In this document: piece after piece, positions 1-51,037 of the stretch
How the letters are laid out: each line of letters opens with the position of its first letter
How positions within the stretch are numbered: the first letter of the stretch is position 1
Source of the DNA: Phreatobacter sp.
GTDB taxonomy: Bacteria > Pseudomonadota > Alphaproteobacteria > Rhizobiales > Phreatobacteraceae
DNA: 51,037 bases
NCBI RefSeq assembly: GCF_030691135.1
Contig: NZ_JAUYFA010000084.1
Span: forward strand, 1-51,037
Reading direction: 5' to 3'
The notes under the pieces: generated by a model
What the model was told of the DNA's origin: nothing
Database searches by the model: none
Seen by the model: only the letters and a program-made list of their open reading frames with translations
Made by a program: the position numbers and the translations under genes

Positions 1-2
1 CG

Positions 3-617
3 GCCGCCCCGCGCCTGCCCTCCGGCGGATCGGGCGGTGGTGGCGCGTCAGCCCAGGCCGCCTCCGCCGCGACGGCGCCGCGCCTCGCCTCGGTCGCCAG
101 GCCCGAGGGCGCGCCCATGGCGATGCGCGAACAGGCGGCGCCGCAGGCCCAGCCCCATCTGGCGCTGGCCGGCATCGCCGACATCATCAGGCTCTGCGCC
201 GAGAAGCGCGACGTGCGCCTGAAGCAGCAGCTCGAGGGCGACATGCACCTCGTGCGCTGCGAGGACGGAAGGCTCGACTTCCGCCCCACCCGCAATGCCG
301 CCCCGACGCTCGCCGGCGACCTGCAGAAGAAGCTGACCGACTGGACCGGCCGCCGCTGGGTCGTCACCATTTCCTCCGAAGAGGGTGAGCCGACGGTGCG
401 CGAGCGCCTCGCTGGCGAACAGGCCGACCGCGAGCGCGGCGTCCTTGCCCATCCCTCGGTCCAGGCCGTGCTGGCGAAGTTCCCGGGCGCCGAGATCATC
501 GCGGTGCGCCCGCTCGACGGCACGGGCGAACCCGTCCCCGCAACGCTGCAACCGGCCGACGACGACGATTCGGACTGCAATTGGGAACCCGTCGACCCCT
601 GGGACGACGACTTCTGA
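3..617 (+). CDS. dnaX: DNA polymerase III tau/gamma subunit, C-terminal part (5' end outside window)
   Basis: The reading frame is open from the first bases of the window and ends at TGA 615-617. It starts in an Ala/Pro/Gly-rich linker (about 40 residues) and then enters a compact domain with the pattern of the alphaproteobacterial tau C-terminus: a helix around ALAGIADIIRLCAEKRD, then a strand-rich part ending in TGRRWVVTISSEEGEPTVRE, and a very acidic tail (DDDDSD, WDDDF). In the family this domain contacts the polymerase alpha subunit and DnaB, while the ATPase domain (not in this window) loads the clamp. The ybaB gene follows after 20 bp, the usual dnaX-ybaB-recR order, which supports the call. 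Only about 204 residues are visible. Confidence 0.82.
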   Translation, partial: AAPRLPSGGSGGGGASAQAASAATAPRLASVARPEGAPMAMREQAAPQAQPHLALAGIADIIRLCAEKRDVRLKQQLEGDMHLVRCEDGRLDFRPTRNAAPTLAGDLQKKLTDWTGRRWVVTISSEEGEPTVRERLAGEQADRERGVLAHPSVQAVLAKFPGAEIIAVRPLDGTGEPVPATLQPADDDDSDCNWEPVDPWDDDF

Positions 618-637
618 CGATCACGAAGGATTTCGCC

Positions 638-961
638 ATGAAGGACATTATGGGCCTGATGAAACAGGCACAGGCCATGCAGGCCAAGCTCCAGGAGGCC
701 CAGGCTGACATGGAGCGCACCGAGGTGCAGGGCACCTCCGGCGGCGGCATGGTCACCGTCAGCCTCACCGTGAAGGGCGACCTGAGGAGCATCTCCGTCG
801 ACCCCTCGCTGCTGAAGGCCGACGAGAAGGAGATCGTCGAGGACCTCATCGTCGCCGCCCATGCCGACGCCCGCCGCAAGGCCGAGGTCGTGGCAGAGGA
901 GAAGATGAAGGGCGTCACCGGCGGCCTGCCGCTGCCGCCCGGCATGAAACTGCCGTTCTGA
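638..961 (+). CDS. ybaB: YbaB/EbfC-family nucleoid-associated protein
   Basis: A 107-residue protein starting MKDIMGLMKQAQ, with the family hallmarks: an N-terminal amphipathic helix rich in Met, Gln and Lys (MQAKLQEAQADMERTEV), the glycine turn TSGGGMV, the short strands VTVSLTVKGDLRSISVDPSLL and a C-terminal helix ending in LPLPPGMKLPF. Family members form dimers that bind DNA in a tweezer-like way and condense the nucleoid. ATG 638 is chosen over an upstream in-frame start at 581 because it matches the usual N-terminus and the upstream start lies inside dnaX. It lies between dnaX and, after a cupin gene, recR. Confidence 0.93.
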   Translation: MKDIMGLMKQAQAMQAKLQEAQADMERTEVQGTSGGGMVTVSLTVKGDLRSISVDPSLLKADEKEIVEDLIVAAHADARRKAEVVAEEKMKGVTGGLPLPPGMKLPF

Positions 962-968
962 GCCCCTG

Positions 969-1439
969 ATGCCGCCGCGCCGCGTCGCCATCGCCGACAT
1001 CACGCCCTTCGCCTATGCCTTCGAGGCGGGCATCGGCGGCACCATGACCGATGTCGGCCGCACCCTCGGCAGCGACACCATCGGCCTCCTCGTCCAGACG
1101 GTGAAACCGGGCATGCGCTCGTCGCGCCGGCACCGCCACATCTTCCAGGAGGAAATCCTCGTCGTCATGGCCGGCGAGGCGACACTCATCCACAGCGAGG
1201 AGCGCGTGCCCGCGAAGGCCGGCGACGCCTTCTGCTACCGCGCCGGCGACCCCGATCCGCATTGCTTCGAGAACACCGGCACGACAGACCTCGTCATCTG
1301 GGCCTTCGGCAACCGCTTTCCCCATGAGGTCTGCCTCTATCCCGACCAGGGCGTCGCCTTCGTGGAGGGGCTTGGCGCTGAGGTGCCGCTGGAAGCCGTC
1401 CAGCAGAGCGACTGGACCGAAGACCGCCGCAAGACCTGA
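969..1439 (+). CDS. Small cupin-domain protein of unknown substrate
   Basis: A 156-residue single-domain protein starting 7 bp after ybaB. It holds the two cupin motifs: motif 1 has HRH, then EE and a glycine (HRHIFQEEILVVMAGEA), giving the usual His/His/Glu metal ligands; motif 2 has GDAFCYRAG followed by PHCFENTG, with the last His and the Asn. The fold is a small beta barrel that usually binds Fe, Mn or Zn. Substrate and reaction cannot be read from the sequence. It sits between ybaB and recR, which are usually adjacent; the short spacing (7 bp and 15 bp) suggests cotranscription with both. It could be an enzyme, an isomerase or a small-molecule sensor. Confidence 0.85.
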   Translation: MPPRRVAIADITPFAYAFEAGIGGTMTDVGRTLGSDTIGLLVQTVKPGMRSSRRHRHIFQEEILVVMAGEATLIHSEERVPAKAGDAFCYRAGDPDPHCFENTGTTDLVIWAFGNRFPHEVCLYPDQGVAFVEGLGAEVPLEAVQQSDWTEDRRKT

Positions 1440-1454
1440 GAAAGAAGCCCATCC

Positions 1455-2060
1455 ATGTCCAAGAGGGTCGCTGGCCCCGAAATCGAGCGGCTGATCCAGC
1501 TCCTCGCCAAGCTGCCGGGCCTCGGCCCCCGTTCGGCGCGGCGCGCCGCGCTTCACCTCGTCAAGAAGCGCGAGAGCCTGATGCAGCCGCTAACCGCCGC
1601 CATGGCGGAGGCGCTGGACAAGATCGTCATCTGCAACGTCTGCGGCAATGTCGACACCTCCGATCCCTGCACGCTCTGCAGTGATCCGCGCCGCGACGGC
1701 GGGGTCATCGTGGTGGTGGAGGACGTTTCCGATCTCTGGGCGCTGGAACGCGCCGGGGCGATCAACGCCAAGTACCACGTGCTCGGCGGCACGCTGTCGC
1801 CGCTCGACGGCGTCGGCCCGCAGGACCTCAATATCGAAAGCCTGGTCAACCGGGTGCGCGAGGGCGGCGTGCGCGAGGTGATCCTGGCGGTCAACGCCAC
1901 CGTCGACGGCCAGACCACCGCCCACTACATCACCGACCTGCTGGCGGGCACCGGCGTCGCGGTGACACGGCTCGCCCACGGCGTGCCGGTGGGCGGCGAG
2001 CTCGACTATCTCGACGAGGGCACGATCTCCGCGGCGATCAGGTCACGCACGAGCTTCTGA
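1455..2060 (+). CDS. recR: Recombination mediator protein RecR
   Basis: A 201-residue protein of the normal RecR length. Domains in order: N-terminal helix-hairpin-helix ([20 protein letters not shown], about 18-37), a four-cysteine zinc finger (CNVCGN ... [10 protein letters not shown], about 59-80), a Toprim domain beginning [18 protein letters not shown], and a C-terminal Walker-B-like stretch with [15 protein letters not shown]. RecR works with RecO (and RecF) to load RecA on SSB-coated gaps. It is the last gene of the dnaX-ybaB-cupin-recR group; no gene follows on this strand for 2 kb and the gap beyond it holds strong inverted repeats. Confidence 0.96.
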
Positions 2061-2115
2061 GAGGGCGCTGCCGGAGCCCCTGAGACCTTTCGCCAGCGCT
2101 CCGGAACGGGCGCCG

Positions 2116-2148
2116 CCTTCACCTCTCCCCGCCGGGGAGAGGTGAAGG
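2116..2148. repeat. Near-perfect 33-bp palindrome in the recR/uxaC convergent gap
   Basis: A 16-bp arm beginning CCTTCACCTCTCC meets its exact complement across one central base. The arms are GC-rich and face each other between recR (+) and uxaC (-), so an RNA from either strand would form a very stable hairpin. There is no T-run after it, so it is either a factor-assisted bidirectional terminator or a copy of a dispersed palindromic element. Similar CTCTCCCC/GGGGAGAG palindromes are known to be scattered in alphaproteobacterial genomes; that part is general knowledge. Confidence 0.7.
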
Positions 2149-2210
2149 ATCCGCGCGGTCGTGCCCTCCATCGACCCCATCCGGCATATCGACCCAATCG
2201 ACCACATCGC

Positions 2211-2300
2211 GTCATGACCGGGCCTGTCCCGGGCATCCACGACTTCATGTCGCATGCGGGTGTTCAAGACGTGGATGGCGGGAACAAGACAGGCCCTGAC
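2211..2300. repeat. Imperfect 90-bp inverted repeat, probable Rhizobiales intergenic repeat element
   Basis: The left arm (2211-2241) runs GTCATGACCGGGCCTGTCCC then GGGCATCCACG; the right arm (2270-2300) is its imperfect complement, sharing CATCCACG, a CCCG block and GGGCCTGTC. The 28-bp loop has no coding signs. The style (a CATCCACG/CGTGGATG core with GACAGGCCC flanks) is that of short mobile palindromic units found between genes in Rhizobiales. It lies just beyond the 3' end of uxaC. No transposase is associated. Confidence 0.6.
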
Positions 2301-2321
2301 CCGCTGGATAGAGCGCCCGCC

Positions 2322-3758
2322 CTAGAGGCGATAGGCCTCCTTCGCCAGCCGGTAGGCGAGGTCCACCGCCAGCTCCTGGGCCTCGTCCTCATCGAGCCGG
2401 CCGTCACCAACGAGTTCGGCCAGATGCGCGCAGTCGACCCGCCGGGCGACGTCGTGGCGGGCCGGGATGGACGGGAAGGCGCGGGTGTCGTCGTTGAAGC
2501 CGACGGTGTTGCAGAAGCCGGCCGTCTCGATCGCTTGGCTCTTGAAGCGCTTCATGCCCTCGACCGAATCGAAGAACCACCAGGGCGGCCCCAGCCGCAG
2601 CGCCGGATAATGGCCGGCGAGCGGCGCGAGCTCGCGCGAATAGGCGGTCTCGTCCAGCGTGAAGAGGATGATGGTCAGCGAGGGCTCGTTGCCGACCGCG
2701 TCGAGCAGCGGCTTCAGGGCGGCGACATAGTCCGTCGGGCCGGGGATGTCGGCGCCCATGTCGCGGCCGAAGCGGGCGAAGATCCCGGCATTGTGGTTGC
2801 GGCGCGAGCCCGGATGGATCTGCAGCACCAGCCCGTCGTCGAGGCTCATGCGCGCCATCTCCGTCAGCATCTGGCCGCGGAAGAGATCGGCCTGCTCGGG
2901 CGACGGTTGGCCGCCGGAGACGATGCGGAACAGCCGGTCGGCCTCGACCGGATCGAGATCCGCCGTGCGCGCCGACGGGTGGCCGTGATCGGAGGCGGTG
3001 GCGCCGTGGTCGCGGAAGAAGGCCCGGCGTTGCCTGTGGGCCGCGAGATACCCTGTCCAGGTCGCGGTATCCTCGCCCGTCAGCTCACCGAAGCGGATGA
3101 GATTGCCGCGGAAACCCTCGAATTCCGGGTCGACCACCGCATCGGGCCGATAGGTGGTGACCACCCGCCCGCCCCAGCCGGAACGGCCGAGCTCCGCATG
3201 GCAGCTGAGGTCGTCGAGCGCGCCTTCCGTCGTCGCGATCACCTCGATCCCGAAGGTCTCGAACAGCGCGCGGGGGCGATAGGCTGGCAGCGCGAGGGCC
3301 GCCGCGATCCGCTCGTAGACCGCATCGGCATTGTCGGCCGACAGCCGCTCGTCGAGGCCGAACAGCGCGGCGAAGGCATGGTCGAGCCACAGCCGCGTCG
3401 GGGTGCCGCGGAAGAGATGATAATGTGCCGCGAAGCGCCGCCAGATGGCCCGCGGGTCCGTCTCGACCGGCGCGCCATCCCTCGTCGGCACGCCGAGATT
3501 CTCCATCCGCACGCCCTGCGAATAGAGCATGCGGAAGACATAGTGATCGGGCACGACGAAGAGCTTGGCCGGATCGGGAAAGGCGGCGTTTTCGGCATAC
3601 CAGCGCGGATCGGTATGGCCATGCGGCGAGATGATCGGCAGGTTCGCGACGCTGTCGTAGAGCCGCCGCGCCACCGCCCGGGCCGTGGGATCGAGCGGAA
3701 GGAGCCGGTCGGGCGCGCAGATCTGGCTCGAGGGCGATGGCAGCCGCGACGGGGTCAT
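2322..3758 (-). CDS. uxaC: Glucuronate isomerase (uronate isomerase)
   Basis: A 478-residue protein, close to the family norm of about 470. It converts D-glucuronate to D-fructuronate (and galacturonate to tagaturonate), the first step of hexuronate catabolism, in the cytoplasm. Visible signatures are SPHGHTDPRW near the N-terminus (HxH metal site of the amidohydrolase barrel), YHLFRGTPTRLWLDHAF, LQIHPGSRRNHN and a C-terminal FNDDTRAF followed by SIPARHDVARR. ATG 3758 gives the standard N-terminus; the frame stays open upstream to 4055, but that stretch does not look like UxaC. No uxaB, uxuA or KDG genes lie in the window, so the rest of the pathway is elsewhere. A palindrome 57-78 bp upstream is a candidate operator. 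Confidence 0.93.
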   Translation of the reverse strand: MTPSRLPSPSSQICAPDRLLPLDPTARAVARRLYDSVANLPIISPHGHTDPRWYAENAAFPDPAKLFVVPDHYVFRMLYSQGVRMENLGVPTRDGAPVETDPRAIWRRFAAHYHLFRGTPTRLWLDHAFAALFGLDERLSADNADAVYERIAAALALPAYRPRALFETFGIEVIATTEGALDDLSCHAELGRSGWGGRVVTTYRPDAVVDPEFEGFRGNLIRFGELTGEDTATWTGYLAAHRQRRAFFRDHGATASDHGHPSARTADLDPVEADRLFRIVSGGQPSPEQADLFRGQMLTEMARMSLDDGLVLQIHPGSRRNHNAGIFARFGRDMGADIPGPTDYVAALKPLLDAVGNEPSLTIILFTLDETAYSRELAPLAGHYPALRLGPPWWFFDSVEGMKRFKSQAIETAGFCNTVGFNDDTRAFPSIPARHDVARRVDCAHLAELVGDGRLDEDEAQELAVDLAYRLAKEAYRL

Positions 3759-4063
3759 GAAGCCTCCCGCTCCGGATGGCCGCTTGATGTCGCGCCTTTC
3801 CTCCGATAGCAGCAGCAAACTAGTATGGTAGCTTGCGAAGTCAACGTCGCCGGGCTTGTCGCCGTCGCGACGATGGGGCACTGAGACGGGATGCCTATGG
3901 CCGATCTCGCGAACCCCCGCCGGCGTCCCGAAGACATCGTGGCGATCCGCCACCCGAACGCGCGCCATGCCCAACATGCGGACGACAGATTCGCTGATGA
4001 CGATCGGCGAAAGCCGCTGGACGATCTCGACGGAATCGGCCGGGTAGCAGACCATGCCGGCAG
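3759..4063. other. 305-bp divergent intergenic region between uxaC and the epimerase gene
   Basis: This stretch separates two divergent genes and must hold both promoters. On the minus strand the uxaC frame stays open for 99 more codons. Its translation is rich in Arg and His and matches nothing I recognise; I read it as chance openness at high GC, though a decayed gene fragment cannot be excluded. The one clear structure is the imperfect palindrome at 3815-3836. Confidence 0.4.
3815..3836. promoter_or_regulatory. Candidate operator (22-bp imperfect palindrome) upstream of uxaC
   Basis: The sequence GCAAACTAGTATGGTAGC followed by TTGC reads as GCAA-x-CTA-xx-AT-xx-TAG-x-TTGC, with 16 of 22 positions symmetric. 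It is A/T-rich compared with its surroundings and sits 57-78 bp upstream of the uxaC start. Hexuronate genes are commonly controlled by GntR/FadR-type repressors (UxuR, ExuR) that bind palindromes of this size; assignment to that family is inference, since no regulator gene is adjacent. Confidence 0.4.
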
Positions 4064-4927
4064 ATGATCACGCTCGCGACAGGCGCCCAGCGCGCCGCCA
4101 TAAGCCTCACCGGCGCCGAACTGAAGGCCTGGTCGGTCGACGGCCATGAGCTTCTGTGGCCGGGCGATCCCGCCTGGTGGAGCCAATCCGCGCCCATTCT
4201 CTTTCCCATCGTCGGCTGGGCCCGGGAAGGGCGCATCCGTGTCGACGGGACCGACCGCCCGATGGGCGTCCATGGCTTCGCCGCCGGCGGCAGCTTTCGC
4301 GTCCTGGCCGCGGACGCAGCCTCCTGCACCCTCGAACTCGCCGCTGATGCGGCAACGCGCGCGGTCTACCCCTTCGCCTTCCGCCTGACCGTCACCCATG
4401 CGCTGACCGACGAGGGCCTTGCCACCACCATCGCCGTCACCAACGACGGCGACCGGCCCATGCCCTATGCGATGGGCCTGCATCCCGGCTTCCGCTGGCC
4501 GCTGAGCGGGGAGCGTCGCGAAGGCCATGCCATCGTCTTCGCCGAGGCCGAGGAGCCCGCCGTTCCGGTCATCGCGGCCGGCGGGCTGTTCTCGGATGAC
4601 CGGCGCCCGGTGCCGCTCGCAGGCACGCGCCTCGCCGTCAGCGACGACGCCTTCGCCGCCGAAGCGCTGTGCTTCCTGCAGGCCCGCAGCCGCTCCTGGC
4701 ACTTCGAGGCCCCGGACGGGGCGAGGCTGACCATGGCGCTCGACGGCTTTCCGCATCTGGCGCTGTGGTCGAAGCCGGGCGCGCCCTTCCTCTGCATGGA
4801 GGCCTGGACGGGTCACGGCGACCCGGTCGGCTTTGCCGGCGACCTCGCCGACAAGCCGTCGATGCGGCTACTCGCTCCCGGTGCCTGCGACACGGCCCGG
4901 ATGAGCCTCGCCTTCACGCCGCGCTGA
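4064..4927 (+). CDS. Aldose 1-epimerase-like protein (galactose mutarotase fold, LacX type)
   Basis: A 287-residue mutarotase-fold protein. Members interconvert alpha and beta anomers of free or phosphorylated sugars. Landmarks are the strand block GAELKAWSVDGHELLWPGDP, ILFPIVG, the sugar-binding His in GVHGF (about H70), the catalytic-type His in LHPGFRWP (about H140) and a Glu in MEAWTGHGDP (about E246). The LacX-like subgroup is recognised by the SAPILFPIVG and PFLCMEAW segments. It is divergent from uxaC, so a role with sugar acids or their phosphates is possible, but the substrate is not determined. ATG 4064 is the natural start. Confidence 0.85.
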   Translation: MITLATGAQRAAISLTGAELKAWSVDGHELLWPGDPAWWSQSAPILFPIVGWAREGRIRVDGTDRPMGVHGFAAGGSFRVLAADAASCTLELAADAATRAVYPFAFRLTVTHALTDEGLATTIAVTNDGDRPMPYAMGLHPGFRWPLSGERREGHAIVFAEAEEPAVPVIAAGGLFSDDRRPVPLAGTRLAVSDDAFAAEALCFLQARSRSWHFEAPDGARLTMALDGFPHLALWSKPGAPFLCMEAWTGHGDPVGFAGDLADKPSMRLLAPGACDTARMSLAFTPR

Positions 4928-5066
4928 GGCGATGGCCAGGTTCTGCGGCCCGGCCGAGGTCGATCTGGCATTGTCGGCGCCTCCCGCCAGCCGGACATGA
5001 CCGTCCTTCCCCAGGACCCTTACCTCCAGGCCAATCGCGCGCTCGTCCGCAAAACTCTGGAATGAT

Positions 5067-6041
5067 TCATAAAAAGATGCGGGTCCTGACGAAGTCGAGC
5101 ATGGTCGCCTGACCCGAACCGAGGACGGCGGTGCCGAGCCTTTCGGCCCAGTAGCGCTCGGAGCCGTAGCGCAGCCGGCCGCGCCGCAGGCGGTCAGAGA
5201 GGAGATGGAGGTCGAGCTCCTCGGTCATGCCGATGGCGCCGTGCACCGCATGGGCGATGGCGGCGACCTCGGCCGCCGCTTCGCCCACCGTGACCTTGGC
5301 GGCCGCGACGGCCTCCATGCCGGTCGGGGCGCAGGCGGCGAGATTGGCGGCGGCCCGGGCGCCGTGGACCAGTTCGGTCATCACGGCGAGTTGCTGCTGC
5401 ACCGCCTGGAACTTGCCGATCGGCTTGCCGAACTGCGAGCGATCATTGGCATAGCGCAGGGTGGTGGCGAACATCGCCTCCATCGCACCGGCCATTTCCG
5501 CGGCCTCGATCCGGGCACCGGTGAGAAGCGCGTCGAAACCGGGGAGCCGCGGGCCGTTGGCGCCGCGCCAGCGCATCCGGCAGAAGGTGCCCTCGCCGGT
5601 CGTCTCGAGGCTCGCCGCATCGGCCGACAGGAGGATCGCGCCGTCGCCGTCGGGCACCAGGACCATGTCGGCGAATTCCCCCGCCGGCACCTGGGCGAGC
5701 AGGACATCGTCGTCCGATCGTGCCGAGGCTGCGATGGCGATGATCCCTTCCGGGATCGCCTCCCCCGCCGAAGCGATCGCCGCCCGCGCCGCCATGGTGG
5801 CCGCCAGCGGCAGGGGCAGGGCGTGCCGGCCGGTGGCGAGCAGGACCGGCAGCGTCTCGGCGCAGGAGAGGCCCGCGCCGCCCTGTGCTTCGGCGACGAG
5901 CGCGTCGAGGAAGCCGGATTCGGCGAGCGACGCCCAGACGGGCGCCGCCGAGACGCGGTCCTTCAGCCCCCTCACCGCGGCGGGAGTGACGATCTCGGCC
6001 ATCAGCCGGTCGGCGGTGTCTGCGATCAAGGTGTCGGTCAT
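5067..6041 (-). CDS. Acyl-CoA dehydrogenase, short second subunit-like protein
   Basis: A 324-residue acyl-CoA dehydrogenase-family protein, shorter than the usual 380. The N-terminal helical part is divergent, the middle beta domain is reduced (residues about 120-180), and the C-terminal helical domain is well kept: YANDRSQFGKPIGKFQAVQQQLA (FAD-contacting Arg and Gln) and AVHGAIGMTEELDLHLL. It starts 8 bp after the other dehydrogenase gene ends, so the two are cotranscribed. In the family such long/short pairs form alpha2-beta2 flavoenzymes acting on bulky acyl-CoAs such as sterol or aromatic side chains; a heteromer here is inference. Confidence 0.85.
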   Translation of the reverse strand: MTDTLIADTADRLMAEIVTPAAVRGLKDRVSAAPVWASLAESGFLDALVAEAQGGAGLSCAETLPVLLATGRHALPLPLAATMAARAAIASAGEAIPEGIIAIAASARSDDDVLLAQVPAGEFADMVLVPDGDGAILLSADAASLETTGEGTFCRMRWRGANGPRLPGFDALLTGARIEAAEMAGAMEAMFATTLRYANDRSQFGKPIGKFQAVQQQLAVMTELVHGARAAANLAACAPTGMEAVAAAKVTVGEAAAEVAAIAHAVHGAIGMTEELDLHLLSDRLRRGRLRYGSERYWAERLGTAVLGSGQATMLDFVRTRIFL

Positions 6042-6049
6042 GGGGAGGC

Positions 6050-7210
6050 TTACCGGAGGCCGATGCCGCGGGCGATCATGCCGCGCAGGATCTCCCGCGT
6101 GCCGCCGCGCAGCGAGAAGGAGGGGGCCATGCTGACCGTATAGGCGAGGGTGCGCATGAGGGCGTCCGGCGGCGACGCCTCGGGGTCGGCGGCGATGGCG
6201 GCGGAGATCGCCGCCGGGATCATCTGCTCGTAGGTGGTGCCGAGATCCTTGACGAGGGCGGCATGGACCACCGGACTGTCGCCGGCGACGAGGCTGGCGG
6301 TGACGCTCAGCGACAAGGCCCGGAGCGATGCGAGATGGGCCGCCAGCCGGCCGACCAGCACGACGTCGTCGCGGCTGCGGGCCGGCAGGCTCTTCAGATA
6401 GCCGAGCCAGGTATCGACCAGCACCATGGACGACAGGATCCGCTCGGGACCCGAACGCTCGAAGGCGAGTTCGGCATTCACCTGTTCCCAGCCAGCACCC
6501 TCTTCGCCGATCAGCGCATCGGCGGGCAGGACGACGTCGTCGAAGGTCACCTCGGCGAAATGCGCGTCGCCCGACAGGTCGCGGATCGGCCGGATGGAGA
6601 TGCCCGGCTGCTTGAGGTCGACGATGACCTGCGACAGGCCCCTCTGGCGGTCCTCGATGGTGCCCGAGGTGCGCACCAGGGCGATCATGGCGTCGCAGAT
6701 CGCCGCGTTGCTGGTCCAGATCTTCCGCCCGTTGAGGCGGTAGCCGCCGCCGGGCAGCGGCTCGGCGCGGGTGCGGACGCTGGCAAGGTCCGAGCCGGAA
6801 TTCGGCTCGCTCATGCCGATGCAGAAGAACATCTCGCCGGCCGAGATCTTCGGCAGATAGGACTGCCGCTGCGCCTCGGTGCCATAGCGCAGGATCAGCG
6901 GCCCCGACTGGCGGTCGGTGATCCAGTGCGCCGCCACCGGGGCGCCGGCGGCGAGCAGTTCCTCGGCGATGACGAAACGGGCGAAGAAACCGCGCTCGGC
7001 GCCGCCATAGCGCTTCGGCAAGCTGAGGCCGAGCCAGCCGCGCCGGCCGAGCGCCCGGCTGAAGGCCGGGTCCGAGCCCATCCACGAGCGCGCCCGCTTT
7101 TCGGGGGGCATGGCGGCGAGCGCCTCGGCGAGGAAGGCCTTCACCTCCGACCGCAGGGCTTCGTCCCCGGCCGGGATGGTCGCATAGGGCAGCGGCGAAA
7201 AGCTCGTCAT
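6050..7210 (-). CDS. Acyl-CoA dehydrogenase, long subunit
   Basis: A 386-residue protein with all three acyl-CoA dehydrogenase regions: an N-terminal helical bundle with WLGLSLPKRYGGAERGF, a middle beta domain with GMSEPNSGSDLASV (flavin-binding signature) and GYRLNGRKIWTSNA, then the C-terminal bundle with FERSGPERIL and the closing LRGGTREILRGMIARGIGL. The GGTREI form is typical of bacterial FadE-like enzymes; the Glu of mammalian MCAD is not at that place. It catalyses alpha-beta desaturation of an acyl-CoA and passes electrons to ETF; etfBA is 11 kb away. A 7-bp inverted repeat lies 51-69 bp upstream of its ATG. Confidence 0.92.
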   Translation of the reverse strand: MTSFSPLPYATIPAGDEALRSEVKAFLAEALAAMPPEKRARSWMGSDPAFSRALGRRGWLGLSLPKRYGGAERGFFARFVIAEELLAAGAPVAAHWITDRQSGPLILRYGTEAQRQSYLPKISAGEMFFCIGMSEPNSGSDLASVRTRAEPLPGGGYRLNGRKIWTSNAAICDAMIALVRTSGTIEDRQRGLSQVIVDLKQPGISIRPIRDLSGDAHFAEVTFDDVVLPADALIGEEGAGWEQVNAELAFERSGPERILSSMVLVDTWLGYLKSLPARSRDDVVLVGRLAAHLASLRALSLSVTASLVAGDSPVVHAALVKDLGTTYEQMIPAAISAAIAADPEASPPDALMRTLAYTVSMAPSFSLRGGTREILRGMIARGIGLR

Positions 7211-7260
7211 GGGCGCGCGTGTCCTCGCAGGAGCTTGCCCGCGCGGCGCACGAGAAGCAT

Positions 7261-7279
7261 CATTTCATTGCGTGAAATG
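7261..7279. promoter_or_regulatory. Candidate operator upstream of the acyl-CoA dehydrogenase pair
   Basis: CATTTCA and TGAAATG form a perfect 7-bp inverted repeat around TTGCG, ending 51 bp upstream of the ATG at 7210. A second TTTCGTGAA lies 3 bp further along on the + strand. The size fits a dimeric repressor of the TetR or MarR kind that often controls fatty-acid genes, but no regulator gene is adjacent. Confidence 0.4.
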
Positions 7280-7378
7280 GATTTTCGTGAAGATAGCGCC
7301 GCACCACGGCGCGTCAAGCATGCGGCGGGTCCGCCTTAGGACGGTGCCGGCCGTGTCGAGGACCTGACGATGACCGGC

Positions 7379-7732
7379 CTATTGCACCAGCTTGACCGGC
7401 TTTTCCAGCACGGCCAGCACGCGCCGGAGATCATGGCCGCGCTTCAGGACGAGGCCGGCCGTGTTGATCACGGCATAGGGGCCTTGCTTCGCCTCGGGGT
7501 TCTTCTCGACGCGGTAGAGCGGCATTTCCGAAGCGCGCCGGAAGATGGCGAAGACCGCCTTGCCCTTCAGGAAATCGATCGCATAGTCGCGCCACTCCCC
7601 GGCTGCGACCATACGCCCGTAAAGCTGGAGAATGGCCTGCAGCTCGCGACGATCGAAGGAGACCCGGGGTGGAGCGGCACCGACATTCAGGGGAACGACG
7701 GTACCGGGCGATCGCGGATCGATGTCGGACAT
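7379..7732 (-). CDS. DUF2794 family protein
   Basis: A 117-residue protein matching the alphaproteobacterial DUF2794 family: an N-terminal variable part, then VSFDRRELQAILQLYGRMVAAGEWRD, YAIDFLKGKAVFAIFRRASEMPLYRVEK and a C-terminal PYAVINTAGLVLKRGHDLRRVL. No catalytic motif, membrane segment or signal peptide is visible. The family has no assigned function that I can state; it is nearly always a single gene in Rhizobiales. An overlapping frame on the other strand (7370-7777) is rejected because the DUF2794 match is clear. Confidence 0.85.
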   Translation of the reverse strand: MSDIDPRSPGTVVPLNVGAAPPRVSFDRRELQAILQLYGRMVAAGEWRDYAIDFLKGKAVFAIFRRASEMPLYRVEKNPEAKQGPYAVINTAGLVLKRGHDLRRVLAVLEKPVKLVQ

Positions 7733-7830
7733 GAGGCTCCTTCCAGCGCTCCGGTTCGCGTCACGGCGAGGTCATGATCGACCGGGCCGGTGCGATTGGC
7801 AAGACGGGGCCCCGCGATCCGTCCGGTGCA

Positions 7831-8406
7831 TCAGACCGGCTTCGACGTCCGCTCGAACAGCGGCAGGGTCTTGTACTGTCCCTTCGGCGTCAGCAGACCC
7901 TCGGCGACCATCTTGTCGTGCTGGATCTTGGCGATGTCGTAGGCGTAGGAGCCGGCATAGAAGGCGATCGTGCCGCCCGGCCTGGTCTGGCCGACGAGCA
8001 GCTTGACCATCTGGTAGTCGGTGAGGCCGCCATAGGCGTCATTGGCCTCGGTGCGGAACTCGCCGACATGGAACAGCGTCACGATGTCGAACATCGGCAA
8101 GAGCCGGGCATCGAGCTGATAGATGTCGCCGAAGATCGCCTTGTAGCCCCAGCCGAGCTCGGGATTCTCGACGATCATCGTCTCGTAGGTGCGGATCTCG
8201 CCGGGCGAGGCGGTGATGCCGAGGATGACGTTCTTGCGGTCCTTCTCGACATTGTGAAGGCCGAGGATGTGGTGGCCGCCGGTACCGAAATGGAAGATCG
8301 TCTGGGCTGAAACGTCGTTCTCGTCGAGCCAGTCGCAGAAGTGGACGTCGCAGGGGCATTCCTTGACCCGGAGGTCCCAGAAGTGGTCCCAGATGTGCAA
8401 TGACAT
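7831..8406 (-). CDS. Unknown protein with a methyltransferase-like Rossmann pattern
   Basis: A 191-residue cytoplasmic protein that I cannot name. The order of segments is that of a class I SAM-dependent methyltransferase: a first strand and glycine loop (TIFHFGTGGHHILGL, about 37-51), a second strand (NVILGITASPGEI), a fourth strand (FDIVTLFHVGEF) and a late TRPGGTIAFYAGS resembling the LKPGG turn. The first loop is HFGTGGHH rather than the usual DxGxGxG, so cofactor binding is uncertain. The N-terminus has a WDHFWDLRVKECPCDVHFCDW cluster with three Cys and several Trp. It lies 39 bp or less downstream of the ABC exporter gene on the same strand and may share its transcript. Confidence 0.6.
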   Translation of the reverse strand: MSLHIWDHFWDLRVKECPCDVHFCDWLDENDVSAQTIFHFGTGGHHILGLHNVEKDRKNVILGITASPGEIRTYETMIVENPELGWGYKAIFGDIYQLDARLLPMFDIVTLFHVGEFRTEANDAYGGLTDYQMVKLLVGQTRPGGTIAFYAGSYAYDIAKIQHDKMVAEGLLTPKGQYKTLPLFERTSKPV

Positions 8407-8445
8407 GGCGTTGGTCCTTGTGACGCCGCGATCGCGGCGATGTGC

Positions 8446-10236
8446 CTAGGGTGAAGACGTCGCCACCGCCATCGGCGGCCTGAGGGCGACGGAGGAGAGG
8501 TGGGCGCCGCGGTCGCTGCGCGACAGCTGGAGCTTGCGGTCGTGCAGGGCCTCGAGGCCCGGCCTGAGCCCGACGCTGATCAGCGTCGATCCGTCGAGAG
8601 CGGCCACCAGGGTCGCCATCAGACGGGCCTCGCCGCCTTCGTCGAGCGCGCTGGTGGCGCCGTCGAGAATGACGAGGTCGGGGCGCTGGACCAGCAGGCG
8701 GGCGATGGCCAGGCGCTGGCGCTCGCCGTTCGAGAGGGTCTGATCCCAGCGGTCGACCTCGTCGAGCCGCCGGCTCAGATAACCGAGCCCCGACTCGGTC
8801 AGGGCTTCGCTCAGGACGGCATCGTCCACAGCGAGGCTCTGGGCGGGATAGAGCAGCGCGCCCCGCAGCGTCCCGGCTGGGAGGTAGGCCCGCTCCGGGA
8901 CGAAGGCGATGGTGCCGCCGGCCGGCAGGGCGATGACGCCGGACCCCCAGGGCCAGAGGCCCGCGAGCGAGCGCACCAGCGTCGACTTGCCGGTTCCGCT
9001 CTCGCCCGAGACCATGACCTTCTCGCCGGCTTCGATCCGGGCATTGGCCTGGTCGATGAGCACGCGCCCCGAACGGTCGGAGATGGTGAGCTTGTCGAGC
9101 TGGACGGCGCCGGAGCCGGAAGGCGCCAGCACCACGCCGCCTTTGTGGTTGCGGTCGAAATCGCCGTCGATGTCGTCGATGGCATTGGTCAGTTCGGTGA
9201 CGCGCTGCATCGAGGCGTAGCACTGGGCGAGCGCCCGGAAATTGTCGACCAGCCAGGCGATGGCCACCTGGACCTGGAGGAAGGCGCCGGCGAGCTGCGT
9301 CACCTGGCCGAGGGTGAACTCCCCCGACAGGTATTTCGGCGCGGCGAGCAGCAGCGGCAGGACGGGCACGAAGACGCCGCTGCCGTTGGTCAGCCAGGTG
9401 ATGTGGCCGTGCCGGCGCACCACGCCGAGCCAGCGCCGCACGAGTTCCTGATAGGTGGTGCCGAGAGCCCGGCGTTCGTCCGCCTCGCCGCGGATCAGCG
9501 CGACGCTCTCGGAATTCTCGCGCAGCCGCGTCAGCTCGAAGCGCAGCTTCGCCTCCGCCTCGTTGCGGCGGGCGACCGCGCCCGGCAGGCGGTGGCCGAC
9601 CCACAGCATCAGCAGCGACATGGTGATGCCGTAGAACAGCGCCGCCAGCACCATGTAGCCGGGGATCCAGAGGGTCGTGCCGCCGACCTGCACCGTCAGC
9701 GCCCCGCCGACCACCCATAGGACGCCGACGAAGGTCAGCGCCGAGACGATCGAGGACAGCAGGCCGATGGCGAAATCAACGATCGGTTCCGTCGCCAGAC
9801 GGGTATCGTCGGCGATGCGGTATTCGGGATTGGCCGGCTCGGTCCGCGCCAGACCCATCCGGTAATAGCGCTGGCCGCCGATCCAGCGATCGATGAGCGA
9901 CCCGATCAGCCATTCGCGCCACCGCACCTGCAGCGTCTCGCGCGACAGGACGATGCCGACGCCGATGGCAGCAGCGCAGACGACGAGACCGAAGAAGACG
10001 ATGACGGCCCAGAACACCGTATGCGTGTCGGTGTTCTCCAGCGCATCGAAGAAACGCCGGTTCCAGGTATTGACCGCGAAATTGATGCCGACATTGACGA
10101 TCAGGCAGGCGGCGAGCGCCGCCGTCAGGAACCACGCCCGGCGCGCCGTCGCCCCCGTCCACCAGCCCGCGGCGAGGAGGAAGAAGTCACGGAAAACCTT
10201 GCGGTCGAGACCGTCGGCGGCGGAGGCGGGTGGCAT
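8446..10236 (-). CDS. SbmA/BacA-like ABC transporter, fused permease and ATPase (YddA type)
   Basis: A 596-residue half-transporter. The N-terminal 330 residues hold about six membrane helices of the ABC_membrane_2 (SbmA/BacA, peroxisomal ABCD) type, including NTWNRRFFDALENTD and NPEYRIADDTRLATEP. The ATPase follows: Walker A GESGTGKST (about 412), signature LSNGERQRLAIA (about 497) and Walker B PDLVILDGATSALDE (about 523). It would act as a homodimer in the inner membrane. Relatives carry vitamin B12, very-long-chain fatty acids or antimicrobial peptides; the substrate here is unknown. ATG 10236 is preferred to a TTG two codons upstream. The methyltransferase-like gene follows on the same strand. 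Confidence 0.88.
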   Translation of the reverse strand: MPPASAADGLDRKVFRDFFLLAAGWWTGATARRAWFLTAALAACLIVNVGINFAVNTWNRRFFDALENTDTHTVFWAVIVFFGLVVCAAAIGVGIVLSRETLQVRWREWLIGSLIDRWIGGQRYYRMGLARTEPANPEYRIADDTRLATEPIVDFAIGLLSSIVSALTFVGVLWVVGGALTVQVGGTTLWIPGYMVLAALFYGITMSLLMLWVGHRLPGAVARRNEAEAKLRFELTRLRENSESVALIRGEADERRALGTTYQELVRRWLGVVRRHGHITWLTNGSGVFVPVLPLLLAAPKYLSGEFTLGQVTQLAGAFLQVQVAIAWLVDNFRALAQCYASMQRVTELTNAIDDIDGDFDRNHKGGVVLAPSGSGAVQLDKLTISDRSGRVLIDQANARIEAGEKVMVSGESGTGKSTLVRSLAGLWPWGSGVIALPAGGTIAFVPERAYLPAGTLRGALLYPAQSLAVDDAVLSEALTESGLGYLSRRLDEVDRWDQTLSNGERQRLAIARLLVQRPDLVILDGATSALDEGGEARLMATLVAALDGSTLISVGLRPGLEALHDRKLQLSRSDRGAHLSSVALRPPMAVATSSP

Positions 10237-10361
10237 ATTCAACGCTTTGGCACCCGCGAGCGGCTGAACACGAAATCGTGAGCGTCACAATCCACCATTC
10301 GCGGATGCTACGCAATTACCCACATTCCGCATGATCGCGCATGAACTGGCGATGAACCGCC

Positions 10362-11294
10362 TCAGCCGATGCCGAGCACGCGCAGCCAGAGGAGCGACGT
10401 GACGGCCGCCAGCAGGGTGGACAGCGCCACCGCCGTCGACGCGATGCCGACGCCCTGCCCGTAGCGTGCCGCGAACAGATAGGCGTTGATGCCCGCGGGC
10501 ATGGCGGCGAATAGCACGACGGTGCCGGTCCAGGACGGCGGCAGCGCGAAGACGTGGTGCGCGACGACATAGGCGATGGCGGGATGCACCAGCAGCCGCA
10601 GCACGCAGATCATCAATGCCACCGGAACATCGGTGCGCACGCCATAGGTCTTCAGCGACAGTCCCAGCGCGATGAGCGACAGGGGAATGGTGGTGTTCGC
10701 TACCATGTCGAGCATGGTCGCGGCCACCCCGGATGGCCGAAGGCCGAAGACCTGGAAGGCGACACCCGCCGCCATGGCGATGATCAGGGGATGGGTGGCG
10801 AGACCGCGGCCGAGCTTGACGAAGAGCGCGCCGCCGGTGGCGGCACGGGTGCCCTCCAGCATCAGGGTCGCCAGCGTCATGGTGATCGGCAGGTTGACCG
10901 CCAACAGCATGGCGATGGGAAAGGCCGCCTCCTCGCCATAGGCCTTGAGGATGATCGGGATGCCGATCAGCACGGTATTGGCCTGGCCCGTGGCGAGACC
11001 GGCGATCACCGCGTCGCCGCGGGAGCGGCGGAACAGGCCGGCCGCCAGGACCGTCGCCAGGCCCCAGACGATGGCCATGCCGGCGTAGTAGGCGATCCAG
11101 TAGCCCCAGGGGAAAACGCCGGGAAACACGGCCGCGGTGAGCAGCTTGAACATCAGCGCCGGGGCGCCGATGACGAAGAGATAGGAGGTCAGCCCTTCAT
11201 TGGCCCGCTCGCCGATCAGCCCCGCCAGCGCCGCCCCGTAGCCGAGGGCGACGAGCCCGAAGACCGGCGCGACGAGGAGCAGGAGTTCGACCAT
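10362..11294 (-). CDS. AEC family (auxin efflux carrier-like) permease
   Basis: A 310-residue hydrophobic protein with about ten membrane helices, of the AEC/membrane transport family (MdcF-like). It begins MVELLLLVAPVFGLVALGYG, contains a central GLATGQANTVLIGIPIILKAYG segment typical of the repeat, and ends with TSLLWLRVLGIG. Members move malonate, malate or other carboxylates through the inner membrane. The frame could start 18 codons earlier, but MVELL puts the first helix at the N-terminus as in relatives. No catabolic partner is adjacent; a response regulator is divergent from it. Confidence 0.87.
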   Translation of the reverse strand: MVELLLLVAPVFGLVALGYGAALAGLIGERANEGLTSYLFVIGAPALMFKLLTAAVFPGVFPWGYWIAYYAGMAIVWGLATVLAAGLFRRSRGDAVIAGLATGQANTVLIGIPIILKAYGEEAAFPIAMLLAVNLPITMTLATLMLEGTRAATGGALFVKLGRGLATHPLIIAMAAGVAFQVFGLRPSGVAATMLDMVANTTIPLSLIALGLSLKTYGVRTDVPVALMICVLRLLVHPAIAYVVAHHVFALPPSWTGTVVLFAAMPAGINAYLFAARYGQGVGIASTAVALSTLLAAVTSLLWLRVLGIG

Positions 11295-11367
11295 GGGGAT
11301 GCGCGGCTCGGTGAACGGAACCCGCGCAATAAACCATTTCTTCGTCATTCCGCGTTAGGCCTGTCGC

Positions 11368-11751
11368 ATGCCCGCCATGCCCGCCGGAAAAGCCGCGACA
11401 GCCGCGAGGGGACCGTCCCTGAAAGTGCTGATCGTCGACGACCACGCCTTCTCGCGTGAGGTCGTGGCGCGCATCGCGAGCGCGCTCGGGCATCGGGTGA
11501 CCTCCGTCGACGGCGGCCACGCCGCCCTCGAGGCCGCCGCCGCCGACCACTTCGACGTCGCCGTCATCGACCGGCGGATGCCCGACATGGACGGCACCGC
11601 CGTCGCCCTGGCGATGCGGGCCCATTCCCGTCATCCGCGTCTGGTGGCGCTCTCCGGCGACGACCCCGCCGACATGCTGCCCGGCCTCTTCGACATCGTG
11701 CTGCAGAAGCCGGTCGAGGCCGCGGTTCTGGCGCGAGCGCTCGCCGGCTGA
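11368..11751 (+). CDS. Stand-alone receiver-domain response regulator (CheY-like)
   Basis: A 127-residue protein that is one receiver domain with no output domain. The acidic pocket is D24 and D25 (VLIVDDHAF), the phosphoacceptor is D68 (VAVIDRRMPDMDG), the switch residue is S96 (LVALSGDD) and the conserved Lys is K114 (LQKPV). All residues for phosphorylation are present. Such single domains act by protein contact, as phosphate sinks or in phosphorelays. No histidine kinase is encoded nearby, so its partner is unknown. It lies divergent from the AEC permease and 127 bp before an amidotransferase gene. Confidence 0.9.
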   Translation: MPAMPAGKAATAARGPSLKVLIVDDHAFSREVVARIASALGHRVTSVDGGHAALEAAAADHFDVAVIDRRMPDMDGTAVALAMRAHSRHPRLVALSGDDPADMLPGLFDIVLQKPVEAAVLARALAG

Positions 11752-11878
11752 GCCCCCTTGCGGCGCCTCTGTGACAGTTGTGCAACGCACACCTGCCATT
11801 TGTTCAGCCATCTTTAAGCAAGCTCATCCTTTCATCACACTGTCCGCCAGTGAACAGGCCTCGAGGTGATTCACCGCC

Positions 11879-12664
11879 ATGTCCGTGCGTCCTCTGCTGC
11901 GACCCGACGCGACGATTTCCGGACCGGTGACACCGGTCGTGCGGAAGAGGGGTGGTCCTCGCTCCAGCCGTCCGACGGACATCCTCATCGTCCTGCACCA
12001 GGAGCACTCGACGCCCGGCCGGGTCGGCCGCCTGCTCGAGGAGCGCGGCTTTCGCCTCGACATCCGCCGTCCCCGCTTCGGCGATCCGCTGCCGACCGAT
12101 ACGGGCAGCCTCGCCGGCGCCGTCATCTTCGGCGGCCCGATGAGCGCCAACGACCCCGACGACTTCGTCAAGGCGGAAACCGACTGGATCGGCGTCGCGC
12201 TGAAGGACGAGCTGCCCTTTCTCGGCATCTGCCTCGGTGCGCAGATGCTGGCGCGCCATCTCGGCGCCAAGGTCGCCTTCCACCCGGAAGGCCATGTCGA
12301 GGTCGGCTATTATCCGCTCCACGCCACCGAGGCGGCGCAGCGCGAACTGCCCTGGCCCGACCACGTCTACCAGTGGCACCGGGAGGGCTTCGACGTGCCC
12401 TGCGGCGCCGAACTGCTCGCCACCGGCGACTGCTTCGCCAACCAGGCGATCCGCGTCGGCCGTGCCGCCTACGGCATCCAGTTCCACCCCGAGGTGACGC
12501 ACTGGATGATGAACCGCTGGACGACGCGGGCGCACGAGCGGATGGCCTCCCCCAATGCCCGCCCCCGGCAGGACCATTTCGACGGACGCTATCTCCATGA
12601 CCCCGGCGTGCGCCTTTGGCTCGACGCGTTTCTGGATCACTGGACAGCCCTGAAGGTCGCCTGA
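11879..12664 (+). CDS. Class I glutamine amidotransferase-like protein (GMP synthase amidotransferase type)
   Basis: A 261-residue protein. After about 33 low-complexity residues it runs as a class I amidotransferase: DILIVLHQEHSTPGRVG, AVIFGGPMSAND, the nucleophile Cys in GICLGAQ (about C118) and the His-x-Glu of IQFHPE (about H203, E205), giving a full triad. Homologues release ammonia from glutamine, or in stand-alone form hydrolyse gamma-glutamyl compounds. There is no synthase domain, so the acceptor is unknown. ATG 11879 is the first start after the preceding gap; the start of the conserved domain would also allow a later one. Confidence 0.87.
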   Translation: MSVRPLLRPDATISGPVTPVVRKRGGPRSSRPTDILIVLHQEHSTPGRVGRLLEERGFRLDIRRPRFGDPLPTDTGSLAGAVIFGGPMSANDPDDFVKAETDWIGVALKDELPFLGICLGAQMLARHLGAKVAFHPEGHVEVGYYPLHATEAAQRELPWPDHVYQWHREGFDVPCGAELLATGDCFANQAIRVGRAAYGIQFHPEVTHWMMNRWTTRAHERMASPNARPRQDHFDGRYLHDPGVRLWLDAFLDHWTALKVA

Positions 12665-12852
12665 ACCGTCGGCGCCGATGCCGTGTCATGGTCATGACAT
12701 CGACCCCGGCGAGCGTCACACTGGTTCTGCGGCCGATTCGCCGAGGTCCGCATCCCCGGACGGGGTCGTCGGGGGACGCGGGCGATGCGGCCGGGACGTT
12801 GATGGTTGCGGCGCCCGCTTGAGGCGTCGGCGTGCAGCGCAGGGAGGTCGTC

Positions 12853-13392
12853 ATGCCCCGCATCTTCACCGGTCTCGAAGTTCCCGAGGCCCTGCGCGAG
12901 GATCTGGCGAGTTTGCGTGGCGGCCTGATGAGCGCCCGGTGGATGGAGCCGGAGGACTATCACCTCACCCTGCGATTCGTCGGCGACGTCGATGAACGCA
13001 CCGCCAACGAGATCGCCGATCTCCTCTATGCCGTACGCAAGCGCTCCATCGAGGTGACGCTGACCGGCCTCGGCGCCTTCGGCGGCGACCGGCCGCGCTC
13101 CATCTACGTCGCGGTCAAGCAGACCCAGCCGCTGATGGACCTGCAGGCCGAACACGAGCGCATCATGCGCCGCGTCGGATTGCTGCCGGAACCGCGCAAG
13201 TTTGCGCCCCACATCACGCTGGCGCGCCTCGGCCGCGATGCCACCGCCCGCACCGTCGCCGACTGGCTGGCGCTGCGCGGCCTGTTCATCAGCCGCACCT
13301 TCATCGTCCCGAGCTTCGTGCTCTTCTCGTCGAAGGAATCAGTCGGCGGTGGCCCCTACCTCGTCGAAGAGACCTATCCGCTGGCGGCGTGA
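12853..13392 (+). CDS. thpR: RNA 2',3'-cyclic phosphodiesterase (2'-5' RNA ligase family)
   Basis: A 179-residue 2H phosphoesterase of normal length. It starts MPRIFTGLEVPEALREDL; the two catalytic His-x-Thr motifs are H37-L-T39 (DYHLTLRFVG) and H120-I-T122 (FAPHITLARLG), symmetric in the two lobes. The family opens 2',3'-cyclic phosphate ends of RNA and in vitro joins tRNA halves by 2'-5' bonds. ATG 12853 is preferred to an in-frame start seven codons upstream because it matches the family N-terminus and has AGGGAGG 7 bases ahead. It lies convergent with the L,D-transpeptidase gene. Confidence 0.93.
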   Translation: MPRIFTGLEVPEALREDLASLRGGLMSARWMEPEDYHLTLRFVGDVDERTANEIADLLYAVRKRSIEVTLTGLGAFGGDRPRSIYVAVKQTQPLMDLQAEHERIMRRVGLLPEPRKFAPHITLARLGRDATARTVADWLALRGLFISRTFIVPSFVLFSSKESVGGGPYLVEETYPLAA

Positions 13393-13417
13393 ACGACGGC
13401 GACGGGCGCAAGTCGCC

Positions 13418-15091
13418 TCAGTTTCCGGCAGCGCCCTGGTTGGCCACCTGCGGCTGGGCGGGAGCCGGCGTCGCCTGCTGCTGCCCCTGGCCGAGGCCGA
13501 CGGCTCCCATCGTCCGTGTGAACCAGTTGCCCTGCTGCGCCGGGGCCGGAGCGGGCTCCGCGGCGAAGGCTGATATGGTGGATGTCTGGGCAGGGCCAAT
13601 GGTGCGTACGGCCACCGACGTTCTCAGAGGTGAGGGCATCGGCAAGGGCGCACTGGCGATGGTTGCCGCGACCGAGGTTTCGAGCGTTGCCGCCGCGGGT
13701 GCTGCAGGCGGCAGGCTGACGGGCGTCGACGTGGCGGAGGCGAGCGCGGGGGCTGCGGCCGGCGCCGCTTCGGCGACGACCGGCGAACGCGCCGAGACGA
13801 GCGTCACCGGCTGGCTCTGCTGGCTGGCGAGCGACAGGTGGGGCTCCGACGAGCCGACACGGATCTGGCGGTGGGCGAAGCGGTCCGCGAAGGTGCGATG
13901 TGTGCCGCCGTCGATGCCCGAACGGGCCGGCGCGGCCGGCAATTCGCGCGACAGCGCCGCGACCTGCGCCATGTCGCGGGCGTGTTTTGCGGCCACGGCC
14001 TGGCGGATGGCCGGCGGCACGACATAGGCCGGGCAGCGGCCAGCGGCCTGGAAGGTCGGGCGCGGCGCCGACGTATCGTCGCCGATGGCGGTGAAGCGGG
14101 TGCGGATCGACCGGGCGGAGGCCGGTGCCTCGCGCGTCACCGGGGCCATGGTGGTGACCGGCTGGTTCAGCGAGGTCGGCACCGGAGTGCGCGGCGCCGG
14201 TGCGGTCGTGACGTTGGCGGGGGCCGCACCGGTGCGGCGGGTGCCGGCCCAGGGATCACTGGCGGCGATCATCTCACGGGTCTCGCCCGTGCCGCCGGCC
14301 TGTGCCAGGACGGACTGCGGCGAGACTGCGTTGTAGACGTAGCGGCGCTCGCAGACGTCGACCTGCGGCTCCTGGCGCGTCACCTCGAAATGGTCGTGGC
14401 CTTCCTTGAGGTTCTTCCAGAAGGCCATGTTCGGGTTGTTGCGATGGCGGGCCATGTTCCGCGGCGTCATGCGGAACGGAAAGGCCTGCACCTGGAAGCT
14501 GTCCTGGCCGCCCTGCAACGCCTCGCGGGCCAGCGCATAGACCTCGCCGATGGCCTCGTCGGTCATCGCGTAGCAGCCGCGCGACGAACAGTCGCCATGC
14601 ACCATCAGATGCGATCCGGTGCGGCCGTGCGAGCGGTCGAACTGGTTGGGAAAGCCCATGTTGAACGAGAGATAGAAGGACGAGCGCGGATTCATCAGGC
14701 CCATATTGATCTGATAGAACCCTTCCGGCGACTGGCGGTCACCCTCCCGCACTTTCGGGCCGAGATCGCCCGAGTAATTGCAGATCGGATAGGTCTTGAA
14801 ATGGGCGTAGCGGCCGGTCGCGTCACGCTTCCAGACCTCGAGCTCGGCCTCTTCCTTGAAGATCCGCATCAGCACCGGCGAGGCGCGTGTCATGCCCTTG
14901 ACGTTCAGTTCCTCGAGGACCGCTTGGGCGATCGGCACGTTGCCGCGGTTGGGATCGTTGCGCGATACCGTCTGGCTCTGGCAGCCGGCGAGCAGGACGG
15001 AGCAGGCGGCGACGGACAACGCCAGACGCCAGCCGCCGAGACGGTTGGACCGCGAGATTGCCACCTGGGGACTGCCGGCCGTCTGCTGCAA
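13418..15091 (-). CDS. L,D-transpeptidase of the YafK type, predicted lipoprotein with long Ala/Pro tail
   Basis: About 557 residues if started at TTG 15091, which has GGGAG seven bases upstream; no ATG gives a sensible start and the frame is open to 15223. The N-terminus is a lipoprotein signal: NRLGGWR, the hydrophobic LALSVAACSVLLAGC and a lipobox ending in Cys. The YkuD-like catalytic domain (about 60-270) has SHLMVHGDCSSRGCYAM, with the catalytic His and C173, in the SxGCYA form of murein-associated YafK/DpaA proteins. The second half is Ala, Pro, Thr and Val-rich low-complexity sequence ending in an Ala/Gln/Pro run. It probably cross-links or cleaves peptidoglycan in the periplasm. Confidence 0.85.
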   Translation of the reverse strand: MQQTAGSPQVAISRSNRLGGWRLALSVAACSVLLAGCQSQTVSRNDPNRGNVPIAQAVLEELNVKGMTRASPVLMRIFKEEAELEVWKRDATGRYAHFKTYPICNYSGDLGPKVREGDRQSPEGFYQINMGLMNPRSSFYLSFNMGFPNQFDRSHGRTGSHLMVHGDCSSRGCYAMTDEAIGEVYALAREALQGGQDSFQVQAFPFRMTPRNMARHRNNPNMAFWKNLKEGHDHFEVTRQEPQVDVCERRYVYNAVSPQSVLAQAGGTGETREMIAASDPWAGTRRTGAAPANVTTAPAPRTPVPTSLNQPVTTMAPVTREAPASARSIRTRFTAIGDDTSAPRPTFQAAGRCPAYVVPPAIRQAVAAKHARDMAQVAALSRELPAAPARSGIDGGTHRTFADRFAHRQIRVGSSEPHLSLASQQSQPVTLVSARSPVVAEAAPAAAPALASATSTPVSLPPAAPAAATLETSVAATIASAPLPMPSPLRTSVAVRTIGPAQTSTISAFAAEPAPAPAQQGNWFTRTMGAVGLGQGQQQATPAPAQPQVANQGAAGN

Positions 15092-15292
15092 TGCTATGCT
15101 CCCGAAACAGGGCGAAGAAAGCCCCTCGAACGGTATCAGCTTGGCGCTGCTGATCCTTAACGGACCCTTGAGACCGACCGATAGCGTCAACCCGCGGTTA
15201 CCGCAACCCGCCGGAAACACCACCGAGGGTTAATGAATTCCTCAGACTGGTCACACGTCGGTGATGGTGCGGCAAGGAACGCGGCGGAACCA

Positions 15293-15310
15293 TGGCGGGC
15301 GGGCCCGCCA
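15293..15310 (-). terminator. Weak hairpin after accA
   Basis: TGGCGGG pairs with CCCGCCA around a four-base loop, 7 bp beyond the accA stop codon. No T-run follows on the minus strand, so intrinsic termination is doubtful. It may mark the 3' end of the accA transcript. Confidence 0.3.
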
Positions 15311-15316
15311 GTCGCC

Positions 15317-16270
15317 TCAGATCGTCCGCCCGATGGCGAGGAACTTGTCCCGCCGCAGCCGGCGGATCTCTTCCGGCGGCAATCCGGCCATGCCCTGCAG
15401 CGCCGCCTCGATCGCATCGCCCACCCGCACCACCGCGAGATCGGGATCGCGGTGGGCACCGCCGAGGGGCTCCGGCACGATCTGGTCGATGACGCCGAAC
15501 CGCATCAGGTCCTGCGCGGTGATCTTCATGTTTGTGGCCGCTTCCTGCGCCTTGGTCGTATCGCGCCACAGGATCGAGGCCGCCCCTTCCGGCGAGATCA
15601 CGCTGTAGATGGCGTGTTCCAGCATCATCACCCGGTTGGCGGTGGCGATGGCGATGGCGCCGCCCGATCCGCCCTCGCCGATGATGATCGCGACGTTCGG
15701 CACGCCGAGGCCGAGGCTGCAATCGGTCGAGCGGGCGATGGCCTCGGCCTGGCCGCGCTCCTCGGCGCCGATGCCGGGATAGGCTCCCGCCGTATCGACC
15801 AGCGTGACCACCGGGATGTCGAAGCGCTGGGCAGTCTCCATCAGGCGCACCGCCTTGCGGTAGCCCTCGGGGCGCGCCATGCCGAAATTGTGCCGGATGC
15901 GGGTTTCGGTCGTGTCGCCCCGCTCGTGGCCCATGATGCAGATGCTCTGGCCGCGGAACCGGCCGAACCCGCCGATGATCGCCTCGTCCTCGCCGAAGAC
16001 GCGGTCGCCGGCGAGCGGCGTGAAGTCCTCCAGGAGTTTCGCGATATAGTCGAGCGTGTGGGGGCGGCCGGGATGGCGGGCGACCAGCGTCTTCTGCCAG
16101 GGCGTCAGGCCCTGATAGAGGTCCTTCAGCGCCTGGCCGGCCTTCTGCTCGAGCCGCGTCACCTCCTCGGTGATGGAGACCCCGCCGTCGCGCGCCGCGA
16201 CCTCGCGCAGTTCCTCGACCTTGGATTCGAGTTCGGCTATCGGTTTTTCAAAATCGAGGTAGCTGCGCAT
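15317..16270 (-). CDS. accA: Acetyl-CoA carboxylase carboxyltransferase subunit alpha
   Basis: A 317-residue protein of the standard AccA length. It begins MRSYLDFEKPIAELESKVEE and contains LDYIAKLLEDFTPLAGDR, the CoA/biotin-site glycines FGMARPEGYRKAVRLM, VDTAGAYPGIGAEERGQ (oxyanion hole region) and IGEGGSGGAIAI. With AccD it moves the carboxyl group from biotin to acetyl-CoA, making malonyl-CoA for fatty-acid synthesis. ATG 16270 is the family start; a TTG two codons upstream is less likely. It lies downstream of xerD on the same strand, with a 126-bp gap. Confidence 0.97.
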   Translation of the reverse strand: MRSYLDFEKPIAELESKVEELREVAARDGGVSITEEVTRLEQKAGQALKDLYQGLTPWQKTLVARHPGRPHTLDYIAKLLEDFTPLAGDRVFGEDEAIIGGFGRFRGQSICIMGHERGDTTETRIRHNFGMARPEGYRKAVRLMETAQRFDIPVVTLVDTAGAYPGIGAEERGQAEAIARSTDCSLGLGVPNVAIIIGEGGSGGAIAIATANRVMMLEHAIYSVISPEGAASILWRDTTKAQEAATNMKITAQDLMRFGVIDQIVPEPLGGAHRDPDLAVVRVGDAIEAALQGMAGLPPEEIRRLRRDKFLAIGRTI

Positions 16271-16396
16271 CGGCAAGGTGCGGCCCAGGACCTGTGGACG
16301 GTGGCCCGCGGGGGCCGGGGGGGACGGCCCCTGAGGGCCCGATGAAGCGCGAGCACATGCCTTTCGGGGCAGGGCAAGTCAAGGACGGACCTGTCC

Positions 16397-17320
16397 TTAC
16401 CCGTCGTTGCCGAGGGGGTGCAGGTCCCGCACGAGGCTTTTCAGCCGCTCGTCCAGCACATGGGTATAGATCTGCGTCGTCGCAATGTCGGCATGGCCGA
16501 GAAGCTGCTGGACGGCGCGCAGATCGGCCCCGTTCTGCAGCAGATGGCTGGCAAAGGCGTGGCGCAGCACGTGCGGCGACACCTTGGCGGCGGAGAGCCC
16601 GGCTGCACCAGCGACACCCTTGAGTTCACGGCCGACATGCTGGCGCGTCAGATGGCCGCTCTCGCCGGAGGACGGGAACAGCCATTTCGACGGCCCGAAG
16701 CCGGCCGTCTCGCGCAGGGCGAGATAGGCGGCCATGGCGTCCTTCGCGGCACCGTTCAGCGGCACGATGCGCTCCTTGTCGCCCTTGCCGCGCACCATGA
16801 GGAAACGCTGGTCGCGGCGCGCCGCGGTCACCGGCAGGGCGATGAGTTCCGACACCCGCATGCCGGTGGCGTAGAGGAGTTCCAGAAGGCAGGTGATCCG
16901 CGCCGCCCTGAGGCGCTCGCCGACAGGCCGCGCGGCGTCGTCCAGGCCCTCGCGGGCGACGGCGAGCAGGCGGTCGACCTGGGCCAGCGCCAAGGTCTTG
17001 GGCAGCGGCCGGCCGCGCCGCGGGCCTTCCAGCACGGCGGCGGGGTCCTCGCCGTTCATGCCCTCGGCATAGAGGAAGCGATGCAACTGGCGAACCGCCG
17101 ATAGCCGGCGGGCGACGGAGGCCGTCTTCAGTCCGCGCGACTGGCAATCGGCCAGATAGTCGCGAATCGTCGCCGTCGTGACCGCTTTCGGGCTCGCTCC
17201 GACGGCGCCGAGGAAACCGGCATAGTCGTCGAGGTCGCGGCGATAGGCCTCCAGCGTATTGCGCGCCGCGCCGCGCTCGGCGGCCATCATGTCGAGAAAC
17301 AGGTCGATCTCGCCGGCCAT
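16397..17320 (-). CDS. xerD: Site-specific tyrosine recombinase XerD
   Basis: A 307-residue tyrosine recombinase. The N-terminal SAM-like domain has FLDMMAAERGAARNTLEAYRRDL; the catalytic domain has R155 (ATGMRVSEL), a Lys in GKGDKER (about 179-182), H250 and R253 (HVLRHAFASHLL), H276 (LLGHADIATTQIYTHV) and the nucleophile Y285. All active-site residues are present. With XerC it resolves chromosome dimers at dif. The XerD rather than XerC call rests on the GHADIATTQIYTHV motif and the adjacent accA, typical neighbours in Rhizobiales. It starts 4 bp after a small membrane-protein gene. Confidence 0.93.
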   Translation of the reverse strand: MAGEIDLFLDMMAAERGAARNTLEAYRRDLDDYAGFLGAVGASPKAVTTATIRDYLADCQSRGLKTASVARRLSAVRQLHRFLYAEGMNGEDPAAVLEGPRRGRPLPKTLALAQVDRLLAVAREGLDDAARPVGERLRAARITCLLELLYATGMRVSELIALPVTAARRDQRFLMVRGKGDKERIVPLNGAAKDAMAAYLALRETAGFGPSKWLFPSSGESGHLTRQHVGRELKGVAGAAGLSAAKVSPHVLRHAFASHLLQNGADLRAVQQLLGHADIATTQIYTHVLDERLKSLVRDLHPLGNDG

Positions 17321-17324
17321 CGCG

Positions 17325-17474
17325 CTACCGGCGCGGCTGCAGGCGGGCGGGCGGGACCTGCACGCTCATCTCGCGCGCCTCCGGCTCCACCAGATAGGCG
17401 AGCGCCAGCATGCCCGAAAAGCCGAGCCCGGCGAGCACGAAGAGGATCAGCAGGAAACGGAACAGCGTCGGCAT
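17325..17474 (-). CDS. Small single-span membrane protein upstream of xerD
   Basis: A 49-residue reading frame from ATG 17474 to TAG 17325-17327. It reads MPTLFRFLLILFVLAGLGFSG, then MLALAYLVEPEAREM, then SVQVPPARLQPRR: one strong transmembrane helix followed by a short charged tail with VEPEAREM. It stops 4 bp before the xerD start codon, so the two are translationally linked. Proteins of this size and pattern sit at the same place in other Rhizobiales as I know it, and have sometimes been mislabelled. Function unknown; the C-terminal tail is probably outside the membrane. Confidence 0.72.
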   Translation of the reverse strand: MPTLFRFLLILFVLAGLGFSGMLALAYLVEPEAREMSVQVPPARLQPRR

Positions 17475-17651
17475 GACGGGAGGCGCCCTTGTCCGAATCG
17501 TGTTGGACCATCAAAGCCGGTCCCGGGCAAGCCGCAAGCGGGCGGCGGTCCGCAGAGCGCTTCCTCCACCAACGCTGCAAACCGTGGACAGGCCGGTTCT
17601 GCCGCTTCCAGCGACGGCGGCGGCCTTCTATGGTCCGGCGCGCGAGGACCC

Positions 17652-18464
17652 ATGACGCTCAAGATCGCCACCTGGAACATCAACTCCGTCCGTCTGCGCA
17701 TCGAGACGGTCGCCCGCTTCGTCGGCGAGCATCAGCCGGACGTCCTTTGCCTGCAGGAGACCAAGTGCATCGACGGCCAGTTTCCGCTGGCCGACGTCCG
17801 CCGCATGGGCTTCGAGCACATCGCCATCCACGGGCAGAAGGGCTACCACGGCGTCGCCGTGTTTTCCCGCTTCGGCCTCGCCGACATCGACCGCCGCGCC
17901 TTCTGCGGCAAGAACGACGCGCGGCACATCGCGGTGACCCTCGCCGAGGGGCCTGCCGCCGGCACCCGCATCCATAATTTCTACGTCCCGGCCGGCGGCG
18001 ACGAGCCCGATCCCGTGGTTAACGACAAGTTCGCCCACAAGCTCGGTTTTCTCGACGAGATGGAGGCCTGGGAGGCGCTGCGCGTCGGCGCCGGCGCGGA
18101 CCGCGCCATTCTCGTCGGCGACCTCAACATCGCCCCGCTCGAGCACGACGTGTGGAGTTCGAAGCAGCTCGCCAAGGTTGTCTCGCACACCCCGCTCGAG
18201 CGCCGGCGGTTGACCGAGGTGGCGGCGGCCGGCGGCTGGGTCGACATGATGCGCGCGCTCACGCCCGAGCCGCAGAAGCTCTACACATGGTGGAGCTACC
18301 GTTCGGCCGAGTGGGACACCGCGGACAAGGGCCGCCGCCTCGACCATGTCTGGCTCAGCCCGGCGCTCGCCCCCGCCATGCGCTCCGTCGAAATCCTGCG
18401 CGAGGCACGCGGCTGGGACCGGCCCTCCGACCACGTTCCGGTGATCGCGACGCTGTCGCCCTGA
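17652..18464 (+). CDS. xth: Exodeoxyribonuclease III (AP endonuclease)
   Basis: A 270-residue Xth/ExoA protein of the EEP superfamily. It starts MTLKIATWNINSVRLR with the metal-site Asn; E36 lies in LCLQETKC; then QKGYHGVAVFS, GDLNIAP (Asp and Asn of the site) and the final DHVPVIATL (catalytic Asp-His). It cleaves DNA 5' to abasic sites and removes 3' blocks in base-excision repair. ATG 17652 is chosen over in-frame starts as far back as 17259, which would add unlike sequence. It lies divergent from the small membrane protein and xerD. Confidence 0.96.
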   Translation: MTLKIATWNINSVRLRIETVARFVGEHQPDVLCLQETKCIDGQFPLADVRRMGFEHIAIHGQKGYHGVAVFSRFGLADIDRRAFCGKNDARHIAVTLAEGPAAGTRIHNFYVPAGGDEPDPVVNDKFAHKLGFLDEMEAWEALRVGAGADRAILVGDLNIAPLEHDVWSSKQLAKVVSHTPLERRRLTEVAAAGGWVDMMRALTPEPQKLYTWWSYRSAEWDTADKGRRLDHVWLSPALAPAMRSVEILREARGWDRPSDHVPVIATLSP

Positions 18465-18531
18465 CGATGCAGGACGGATTGTGTTGCGCTGCATCACCCG
18501 AAGGCCCTATGGCGGCGCCGGGGTGGTTTCG

Positions 18532-18560
18532 TTGACACCCCGCGGGGCCGCTTCTAGGGT
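18532..18560 (+). promoter_or_regulatory. Candidate sigma-70-type promoter for etfBA
   Basis: TTGACA (18532-18537), a 17-bp spacer and TAGGGT (18555-18560) stand about 70 bp before etfB. The -35 element is a perfect consensus match and the spacing is ideal; the -10 element is weak, as is common in GC-rich alphaproteobacteria. Confidence 0.55.
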
Positions 18561-18631
18561 GCGCGCCCGGTCGAAATGACTTTTAAAACCGATTATCCGA
18601 GCGAAAAATCATCCGCTCGGGGAGGGACATG

Positions 18632-19381
18632 ATGAAGATCCTTGTGCCCGTGAAACGGGTCGTCGACTACAACGTCAAGATCCGCGTGAAGCCCGACGGC
18701 TCCGGGGTCGAACTCGCCAATGTGAAGATGTCGATGAACCCCTTCGACGAGATCGCCGTCGAGGAGGCCATCCGTCTCAGGGAAAAGGGCGTGGCCACCG
18801 AAATCGTCGTCGTCTCCATCGGCGCGCAGGGTGCCGCGGAGACGATCCGCACGGCCCTCGCCATGGGCGCCGACCGCGGCATCCACGTGAAGACCGACGC
18901 GATCGTCGAGCCGCTCGCCGTCGCGAAGATCCTGAAGGGTGTTGTCGGTGAGGAGGCCCCGGGCCTGGTCATTCTCGGCAAGCAGGCGATCGACGACGAC
19001 GCCAACCAGACCGGCCAGATGCGCGCCGCCCTCCTCGGCTGGCCGCAGGGCACCTTCGCCTCCAAGGTGGAAGTGTCCGGCGACACCGTCTCGGTCACCC
19101 GCGAGGTCGACGGCGGCCTGCAGACCGTGACGCTGAAGACGCCGGCCATCGTCACCACCGACCTTCGCCTCAACGAGCCGCGCTACGCCTCGCTGCCCAA
19201 CATCATGAAGGCGAAGAAGAAGCCGATCGACGAGAAGTCTCCCGACGCCTACGGCGTCGACGTCACCCCCCGCCTCAAGGTCCTCAAGACCGCGGAGCCG
19301 GGCGGCCGCCACGCCGGCGTCAAGGTCGGCTCCGTCGCCGAACTGGTCGGCAAGCTCAAGAACGAAGCCGGGGTGCTCTGA
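18632..19381 (+). CDS. etfB: Electron transfer flavoprotein subunit beta
   Basis: A 249-residue protein beginning [20 protein letters not shown], with [21 protein letters not shown] and the AMP-binding [16 protein letters not shown], all in the form seen in alphaproteobacterial EtfB. With EtfA it carries electrons from acyl-CoA dehydrogenases to the membrane ETF-quinone oxidoreductase. ATG 18632 is preferred to the ATG one codon earlier because GGAGGG is then spaced normally. Its stop codon overlaps the etfA start as TGATG, so the pair is translationally coupled. Confidence 0.95.
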
Positions 19382-20316
19382 TGGCCACGCTCCTTCTCGC
19401 AGAACACGACAATGCCTCGCTGAAGGACCCGACGCTGAAGGCGCTAACCGCTGCGGTCGCGCTCGGCGCCCCGGTCACGGTGCTCGTCGCCGGCTCGGGC
19501 TGCCAGGGGGCCGCCGAGGCCGCCTCGAAGCTCGCCGGTGTTGCCAAGGTGCTGGTCGCCGATGCCCCCGCCTATGCCAACCTCCTGGCCGAGCCCACGG
19601 CGGCACTGATCGTCTCGCTCGCCGGCGGCTATGACGCGCTCGTCGCGCCGTCCACCGCCAACGGCAAGAACATCATGCCGCGCGTCGCCGCCCTCATCGA
19701 CGTGATGCAGATCTCCGACATCACCAAGGTGCTGGCGCCCGACACGTTCGAACGGCCGATCTATGCCGGCAACGCCATCCAGACCGTGCAGTCGACCGAC
19801 GCCAAGAAGGTCATCACCGTGCGCACCGCATCCTTCCAGGCGGCCGGCACGGGCGGCACCGCCACGATCGAGGCGGCCACGGCCGTCGCTGATCCCGGCC
19901 TGTCGACCTTCGCCGGCGAGGAGATCGTCAAGTCGGACCGTCCCGAACTCGGCGCCGCCAAGATCATCATCTCGGGTGGCCGCGCACTCGGCTCGAAGGA
20001 GAACTTCGCCAAGGTGATTGAGCCCGTCGCTGACCGGCTCGGCGCCGCCATGGGCGCCTCGCGCGCCGCGGTGGATGCCGGCTATGCGCCGAACGACTGG
20101 CAGGTCGGCCAGACCGGCAAGGTCGTGGCGCCGGATCTCTACATCGCCGTCGGCATTTCGGGCGCCATCCAGCACCTCGCCGGCATGAAGGACTCCAAGG
20201 TCATCGTCGCCATCAACAAGGACGAGGAGGCGCCGATCTTCCAGGTCGCCGACTACGGCCTCGTCGGCGACCTCTTCACGATCCTGCCCGAGCTCGAGAA
20301 AGAGCTCGGCAAGTAG
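19381..20316 (+). CDS. etfA: Electron transfer flavoprotein subunit alpha
   Basis: A 311-residue protein. The first half has the nucleotide-binding-like fold and the second the FAD domain: [40 protein letters not shown], then [22 protein letters not shown], the classic EtfA C-terminal signature. It binds the FAD of the heterodimer. It is cotranscribed with etfB, and a strong hairpin follows the stop. hbd comes next on the same strand after 157 bp with its own space for a promoter. Confidence 0.96.
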
Positions 20317-20327
20317 GCAGAGACCTG

Positions 20328-20365
20328 CTGCGGGCGGGGAGCCACCTCCGCCCGCAGTCTTATTT
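20328..20365 (+). terminator. Rho-independent terminator after etfBA
   Basis: CTGCGGGCGG and CCGCCCGCAG form a perfect 10-bp stem around a 10-base loop, followed by TCTTATTT. It begins 12 bp after the etfA stop and separates etfBA from the dehydrogenase gene downstream. Confidence 0.75.
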
Positions 20366-20473
20366 GCGGTCGGGATGGCGTCGGCGGCGGGACCGTCGTA
20401 GAGATGTCCGCCAGTTCGTTTTGATCGCACCGCCGCCCGACGCCACGCGCCGGGCCGTCCACCGGGTGGAACC

Positions 20474-21349
20474 ATGGAAATTCGCAAGATCGGCGTGATC
20501 GGCGCCGGACAGATGGGCAACGGCATCGCGCATGTGGCGGCTCTGGCCGGCATCGACGTGTCGCTGCACGACATCTCCGAGGATCGCATCAAGTCCGGCC
20601 TCGCGACGATCAATGGCAACATGAGCCGTCAGCTGTCGAAGAACCTCATTTCCGAGGAAGAGCGTCAGAACGCCCTGCTGCGCATCGGCGGCGCCCCCAA
20701 AGTGGACGACCTCGCCGACTGCGACCTCGTCATCGAGGCCGCCACCGAGAACGAGCAGGTCAAGGTCAAGATCTTCCAGTCCGTCTGCCCGGTGCTCAGG
20801 CCTGACGCGATCCTCGCCACCAACACCTCGTCGATCTCCATCACCCGCCTCGCCTCGACCACCGACCGCCCCGAGCGTTTCATCGGCATCCACTTCATGA
20901 ACCCGGTGCCGATCATGCAGCTCGTCGAGCTGATCCGCGGCATCGCCACCGAGGACGAGACCTTCGAGGCCTCCCGCGCGCTCTGCACCAAGCTCGGCAA
21001 GACGATCGCGGTGGCCGAGGACTTCCCGGCCTTCATCGTCAATCGCATCCTGCTGCCGATGATCAACGAGGCGATCTACACGCTCTACGAGGGCGTCGGG
21101 TCGGTCGAGGCCATCGACACCGGCATGCGGCTCGGCGCCAATCACCCCATGGGCCCCCTGCAGCTCGCCGATTTCATCGGCCTCGATACCTGCCTTTCGG
21201 TCATGCAGGTGCTTTATGAAGGCCTCGCCGATTCCAAGTACCGGCCCTGCCCGCTGCTGGTGAAATATGTCGAGGCCGGCTGGCTCGGCCGGAAGTCGCA
21301 GCGCGGCTTCTACGACTATCGTGGCGAGCGCCCGGTTCCCACCCGCTGA
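20474..21349 (+). CDS. hbdA: 3-hydroxybutyryl-CoA dehydrogenase
   Basis: A 291-residue protein of the short 3-hydroxyacyl-CoA dehydrogenase family. The NAD-binding fold starts [28 protein letters not shown] and the catalytic His in [15 protein letters not shown] follow, and the C-terminal helical domain has [11 protein letters not shown] and [19 protein letters not shown]. It oxidises (S)-3-hydroxybutyryl-CoA or runs in reverse, in beta-oxidation and polyhydroxybutyrate turnover. Its position after etfBA is a common alphaproteobacterial arrangement. Confidence 0.94.
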
Positions 21350-21358
21350 CGGGCGCCG

Positions 21359-22555
<1,197 letters not shown>

Positions 22556-22739
22556 GCCTCGCGCTGGAAAGGGAGCGAATCGGCAGGGCCGAAAGCTGGC
22601 AGAGCTTACGTAACGCCATCACCTGCGGCCATCCCATTTGTCCCGGATGATGGCGGTATCCACATCTTGCACGCAGGACGCGCAAAGGCTTCGTTAACCG
22701 CACCGTGCGAGAGATGGGGTCCGGGACAGGAGACCACCC

Positions 22740-22925
22740 ATGTCGACAGTCGGTATCGCCAGCACGATGATCGCCATGCAGAGCGAGCAGACCCGCATGG
22801 GCATCCAGACCGCCATGGTCAAGCAGCAGGTCCAGGCCGACCAGGGCGTCGTTGACCTGCTGGCATCGGCGATTCAGGCGAGCCCCGCCCCCGGCACCGG
22901 ATTGACCGTCGACAAGACCGCCTGA
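22740..22925 (+). CDS. YjfB-family putative motility protein
   Basis: A 61-residue protein starting MSTVGIASTMIAMQSEQTRM, with a helical middle (QTAMVKQQVQADQGVVDLLASAI) and a short C-terminus ending DKTA. This pattern matches the small YjfB-like family annotated as putative motility proteins, known next to flagellar or chemotaxis genes in several bacteria. GGAGA lies 7-8 bases ahead of the ATG. There are no flagellar genes in the window, but it is divergent from the diguanylate cyclase, which fits a link with the motile/sessile switch. Function is not proven. Confidence 0.75.
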   Translation: MSTVGIASTMIAMQSEQTRMGIQTAMVKQQVQADQGVVDLLASAIQASPAPGTGLTVDKTA

Positions 22926-22929
22926 CCGG

Positions 22930-23808
22930 CTACCTGAACTTCTGGATGAACGGCTCCACCAGCGGCCCCCAGATGCGGATGCCGCCGGGATTGGGCAACA
23001 GCGCATGCCCGTCGCGACCGAAGGGCGGCAACAGCTGGAAGTCGAGGGCGCCGCCAGCGCTGCGATAGGCCTCCGCCATGCGGCGCGTCAGCTCCGGGCC
23101 GAACGACTGGTCGTTCTCCGTGTAGAGCCACAGCGCCGGCGTCCGTGCCCGCCGTCCCATGTAGCGCGCGTCACGCACCAGTTCGTCGAGGGCACAGGTC
23201 TGGCCGGTATCGCCCGCCCGCCCGCGACGACCACCGCCGAAATTGATCGTCCCGGCGACGGCCGGATGGTTCTCCGCCGCGAGCGCCGCGGCTGCCCAGC
23301 CTCCCGTCGATTGCCCGACGGCGATGACGCCGTCCTTGCGCACGAAGGGCAGCGCGGTCAGCCCGTCGATGACGGCGGAAAGATCGGCCGCATCGGCGCG
23401 CCCGGCGGCGAAATGGTTGGGCCTGCGGCAGGCAAAACGCTCGGCACGCTCGCCGCCGGTCAGGCCGTAGCCGCGCCGGTGGACGACGGCGACGACATAG
23501 CCCCGCTCGACGAACCAGGAGACGACATGGGGATAGACGCCATGGCGGGGCTCACCGTTGCGGGCGGCGTCGCCCGACGTGTGGTGGGTCATCACCACCA
23601 GTTGCCGCGGCGTATCACCGGCCGGACGGAAGACGATCGCCGCGATCTCACGTCCCTCGTCGGCATTGTGCGACAGGCGCCAGACCTGCTCGCGGTGAAC
23701 CGTGCCCTCGGCGCCCTCGGGCCGGGGAGCTTGGGCGGCGGTCTGGGCGGCGGCCGGAGCGCCGCAGAGGAGCGCGGCGGCCAGGATCAGAACTGAAAGC
23801 CGCCTCAT
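22930..23808 (-). CDS. Secreted alpha/beta hydrolase (dienelactone-hydrolase-like)
   Basis: A 292-residue protein with a clear signal peptide (MRRLSVLILAAALLCGAPAA, cleavage near AAAQ-T). The mature part is an alpha/beta hydrolase: LVVMTHHTSGD near the oxyanion hole, VVAVVHRRGYGLTGG, the nucleophile S167 in GQSTGG, an acid candidate in LYTENDQSF and a His in GRDGHALLP near the C-terminus. It would act in the periplasm as an esterase, lipase or peptidase; the substrate is unknown. Its start overlaps the end of the glutamate dehydrogenase gene by 4 bp (ATGA), so it is cotranscribed with it. Confidence 0.83.
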   Translation of the reverse strand: MRRLSVLILAAALLCGAPAAAQTAAQAPRPEGAEGTVHREQVWRLSHNADEGREIAAIVFRPAGDTPRQLVVMTHHTSGDAARNGEPRHGVYPHVVSWFVERGYVVAVVHRRGYGLTGGERAERFACRRPNHFAAGRADAADLSAVIDGLTALPFVRKDGVIAVGQSTGGWAAAALAAENHPAVAGTINFGGGRRGRAGDTGQTCALDELVRDARYMGRRARTPALWLYTENDQSFGPELTRRMAEAYRSAGGALDFQLLPPFGRDGHALLPNPGGIRIWGPLVEPFIQKFR

Positions 23809-26800
23809 GCGCGCACCAGATCGCCGAGCAGGCTCGCCGCGACCGTCGCCTTCGAGACGGTCAGGCCCGAACCGGCGATCTCCGCGACCGCCTTGCGGAT
23901 CCGTTCGGCCCGCCCGCCATGCACGGCCATCCAGGCATCGACCGCGGCGGCGCCGGAGGTATCGCCCGAGACCATGTCGGCGGTGATGCGGCGCTCGGCG
24001 TCGGCGATCGAATCGAGCGCCCGATCGAGGGCCAGCCGGTCGAAGTAGTCGGTGACGGTGATCGCCTTGGCCGCGCCCTTCATCTGGTCGAGGCGGAAGA
24101 CGGCCGATGCCGCGAAAGCGGTGGCGGCGACATCGGCGACGCCCCGCCCGGTCTGGTCGGCCACAGCAACGATATCGGGGGCGGCGGCGAGATGGTCGAG
24201 GCTCGCCAGCACGCCGGCGAGCGGGTCGGGAAGCCCGGCCGCCCGGAGTTCTGCCGTGCGGGCCGCCCTCGCCGCCGCGGCATCCGCCGGCAGCGCCGTA
24301 TCGAGGCTCGCCGCCACCGTCTCGATGCCGGCGCGATGGTGGGCGACGACATCGGCGAGGCCGCGGGTCAGGTCGACATTGCGGATGAACCAGATGACCC
24401 GGTCGATCAGCAGATCCTGGATCGCCGCATAGAGTTCGAGCTGCAGCGCCCCCGACACGCGGTTGTCGAGGCTGTCGAGTTCGGTATTCAGCGCCGTCAT
24501 CCCATAGGAGTCGCGCACGGCGGCGAAGGCCGAGGCGATGGTGGCGACGTCGGCGCCGGTCTGATCGATCAGCCGGGTGACGAAGGCGGGGCCGCCGCGG
24601 TTGATCATCGAGTTGGAGAGGCCCGTCGCGATGATCTCGCGGCGCAGCTTGTGGCTCTCCACGGCGTCAGGGAATTTGTCCTGCACCGGCCGCGGAAAGT
24701 AGCGGACCAGTTCGCGCGCCAGATAGGGATCGTCCGGCACCGACGAGGCGAGGAGGTGGTCGTAGAGATCGATCTTGGCATAGGCCAGCAGCACGGCGAT
24801 TTCCGGTCGGGTCAGGGGATCGCCGCGCCGGCGCCGGTCGGCCAGTTCCATCTCGTCCGGCAGGTATTCCACCGCCCGGTCGAGCTTGCCCTGCGTTTCA
24901 AGGCTCTGCATCAGCCTTTGCTGGAAGCCGAGATCCTCGAGGCCGCGCCGCTGCGACAGCGACAGCGCCAGCGTCTGAAGGTAGTTGTTGCGCAGCACCA
25001 GCTGGCCGACCTCGTCGGTCATGGTGGCGAGCAGCGCGTTGCGCGCGCCGCCGTCCAGCCGGCCGTCGCGCTCCGGCGTCGTCAGGGCGATCTTGATGTT
25101 GACCTCGACGTCCGACGTGTTCACCCCCGCCGAATTGTCGATGGCGTCGGTGTTGAGGCGAACCCCGGCGCGCCCGGCCTCGATGCGGCCCCGCTGGGTC
25201 ATGCCGAGATTGGCGCCCTCGCCCACCACCCTGGCACGAATGTCGGCGCCGGTGATGCGGATGGCGTCGTTGGCGCGGTCGCCGCCCTGGTCGTCGGTCT
25301 CGCCGCTGGAGCGCACATAGGTGCCGATGCCGCCGAACCACAGGAGATCGACCCGCGCCTTGAGGACGGCGTTCATCACCTCCTGAGGGGTCGCCTGGGC
25401 CTTCGGCAGGTCGAGCACCGCCTGCACCTCCGGCGACAGCGCGATGGACTTGGCCGAACGGGAGAACACGCCCCCGCCGGCCGAGATCAGGCTCTTGTCG
25501 TAATCGGCCCAGGACGAGCGCGGCAGGCCGAACAGGCGCTTGCGCTCGGCGAAGGCCGCCTCGGGATCGGACGAGGGATCGAGGAAGATGTCGCGATGGT
25601 CGAAGGCCGCCACCAGCTTGATGGTCTTTTCCAGCAGCATGCCGTTGCCGAAGACGTCGCCGGACATGTCGCCGACCCCGGCCACGGTGAAGGGCGTCAC
25701 CGAAATGTCGGTGCCCATCTCGCGGAAGTGCCGCTTCACGGCCTCCCAGGCGCCGCGGGCGGTAATGCCCATGCCCTTGTGGTCGTAGCCCTGGCTGCCA
25801 CCCGAGGCGAAGGCGTCACCCAGCCAGTGGCCCTTGTCGAGGGAGAGCTGGTTGGCGATGTCGGAGAACGTCGCCGTGCCCTTGTCGGCGGCGACGACGA
25901 GATAGGGATCGTCGCCGTCGTGCCGGACGGTTTCAGGCGGCGGCACGATGGTCGCCCCGTCGATATTGTCGGTGATCTGCAGGAGCGAGCGCACGAAGAT
26001 GCGATAGGATTCGGTCCCCTCGGCAAGCCAGGCGTCGCGCTGGCTCGCCGGCGGCAGGCGCTTCGGCACGAAGCCGCCCTTGGCGCCCACCGGCACGATG
26101 ACGGCGTTCTTCACCTGCTGCGCCTTGACGAGGCCGAGCACCTCGGTGCGGAAGTCCTGCGGCCGGTCCGACCAGCGCAGGCCGCCGCGCGCCACCTTGC
26201 CGAAGCGCATGTGCACGCCCTCGACCCGCGGCGAGTAGACGAAGATCTCATAGAGCGGGCGCGGCGCCGGCAGGTTGTCGATCCGCTTCGATTCGAACTT
26301 GACGGCGATCGTCGGCCTGACCTGCCCGTCCTCGCCGGTCTGGTAGAAATTGGTGCGCACCGCCGCCTGGATCAGGTTGATGAAGGCCCTGAGGATGCGG
26401 TCCTCGTCGAGCGAGGTGACATGCGCCAGGCTCTCCTCGAAGCGCGAGAGGAGATCGACGAGCTTCGCATTGCGCTCCTCCGGCGACAGGCCGAGCCGCG
26501 GATCGAAGCGCAGGTGGAACATCAGCACGATGCCTTTGGCGATCGCCGCATGTTTGCGCAGCGTCGCCCACAGGTAGTCCTGGCTGAAGGGTGCGCGGAT
26601 CTGCCTGAGGGTGCGGGCGAGGGTGCGGATGACCGCGACGTCCCGCCAGGCGAGACCCGCCTCCAGCGTCAGCGCATTGAATCCGTCGCTTTCCGCATCG
26701 CCGCGCATCACCGCCATGAGGGCTGATCCGAGTTTCTCGTCGAGCGCCTCGAGGTCGATGACCTGACCCCCGGGCCGGGCGAGCGACATGTCGTGCAGCC

Positions 26801-28631
26801 AGACCGGCGCCGTACCGGCCGGCGCGATTTCATAGGTGCGCTCGTCGACCACCGCGAAGCCCATGGCCTCGAGGATCGGCACGCGTTCGGAGAGCGGGAT
26901 CGGCCGCCCGCGGGCGAAGACCTTGAGGCCGGCTTCCGTGCGTTGGGCGGGGTCCGGCCGGTAGAAGTCGATGGCGAGGGAGCGGGACTCGGTGAGGCCT
27001 TCGAAGATGCGGATGTCGCCGATCGCGTCTTCCGCCGGCACTGCCTCGCGATAGGCGGCGGAGAAAGCCTCGCGGTAGCGCGCCGCGAGATCGCCGGCCC
27101 GGGCCGGGCCGTGGATCAGCGCGAGAGCCTCGCCGAGCCCGTCGCTCCAGGTCCGCACGATGCGCGACACCGCCGCCTCCAGCTCCGCCCGGTCGATGCG
27201 CGGGGTCTCCCCCTCGTCGCGGCCGATGATGAAGTGCACCCGCGTCAGCGGCCCGTCCGGGAAGAACGGGTAGAAGGCCGAGACGCGCCCGCGATAGACG
27301 CCAGCCAGGTAATTGCCGATGGCGAGCCGCACCGTCGTGTCGAACCGGTCGCGCGGCACATAGACCATCACCGAAACGAAGCGGTGGAAGCGGTCCTCGC
27401 GCGGCAGGACCCTGACGCGCGGCCGGTCCTCGAGCTGCATCACCGCCATGGCGTGGTTGAACAGCGTGTCGTCGTCGATCTGGAACAGTTCGTCGCGCGG
27501 ATAACTCTCCAGCACGTTGACCAGCGCCTTGCCCGAGTGACCGTCGGGATCGAAGCCGGCCCGCGTCAGCACGCGGTCGACCTTGCGCCTGAGATAGGGA
27601 ATGGTTCGCGTCGAACGCGTGTAGGCGGTGGAGGTGAAGAGCCCGACGATGCGGGCCTCGCCGACGAGCTGGCCCTGCCGGTCGAAGCGCTTCACCCCGA
27701 CATAGTCCATGTGGATTCGGCGGTGCACGCGCGAGCGGACATTGGCCTTGGTGATGATCAGCGGCACCGGCTGCATCAGGAATTCGCGCAGTTCCGGCGT
27801 CATGGTGACGAGGTCGGTGCCACGTCGCAGGATGCGCACGTTCTCGTCGCGCAGGATGCCCAGTCCGGAGGTGAATTCCGGTTCGAGCTGACCTTCGGCG
27901 ACGCCGCCGACATAGGCATAGTCGCGGACGCCGAGCAGGGTGAAATTGTTGGCGGCCAGCCATTCCAGGAACTGGATGCCCTCCGCCATCTCGGTGACCG
28001 GCAGGACGGGGTTCGCCTTCAGGTCCTCGATGATGGCGCGCACGCGCGCCTGCATCGGCTTCCAGTCGGCGACGCAGATCCGCACGTCGGCGAGGGTCGC
28101 CTCCAGTTCCTCGACCAGAGCCGCGCGGCGGCCCTCGTCGCCGATCCTGTCGACATGGACGTGGATAAGGCTTTCCCGCGGCGCGGCGGGATCGGGCTCG
28201 AGGCCGCGATAGGCGGACAGGGTTCCGTCCAGCTCGCGTTCGACGGTCAGGATCGGGTGGACGACCAGGCCGACCTTCAGACCCTGCTCGGCCAGCACGC
28301 CGAGCACCGAATCGACGAGGAACGGCATGTTTTCGTTGACCACCTCGATGACCGTGATGGCGGCGAGGCGCGAGGCGACCGAGGTCGGTTCGGGATCGGC
28401 GAGGCGGATCGACGACCGGCCGGGGGTCCGCCGGGAGAAGGCGGCATGGCTGGCGACGGCCAGCGCCGCGAGATCGCGCGCGTCGTAGGCGACCACGTCC
28501 TCCGGGTCGGCGCGGCCGAAGAGGTCGACCGCATAATCGGCGGGAACACTGGCTTCGGTACCGCGCAGGATGATGCCCGCCTGCTCGATGATGGCCGCGG
28601 CCCCCCGCGCATCCTCGGCCCGATTGCTCAT
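23805..28631 (-). CDS. gdhB: NAD-specific glutamate dehydrogenase, large (180-kDa) type
   Basis: A 1608-residue protein, the usual length of the large NAD-GDH class. The N-terminal half holds ACT-like regulatory segments ([23 protein letters not shown] region with NVMVYV-type strands) and the catalytic core is in the middle: [35 protein letters not shown] (about residues 845-857, catalytic Lys), then [12 protein letters not shown] and [14 protein letters not shown]. It deaminates glutamate to 2-oxoglutarate. AAGGAG stands 5 bases ahead of ATG 28631; the frame is open to 28997 but the upstream part is unlike the family. The C-terminal 430 residues are the less conserved helical domain. Confidence 0.95.
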   Translation of the reverse strand: [1608 protein letters not shown]

Positions 28632-28686
28632 GCTCGTCTCCTTGCGGCAGATTCGTCTTGGTTGTTGGCGCCGTGCGGGCAGGATG

Positions 28687-28715
28687 ATCACGCTGCCCCT
28701 CGGCCGTAAAGTCAA
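28687..28715 (-). promoter_or_regulatory. Candidate promoter for the glutamate dehydrogenase gene
   Basis: On the minus strand TTGACT (28710-28715), a 17-bp spacer and CGTGAT (28687-28692) stand about 56 bp upstream of the start at 28631. The -35 is near-consensus, the -10 poor. Confidence 0.35.
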
Positions 28716-28812
28716 TTTCGCCGGCCCGATGGGCCATGCTACCACCCTGCGACGCGGTGATGACGCCGGCCGGAACCGGCGGGTCATCGGATCGGTTTCG
28801 GGAGACAGCGCC

Positions 28813-29475
28813 ATGCCGGCATCGCCATCGAAGACGAAAAGCGCAGCCAAGGCCGGTCCGTCCGCCAGATCCGCCAAGAGCGCGGAAAAGCCGACCGGCC
28901 GGGAGACGGCCGCCACCGAGGCGATCATCGCCCTCGACCTGCCCGCCGCCCCGCTCGATGCCGAGATCGAGGCATTCTTCCAGAAATGCCGCGACAAGAT
29001 CGGCTTCGTGCCGAACGTGCTCCTCGCCTATACCCACGATCTCGCCAAGCTGAAGGCCTTCTCGGCCATGTACAACGACCTGATGCTGGCGCCGTCCGGC
29101 CTCAGCAAGCTGGAGCGCGAGATGATCGCCGTGGTGGTTTCGGCGGTGAACCGCTGCTTCTACTGCCTCACCGCCCATGGCGCGGCGGTCCGCCAGCTCT
29201 CCGGCGATCCCGAACTTGGCGAGATGATGGTGATGAACTACCGCGCCGCCCGACTGGATGCCCGCCAGCGCGCCATGCTCGATTTCGCCGTGAAGCTCAC
29301 GGAAACGCCCTGGACCATCGACGATCCTGACCGGGACGCGCTGCGCAAGGTCGGCTTTTCCGAACGCGACATCTGGGACATCTCGGCCACCGCCGCCTTC
29401 TACAACATGTCGAACCGCGTGGCCTCGGCCACCGATATGCGGCCCAACGCCGCCTATCATGCGACGGCGCGCTGA
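28813..29475 (+). CDS. Peroxidase-related enzyme (AhpD/carboxymuconolactone decarboxylase family)
   Basis: A 220-residue protein. After a Lys/Ala/Ser-rich N-terminus (about 30 residues) comes an AhpD-like helical domain: the active-site cysteines C115 and C118 with H122 (VNRCFYCLTAHGAAV) and upstream Glu in SKLEREMIAVVV form the proton relay of these peroxidases. The second half (YNMSNRVASATDMRPNAAYH) is the typical C-terminus of the uncharacterized-peroxidase subfamily. It probably removes peroxides with a thiol partner. GGGAG is 8-9 bases ahead of ATG 28813. It is divergent from the glutamate dehydrogenase gene. Confidence 0.88.
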   Translation: MPASPSKTKSAAKAGPSARSAKSAEKPTGRETAATEAIIALDLPAAPLDAEIEAFFQKCRDKIGFVPNVLLAYTHDLAKLKAFSAMYNDLMLAPSGLSKLEREMIAVVVSAVNRCFYCLTAHGAAVRQLSGDPELGEMMVMNYRAARLDARQRAMLDFAVKLTETPWTIDDPDRDALRKVGFSERDIWDISATAAFYNMSNRVASATDMRPNAAYHATAR

Positions 29476-29562
29476 TTTGCGATCGCCCGGGACTGGCAGC
29501 GCGCCCCGGCGCGCCTAGATGACACGGGATCAGTTCCTGTCGTCGCGCCACGGAGCCATGCC

Positions 29563-30237
29563 ATGGCCACCAACACCTCCTATCTCGGACCGGCCGATCT
29601 TCCGGACGTGATCCCGGTCTTTCCCCTGCCGGGCGCGCTGCTGCTGCCACGCGGCCAGCTGCCGCTCAACATTTTCGAGCCGCGCTATCTGGCGATGATC
29701 GACGACGCCTTCCTGTCGGGCCGCCGCCTGATCGGCATGGTGCAGCCGGTTCCCGCTGACGAGGACGCCAGGCGTCCGACCCTGTCTGCGGTCGGATGCG
29801 TCGGGCGTATCACCCAGCTCGCCGAGTCCGGCGACGGGCGCTACATGCTGAGCCTGACCGGTATCACCCGTTTCCGCATCGTCGAGGAACTTTCGGTCAC
29901 CACTCCCTATCGCCAGTGCAAGATCGACTGCGAACCCTATCAGGGTGATTTCGAGGCGCGGGTCGGCGAGGATGACGTCGATCGCGACGGTCTCCTGAAG
30001 ACCCTGAAGGAGTTCCTCGAGGTCAACGACATGGAGGCGGACTGGGACGGCATCCGCCGGGCCCCGACGGAGATCCTCGTCAACGCTCTCTGCATGATGT
30101 CGCCCTGGGGCCTGAAGGAGAAGCAGGCCCTGCTGGAGGCACCCGACCTGAAGACGCGGGCTGCCCTGCTCGTCGCCGTCACCGAGGTCGCCCTCGCCAA
30201 GGACAGGCCCGCCGACGATAAGCAGCCGCTCAACTGA
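29563..30237 (+). CDS. LON peptidase N-terminal domain protein (substrate-binding domain only)
   Basis: A 224-residue protein that is a stand-alone LON N-terminal domain: IPVFPLPGALLLPRGQLPLNIFEPRYLAM, GRRLIGMVQP, VGCVGRITQLAESGDGRYMLSL and GITRFRIVEEL. There is no AAA+ or protease domain, so it is not the Lon protease itself. The domain binds unfolded proteins or peptides; the role of the free form in alphaproteobacteria is not known. It is followed 69 bp later by the Trm112-like gene, a conserved pair. GGAG lies 7 bases before the ATG. Confidence 0.93.
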   Translation: MATNTSYLGPADLPDVIPVFPLPGALLLPRGQLPLNIFEPRYLAMIDDAFLSGRRLIGMVQPVPADEDARRPTLSAVGCVGRITQLAESGDGRYMLSLTGITRFRIVEELSVTTPYRQCKIDCEPYQGDFEARVGEDDVDRDGLLKTLKEFLEVNDMEADWDGIRRAPTEILVNALCMMSPWGLKEKQALLEAPDLKTRAALLVAVTEVALAKDRPADDKQPLN

Positions 30238-30306
30238 CGCCGCTGGCATGGCGCCCCGCGACCGGCTAGACCGATCCTTGCCCGTGTCTCAGGGGGAACC
30301 CATCAC

Positions 30307-30567
30307 ATGACGACGCCGAATGATCCCGGGACCGCCGCAGACGGCGACCCGAAGCCCCTCGAGAGCAAGACGGCGGTGCCGCAGACCCGGCCCGGGACGG
30401 TCGATCCGCGCCTCCTCGAGGTGCTGGTCTGCCCGGTGACCAAGGGGCCCCTCGAGTACGACGCCGAGGCCGGAGAGCTCGTCTCCCGCGCCGCCAGGCT
30501 CGTCTACCCGATCCGCGAGGGCATCCCGATCATGCTGCCTGAGGAAGCCCGCCCGCTGGCCGACTGA
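30307..30567 (+). CDS. Trm112-family (UPF0434/YcaR-like) small protein
   Basis: An 86-residue protein. The last 55 residues match the family: [38 protein letters not shown] and PEEARPL. Of the zinc-type cysteines in E. coli YcaR only the first is kept (LVCPVTKG); the second is Thr and the later one Ser, as in other alphaproteobacterial members. In eukaryotes and some bacteria Trm112 activates methyltransferases; a partner here is unknown. The N-terminal 30 residues are Pro/Asp/Lys-rich and probably unstructured. It follows the LON-domain gene and is convergent with rpoH. Confidence 0.9.
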
Positions 30568-30572
30568 TCCGG

Positions 30573-31445
30573 TCAGAGCAGGGCCGTGCCGTCGGTGTGG
30601 CGCTCCACCAGCGCCTGGCGCAGCTTTTCGATGGCGCGGTTCTCGATCTGCCGGACCCGCTCCTTGGAGATGCCCAGCCGCTCGCCGAGCGATTCCAGCG
30701 TTGCGGTCTCCTCGCTCAGCCGGCGCGCCCGGATGATGTTGAGCTCCCGGTCCGACAGGACATGCAGGACGTCGCGCAGCCAGGCGACCCGGCGGCTGCT
30801 GTCGATCGTCTCGCCCACCACCTCGTCGGGGAGCGGCGCCGCGTCGACAAGATGATCAAGCCGCTCCGACGACCCGCCGCCGTCGCTTTCGTGGCTGGGC
30901 GCGTTGAGCGACAGGTCGGAGCCAGAAATGCGGGCGTCCATGACCGCGACGTCGGCCTGCGATACGCCGATGGCCGCGGCGATCTGCTGGTGGAGGACCG
31001 CCGAGCCGATCCCCGCACCCAGGGTCTGAGACAACTGCGCCCTGAGGCGCCGCAGATTGAAGAACAGCGCCTTCTGCGCCGACGACGTTCCGCCGCGGAC
31101 GATCGACCAGTTGCGCAGGATGTGGTCCTGGATCGAGGCGCGGATCCACCAGGTGGCATAGGTGGAGAAGCGCACGTCCCGCTCCGGCTCGAATCGGGAG
31201 GCTGCCTCCAGCAGGCCGACATGGCCCTCCTGGATCAGGTCGGCCATCGGCAGCCCGTAATGGCGGAAGCGCGCGGCGATGGAGATGACGAGCCGCATAT
31301 GCGCCTGCGCCAGGCGATGGAGCGCCACCTCGTCGCGGCGGTCCTTCCAGCGGACGGCGAGGGCCTGTTCCTCCTCGCGATCGAGGAAGGGAGCGTTGCG
31401 CGCCGCCTTCGCCAGGCTCTGACCGATCCCGAAAACCTGCGCCAT
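30573..31445 (-). CDS. rpoH: RNA polymerase sigma factor RpoH (sigma-32 type)
   Basis: A 290-residue sigma-70 family factor without region 1.1. Region 2 is complete: MRLVISIAARFRHYGLPMADLIQEGHVGLLEA and RFSTYATWWIRASIQDHILRNWS. The RpoH box is QKALFFNLRRLRAQ (about 124-137), the feature that separates RpoH from other sigma factors. Region 4 ends with ESLGERLGISKERVRQIENRAIEKLRQ. Alphaproteobacteria often have several RpoH paralogues for heat and oxidative stress; which copy this is cannot be told. ATG 31445 is better spaced from AAGG than GTG 31448. Confidence 0.93.
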   Translation of the reverse strand: MAQVFGIGQSLAKAARNAPFLDREEEQALAVRWKDRRDEVALHRLAQAHMRLVISIAARFRHYGLPMADLIQEGHVGLLEAASRFEPERDVRFSTYATWWIRASIQDHILRNWSIVRGGTSSAQKALFFNLRRLRAQLSQTLGAGIGSAVLHQQIAAAIGVSQADVAVMDARISGSDLSLNAPSHESDGGGSSERLDHLVDAAPLPDEVVGETIDSSRRVAWLRDVLHVLSDRELNIIRARRLSEETATLESLGERLGISKERVRQIENRAIEKLRQALVERHTDGTALL

Positions 31446-31500
31446 CACATGCCTTCCCTGAGCTCTCCCGGACAGGCTTGCCCTGCGTTCTTGACCGCGA

Positions 31501-31529
31501 TTACGACGCCCGGCCGGCGCCGGATCAAC
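31501..31529 (-). promoter_or_regulatory. Candidate rpoH promoter
   Basis: On the minus strand TTGATC (31524-31529), a 17-bp spacer and CGTAAT (31501-31506) stand about 56 bp upstream of the rpoH start. It matches the usual housekeeping pattern at the -35 and at half of the -10. Confidence 0.35.
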
Positions 31530-31651
31530 TGTCCCTGCGCAATGAGAAGCCCTGTTGCCACCGTCCGGGGCGCGCGGGGGATTGGGGGCAGGTCTTTGCT
31601 CTGTGACCGGTCATGCGACAGCAGGCCTCGTGCCGCCGGGGCGCGCCCAGC

Positions 31652-31679
31652 AAAAAGCCCGGCGCGACGGCCGGGCTTT
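31652..31679 (-). terminator. Rho-independent terminator after carD
   Basis: AAAGCCCGGC and GCCGGGCTTT form a perfect 10-bp stem with a six-base loop, and on the minus strand the stem is followed by a T-run ending in TTTTTG. It starts 27 bp beyond the carD stop. Confidence 0.85.
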
Positions 31680-31706
31680 CTGCAGAGATGAGATGGGACG
31701 GGCCGG

Positions 31707-32294
31707 TCAGGCGGCTTCGACCTCGGGCTCGTCGCTCTCGTCGGCTTCGTCCGCTTCGGCCTTGGCCGGACCGCGGCGCGGACCCTTGGCGAGTTGCGCC
31801 TCGATCAGCTTGACGGCCTCGGCCTCGACCACCCGCTCGACGGCAGCGAGTTCGCGCGCCATGCGGTCGAGGGCCTGTTCGTAGAGCTGGCGCTCCGAAT
31901 AGGACTGTTCCGGCTGGGCGTCGGAGCGGAAGAGATCGCGGACGACCTCGGAGATGGCGATCAGGTCGCCAGAAATGAACTTCGCTTCATATTCCTGGGC
32001 GCGGCGCGACCACATGGTGCGCTTGACGCGGGCACGGCCCTTGAGGACCTCCATGGCCCTGGCCATGACCTCGGGCTCGGCGAGCTTGCGCATTCCGACC
32101 TGAGCGATCTTGGCGGTCGGCACCCGAAGCGTCATCTTGTCCTTCTCGAAGGTGATGACGAACAGTTCGAGCTTGAACCCAGCGATGTCCTGCTCCTCGA
32201 TCGACACGATCTGTCCGACCCCGTGGGACGGATAGACGATGAACTCGCTCGTCTTGAAGCCCTGACGGGTCTGCGCGTTCTTCTTCACGGTCAT
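31707..32294 (-). CDS. carD: CarD family transcriptional regulator
   Basis: A 195-residue CarD/CdnL-type protein. It begins MTVKKNAQTRQGFKTSEFIVYP and carries the RNA-polymerase-interacting domain (SHGVGQIVSIEEQDIAGFKLELFVITF, then DKMTLRVPTAKIAQVGMRKL) followed by the helical DNA-contacting domain (WSRRAQEYEAKFISGDLIAISEVVRDLFR). CarD proteins bind RNA polymerase beta and stabilise open complexes at promoters. The C-terminus is an acidic tail (EADEADESDEPEVEAA). It lies downstream of fdxA on the same strand with a terminator in between, so it has its own promoter. ATG 32294 is the family start. Confidence 0.95.
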   Translation of the reverse strand: MTVKKNAQTRQGFKTSEFIVYPSHGVGQIVSIEEQDIAGFKLELFVITFEKDKMTLRVPTAKIAQVGMRKLAEPEVMARAMEVLKGRARVKRTMWSRRAQEYEAKFISGDLIAISEVVRDLFRSDAQPEQSYSERQLYEQALDRMARELAAVERVVEAEAVKLIEAQLAKGPRRGPAKAEADEADESDEPEVEAA

Positions 32295-32699
32295 ACTGCG
32301 CCTTACTCCTCGCCGGCCGGATGGCGGCCGCTGGTGATGCCCGCCCCGCATGGCGCGGATGGCGGACCCACGGCCACCCTGCGGCGCCGTGGCGTTGTGC
32401 GCGAAAGGAACGACGACCCCGGCTGATCGCCCGGACGGCCCCTGACGTCAGACGACGAGAAACGACCTGCGGCGGCACGATCAGCACCCTTTGGCAGGGT
32501 CCATCGCGACGATTTGTCGGAGATTTCCGAAAAATAACGCTCCGCACGAGGGGAGCGTACCGGTAGGACCGCTTTTCTGATCGACTGTGGCAGGACCATA
32601 CCACAATTTTCGCCGAATTCAAAGGCTTGCGCTCAGGCGGGCCGTCGGCACCGCCGGCCCGCGCCCGATTCTGCACACGTGGTTACCGCAAGGGGAGGT
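32295..32699. other. 405-bp intergenic region between fdxA and carD
   Basis: The gap has no convincing reading frame on either strand. It carries two inverted repeats: a GCGGGCCG/CGGCCCGC hairpin at 32637-32662 without a T-run, and the terminator at 32530-32558. The remaining 230 bp next to carD should hold the carD promoter and leader; I could not pick a clear -35/-10 pair. In many Rhizobiales an S4-domain gene and a helicase gene sit near fdxA; neither is in this gap. Confidence 0.5.
32530..32558 (-). terminator. Rho-independent terminator for the fdxA transcript
   Basis: ACGCTCC and GGAGCGT pair exactly across an eight-base loop; on the minus strand the stem is followed by TATTTTTC. It lies about 140 bp beyond the fdxA stop and before carD. 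Confidence 0.6.
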
Positions 32700-33035
32700 T
32701 CAGTCGCCCTTGCCGGGAGCAGCCGAGAGCAGCGGCTCCTTGCCGGGCTTTCCGTCCCACTCCTTGGCGTCGGGAAGCGGATCGCGCTTCTGCGTGATGT
32801 TGGGCCATTGCGCGGCGAAATCGGCGTTGATGCCGAGCCATTTTTCCAGGCCCGCCTCGGTGTCCGGCTTGATCGCCTCGGCCGGGCACTCCGGCTCGCA
32901 GACGCCACAATCGATGCATTCGTCGGGATGGATGACGAGAAAATTCTCGCCTTCATAGAAACAGTCGACCGGGCACACCTCGACGCAGTCGGTATATTTG
33001 CATTTGATGCAATTCTCGGTGACCACGTAGGTCAT
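32700..33035 (-). CDS. fdxA: Seven-iron ferredoxin FdxA
   Basis: A 111-residue ferredoxin starting [21 protein letters not shown]. Cysteines are at 9, 12, 17, 21, 25, 40, 43, 46 and 50. Each is one residue beyond the positions of Azotobacter ferredoxin I, whose [3Fe-4S] cluster uses 8, 16 and 49 and whose [4Fe-4S] cluster uses 20, 39, 42 and 45. The C-terminal half ([19 protein letters not shown]) is the usual alphaproteobacterial extension. It carries single electrons at low potential; the partner is unknown. The gene order fdxA-carD on the same strand is typical of Rhizobiales. Confidence 0.95.
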
Positions 33036-33132
33036 GCGAAATCTCCGGAAGCGCGGCGGCTGTCGACCTCGCCGATTACCAGATGAGGTCGTTCGTACGC
33101 AAGCGATGGCGTGGCGCGACGCACGCGCCCCC

Positions 33133-33161
33133 TTGTCCGCAGCCGGAGCCCACACGATCTA
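33133..33161 (+). promoter_or_regulatory. Candidate htpX promoter
   Basis: TTGTCC (33133-33138), a 17-bp spacer and GATCTA (33156-33161) stand 29 bp before htpX. The bases CCCTTG and CCCAC in the same place also slightly resemble heat-shock elements, but the spacing is too short for sigma-32. Confidence 0.35.
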
Positions 33162-33189
33162 GTGAACGATTTCCACGGGGAGCCGCGCC

Positions 33190-34116
33190 ATGAACTACAT
33201 GAAGACCGCCATCCTCCTGGCAGCCATGACCGCCCTCTTCATGGGCGTCGGCTTCCTCGTCGGCGGCCAGGCCGGCATGCTGATCGCACTGGCCGTCGCC
33301 TGCGCCATGAATTTCTGGAGCTACTGGGGTTCCGACAAAGCCGTCCTCAACATGTACGGCGCCGAGGAGGTCGACCAGAATTCGGCGCCGGACCTCTATC
33401 AGATGACCTGGGACATGGCCCAGCGTGCCGGCATGCCGATGCCGCGGCTCTTCATCATCCACGAGGACCAGCCCAACGCCTTTGCCACCGGCCGCAATCC
33501 GGAAAACGCGGCGGTCGCCGTCAACACCGGCCTTCTCAACACGCTGACGCGCGAGGAAGTCGCCGGCGTGGTGGCGCATGAACTGGCGCATATCAAGAAC
33601 CGCGACACGCTGATCATGACGATCACCGCGACACTCGCCGGCGCTCTCTCCATGCTCGCCAATTTCGCCGCCTTCTCAGGCGGCAACAACCAGAACCGCA
33701 ACGGCTTCGGCGTCATCGGGACCATCGCCATGATGATTCTCGCGCCGCTCGCCGCCTCCATCGTGCAGATGGCCATCTCCCGCTCGCGCGAATACGAGGC
33801 GGACAAGATGGGCGCGGAAATCTGCGGCAATCCGATCTGGCTCGCCTCGGCGCTCGCCAAGATCGCCGGTGCCCATGACCGCACGGTCAACAACACCGCC
33901 GAGCACAATCCGCAGACGGCGCACATGTTCATCATCAACCCGCTGTCGGGCGAGCGCATGGACAACCTGTTCTCGACCCATCCCGACACCGGCAACCGCA
34001 TCGCCGCCCTGCAGCAGATCGCCCAAGCCTGGGGCATGGCCGGTCAGGTCGGCCATGGCCAGTCGCAACCGGCCCCCTGGGGCAGCAATGCCCGCCGTGG
34101 CGGCCCCTGGGGCTGA
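33190..34116 (+). CDS. htpX: Membrane zinc metalloprotease HtpX (M48)
   Basis: A 308-residue protein with two N-terminal membrane helices (about 7-45), then the M48 catalytic domain with H130-E131-x-x-H134 ([14 protein letters not shown]) and a third ligand Glu in [10 protein letters not shown], and two further helices around residues 145-200. It degrades misfolded membrane proteins at the inner membrane. The C-terminal tail is Gln/Gly/Pro-rich ([18 protein letters not shown]), a common feature in this class. rsmB follows after 52 bp on the same strand, a conserved order. Confidence 0.96.
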
Positions 34117-34168
34117 CGAACCGCCTTTGCGGGTTGCCGCAGGGGCGCACGCAGCCTAAACGGGCGCC

Positions 34169-35521
34169 ATGACCAAGCGCCCGTTTTTCCATAAGGCCCG
34201 GCCGAAGACCATCAAGCCGAAGCCCGCCGCCCATCCGGGCCTGCCGGCCCGCCGCCGGGCCTGCGATCTCGTCGAGGCCGTGCTGCTGCGCCGTCGCCCG
34301 CTCGACGAGGCGCTGGAACTGCCGACCGAACTCGACGCCCTCGACCGGGCGCTCGCCCGCAAGATCGCCGCCACGACGCTGCGGCGGCTCGGCACCATCG
34401 ACCGACTCCTCGCCGAACGCCTCGCCAAGGGCCTTCCCGACGGCCTGCCGCGGCTCGAGACCGTCCTGCGGATCGCCGCCTGCCAGATCCTCTTCCTCGA
34501 CGTGCCGGACTATGCCGCCGTCGACAGCGCGGTGCGCATGGTGGAGAACGACCGCAAGGCCAAAGGCTTCGCCGGGCTCGCCAATGCGGTGCTGCGGGGC
34601 CTCGCCCGCGATCGGGAGGAGGCGCTCGCCTCCCTCGACCCGCTGGACGACCTCGCGCCCTGGCTGCGGCAGCGCTGGACGCGGGCCTACGGGGCCGAGA
34701 CCACGGCCGCCATCGCCGCGATCGTCTCGTCAGAACCACCGCTCGACCTCACCGTGTCCTCCGACCCCGAGGGCTGGGCCGACCGGCTCGGCGGCTTCGT
34801 GACGCCGACGGGCTCGGTCCGGCTGAAGGCGGAGGGCGCAATCCCCGATCTCGCCGGCTATGCCGACGGCGCCTGGTGGGTGCAGGACGCGGCTGCCGCC
34901 CTGCCGGCCCGTCTGCTCGGCGACATCGCCGGTCTTTCCGTCGCCGACCTCTGCGCCGCGCCGGGCGGCAAGACCGCGCAGCTCGCGCGCGCGGGCGCCC
35001 GCGTCACCGCCGTCGACCGCTCCCCGCGGCGGCTGGAACGTCTCGTCGAGAACATGACCCGTCTGAAGCTCGACGTCACCGTGCGCGCCGTCGACGCCCT
35101 CGACCTCGAAGGCCCGTTCGACGCGATCCTCATCGATGCGCCCTGCACCGCCACCGGCACCCTGCGTGGCCATCCCGACGTCATGCACCTGAAGTCGGCC
35201 ACCGACGTCGACGGGTTGGCGCGCCTGCAGGCGCGCCTGCTCGACCGGCTCGCCGTCCTCTTGAAGCCCGGCGGGCGCGCGGTCTACTGCACCTGCTCGC
35301 TGGAGCCGGAGGAGGGCGAGGACCAGATCGCCGCCCTGCTCGCCCGGGAGCCGCGCCTCGCGCTCGATCCGATCCGCCCCGACGAATGGCCCGGCATCGC
35401 CCCCTTCGTCACCGCGGCGGGCCATCTGCGCACCCTGCCCTCGCACTGGCCCGACCCCGACCCGGCCCGCGCCGGCCTCGACGGCTTCTTCGCCGCCCGC
35501 CTCGTCTTCCGCGGCCCCTGA
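34169..35521 (+). CDS. rsmB: 16S rRNA cytosine-C5 methyltransferase RsmB (Sun/Fmu)
   Basis: A 450-residue protein. The N-terminus (about 25-160) is a NusB-like domain with CDLVEAVLLRRRPLDEAL and FLDVPDYAAVDSAVRMVE; the C-terminal SAM-dependent domain has LCAAPGGKTAQLA (motif I), VTAVDRSPRRLER, IDAPCTATGTLRGHPDVM (first catalytic Cys) and VYCTCSLEPEEGE (second Cys). It methylates a single cytosine of 16S rRNA (C967 in E. coli). It sits after htpX and before a strong hairpin. Confidence 0.94.
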   Translation: MTKRPFFHKARPKTIKPKPAAHPGLPARRRACDLVEAVLLRRRPLDEALELPTELDALDRALARKIAATTLRRLGTIDRLLAERLAKGLPDGLPRLETVLRIAACQILFLDVPDYAAVDSAVRMVENDRKAKGFAGLANAVLRGLARDREEALASLDPLDDLAPWLRQRWTRAYGAETTAAIAAIVSSEPPLDLTVSSDPEGWADRLGGFVTPTGSVRLKAEGAIPDLAGYADGAWWVQDAAAALPARLLGDIAGLSVADLCAAPGGKTAQLARAGARVTAVDRSPRRLERLVENMTRLKLDVTVRAVDALDLEGPFDAILIDAPCTATGTLRGHPDVMHLKSATDVDGLARLQARLLDRLAVLLKPGGRAVYCTCSLEPEEGEDQIAALLAREPRLALDPIRPDEWPGIAPFVTAAGHLRTLPSHWPDPDPARAGLDGFFAARLVFRGP

Positions 35522-35528
35522 CACGGCA

Positions 35529-35558
35529 AAGCCCGCCCGGATCGCTCCGGGCGGGCTT
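35529..35558. terminator. Bidirectional hairpin between rsmB and the ABC operon
   Basis: AAGCCCGCCCGGA and its exact complement form a 13-bp stem with a TCGC loop, 8 bp after the rsmB stop and 18 bp before the convergent binding-protein gene's stop. There is only a short T-rich flank, but stem strength and position fit a shared terminator. Confidence 0.65.
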
Positions 35559-35575
35559 CGTGAGGGGTTGGACGA

Positions 35576-36865
35576 TCAGCCCTGGCGGCGCGGGATCAGG
35601 CGGGTAACCTCGCGCGACATGTCGCGCAGCACCTCGTCCGGCGTCGCCTTCTGCTCGACGATGCGGGCGAGGTTGTCGACCATGACCTGCGTCACGCGGA
35701 CCGAGTTCTGGCCCGGGAAGGCGTACCACGGGATCATCAGGTGAACCTGCTTGGTGGCGGCCTGGAAAAGCGGGTTCGCCTTGTAGAACTCGCTGAGATA
35801 CATCGGATCGTCGATGGCGAGCTGGTTGCACGGCACATAGCCGGTGTTCTTCGTCATCAGCGTCGTGCCCTCGGCGGAGGTCGCGAACTTGATGAACTCC
35901 CAGGCGGCGGCCTGACGGGCCGGATCCTTGGCGGTCATCATGGCGCCGGCACCGCCGGTCGGCAGGCGGCCCTTCACCGGATCGATGACCGGCAGGATCG
36001 TGGTCTGCAGCTCGAAATTGCTGCCGACCATGCCGGAGACCTGGCGAACCTGCGCCGTGGTGCGGAACATCATGCCCATCTTGCCGGCGCCGAAGGACTG
36101 CAGGTCGGCATTGCCGGTGAGGTTCGGCATCTTGCCTTCCTTCACCATACGGTCGAGCAGGCGGAGAGCGGCGAGGCCTTCGGCGCCGTCGAAGGCGACC
36201 TTGCTCTCGTCCTCGGTCAACATCCGGCCACCATGGCCATAGAGCAGCGCCGAGAACATCCAGTCGTCACCCGGCCAGCGGAAGAACATGCCGGAATTGC
36301 CGTCGCCGAGGGCGGAGATCTTCGCCGCAAGGGCGATGACGCCGTCCCAGTTCGTCGGGAAGGTCTCGGCGCTGGCGCCAACCTTCTTGAGGAGATCGAC
36401 GTTGAGATAGCTGATCGGGTTGGACGTGGCGAAAGCCAGGCCGCACTGCACGCCGCCATGGAAGCCGAGGCCGAGGATCGGATTGGAATAACCGAGCTTC
36501 GCCAGATCACCCTCGCGGGCGAGGAAGGGCTTCAGGTCGGCGGCGATCGAACGCTCGGCGAACAGGCGCAGGCGGTTGAGGCCCTGGAACGAGACGTCCG
36601 GCATGCCGCCGGTGGTCGCCTGGCGCAGCACCAGCTGGGCGCCGTCCTCGTAGGTGGGCGTCGGATTGACATAGGTGACCTTCACCTTGTCGCTCTTCTT
36701 GTTGAAGGCCTCGGCGACGGCGTCCATGGCGGCCTTGAAGATCGGCGGCATGGAATAGTGGGCGACGACCTCGATGGTCTGGGCGCGGACCACGTTGGGC
36801 ATGGCGATGGTGGCGGCGCCGGCCATCAGGCCGAGCGTCGTACGGCGGGAGAGTTTCTGAGACAT
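35576..36865 (-). CDS. ABC transporter periplasmic binding protein (Ugp-like), paralogue 1
   Basis: A 429-residue extracellular solute-binding protein family 1 member. The signal is twin-arginine-like: SRRTTLGLMAGAATIAMP with cleavage near VRAQ. The mature part has VAHYSMPPIFKAAMDAVAEAF, VTYVNPTPTYEDGAQ, PDVSFQGLNRLRLFAER and the C-terminal GRLPTGGAGAMM and WYAFPGQNSVRV. It is the last gene of the operon, 79 bp after paralogue 2, to which it is plainly related along its full length. It belongs to the group that binds glycerol-3-phosphate or sugars; the ligand is not fixed by the sequence. Confidence 0.88.
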   Translation of the reverse strand: MSQKLSRRTTLGLMAGAATIAMPNVVRAQTIEVVAHYSMPPIFKAAMDAVAEAFNKKSDKVKVTYVNPTPTYEDGAQLVLRQATTGGMPDVSFQGLNRLRLFAERSIAADLKPFLAREGDLAKLGYSNPILGLGFHGGVQCGLAFATSNPISYLNVDLLKKVGASAETFPTNWDGVIALAAKISALGDGNSGMFFRWPGDDWMFSALLYGHGGRMLTEDESKVAFDGAEGLAALRLLDRMVKEGKMPNLTGNADLQSFGAGKMGMMFRTTAQVRQVSGMVGSNFELQTTILPVIDPVKGRLPTGGAGAMMTAKDPARQAAAWEFIKFATSAEGTTLMTKNTGYVPCNQLAIDDPMYLSEFYKANPLFQAATKQVHLMIPWYAFPGQNSVRVTQVMVDNLARIVEQKATPDEVLRDMSREVTRLIPRRQG

Positions 36866-36944
36866 GACAACCTCGGTTCCGGGGCTGGTCGGTTGAAGGT
36901 CCCCGTCGGCCGGCCCCTTCCGGCGCGGCGGGGTATGAACGGGA

Positions 36945-38219
36945 TCAGGCGCGGGGCAGAAGGCGCGTGACGTCGCGCGCCATGTCGGCCAGCGCGACAT
37001 CGACGCTCGCCTTCTGCTCGACGACGCGCGAGACGTTGTCGGTGATGGTGGAGGAAATCCGCACACCATTGGCGCCGGGGAATGCGTACCAGGGCACCAT
37101 GATCGGCATCTGCCGGACGCCGGTCATGAACAGCGGATTGTCGCGGTAGAACTCGCCGAGATAGCGCGGATCGTCGGCGGCCAGCTGGTTGACCGGCACA
37201 TAGCCCGTGCCCTTGACCATGATGGCCGAGCCCTCCGGCGAGGTGCAGTAGCGCAGGAAACGGTACGCCGCCTGCTGCTTGGCGGGATCCTTGGACAGCA
37301 CCATGCCGGCGGCACCGCCGGTCGGCAGGCGGCCGCGGGCACGGTCTCCCAGCGGGAATTCCCAGGTAGCGAGATTGAAATTGCTGCCGAGCGAACGCAT
37401 CGCCTGGCGCAGGAACGCGGTCGACCAGAAATACATGCCGACCTTGCCGGCGGCGAAGGCCTGGGCGCCCGCTTCTCCCGAGAGCGCCGGCATGCCGCCC
37501 TCCTTGACCAGGCGGTCGAGCACGGTCAGGGACGCCTTCCCCTCGGGTCCGGCGAAACCGATGGTGCGCTCGGCCTCATCCATCATGCGGCCACCGAAGC
37601 CGAAGAGCAGCGCCGAATAGATCCAGTCGCCCTGCCAGCGGTAATAGGCGCCATGGACACCGTCGCCGAGCGCTGAGATCGTCTTGGAGGCGGCGATGAT
37701 CTCGTCCCAGGTCGTCAGCTTCCTGTCGGGATCGAGGCCGGCGCGCCGGAACAGGTCGGCATTGATGAAGATGATCGGATTGGATGTGGCGAAGGCGAGC
37801 CCCGCCTGGATGCCGCCCGCCGCCCCGATGCCGAGCAGCTCCGGCGTGTAGCCAAGCTTCGCACTGTCGCCCTCGCGCTTCAGCAACGGGGCGAGGTCGA
37901 CGGCCAGGCCCCGCTCGGCGATAACCCTGAGGCGGTTGAGGCCCTGGAACGTCAGGTCGGGCTGGCGGCCGGTGACCGCCTCGCGCAGCACCAGCTGGGT
38001 GCCGTCGTCATAGCTCGCCGTCGCCTGGCGGTAGCTGACCTTGACGTCGGACTGGGCCGCCATGAAGCCGGCGGCGAGCTGCTCCTGCACGTCCTTGAAG
38101 ACGGCCGGCATCGAGTAGTGGACGTCAATCTCGACCGGGTTGGCCAGCGCGAGGCGCGGCGCCGCGAGGGTGGCGGCCGTGGCGGCGAGCACCGTGCGAC
38201 GGGTCAGGCGGATCGTCAT
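36945..38219 (-). CDS. ABC transporter periplasmic binding protein (Ugp-like), paralogue 2
   Basis: A 424-residue family 1 binding protein with a Tat-like signal (TRRTVLAATAATLAAPRLA, cleavage after ALAN-P or near). Same blocks as paralogue 1: VHYSMPAVFKDVQEQLAAGF, YDDGTQLVLREAVTG, LTFQGLNRLRVIAERG, GLAFATSNPIIFINADLF, GRLPTGGAAGM and WYAFPGANGVRIS. It lies directly after the permease genes (37-bp gap). The two proteins may bind different ligands or deliver to the same permease; shared GLAFATSNPI and FQGLNRLR blocks point to a recent duplication rather than two acquisitions. Confidence 0.88.
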   Translation of the reverse strand: MTIRLTRRTVLAATAATLAAPRLALANPVEIDVHYSMPAVFKDVQEQLAAGFMAAQSDVKVSYRQATASYDDGTQLVLREAVTGRQPDLTFQGLNRLRVIAERGLAVDLAPLLKREGDSAKLGYTPELLGIGAAGGIQAGLAFATSNPIIFINADLFRRAGLDPDRKLTTWDEIIAASKTISALGDGVHGAYYRWQGDWIYSALLFGFGGRMMDEAERTIGFAGPEGKASLTVLDRLVKEGGMPALSGEAGAQAFAAGKVGMYFWSTAFLRQAMRSLGSNFNLATWEFPLGDRARGRLPTGGAAGMVLSKDPAKQQAAYRFLRYCTSPEGSAIMVKGTGYVPVNQLAADDPRYLGEFYRDNPLFMTGVRQMPIMVPWYAFPGANGVRISSTITDNVSRVVEQKASVDVALADMARDVTRLLPRA

Positions 38220-38256
38220 GACGATCTCCGTTCGTGGGGCGGGAAAGGAACCGGCC

Positions 38257-39108
38257 TCATCCCTTGAGGCCGGTCATGGTGATGCCTTCGATGAAGCGCC
38301 GCTGGGCGAGGAGGAAGGCGGCCACCAGCGGGATCGTGGTGATGGTCGCAGCCGCCATCAGGGCGCCGAAATCGTCGCCGGCTTCCTCTGTGCGGAAGTA
38401 GATGACGCCGAGCGCCGGGGTTGCCAGTTCGCCCTTGCCGGAGACGGCGATGAGCGGCCAGAACAGGTCGTTCCAGTGGGCCACCACCGAGAAGATCGCG
38501 AAGGCGGTGGCGGCAGGCCAGGCATTGGGCACGATGATGCGCCAGACGATGGACCATTCGCCGAGCCCGTCCATGCGGGCGGCGTGGATCAACTCGTCCG
38601 GCATGGCCCGGAAGAACTGGCGGAACATGAAGATGGCGAAGACCGAGATGGTCGAGGGCGCGATCAGCGCCGCATAGGTGTTGAGGATGCCGGTCTGGGC
38701 GAAGGCGATGTAGAGCGGGATCGCCGGGACGTGGGCGGGGATCAGCAGCCCCAGCATGACGAAGGCGAAGAGCGTCTCGCGGCCGCGGAAATTCAGCTTG
38801 GCCAGCGCATAGCCGGCGGGCAGCGCGAAGGCGAGCTGGAAGACGAGGATGCCGAAACAGACGATGACGCCGTTCAGCAGGTAGCGGCCGATCGGCACTT
38901 CGCTCAGCACCCGGCCATAGTTCTTCTCGAAGGCGAAGGTCTGCGGGATCAGCGACATCGAGGCCCGCCAGACCTCGTCGAGCGGCTTCAGCGAGACCGA
39001 GATCATCCAGATGTAGGGCATCAGGAAGATCAGGCCGAGGACCGAGAGCAGCACCAGCCGCGGCAGGTCGGCGATGAGGCTCTTGTCGTGTGGTGAGGAG
39101 GGGGTCAT
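38257..39108 (-). CDS. ABC transporter permease (UgpE/MalG-like)
   Basis: A 283-residue inner-membrane protein with six predicted helices. The EAA loop that docks on the ATPase is HAARMDGLGEWSIVWRIIVPNAWPA. It begins MTPSSPHDKSLIADLPRLVL and ends EGITMTGLKG, a MalG-type C-terminus. ATG 39108 follows the other permease's stop by 7 bp and has GAGG just ahead; a GTG two codons earlier is possible. It is the second permease of a heterodimer. Confidence 0.9.
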   Translation of the reverse strand: MTPSSPHDKSLIADLPRLVLLSVLGLIFLMPYIWMISVSLKPLDEVWRASMSLIPQTFAFEKNYGRVLSEVPIGRYLLNGVIVCFGILVFQLAFALPAGYALAKLNFRGRETLFAFVMLGLLIPAHVPAIPLYIAFAQTGILNTYAALIAPSTISVFAIFMFRQFFRAMPDELIHAARMDGLGEWSIVWRIIVPNAWPAATAFAIFSVVAHWNDLFWPLIAVSGKGELATPALGVIYFRTEEAGDDFGALMAAATITTIPLVAAFLLAQRRFIEGITMTGLKG

Positions 39109-39115
39109 CGGCACC

Positions 39116-40048
39116 TCACCCGTAATGGACGCGGCGGTCGAGCACGCGCGTCTGGAGGAGCATGAGGACCACGACGGCGCCGAGGAAGACGACGGTGATC
39201 GCCGCCGAGTAACCCATGCGGAAGAAGGTGAAGCCCTCGGTGTACATGGTGTAGAGCAGCACCTCGGAGGCCTTGTTCGGCCCGCCCTGCGTCAAGGTCG
39301 CGACGATGTCGAAGACCCGGAGCGAGCGGATCATCGTGATGGTCAGCACGAAGAGGCTGGTGGGGCCCAGCAGCGGCCAGGTCACCGTCCAGAAGCGCGA
39401 CCAGGCCGAGCGCACCCCGTCCACTTCCGCCGCCGCATAAAGGTCGCGCGGGATGGCGGTCAGACCCGCCAGGAACAGCACCATGTTGAAGCCGATCTGC
39501 TCCCACACGCCGATGATGGCGAGGGTCCACATGACGCTGTCGGAGGAGCCGAGCCAGTTCGGGCCGACGATGCCGAGGCCGCGGAGCGCCGCGTTTACCG
39601 GGCCGATTGTCGGGTGGAACATGTACTGGAAGGCGGTCGCCATCGCGACCATCAGCGAGACCACCGGCAGGAAGAACACGGCGCGGAAGAAGGTGCGCCC
39701 GCGCGTGCCGCTCTCGATCAGCAGCGCCAGCATCAGCCCGCCGATGATCGAGACAGGCGTCGTCACGGCGACGAAGAAGGCGGTGTTGCGGAACGAGGTG
39801 ACGAAGCCCCGGTCTTCCATCAGCTCGGCGAAATTGGCGAGCCCGACGAAGCGCAGCGCCGGCGCGCCCAGCTCATAATCGGTGAAGGCGATGGCGACGA
39901 CCGCAGCCGTCGGGATCAGCAACATCAGCACGAAGGCGAGGACGGCCGGGGCGGTCAGCAGCCAGGCGGCCAGCGCCTCGCCGCGATGGATCCGCTCGCC
40001 CGCCGGAGCCGCCGCGGCATAACCGCGGGGAAGCGCAACGTCAGACAT
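39116..40048 (-). CDS. ABC transporter permease (UgpA/MalF-like)
   Basis: A 310-residue inner-membrane protein with six helices: LLTAPAVLAFVLMLLIPTAAVVAIAF, then AVFFLPVVSLMVAMATAFQYM and the EAA loop AAEVDGVRSAWSRFWTVTWPLLGPTS. The start overlaps the ATPase gene by 8 bp and the stop is 7 bp from the next permease, so the set is one operon. It forms the channel with the UgpE-like partner. Confidence 0.9.
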   Translation of the reverse strand: MSDVALPRGYAAAAPAGERIHRGEALAAWLLTAPAVLAFVLMLLIPTAAVVAIAFTDYELGAPALRFVGLANFAELMEDRGFVTSFRNTAFFVAVTTPVSIIGGLMLALLIESGTRGRTFFRAVFFLPVVSLMVAMATAFQYMFHPTIGPVNAALRGLGIVGPNWLGSSDSVMWTLAIIGVWEQIGFNMVLFLAGLTAIPRDLYAAAEVDGVRSAWSRFWTVTWPLLGPTSLFVLTITMIRSLRVFDIVATLTQGGPNKASEVLLYTMYTEGFTFFRMGYSAAITVVFLGAVVVLMLLQTRVLDRRVHYG

Positions 40049-41225
40049 GCGCCGCCTCCGTGGGCTGGGGCTGCATCCCGCCGGCGCCGATGCGCGCCGC
40101 CGTCTCGCTGCCGATGAGACCGACGCGGTTGCCGACGGGATCGAAGGCGAGAAGGCGCCCGGCGAGCGGCGCGACCGTCAGCGTCTGGCGCGACGACGCG
40201 GTTTCCCAGGCCTCCGGGGAGAGGCGGAGGATGAGGTCGGACCCCTCGCGGGTCTCGCGGGCATAGACCAGCACTTCCGACCCGAGGAACTCGACATGGC
40301 CGACCGTCACAGAGATGCCCTGGGCGGCCAGCGTCAGATGTTCCGGCCTGACGCCGATGGAGAGCTTGCCGGTCAGGCGCGGCGCGACGAGGCCGCTCGG
40401 GACGCCGGCGACCGACACCCGGCCCTCGCCGTCGGCCTCGCCGGCCAGGATGTTGATCCGCGGCGAGCCGATGAACCTGGCGACGTCGATCGTCGCGGGC
40501 TGCTCGTAGACCTCGCGCGGCGAGCCGAAATGCAGGACATTGCCGCCGAGCATGACGGCGACCTTGTCGGACATGGTCATCGCCTCGGCCTGGTCATGGG
40601 TCACGTAGACGGTGGTGACGCCGATGCGCTTGTGCAGGTCGACGAGTTCGCGGCGCATGTCGTGGCGCAGGGCGGCGTCGAGATTCGACAGCGGCTCGTC
40701 CATCAGGAAGGCCTTGGGGTGGCGCACGATGGCGCGGCCGAGCGCGACCCGCTGGCGCTGGCCGCCCGAGAGCTGGCCGGGCCGGCGCTCCATCAGGTGA
40801 CCGATGGACAGGAGCTTGGCCGCCTGCGCGACCTCCTCCAGGATCGCCGCGCGGCGGGCGCCGGTGCCCGAGACGAAGCGGCCGATGAACGGCGCGCGCT
40901 CCAGGGTCGTGAGCCGGCGCATGACCAGTGGCAAGGCCATGTTCTGCTCGACCGTCATGTGCGGATAGAGCGCGTAGTTCTGGAACACCATGGCGACGTC
41001 GCGGTCGGCGGCGCGGATCCGGGTGACATCGCGCCCGCCGATCGACACCGCACCGCGGTCCGCCTGTTCGAGACCCGCGATGATGCGCAGGAGGGTGGTC
41101 TTGCCGCAGCCGGAAGGACCGACCAGCGAAATGAAGGATCCGGCATCGAAGGACAGCGACACGCCCTTCAGGACGCGCGTCTCGCCAAAAGACTTCTCTA
41201 TCCGGTCGAGGACGATTCCGGCCAT
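40041..41225 (-). CDS. ABC transporter ATP-binding protein (UgpC/MalK-like)
   Basis: A 394-residue ATPase. It begins MAGIVLDRIEKSFGETRVLKG. Walker A is GPSGCGKTT, Q-loop FQNYALYPHMTVEQN, signature LSGGQRQRVALGRAIV, Walker B AFLMDEPLSNLD, H-loop VYVTHDQAE. After residue 240 comes the MalK-type OB-fold regulatory domain (FIGSPRINILAGEAD, IGVRPEHLTL). An insertion near TTLERAPFIGRFVSGTG separates the helical domain from the usual UgpC. It is the first gene of the operon, 186 bp from the divergent phosphodiesterase gene. Confidence 0.92.
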   Translation of the reverse strand: MAGIVLDRIEKSFGETRVLKGVSLSFDAGSFISLVGPSGCGKTTLLRIIAGLEQADRGAVSIGGRDVTRIRAADRDVAMVFQNYALYPHMTVEQNMALPLVMRRLTTLERAPFIGRFVSGTGARRAAILEEVAQAAKLLSIGHLMERRPGQLSGGQRQRVALGRAIVRHPKAFLMDEPLSNLDAALRHDMRRELVDLHKRIGVTTVYVTHDQAEAMTMSDKVAVMLGGNVLHFGSPREVYEQPATIDVARFIGSPRINILAGEADGEGRVSVAGVPSGLVAPRLTGKLSIGVRPEHLTLAAQGISVTVGHVEFLGSEVLVYARETREGSDLILRLSPEAWETASSRQTLTVAPLAGRLLAFDPVGNRVGLIGSETAARIGAGGMQPQPTEAAHV

Positions 41226-41311
41226 GAATTCCCAACTCCCAGGATGGGGTGGGGGTACGCGGCTTTCACGACAGCACGGCAACGCACGAATGACGTTAAG
41301 CCGACGCACGG

Positions 41312-41329
41312 ACAACGGCTGGATGACGG
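41312..41329 (-). promoter_or_regulatory. Degenerate PHO-box-like sequence facing the ABC operon
   Basis: Read on the minus strand it is CCGTCAT, four bases, CCGTTGT: the same 7-4-7 layout as a PHO box. The first half has one mismatch and the second three to the CTGTCAT consensus. It lies 87 bp upstream of the ATPase gene start. Confidence 0.35.
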
Positions 41330-41346
41330 CAGCTCAGCCGGCGCAC

Positions 41347-41364
41347 CTGTCGTCGCGCTGTCAT
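41347..41364 (+). promoter_or_regulatory. PHO box (candidate PhoB site) upstream of the phosphodiesterase gene
   Basis: CTGTCGT, CGCG, CTGTCAT: two 7-bp repeats 4 bp apart, as in the classic PhoB box. The only mismatch to the consensus repeat is one base in the first half. It sits 48 bp before the start of the phosphodiesterase gene and 122 bp from the start of the divergent ATPase gene. A possible -10 (TAGTCA, 41375-41380) lies 10 bases beyond, the usual distance for PhoB promoters, which lack a -35. Confidence 0.62.
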
Positions 41365-41411
41365 GCTGGATGCCTAGTCAGCCGGCGAACCGCACCCTAG
41401 GGAAGGCCCTC

Positions 41412-42236
41412 ATGCTCATCGCCCATCTGACCGATCTCCACATCCGCCCGCACGGTCTTGCCGCCTACCGGACGGCCGAGACCAACATGCTGACCGAGCG
41501 TGCCGTCGATGCGGTCCTGGCGCTCGACCCGCGACCGGATTGCGTGCTCATCACCGGCGACCTCACCGACAACGGCCTGCCGGCAGAATACGAGAACCTG
41601 AAGCGGATGCTCTCCCGTCTGCCGATGCCGGTCTGGCTCATCCCCGGCAACCATGACCGCCGCGAGAACCTGAAGAGCATCCTCGGCGACTATCCGGGCC
41701 TGTCCGACGATCCCCATTTCGCCCAGTGGGCGACCGACCTCGGTCCCGTCCGCATGATTGGCCTCGACACCGTCGTTCCCGGTTCCGGCGCCGGGCGCCT
41801 CTGTGCCGACAGGCTCGCCTGGCTGGAGGCCCGCCTGTCGGAAGACACCGCCAAGCCGACCATCGTCGCCTTGCACCACCCGGCCTTCGTCTGCGGCATC
41901 CATCACATGGACCGCATCAACCTGCTCGAGGGCAAGGCGGAACTCGAGGCGATCATTCGCCGTCACCCCCAGGTCGTGCGAGTCCTCTCCGGTCACCATC
42001 ACCGGCCGATCCAGGCGCTCTTCGCCGGCACCCTCGCCATGGTGGCGCCGAGCGTCGCCCATCAGGTGGTGCTGGATCTCAACGACAAGCCGTCGGGGCA
42101 GTTCAACTTCGAGCCGGCCGCCTTCCACCTGCATCTGTGGACGGAGGCTGCCGGCCTCGTCAGCCACACCGCCTATGTTGAGAAGGCGCCGGGCCCCTAC
42201 CCCTTCCTGCGCGATGCCGACTATCCCGGCGCGTGA
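41412..42236 (+). CDS. GpdQ-like glycerophosphodiesterase (binuclear metallophosphoesterase)
   Basis: A 274-residue protein, the same length as Enterobacter aerogenes GpdQ. Metal ligands known for GpdQ are found at the same numbers: D8, H10 (HLTDLHI), D50 (ITGDLTDNG), N80 with H81 (PGNHDRR), H156 (ALHHPAF), H195 and H197 (SGHHHRP). It should hydrolyse glycerophosphodiesters and other phosphodiesters in the cytoplasm; cyclic-nucleotide (CpdA-like) activity is possible. ATG 41412 gives the family start. It is divergent from a Ugp-like importer and has a PHO box upstream, which fits phosphate scavenging. Confidence 0.87.
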   Translation: MLIAHLTDLHIRPHGLAAYRTAETNMLTERAVDAVLALDPRPDCVLITGDLTDNGLPAEYENLKRMLSRLPMPVWLIPGNHDRRENLKSILGDYPGLSDDPHFAQWATDLGPVRMIGLDTVVPGSGAGRLCADRLAWLEARLSEDTAKPTIVALHHPAFVCGIHHMDRINLLEGKAELEAIIRRHPQVVRVLSGHHHRPIQALFAGTLAMVAPSVAHQVVLDLNDKPSGQFNFEPAAFHLHLWTEAAGLVSHTAYVEKAPGPYPFLRDADYPGA

Positions 42237-42249
42237 AGCGGCTGGCGGC

Positions 42250-42278
42250 GCGGTCCGGGCTGGCGAGGCCCGGACCGC
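42250..42278. terminator. Bidirectional hairpin between gpdQ-like gene and cydB
   Basis: GCGGTCCGGGC and GCCCGGACCGC form a perfect 11-bp stem with a seven-base loop in the 51-bp convergent gap. No T-run follows on either side. Confidence 0.6.
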
Positions 42279-42287
42279 CACGGCGCA

Positions 42288-43292
42288 TCAGTCGTAGCGC
42301 AGGTCGGTCGCCTTGCCACGGAACACCCAGTAGCTGAAGGCCGAATAAGCGACGATGACGGGCACCACCACGAGGGCGCCAACGAGGATGATGATCAGGC
42401 TCTCGGGGGCCGACGCCGCGGCATAGATGGTCAGCCGGTCGGGCACGATGAAGGGATAGAACGAATAGGCGAGACCGAAGAAGGCCAGCGTGAAGATGCC
42501 CGCCGAGCCGGCAAAGGGCACCCAGGCAAAACGGTCCCGCGCATGCGGCTGGTTGGCCAGCACGACCCATACCACCGTGGCAAGCACCAGGGCCATTAGC
42601 GGCAGGGGCGACAGGAACAGAAACTCGGGCAGCGAGAACCAGCGGTCGAAGATCCGCGCCGAGACGAGCGGGGTCACCACCGAGATCACCGCGAAGCCAA
42701 TCATCGTGAGGACCAACGCGACGCGGGCCCGCCTCACCGCCCGCCGCTGCAGGTCGCCGTCGGTCTTGATGATCAGCCACGTCGCACCCATCAGCGTGTA
42801 GCCGGCCGCCACGCAGACCGCGGTGACCAGCCCGAAGCCGACGGTCGCCAGGCTGCGGTCCAGCCCCATCACATAGAGCCCGAGCATGTAGCCCTGCGAC
42901 AGCGCGGTCAGCAGCGAACCGGCGAAGAAGACGCGGTCCCAGGTCGGCTTCCAGCCGGCCTCGGCCTTGGCGCGGAACTCGAAGGCCACGCCGCGCATGA
43001 TGAGCGCGATGAGCATCACCGTCACCGGCAGGTAGAGCGCCGAGAGGATCGCCCCGTGGGCGACCGGGAATGCGACGAGGAGAAGGCCGACGGCAAGCAC
43101 CAGCCAGGTCTCGTTCGCATCCCAGAACGGCCCGATCGAGGCCACCATGCGATCACGCTCCTCGGCACGGGCGATCGGGAACAGGATGCCGACGCCGAGG
43201 TCGTAGCCGTCGAGGATCACATAGATCAGGATCGACAGGCCCATGAGGGCGGCGAAAGCGACGGGCAGCCATACGGCGGGATCATCGAACAT
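42288..43292 (-). CDS. cydB: Cytochrome bd ubiquinol oxidase subunit II
   Basis: A 334-residue membrane protein with eight or nine helices. It starts MFDDPAVWLPVAFAALMGLSI with the typical VILDGYDLGVGILFP, then FGPFWDANETWLVLAVG (as SIGPFWDANETWLVL) and LMGATWLIIKTDG. Subunit II of E. coli is 379 residues; this shorter form is like the cyanide-insensitive (CIO) branch. It ends 6 bp after cydA and no CydX-like small gene fits in the 51-bp gap that follows. Confidence 0.95.
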   Translation of the reverse strand: MFDDPAVWLPVAFAALMGLSILIYVILDGYDLGVGILFPIARAEERDRMVASIGPFWDANETWLVLAVGLLLVAFPVAHGAILSALYLPVTVMLIALIMRGVAFEFRAKAEAGWKPTWDRVFFAGSLLTALSQGYMLGLYVMGLDRSLATVGFGLVTAVCVAAGYTLMGATWLIIKTDGDLQRRAVRRARVALVLTMIGFAVISVVTPLVSARIFDRWFSLPEFLFLSPLPLMALVLATVVWVVLANQPHARDRFAWVPFAGSAGIFTLAFFGLAYSFYPFIVPDRLTIYAAASAPESLIIILVGALVVVPVIVAYSAFSYWVFRGKATDLRYD

Positions 43293-43298
43293 GGCCGG

Positions 43299-44651
43299 TC
43301 ACTCCGCCGCTACGAAGGCGTTGGGATGCGTGGTCGGGCCGGTCTCGATCGACTGCGGCTTTGCACCCTTGCGCGCCAGCAGGAACAGCGTCGCCACATA
43401 GGCCGCCAGCAGCAGGACGTAGACGACGAGGTAGGCGGCGAGCGTGGCGGCGATCATCGCCGCGGGCACCGCCGACACAGCCTCCGATGTCCGCAGCACC
43501 CCGGTCACCAGCCAGGGCTGGCGGCCGATTTCGGTGACGTACCAGCCGGCGAGTGTGGCGAGCCAGCCTGAAAAGGTCATGCCGACCAGCGCCCGGGCGA
43601 GCCAGGGATGGGGATCGCCGCGGCGCCAGAGCCACCATGCGGCGACCCAGGACACCGCCAGCATGAGCAGGCCGACACCGATCATGATGCGGAAGGCGAA
43701 GAAGACCGGAGCCACCGGCGGATGCCGCCCCTCGAAGTCGTTGAGCCCTGGAACGACGCCCTGCGGGTCGTGCTTCAGGACGAGGCTCGCCCCATAGGGA
43801 ATGCCGATCTCGAACCGGTTCGAGCGCGTCGCCTCGTCAGGCAAGGCGAAAAGGATGAGCGGCTTCGCCGGACCAGTCTCCCAGTTGCCCTCCATGGCGG
43901 CGACCTTCTGCGGTTGATGCTCCAGCGTGTTGAGCCCGTGCATGTCACCGACGAAGATCTGCAGCGGAATGAGGATCGCGGCGCAGCCCACACCAAAGCG
44001 CAATGCCGCGAGGACCGCAGGCGAACGATCGTCGCGCAGCCAGCGATAGGCCGACAGTCCGGCGATCAGGAAGGCCGTCGTCAGCCCAGAGGCGAGCAGC
44101 ATGTGGGTCAGGCGATAGGGCATGGACGGATTGAAGATGATCTCCATCCAGTTGGTGGCATGCACCACCCCGTTGCGGATTTCGAATCCGGCCGGCGTGT
44201 GCATCCACGAGTTCAGCACGATGATCCAGAACGCCGACAGGGTCGTGGCACCCGCGACCAGCACGGTCGCGAGGGTGTGGACCCATCCCGGCACCTTGCG
44301 GAAGCCGAACAGCATGATGCCGAGGAAGACGGCCTCGAGGAAGAAGGCGGTCAGCACCTCATAGGCGAGGAGCGGACCGGCGACATTGCCGACGCGCTCC
44401 ATGAAGCCGGGCCAGTTCGTGCCGAACTGGAAGCTCATGGTGATGCCCGAGACGACGCCGAGGGCGAAGCTCAGCGCGAAGATCTTCACCCAGAAATGGT
44501 AGACGTCCATCCACTTGAGGTCTTGCGTCGCGCGGTAGCGCAGCTTGAAGAAGACCAGGGCCCAGCCCAGCGCGATGGTGATCGTCGGGAAGAGGATGTG
44601 GAACGAGATGTTGGCGCCGAACTGGATGCGCGCGAGAAGGATCGGGTCCAT
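43299..44651 (-). CDS. cydA: Cytochrome bd ubiquinol oxidase subunit I (CIO-like short form)
   Basis: A 450-residue protein with nine membrane helices (E. coli has 522). H18 (ISFHILFPTITIALGW) is the heme b595 ligand position; the quinol-binding loop has HQPQKVAAMEGNWETG, and GWYVTEIGRQPW is the C-terminal signature. The missing stretch corresponds to the long Q-loop, as in CioA. It reduces oxygen to water using quinol and works at low oxygen or with cyanide present. AGGAGG stands 7 bases before ATG 44651. It forms one operon with cydB. Confidence 0.95.
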   Translation of the reverse strand: MDPILLARIQFGANISFHILFPTITIALGWALVFFKLRYRATQDLKWMDVYHFWVKIFALSFALGVVSGITMSFQFGTNWPGFMERVGNVAGPLLAYEVLTAFFLEAVFLGIMLFGFRKVPGWVHTLATVLVAGATTLSAFWIIVLNSWMHTPAGFEIRNGVVHATNWMEIIFNPSMPYRLTHMLLASGLTTAFLIAGLSAYRWLRDDRSPAVLAALRFGVGCAAILIPLQIFVGDMHGLNTLEHQPQKVAAMEGNWETGPAKPLILFALPDEATRSNRFEIGIPYGASLVLKHDPQGVVPGLNDFEGRHPPVAPVFFAFRIMIGVGLLMLAVSWVAAWWLWRRGDPHPWLARALVGMTFSGWLATLAGWYVTEIGRQPWLVTGVLRTSEAVSAVPAAMIAATLAAYLVVYVLLLAAYVATLFLLARKGAKPQSIETGPTTHPNAFVAAE

Positions 44652-45035
44652 GGGTCAGACCTCCTGAGCCTGAACCGGCCGCCCCGGCAGAGCAGCGTGA
44701 CGACGGGCGATGTTGAGAACGCGCTTGCCGGTCGCGATCCGGCGGGCGCGGTGGTCCCTGCGGAATAGCAAGCCCCGTCCGTGGCGGCCTGATGACGGCG
44801 CGACGGCGCATCGACGGGATGGACCGGATGGCGGCGCGATGGACGCGCCGGCGGAAAAGCGAAAGGGTGACCGGAGCATCGGGGGATACCGGGATTTCTT
44901 GATTTTCAGATATACCTGAAAATAGCGAAAGCCGCGCGAAGATCAAGATGCCGGTCGAAGACCCCGCGGGCCCGATGGTGTCGCATGGAACGCCGCACCG
45001 CCCTCATGCGCGCGGCCTCCGGTCGGTCCCGGTTC
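44652..45035. other. 384-bp region upstream of cydAB
   Basis: It lies between cydA and the end of the convergent-strand cluster gene (both read on the minus strand). A 74-codon minus-strand frame (44655-44879) stops just before cydA, but it is very rich in Arg, Ser and Pro and resembles nothing I know; I treat it as chance. The A/T-rich patch at 44900-44940 is unlike the rest of the window and carries the palindrome at 44912-44933. Confidence 0.4.
44912..44933. promoter_or_regulatory. Candidate operator: perfect 8-bp inverted repeat upstream of cydAB
   Basis: ATTTTCAG, ATATAC, CTGAAAAT: two exact 8-bp arms around a 6-bp spacer, in an A/T-rich patch of a GC-rich window. On the minus strand it also contains TATATC, a possible -10. 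It lies about 260 bp upstream of cydA. Symmetry of this kind fits an Rrf2-, Fnr- or MarR-type regulator; none is assigned. Confidence 0.45.
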
Positions 45036-45953
45036 TCAGCGGGAGGCGGTGTCGCGGTCCGCCGGCTCGATCGCCGAGAGTTGCTGGATCAGATCGCCGA
45101 CGGAGCACCAGTCGTCGTCCTGACGGCCGGACGCGGCGAGGCCCTTCAGGATCTGCAGGATGGCGGCGGAGACCGGCGCGAAGACCTGGGCATCGTTGAG
45201 GGCTTTCGCCGCGATGGTCAGGTCCTTGGTGATCAGGGCGGTGCGGAAGCCGGGCCGGAAGTCGCGATCGAGCAGTTTCTGGACGTGGCGCTCGAGCACC
45301 ACGCTGCGGGCCGCGCCGCCGAGCAGCGCCTCGCGCACGCGCGAGGGGTCGACGCCCATCTTCATCGCCAGCGCCATGGCCTCGCTGGCGCCGACCAGAT
45401 TGGCGGAGACGCAGATCTGGTTGCAGGCCTTGGCGACCTGACCGGCACCGCTCGCGCCGATATGGACGATCGTGGTCGCCATCGCTGCAAGGAAGGGCCG
45501 GGCCGTTTCGAGGGCCTCCGCCGGGCCGCCGACCATGCAGGTCAGGGTGCCGTCCACGGCGCCCTTCTGGCCACCGGAGACCGGCGCGTCGAGCATCGCG
45601 ACGCCGCGGGCGGCGAGGCTTTCGGCGAATGCGCGGGTCGCGACCGGGTCGATGGTGCTGGTGTCGACCACCACCGTCCCGGCAGCGAGGATGTCGGCGA
45701 TGCCCTCGGGGCCAAACAGCAGCGCCTCGACGTTGCTGGTCGCCGGCAGGCAGAGGAACACGACTTCCGCACCGCCGACCGCCTCCCGTGCCGAAGCCGC
45801 CACCCGGGCACCGGCCGCGGCCAGGGGGGCCGCCTTGGCGGCGCTGCGGTTGAAAACAGTCGTCGCGAACCCCTTTTGCGCCAGGTTGGCGGCCATGCCC
45901 GCGCCCATGACGCCGATGCCGATGAAGGCGACGCTCCCTGCCGACCCCGTCAT
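45036..45953 (-). CDS. 3-hydroxyisobutyrate dehydrogenase-family reductase
   Basis: A 305-residue beta-hydroxyacid dehydrogenase. The nucleotide fold starts FIGIGVMGAGMAANL (GxGxxG); substrate loop LDAPVSGGQKGA (about 122-132); catalytic Lys is K175 in GAGQVAKACNQI; the second domain has LGGAARSVVLERH. Relatives act on 3-hydroxyisobutyrate, tartronate semialdehyde or D-glycerate; the substrate is not fixed. The start is 3 bp beyond the Bug-type gene, so the two are cotranscribed with the cluster. Confidence 0.87.
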   Translation of the reverse strand: MTGSAGSVAFIGIGVMGAGMAANLAQKGFATTVFNRSAAKAAPLAAAGARVAASAREAVGGAEVVFLCLPATSNVEALLFGPEGIADILAAGTVVVDTSTIDPVATRAFAESLAARGVAMLDAPVSGGQKGAVDGTLTCMVGGPAEALETARPFLAAMATTIVHIGASGAGQVAKACNQICVSANLVGASEAMALAMKMGVDPSRVREALLGGAARSVVLERHVQKLLDRDFRPGFRTALITKDLTIAAKALNDAQVFAPVSAAILQILKGLAASGRQDDDWCSVGDLIQQLSAIEPADRDTASR

Positions 45954-45956
45954 GAC

Positions 45957-46910
45957 TCAGGAATCGCCCTTGGCGGCGAGCACCGCCCGGGACGTGTCGT
46001 CCATCGCCTTCATGAAGCCGGCGCCGTCGAGATAGGCGAGATCGAGATTGGTCCGCTGGGCGATCTCCTTCATGCGCTCGCTCTGCAGAATCCGCGCAAA
46101 CAAGGCGTCGTGATAGGCGATGATCGGCGCCGGCGTGCGCGCCGAGACCATCAACCCCTTCATGTTCTCGATGTTCACCGGCACGCCCGCTTCGGTGAGC
46201 GAGGGCGTATCGGGTAGAACACCGCTGCGGTTGGACGTGGTGGCGAGGATGAAGACATGGCCGGCATCGGCCTGGTTCTTGGCCTCGGCCGGCGTCAGCA
46301 GCGTCATGTCGAGACGACCGCCGAGCAGATCCTGCAGCGCATGGGCGCCGCCGCGATAGGCGACGTGCGTCATCTGGATGCCGGCCGTCTTCTCCAGCGC
46401 CTGGAACGCGGCGTGCAGGATGCCGCCCTGGCCGGAGGACCCGTAGGTCAGCTTGCCAGGCTCGGCCTTGGCACGCTTCACCAGCTCCGCCACCGAATTG
46501 ATGCCACCCTGCCTAAAGGTGACCAGCACCATGTGCTCGCGGTTGACCCGGGCGATGCCGCGGAAGTCCTCCAGTTTGTAGTTGAGGCGGTTGTAATGCG
46601 GCAGGGTCGTGCTCTCGCTGCCGCCGCCGACAAGCATCGCATAGCCGTCGGCCTCGCCGCGGGCGATGAACTCGGCGGCGATGGCACCGGCCGCACCGGG
46701 CCGGTTCACCACCACGATCGGCACCGGCGAGATGCCTTCGGCGGCCTGGACGACGGCGCGGGCGGTGACGTCGGTGCCGCCGCCGGGCTGGAAGCCGACG
46801 AACAGCGTGATCGGGCGGCTTGGCGTCCAGCCGGACTGTGCCCGTGCGGACAGGACCGGAAGGGCGAGGGCGGAACCGGCAAGGCTCAGAATGTGACGGC
46901 GGTGCAACAT
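45957..46910 (-). CDS. Bug/TctC-family tripartite tricarboxylate transporter binding protein
   Basis: A 317-residue periplasmic protein. The signal is MLHRRHILSLAGSALALP with cleavage near SARAQ. The mature part has the Bug pattern: PITLFVGFQPGGGTDVTARAV, VVNRPGAAGAIAAEF, SSGQGGILHAAFQAL, VAYRGGAHALQDLLGGRLDM and PDTPSLTEAG. Such proteins bind carboxylates in a hinged cleft. No TctA or TctB membrane subunit is encoded here, so it must use one elsewhere or act as a sensor. It stands between two dehydrogenases in the cluster. Confidence 0.9.
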   Translation of the reverse strand: MLHRRHILSLAGSALALPVLSARAQSGWTPSRPITLFVGFQPGGGTDVTARAVVQAAEGISPVPIVVVNRPGAAGAIAAEFIARGEADGYAMLVGGGSESTTLPHYNRLNYKLEDFRGIARVNREHMVLVTFRQGGINSVAELVKRAKAEPGKLTYGSSGQGGILHAAFQALEKTAGIQMTHVAYRGGAHALQDLLGGRLDMTLLTPAEAKNQADAGHVFILATTSNRSGVLPDTPSLTEAGVPVNIENMKGLMVSARTPAPIIAYHDALFARILQSERMKEIAQRTNLDLAYLDGAGFMKAMDDTSRAVLAAKGDS

Positions 46911-46961
46911 GTAAATCCTCCCTTTGCGACGTCGCGCTGCGGCGACTTGATGATGGAGCGG

Positions 46962-48053
46962 TCAGGCGCCGGCGGCGGCCTGCATGCTCGTGAGATCGAC
47001 GGGGTCGATCGGTTGCGGCATCACGACGGCGAGATCCGCCGCCAGTTCCGACAATTCCCGCACCAGCGCGGGAACGAGGAAGATGCCGTTCTGCCGGCGA
47101 CCCTGTGCGAGGCGATGCTCGTATTCTCCAGCGAACAGGATCTCCGGAATGCCTGGCGCCCGCGGCTCGGCCTTCAGCAGCGCCACATAATCCTGCATGC
47201 GGGCGAGGAACGTGGAAAGCGGCATGAAGGCGGTGATGTCGATGAGGATGAAGCTATGGCCGACATCCTGCGGGTTCTGCCAGTCCTCGTACATGTTGCG
47301 CACATGCGGGCCGTAGCCGGCACCGGTGAGAACGCCGGCGAGGATGTCGATCGCCATGGACAGGCCATAGCCCTTGGCGCCGCCGAGCGGCAGGACGGCC
47401 CCGGCGAGCCCTGCCTCCGCATCGCGCGTCGGCTGTCCGGCGGCATCGATCGCCCAGCCCTCGGGAATCGCCTCGCCGCGTCGCGCCGCCGCGATGATCT
47501 TGCCGCGGGCCACCTGGCTCGTCGCCATGTCGAGGAGAAACGGCGTCGGCCCGCCGGTGGGGGCAGCAATCGCCAGCGGATTGGTGCCGAGGAAAGGCCG
47601 GACCCCGCCGGTGGGCGGCATGGTCTGCGAGGCGTTCGAAACGATGATGGCGATGAGGCCCGCCGCGGCCGCCTGTTCGGCGAAATACGCCGCCGTGCCG
47701 AAATGGTTGGAGCGGCGCACACCGACCGTCGCCACGCCGTGACGCCGCGCCCTCTCGATGGCGAGGTCAAGGGCCTTCTGGCCGACATAGGCGCCGAAAT
47801 TGTTGCCGCCGTCGACCAGCGCCGTCGCGCCGCGGTCCTGCACGACGGCGGGCTCCCGGGCCACGTCCACCATGCCTTCCCTGACACGGCGGATGTAGAT
47901 GGGCAGGCGCAGCACGCCGTGGGACTCGACGCCGCGCACATCGGCATAGACGAGCGAGGTGGCCACCGAAACGGCCACCGGCTGCCTCACCCCGCCGGCG
48001 ACGAGCGCCGCGGTGCAGAAGTCGGTGAGGGCCTCCGGAGCGAACTGGGTCAC
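46962..48053 (-). CDS. Malate/L-lactate/ureidoglycolate dehydrogenase-family oxidoreductase
   Basis: A 363-residue Ldh_2-family protein. It has RGVESHGVLRLPIYIRRVREG (catalytic-type His about H45), GVRRSNHFGTAAYF, a long SNASQTMPPTGGVRPFLGTNPLAIAAP and DMATSQVARGKI, and C-terminal GAKGYGLSMAIDILAGVLTGA. These NAD(P)-dependent enzymes oxidise 2-hydroxy acids to 2-oxo acids. Its start is GTG 48053, overlapping the preceding stop by 4 bp (GTGA), which supports translational coupling with the RraA-like gene. Confidence 0.88.
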   Translation of the reverse strand: MTQFAPEALTDFCTAALVAGGVRQPVAVSVATSLVYADVRGVESHGVLRLPIYIRRVREGMVDVAREPAVVQDRGATALVDGGNNFGAYVGQKALDLAIERARRHGVATVGVRRSNHFGTAAYFAEQAAAAGLIAIIVSNASQTMPPTGGVRPFLGTNPLAIAAPTGGPTPFLLDMATSQVARGKIIAAARRGEAIPEGWAIDAAGQPTRDAEAGLAGAVLPLGGAKGYGLSMAIDILAGVLTGAGYGPHVRNMYEDWQNPQDVGHSFILIDITAFMPLSTFLARMQDYVALLKAEPRAPGIPEILFAGEYEHRLAQGRRQNGIFLVPALVRELSELAADLAVVMPQPIDPVDLTSMQAAAGA

Positions 48054-48718
48054 AGCGCGCAGCCCCGCGCCTTCAGGGTCGCATCGACCCAGGACCGGTC
48101 GATGCTGCCGTCGGCGATCGAGGCGAGGATCGCCTGCTCGCGCGCCATCTGCTCGCGGCTGAACCGGGCGACTTCGGCCGCTGCCGCCTGGGGAATGGCG
48201 AGGACGCCGTCGGCATCGCCGATGATGACGTCGCCGGGCATGACCGGCATGCCGCCGATGCTGACCGGACAGTTGAGCTCGCCCGGACCGTCCTTATAGG
48301 GACCGCGGTGGGTGACGCCCCGCGCATAGACCGGCAGCGGCGAGGCGCCGATATGGTCCGTGTCGCGCACCGCACCGTCGATGACGAAGCCGGCGAGGCC
48401 GCGGCGGGCGGCAATCGACAGCATGATCTCGCCGATGATCGCATTGGTGAGGTCGCCGCCGGCATCGACCACGACGACATCGCCCGGCTCCGCCATGTCG
48501 ATCGCCTTGTGGACCATGAGATTGTCACCCGGGCGGGTGCGGACGGTGAAGGCCGTCCCGAGCAGCGCCCCGCCCCGGTGATAAGGCCTGAGGCCGCAAC
48601 CACCGGCGAAGAGCCGCGCCATGTTGTCGGAGGCGATGGACGTCGGCACCCCCGCAAGGCCGTCGACGAGGTCTTTGCTGGCCGCCACCCGCGGCCTCAC
48701 CCGAAATCCGATGCTCAT
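48050..48718 (-). CDS. RraA-like aldolase/demethylmenaquinone methyltransferase-family protein
   Basis: A 222-residue RraA-family protein. VHKAIDMAEPGDVVVVDAGGD gives the glycine-rich loop, GFVIDGAVRDTDHI holds the Arg-Asp and a following Asp typical of the HMG/CHA aldolases, and PVSIGGMPVMPGDVIIGDADGVLAIP is the C-terminal signature. Aldolase members split 4-hydroxy-4-methyl-2-oxoglutarate or 4-carboxy-4-hydroxy-2-oxoadipate into pyruvate and a keto acid; other members bind RNase E. The gene neighbourhood points to the aldolase branch. GGGAGA lies before the ATG. Confidence 0.85.
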   Translation of the reverse strand: MSIGFRVRPRVAASKDLVDGLAGVPTSIASDNMARLFAGGCGLRPYHRGGALLGTAFTVRTRPGDNLMVHKAIDMAEPGDVVVVDAGGDLTNAIIGEIMLSIAARRGLAGFVIDGAVRDTDHIGASPLPVYARGVTHRGPYKDGPGELNCPVSIGGMPVMPGDVIIGDADGVLAIPQAAAAEVARFSREQMAREQAILASIADGSIDRSWVDATLKARGCAL

Positions 48719-48793
48719 CTGTTCTCCCGGACCGTCTTTTCGCCGGGAGTATGGAGATCACTCAAAAGACGTCCAATAAATTGATAGACAACG

Positions 48794-48816
48794 ATTGATG
48801 CGCTATCCGTATCAAT
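48794..48816. promoter_or_regulatory. Candidate LysR operator (ATTGAT-N11-ATCAAT)
   Basis: ATTGAT and ATCAAT are exact inverted repeats 11 bp apart, the layout of a LysR-type binding site (T-N11-A). It ends at the base before the regulator's start codon and lies 76-98 bp from the start of the divergent aldolase gene. Its position suggests self-repression and activation of the divergent genes. Confidence 0.55.
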
Positions 48817-49728
48817 ATGGATATTGTCGGGCTCCGCAGTTTCGTCGTCCTCGCCGAGGACCTGCATTTCGGCCGCGCAGCCGGGAGGCTCGGCATTGCC
48901 CAGCCGCACCTGAGCCGCCGCATCCGCGATCTCGAAAAGGACCTCGGCGCTGTCCTGTTCGACCGGACCCAGCGCCGCGTCGCGCTGACCCGCGCCGGAA
49001 CCGCCCTCCTCGCACGCGCCCGGCGCATTATCGAGGATCTCAGGCGCGCCGGCGACGAGACCCGGGCGATCGCCGAGGGCAAGTCGGGCCGGCTGCGCAT
49101 CGGCTTCATCCATTCCTCGACCTACGGCACCCTGCCGGAACTTCTCCGCCTGTTCAGCCGAGATCATCCGCAGGTCGGGCTCGACCTGTCGGAGATGACC
49201 ATGGTCGAGCAGGCGGCCGCGCTCGCCGCGGGCGACATCGACGTCGGCATTCTCCGGCCCGTCGCCGGCGTCGAGGGCATCTGCTTCGAGACGATCCGCC
49301 ACGAGCATTTTCTGCTCGCCGTGCCGGCGGACATGGCGTTCTCCGCCAAGGCCACGGTCTCCCTCCGCGATCTCGCCACCACGCCGATGATCGGCTTTCC
49401 GTCCCTGACGAGCCCGCTTTTCCATGCGCGCATTACCGGTGCCCTCGACCGCGCCGGAGTGACGCCGGCCATCGTCCAGGAGGCGACGCAGATCCACACC
49501 GTCGTCGGCCTCGTTTCGGCGGGCCTCGGCGTCGCGCTGGTGCCGGAGGTCGCGGCACGCCTCGGCGTCAGGGGGGTGCGCTTCCTTGTCGTCAGCGACG
49601 GACCGGATCCGGTGGAGGTCTGTATCGGGACGCGGCGGGGCGAGACGTCGCCTGCGGCGCTCGCCTTCGCCAGGGCCGGCGCGCGGCTTCACGGCATATC
49701 GACGCAAGAGGCGGGGGAACCGGATTGA
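48817..49728 (+). CDS. LysR-type transcriptional regulator
   Basis: A 303-residue LTTR. The N-terminal winged helix-turn-helix has LRSFVVLAEDLHFGRAAGRLGIAQPHLSRRIRDLE, RTQRRVALTRAG; the C-terminal effector domain spans about 90-300 (RLRIGFIHSSTYGTLPELL, VGLVSAGLGVALVPEVAARL). It is divergent from the RraA/Ldh/Bug/HIBADH genes, so it probably activates them on binding a carboxylate or related effector. ATG 48817 is the natural family start but has no visible ribosome-binding site, since the bases ahead are the palindrome. Confidence 0.92.
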   Translation: MDIVGLRSFVVLAEDLHFGRAAGRLGIAQPHLSRRIRDLEKDLGAVLFDRTQRRVALTRAGTALLARARRIIEDLRRAGDETRAIAEGKSGRLRIGFIHSSTYGTLPELLRLFSRDHPQVGLDLSEMTMVEQAAALAAGDIDVGILRPVAGVEGICFETIRHEHFLLAVPADMAFSAKATVSLRDLATTPMIGFPSLTSPLFHARITGALDRAGVTPAIVQEATQIHTVVGLVSAGLGVALVPEVAARLGVRGVRFLVVSDGPDPVEVCIGTRRGETSPAALAFARAGARLHGISTQEAGEPD

Positions 49729-49802
49729 CCGGGGCATGCGGCCGGGCGAAGGGTCGGCGCGATACTGCAGAAATCTCCCTGACGCGCGTGCGGTCTTCGA
49801 AG

Positions 49803-49842
49803 GACGGGCGACAATGACGGCCTTTCGCAGGCCCGTCGCTTT
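49803..49842 (+). terminator. Possible terminator after the LysR gene
   Basis: GACGGGC and GCCCGTC pair across 21 bases, followed by GCTTTTGG. A nested GGCCT/AGGCC pair could compete. It is 75 bp after the LysR stop. Confidence 0.35.
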
Positions 49843-49898
49843 TGGATATCGGCTGGGCGGCAGATAGCCCTCGCCGCTGACTCATGTCAGAAGTGCAG

Positions 49899-49914
49899 CG
49901 CTGTGAGCACAGCG
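49899..49914. promoter_or_regulatory. Palindrome upstream of the IclR gene
   Basis: CGCTGTG, two bases, CACAGCG: exact 7-bp arms, 59-74 bp upstream of the IclR ATG at 49973. Candidate self-regulatory site. Confidence 0.3.
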
Positions 49915-49972
49915 TCCTCCAGGTGAGCGGGCAGGGGACGGGCTGGTGGGGGGTCCCGTGAGCGTCGAGACC

Positions 49973-50752
49973 ATGACGGGGAAGCAGCGCGGCATCGGGG
50001 CAATCCAGACAGGAAGCCGGCTGCTGAACGCCTTTGTCGCTATCGGTCGGCCCGCCATGCTGCGAGAACTGGCCGAGCAGGCTGACCTCACCCCGGCCCA
50101 GGCCCATGCCTATCTCGTCTCCTACAGGAGCGTCGGGCTCGTCGAACAGGACACTCATTCGGGACATTACCGGCTGGGTCCATTCGCGCTGAATCTCGGC
50201 CTCGTCCGCCTGCGCACGCACGATCCCCTGCGGATGACGAGCGAAGAGATCGTCACCCTGTCGGCGGTGCAGGGGACGATGGTGTCGCTGTCGGTTTGGG
50301 GAACCTATGGACCGACCATCATTCAGGTCCAGGAAGGTCCGAGCCAACTGCACGTCAATGTCAGGGCGGGCACCGTCTTTTCCATCACCGGGACGGCGAC
50401 GGGACGGGTGTTCGCCGCCTTCCTTCCCGAAGACCTCATTGCGCAGCAGGTCTCAGTCGAGATGGCGGACAAGGGTACCCAGCGCATCGGGGCCCCCTCC
50501 TCGCTGACGGACCTGCGCCGGCATACGGAATTCGTGCGCCATCACGGCTATGCACCGATCGAGGGGCAGCCGGTCCCCGGCGTCAACGCCCTCGCCGCGG
50601 CGGTCCGTGACTATACTGGCCAGGTCCAATGCGTCGTGACGATGATCGGCGCTGCCGGCATGATGGACACCCGCTGTGGTGGCCAGCGGGCCGAGGCTTT
50701 GCTGGCCTTTGTCGCCAGACTATCGGCGAATCTGGGATATTCTGGAATATAG
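49973..50752 (+). CDS. IclR-family transcriptional regulator
   Basis: A 259-residue regulator if started at ATG 49973; GTG 49958 and GTG 49946 are also possible (the latter has AGGGG ahead). The N-terminal helix-turn-helix is GAIQTGSRLLNAFVAIGRPAMLRELAEQADLTPAQAHAYLVSYRSVGLVEQD; the C-terminal effector domain (about 90-255) has FSITGTATGRVFAAFLP and GVNALAAAVRDYTGQVQCVVTMIGA. IclR proteins sense aromatic or sugar acids. It lies 41 bp from a short-chain dehydrogenase gene on the same strand, which it may control. Confidence 0.88.
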   Translation: MTGKQRGIGAIQTGSRLLNAFVAIGRPAMLRELAEQADLTPAQAHAYLVSYRSVGLVEQDTHSGHYRLGPFALNLGLVRLRTHDPLRMTSEEIVTLSAVQGTMVSLSVWGTYGPTIIQVQEGPSQLHVNVRAGTVFSITGTATGRVFAAFLPEDLIAQQVSVEMADKGTQRIGAPSSLTDLRRHTEFVRHHGYAPIEGQPVPGVNALAAAVRDYTGQVQCVVTMIGAAGMMDTRCGGQRAEALLAFVARLSANLGYSGI

Positions 50753-50793
50753 AGCCCGACAATCGGGCCGAACCTGATCCTTGGGAGGATGAG

Positions 50794-51037
50794 ATGCTGC
50801 TCGAGAACCGTGTAGCCCTGATCACGGGCGCCGGCGGCGGGATCGGCCGGGCCCTGTGTCTGGGCTTGGCCCGCGCGGGCGCCCATGTCGTCGCGACCGA
50901 CAGTGCCGCGCAGGCCGCCCGCGCCAGCGCCGATCACGATCAGGTTGCGGTCGAAGCGCGCGGGCTTCACACCGGCCCAGCGCGCATACACCTTGCGCTT
51001 CTGCACCACGCCCACGATCCATTTCGCGATCAGCGGA
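50794..51037 (+). CDS. Short-chain dehydrogenase/reductase, N-terminal part (3' end outside window or replaced)
   Basis: GGGAGG stands 5 bases before ATG 50794. The first 36 residues are a normal SDR start: MLLENRVALITGAGGGIGRA, then LCLGLARAGAHVVATD, with the TGxxxGxG cofactor motif. From residue 37 the frame stays open to the window end, but its translation (AQAARASADHDQVAVEARGL and on) no longer resembles an SDR, and the opposite strand from 50911 onward reads well as another protein. So only about 108 bp are good SDR sequence. Confidence 0.5.
   Translation, partial: MLLENRVALITGAGGGIGRALCLGLARAGAHVVATDSAAQAARASADHDQVAVEARGLHTGPARIHLALLHHAHDPFRDQR
50911..51037 (-). pseudogene. Fragment of a FAD-dependent pyridine nucleotide-disulfide oxidoreductase
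   Basis: On the minus strand from the window edge the frame reads PLIAKWIVGVVQKRKVYARW, then AGVKPARFDRN, then LIVIGAGAGGL: a Trp/Lys/Arg-rich linker followed by the FAD-binding GxGxxG start of a mercuric-reductase-like enzyme. After Leu at 50911 the same frame turns into the antisense of the SDR gene. It therefore has its start outside the window and no proper continuation. It may be part of a SNARE-like/oxidoreductase fusion as found in other proteobacteria; that identification is from memory. Confidence 0.45.

Follow-up and report, generated by a model that had tools for sequence, protein, structure and literature searches.

A predicted GpdQ-type phosphodiesterase gene and a divergent two-binding-protein ABC importer operon flank Pho-like arrays in Phreatobacter

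In the 51,037-nucleotide stretch of Phreatobacter DNA analysed here (the window, which is the whole of contig C28; the genome that we searched comprises 4.2 Mb in 116 contigs), a predicted phosphodiesterase gene and an ABC importer operon are transcribed away from each other across a gap of 186 bp, which raises the question of what the importer would deliver to the enzyme and under what control. The enzyme gene (41412..42236, plus strand) encodes 274 amino acids and was assigned by sequence match and fold model as a predicted GpdQ-type binuclear metallophosphodiesterase, and the gap (41226-41411) lies between its ATG at 41412 and the start of the minus-strand ABC ATPase at 41225. On the minus strand, the operon runs from the ATPase (40041..41225, 394 amino acids) through two permeases (39116..40048 and 38257..39108, the latter with an uncertain start, a GTG at 39114 being possible) to two paralogous substrate-binding proteins, SBP1 (36945..38219) and SBP2 (35576..36865), which are 54% identical, and it ends at 35576. 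These tandem binding-protein genes, two in number, had been missed by an earlier sequence-only reading of the locus. Convergent with the enzyme gene are two minus-strand genes (42288-44651) that look like those for the subunits of a cytochrome bd oxidase, presumably CydB and CydA. A close relative of the enzyme is present in each of the 12 genomes of the family group, our own counted, and so are relatives of the binding proteins. We propose that the locus is a PhoB-controlled organophosphate scavenging module that imports diesters and then cleaves them in the cytoplasm, a reading to which we give a probability of roughly 0.8. When phosphate is short, PhoB would bind two oppositely oriented direct-repeat arrays within the 186-bp gap and switch on both outward transcription units; the CUT1-family importer, with its two paralogous binding proteins, would bring small diesters of phosphate into the cytoplasm, where cleavage by the GpdQ-type metallophosphodiesterase would yield a phosphomonoester plus an alcohol and so supply phosphorus metabolism. 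We infer each of these elements: the binding of PhoB, the induction, the transport and the catalysis, and also that the ligand is a diester.

Alignment placed the seven metal ligands of GpdQ (D8, H10, D50, N80, H156, H195, and H197) at identical numbers in the 274-residue enzyme, as the sequence-only reading had said, and all seven are invariant across the 32/32 aligned relatives. Since E. coli CpdA has these ligands too, they are necessary but not sufficient for the GpdQ type. Among PDB sequences, the best match was GpdQ (2.4e-35; 31% identity), followed by Rv0805 (4.7e-20). An AlphaFold2 model of the enzyme (pLDDT 92.5) was compared with two structures: over 269 columns it matched GpdQ 3d03 with a TM score of 0.92 at 1.5 A, and it matched Rv0805 (3ib7) more weakly (TM 0.83, 2.8 A). 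The enzyme passed no NCBIfam model cut-off, there being no GpdQ model among those listed, and no signal peptide was seen when we looked for one by eye. Together, alignment and model support a GpdQ-type fold and active site for this predicted enzyme.

The best-scoring curated model was that of SpdA (148.3 bits, below its cut-off of 400), which would fit a different ligand within the same scheme: a nucleotide-type diester, such as a 2',3'-cyclic nucleotide or a short oligonucleotide from RNA decay, with the enzyme acting as a class III nucleotide phosphodiesterase and Pho regulation kept. SpdA of S. meliloti has been reported as a 2',3'-cNMP enzyme (PMC4222275, available to us in part), and SpdA and Rv0805 are class III metallophosphoesterases like the window enzyme, which nevertheless differs in falling below the SpdA cut-off and in matching the Rv0805 structure more poorly than that of GpdQ. 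The CpdA model gave 87.5 bits, far under its cut-off of 225, and Klebsiella GpdQ likewise falls under the SpdA and CpdA cut-offs. His217, common to the enzyme and GpdQ, is Val in E. coli CpdA, which speaks against a nucleotide enzyme, but since it is also present in the aligned SpdA-like operon enzymes, it cannot tell GpdQ apart from these enzymes. We consider the nucleotide-type ligand improbable, if the foremost of the competing readings, and return to it where the importer and the enzyme tree bear on it.

Control by phosphate starvation had been predicted from a repeat in the gap. This two-unit PHO box, CTGTCGTCGCGCTGTCAT (CTGTCGT-CGCG-CTGTCAT; 41347..41364, plus strand), is indeed present, is oriented to the enzyme gene with the ATG 47 bp on, and has one mismatch to a pattern whose half-site, CTGTCAT, was taken as given rather than fitted. 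The pattern scan of the window returned four sites with at most three mismatches (mean 1.99 expected), of which this is the sole one with fewer than three, and genome-wide there are three one-mismatch sites and 15 with at most two, against 4 for a reversed-pattern control. At the genome-wide density, the chance of a one-mismatch site within a given 186 bp is about 1.3e-4. By eye, the other two one-mismatch boxes (C37 and C111) adjoin no obvious phosphate genes, so a one-mismatch match alone proves nothing. A plus-strand box with 1 to 4 mismatches stands at the matching place in 13/13 other Phreatobacter upstream stretches, which amount to 11 distinct ones (L041 repeats L008 and L048 repeats L012) and among which 3-4 mismatches are weak on their own. 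The gap also holds a second array that the sequence-only reading did not contain: six Pho-like tandem units at 11-bp spacing (41268..41329, minus strand), oriented to the importer operon with the ATPase start 42 bp on.

We compared both arrays with shuffled sequence (200-500 shuffles per stretch, several tests each, the related species not being independent), using dinucleotide shuffles throughout except for plain letter shuffles of the E. coli ugpB, Klebsiella, and Pinisolibacter arrays. Across the gaps of ten Phreatobacter species, the two-unit box reached p ≤ 0.010 in 10/10, and the six-unit array was equalled by 0/300 shuffles in 9/10, with p = 0.05 in the remaining one (L009). Controls picked independently of the pattern, namely E. 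coli ugpB and a ugpBAEC-like operon of the same genome, scored positive, and no Pho-like array was found by the same scoring upstream of the genome's own phoR (two-decimal p values for these two host stretches, the second importer on C112, and the collinear operons described below are such that 0.01 may be up to 0.015). Three phn-type sites (L083, L084, and L089) were discarded as positive controls because choosing them by pattern match had made them circular; two of the three precede PhnD-type binding proteins over cut-off and L089 does so by eye only, which is mild support. The genome encodes PhoB on contig C79 (343.6 bits, cut-off 296.2). A conserved CTAG-CAGC block (approximately 41374-41382) 3' of the forward box could be the -10 region of the enzyme promoter.

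The search of related genomes for the same gene order and box, which the sequence-only reading had suggested, bore out the box but not always the order, since enzyme and importer lie apart in two sister species, on different contigs in G006 and about 14 kb from each other in G011. In both species a two-unit box still precedes the enzyme gene (p 0.006 in each), and a six-unit array still precedes the importer (0/500 shuffles each). Downstream of the importer, on the same strand and after 420 and 618 bp, respectively, follow pstS, pstC, pstA, pstB, and phoU, each over its curated cut-off in G011 and assigned by likeness in G006; each pstS is preceded by one weak two-unit box (p 0.010 and 0.014). 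Since these importers have their own array and pst neighbours, their phosphate link is independent of the enzyme. The conservation of both arrays in the genus, their retention when the genes are apart, and the pst linkage, together with a PhoB over cut-off, make a predicted Pho-regulated organophosphate module, and with it the phosphate-starvation control that had been proposed, well supported at the level of sequence.

What the importer carries is less clear-cut. It had been called Ugp-type, a label that holds as a best match only, since every component falls under its NCBIfam Ugp cut-off: the UgpC/MalK-like ATPase (UgpC, 382.7 bits against 432), the UgpA-like first permease (139.9 against 335), the UgpE-like second permease (116.9 against 297), and SBP1 and SBP2 (UgpB, 69.6 and 50.1 against 411). 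We rejected the identification of the importer as Ugp itself on these scores and because a better-scoring, separate ugpBAEC-like operon lies on contig C65, where UgpB, two permeases, and an ATPase follow in that order with a Pho-like array; its UgpB is the genome's best (374.8 bits), itself short of the cut-off of 411. The excerpted text of PMC12718374 describes UgpB as binding phosphate through two Tyr and two Ser with a Trp clamp, and the glycerol hydroxyls through Gly, Glu, and Arg. In our 36-protein alignment, SBP1 keeps the phosphate residues (Tyr, Ser, Ser, Tyr), SBP2 keeps all but the third, where Ser becomes Thr, and both retain the Gly. At the column of Glu89 (E. coli numbering), the window binding proteins have Leu with Asn adjacent, and at that of Arg397 they have Ser/Thr with Arg two columns before, the alignment being uncertain at both places. 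Since the phosphate residues are kept and the glycerol-reading Glu and Arg are not, the pocket looks made for a phosphate ester, though perhaps not glycerol's, and the prediction of a ligand that carries glycerol loses ground. Glycerophosphodiesters are our best single guess for the ligand, at somewhat less than even odds. The best solved relatives of SBP2 are the 7c0x-7c1x series, which we take to be the U3G-binding protein discussed in PMC12718374 and which favours the nucleotide-type ligand.

The E. coli ugpBAEC system resembles the window in being a CUT1 importer with a Pho-like array and the same phosphate quartet; the window differs in its sub-cut-off models, its two binding proteins, its lack of the glycerol-reading residues, and its divergent layout. 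This resemblance raises the possibility of a plain glycerol-3-phosphate or sugar-phosphate importer, with the enzyme a coregulated neighbour whose task in the cytosol is unrelated, for example the breakdown of cAMP. Its nearest models (UgpA, UgpE, and UgpC), the kept phosphate ligands, two Trp that stand at the UgpB clamp position in one alignment (in gapped columns, and placed differently in the 36-protein alignment), and the separation of the genes in two sister species would fit this explanation; the genome, however, already has the C65 operon with its Pho-like array, the enzyme is far under the CpdA cut-off, and importer and diesterase are found together in most foreign loci (below). We regard it as rather unlikely and prefer the import and cleavage of diesters.

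A second importer of the window type in the same genome (C112:11-7761, locus L073) is codirectional with a PF00149 metallophosphoesterase gene (289 amino acids) and with PhnC-, PhnE-, and PhnD-like genes, in what appears as a hybrid Ugp-like/phosphonate-type operon; its Pho-like array scores 16/28 (p 0.01). The genome also encodes one GDPD-fold protein, at C89 (PF03009, 64.2 bits, cut-off 23.6; gene L097 3020-3775, for which the model of cytosolic GDPD gave 51.9 bits against a cut-off of 264), which adjoins neither the window importer nor the C65 operon. Since this protein remains, we set aside the loss of UgpQ as a driver. The fold of UgpQ is unrelated to that of GpdQ.

The available part of PMC4926365 describes UgpQ as a cytosolic diesterase and names glycerophosphoethanolamine as the natural GpdQ substrate that was modelled. 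The sequence-only reading had predicted a replacement of UgpQ by a binuclear metallohydrolase, which the loci of other bacteria, further alphaproteobacteria among them, show to be misframed. Klebsiella/Enterobacter aerogenes GpdQ (PDB 2dxl, 3d03) shares with the window enzyme its length of 274 amino acids, fold, metal ligands, and His217-Gln218, and its gene likewise adjoins Ugp-like permeases, an ATPase, and a binding protein with a Pho-like array upstream. In a 5.4-Mb Klebsiella pneumoniae record (labelled plasmid), a protein scoring 617 bits against the crystallised GpdQ is encoded between Ugp-like permease genes and genes for a Ugp-like ATPase and binding protein, so the pairing of GpdQ with an importer is not peculiar to the window; inositol-catabolism genes follow the locus. 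The one E. coli IncF plasmid that we examined has the same gene order, although its ATPase is missing from the gene table and was recognised by tblastn; of the 247 plasmid records with a match to the enzyme at E ≤ 1e-30, 191 come from Escherichia (L103, L104). The binding protein of Klebsiella and the one adjoining the enzyme in Pinisolibacter (L019) share 49% identity, and both loci have a four-unit Pho-like array ahead of the first permease (20/28, 0/500 letter shuffles). Unlike the window, the GpdQ locus has its enzyme inside one operon with a single binding protein, and the window importer belongs to another CUT1 branch, SBP1 being 25% identical to the Klebsiella binding protein.

Close relatives of the enzyme were found in 33 loci, and in 26 of these a Ugp-like importer adjoins: 6 are divergent Phreatobacter loci, and the 20 others (20/27 outside that divergent set) have two permease genes, a binding-protein gene, and the enzyme gene, in that order, on one strand. 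The remaining seven are without an importer, one of them (L033) being cut at a contig end. An ABC neighbour was found for 20/26 non-Phreatobacter enzymes versus 7/57 more distant genes (loci L013-L038). Pho-like arrays in forward orientation precede 14 of the 20 collinear operons (printed p 0.01 or less), with reverse-only arrays in 2 and none in 4. In one of the close-relative loci, a PehA-type ester hydrolase gene, of another diesterase fold, adjoins the enzyme (L028:8872-10404; 908 bits, cut-off 900), and in another (L038:9096-12697) PhnC-, PhnD-, and PhnE-like genes were read directly 3' of this four-gene series of two permeases, binding protein, and enzyme. A class-wide draw returned the enzyme at E ≤ 1e-30 in 74/241 genomes. 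ABC-panel matches lie in the flanks (up to 1.5 kb) of 12 of the 29 loci taken from this draw, 9 of them PhnS-like though under the PhnS cut-offs; the 17 others, of a set in which a contig end shortens at least 3 loci, indicate that the enzyme family is also found without such a neighbour. In Sinorhizobium chiapasense (L102:4322-10718), an enzyme relative (43%) and an Opp/Nik-type importer are found within a C-P lyase gene cluster.

Seen from the importer, the window's type occurs in 19/241 genomes of the class-wide draw, our own counted. Outside the genus we collected 21 loci, leaving out one match on a small contig (G017); they are not independent, as three genomes contribute 2, 2, and 3 and two genera 3 and 2, and their genes were called by a codon-score script, with the L179 operon called by tblastn. 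A diesterase-type enzyme is encoded in or beside the operon in 16/21, GpdQ/SpdA-like and within the operon in 13, another metallophosphoesterase two genes off in 1, and PehA-like and adjoining in 2 (L162:12472-14037 and L170:5206-6771, by tblastn), which counts against a plain glycerol-3-phosphate importer with an unrelated neighbour. Four of these operon enzymes were scored with the SpdA model, and three (241, 243, and 210 bits, the fourth giving 144) exceed the window enzyme, which favours a nucleotide-type ligand. The other 5/21 loci are without a diesterase; L174, L175, and L176, importers of this kind, have in common an upstream gene of about 210 amino acids and a DeoR-like regulator (by reading), which suggests from gene content that they may have another substrate.

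Only 4/21 of the importer operons outside Phreatobacter (L179 left out) have Pho arrays at p ≤ 0.01, so a link to phosphate is not inherent to the importer family, and we discarded Pho control as its ancestral trait. CUT1 importers are mostly sugar systems, several related operons adjoin LacI-, GntR-, or DeoR-like regulators (by sequence reading), and most related operons lack a Pho array; on such grounds the window importer could be a sugar transporter with no phosphate link, the repeats being chance or the sites of another response regulator. The conservation of the arrays within the genus, their separability, and the pst linkage speak against this, and we hold it to be very improbable.

A tree of 89 enzymes tentatively places the window enzyme and GpdQ in one 42-row set (96/89) that comprises 21 Ugp-operon enzymes, GpdQ included, and 10 from Phreatobacter, although GpdQ has a long branch, the root is a midpoint, and the bootstrap is unsettled. 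This position, apart from the SpdA-like set, weighs against a nucleotide-type ligand, as does the closer match of the enzyme model to GpdQ than to Rv0805. Elsewhere, 14 rows adjoin an importer of the window type, and 12 of them, plus L179, are in another set (13 rows, 99/98). The tree omits seven duplicate loci, L103, matches under 150 amino acids, and rows interrupted by a stop; it includes L126 and L161, which are one gene, and L179 is labelled 'none', its operon having been recognised later. Tentatively, the simplest reading of the tree is that Phreatobacter paired a Ugp-operon-clade enzyme with a different importer.

A comparable response appears in Phaeobacter MED193, where, in the part of PMC10132767 available, a predicted phosphodiesterase (MED193_11288) and sugar-ABC proteins (11293 and 11308) rise in low phosphate. 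In the phoB mutant, the diesterase 11288 and the ATPase 11308 were undetected, and the binding protein was still raised (3.27, at 0.01% abundance). The spacing of the locus tags 11288-11308 would fit a diesterase, a binding protein, two permeases, and an ATPase, presumably in the collinear arrangement, and no substrate is assigned in that text. A literature search over titles and abstract starts, with most subscription-journal GpdQ papers outside its reach, returned no description of a GpdQ-importer operon among the matches listed, and the available part of PMC4926365, the one paper to join GpdQ and ugp, gives none either.

Altogether, the locus looks like a variant of a little-described kind of phosphorus scavenging with similar pairs in other bacteria, the Phreatobacter twist being a Ugp-operon-clade enzyme with a two-binding-protein importer. 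A bolder generalization, which we think more doubtful than not, is that bacteria have a general strategy of importing phosphodiesters and then cleaving them, in which GpdQ-type enzymes do the cytosolic part and which was repeatedly assembled with unrelated ABC importers (Ugp-like, two-binding-protein CUT1, PhnS-like, and, in a C-P lyase cluster, Opp-like). The Phreatobacter importer would then be devoted to phosphodiesters, with a ligand other than a glycerol ester. In the literature seen in part, GpdQ figures mainly as a promiscuous catalyst put forward for cleaning up organophosphates, and a physiological partner is not described there. Our findings single out a group of sugar-type ABC importers whose cargo is probably phosphodiesters, and since GpdQ and its relatives lie beside importers with Pho-like switches, their natural substrate becomes directly testable through the ligand of the neighbouring binding protein.
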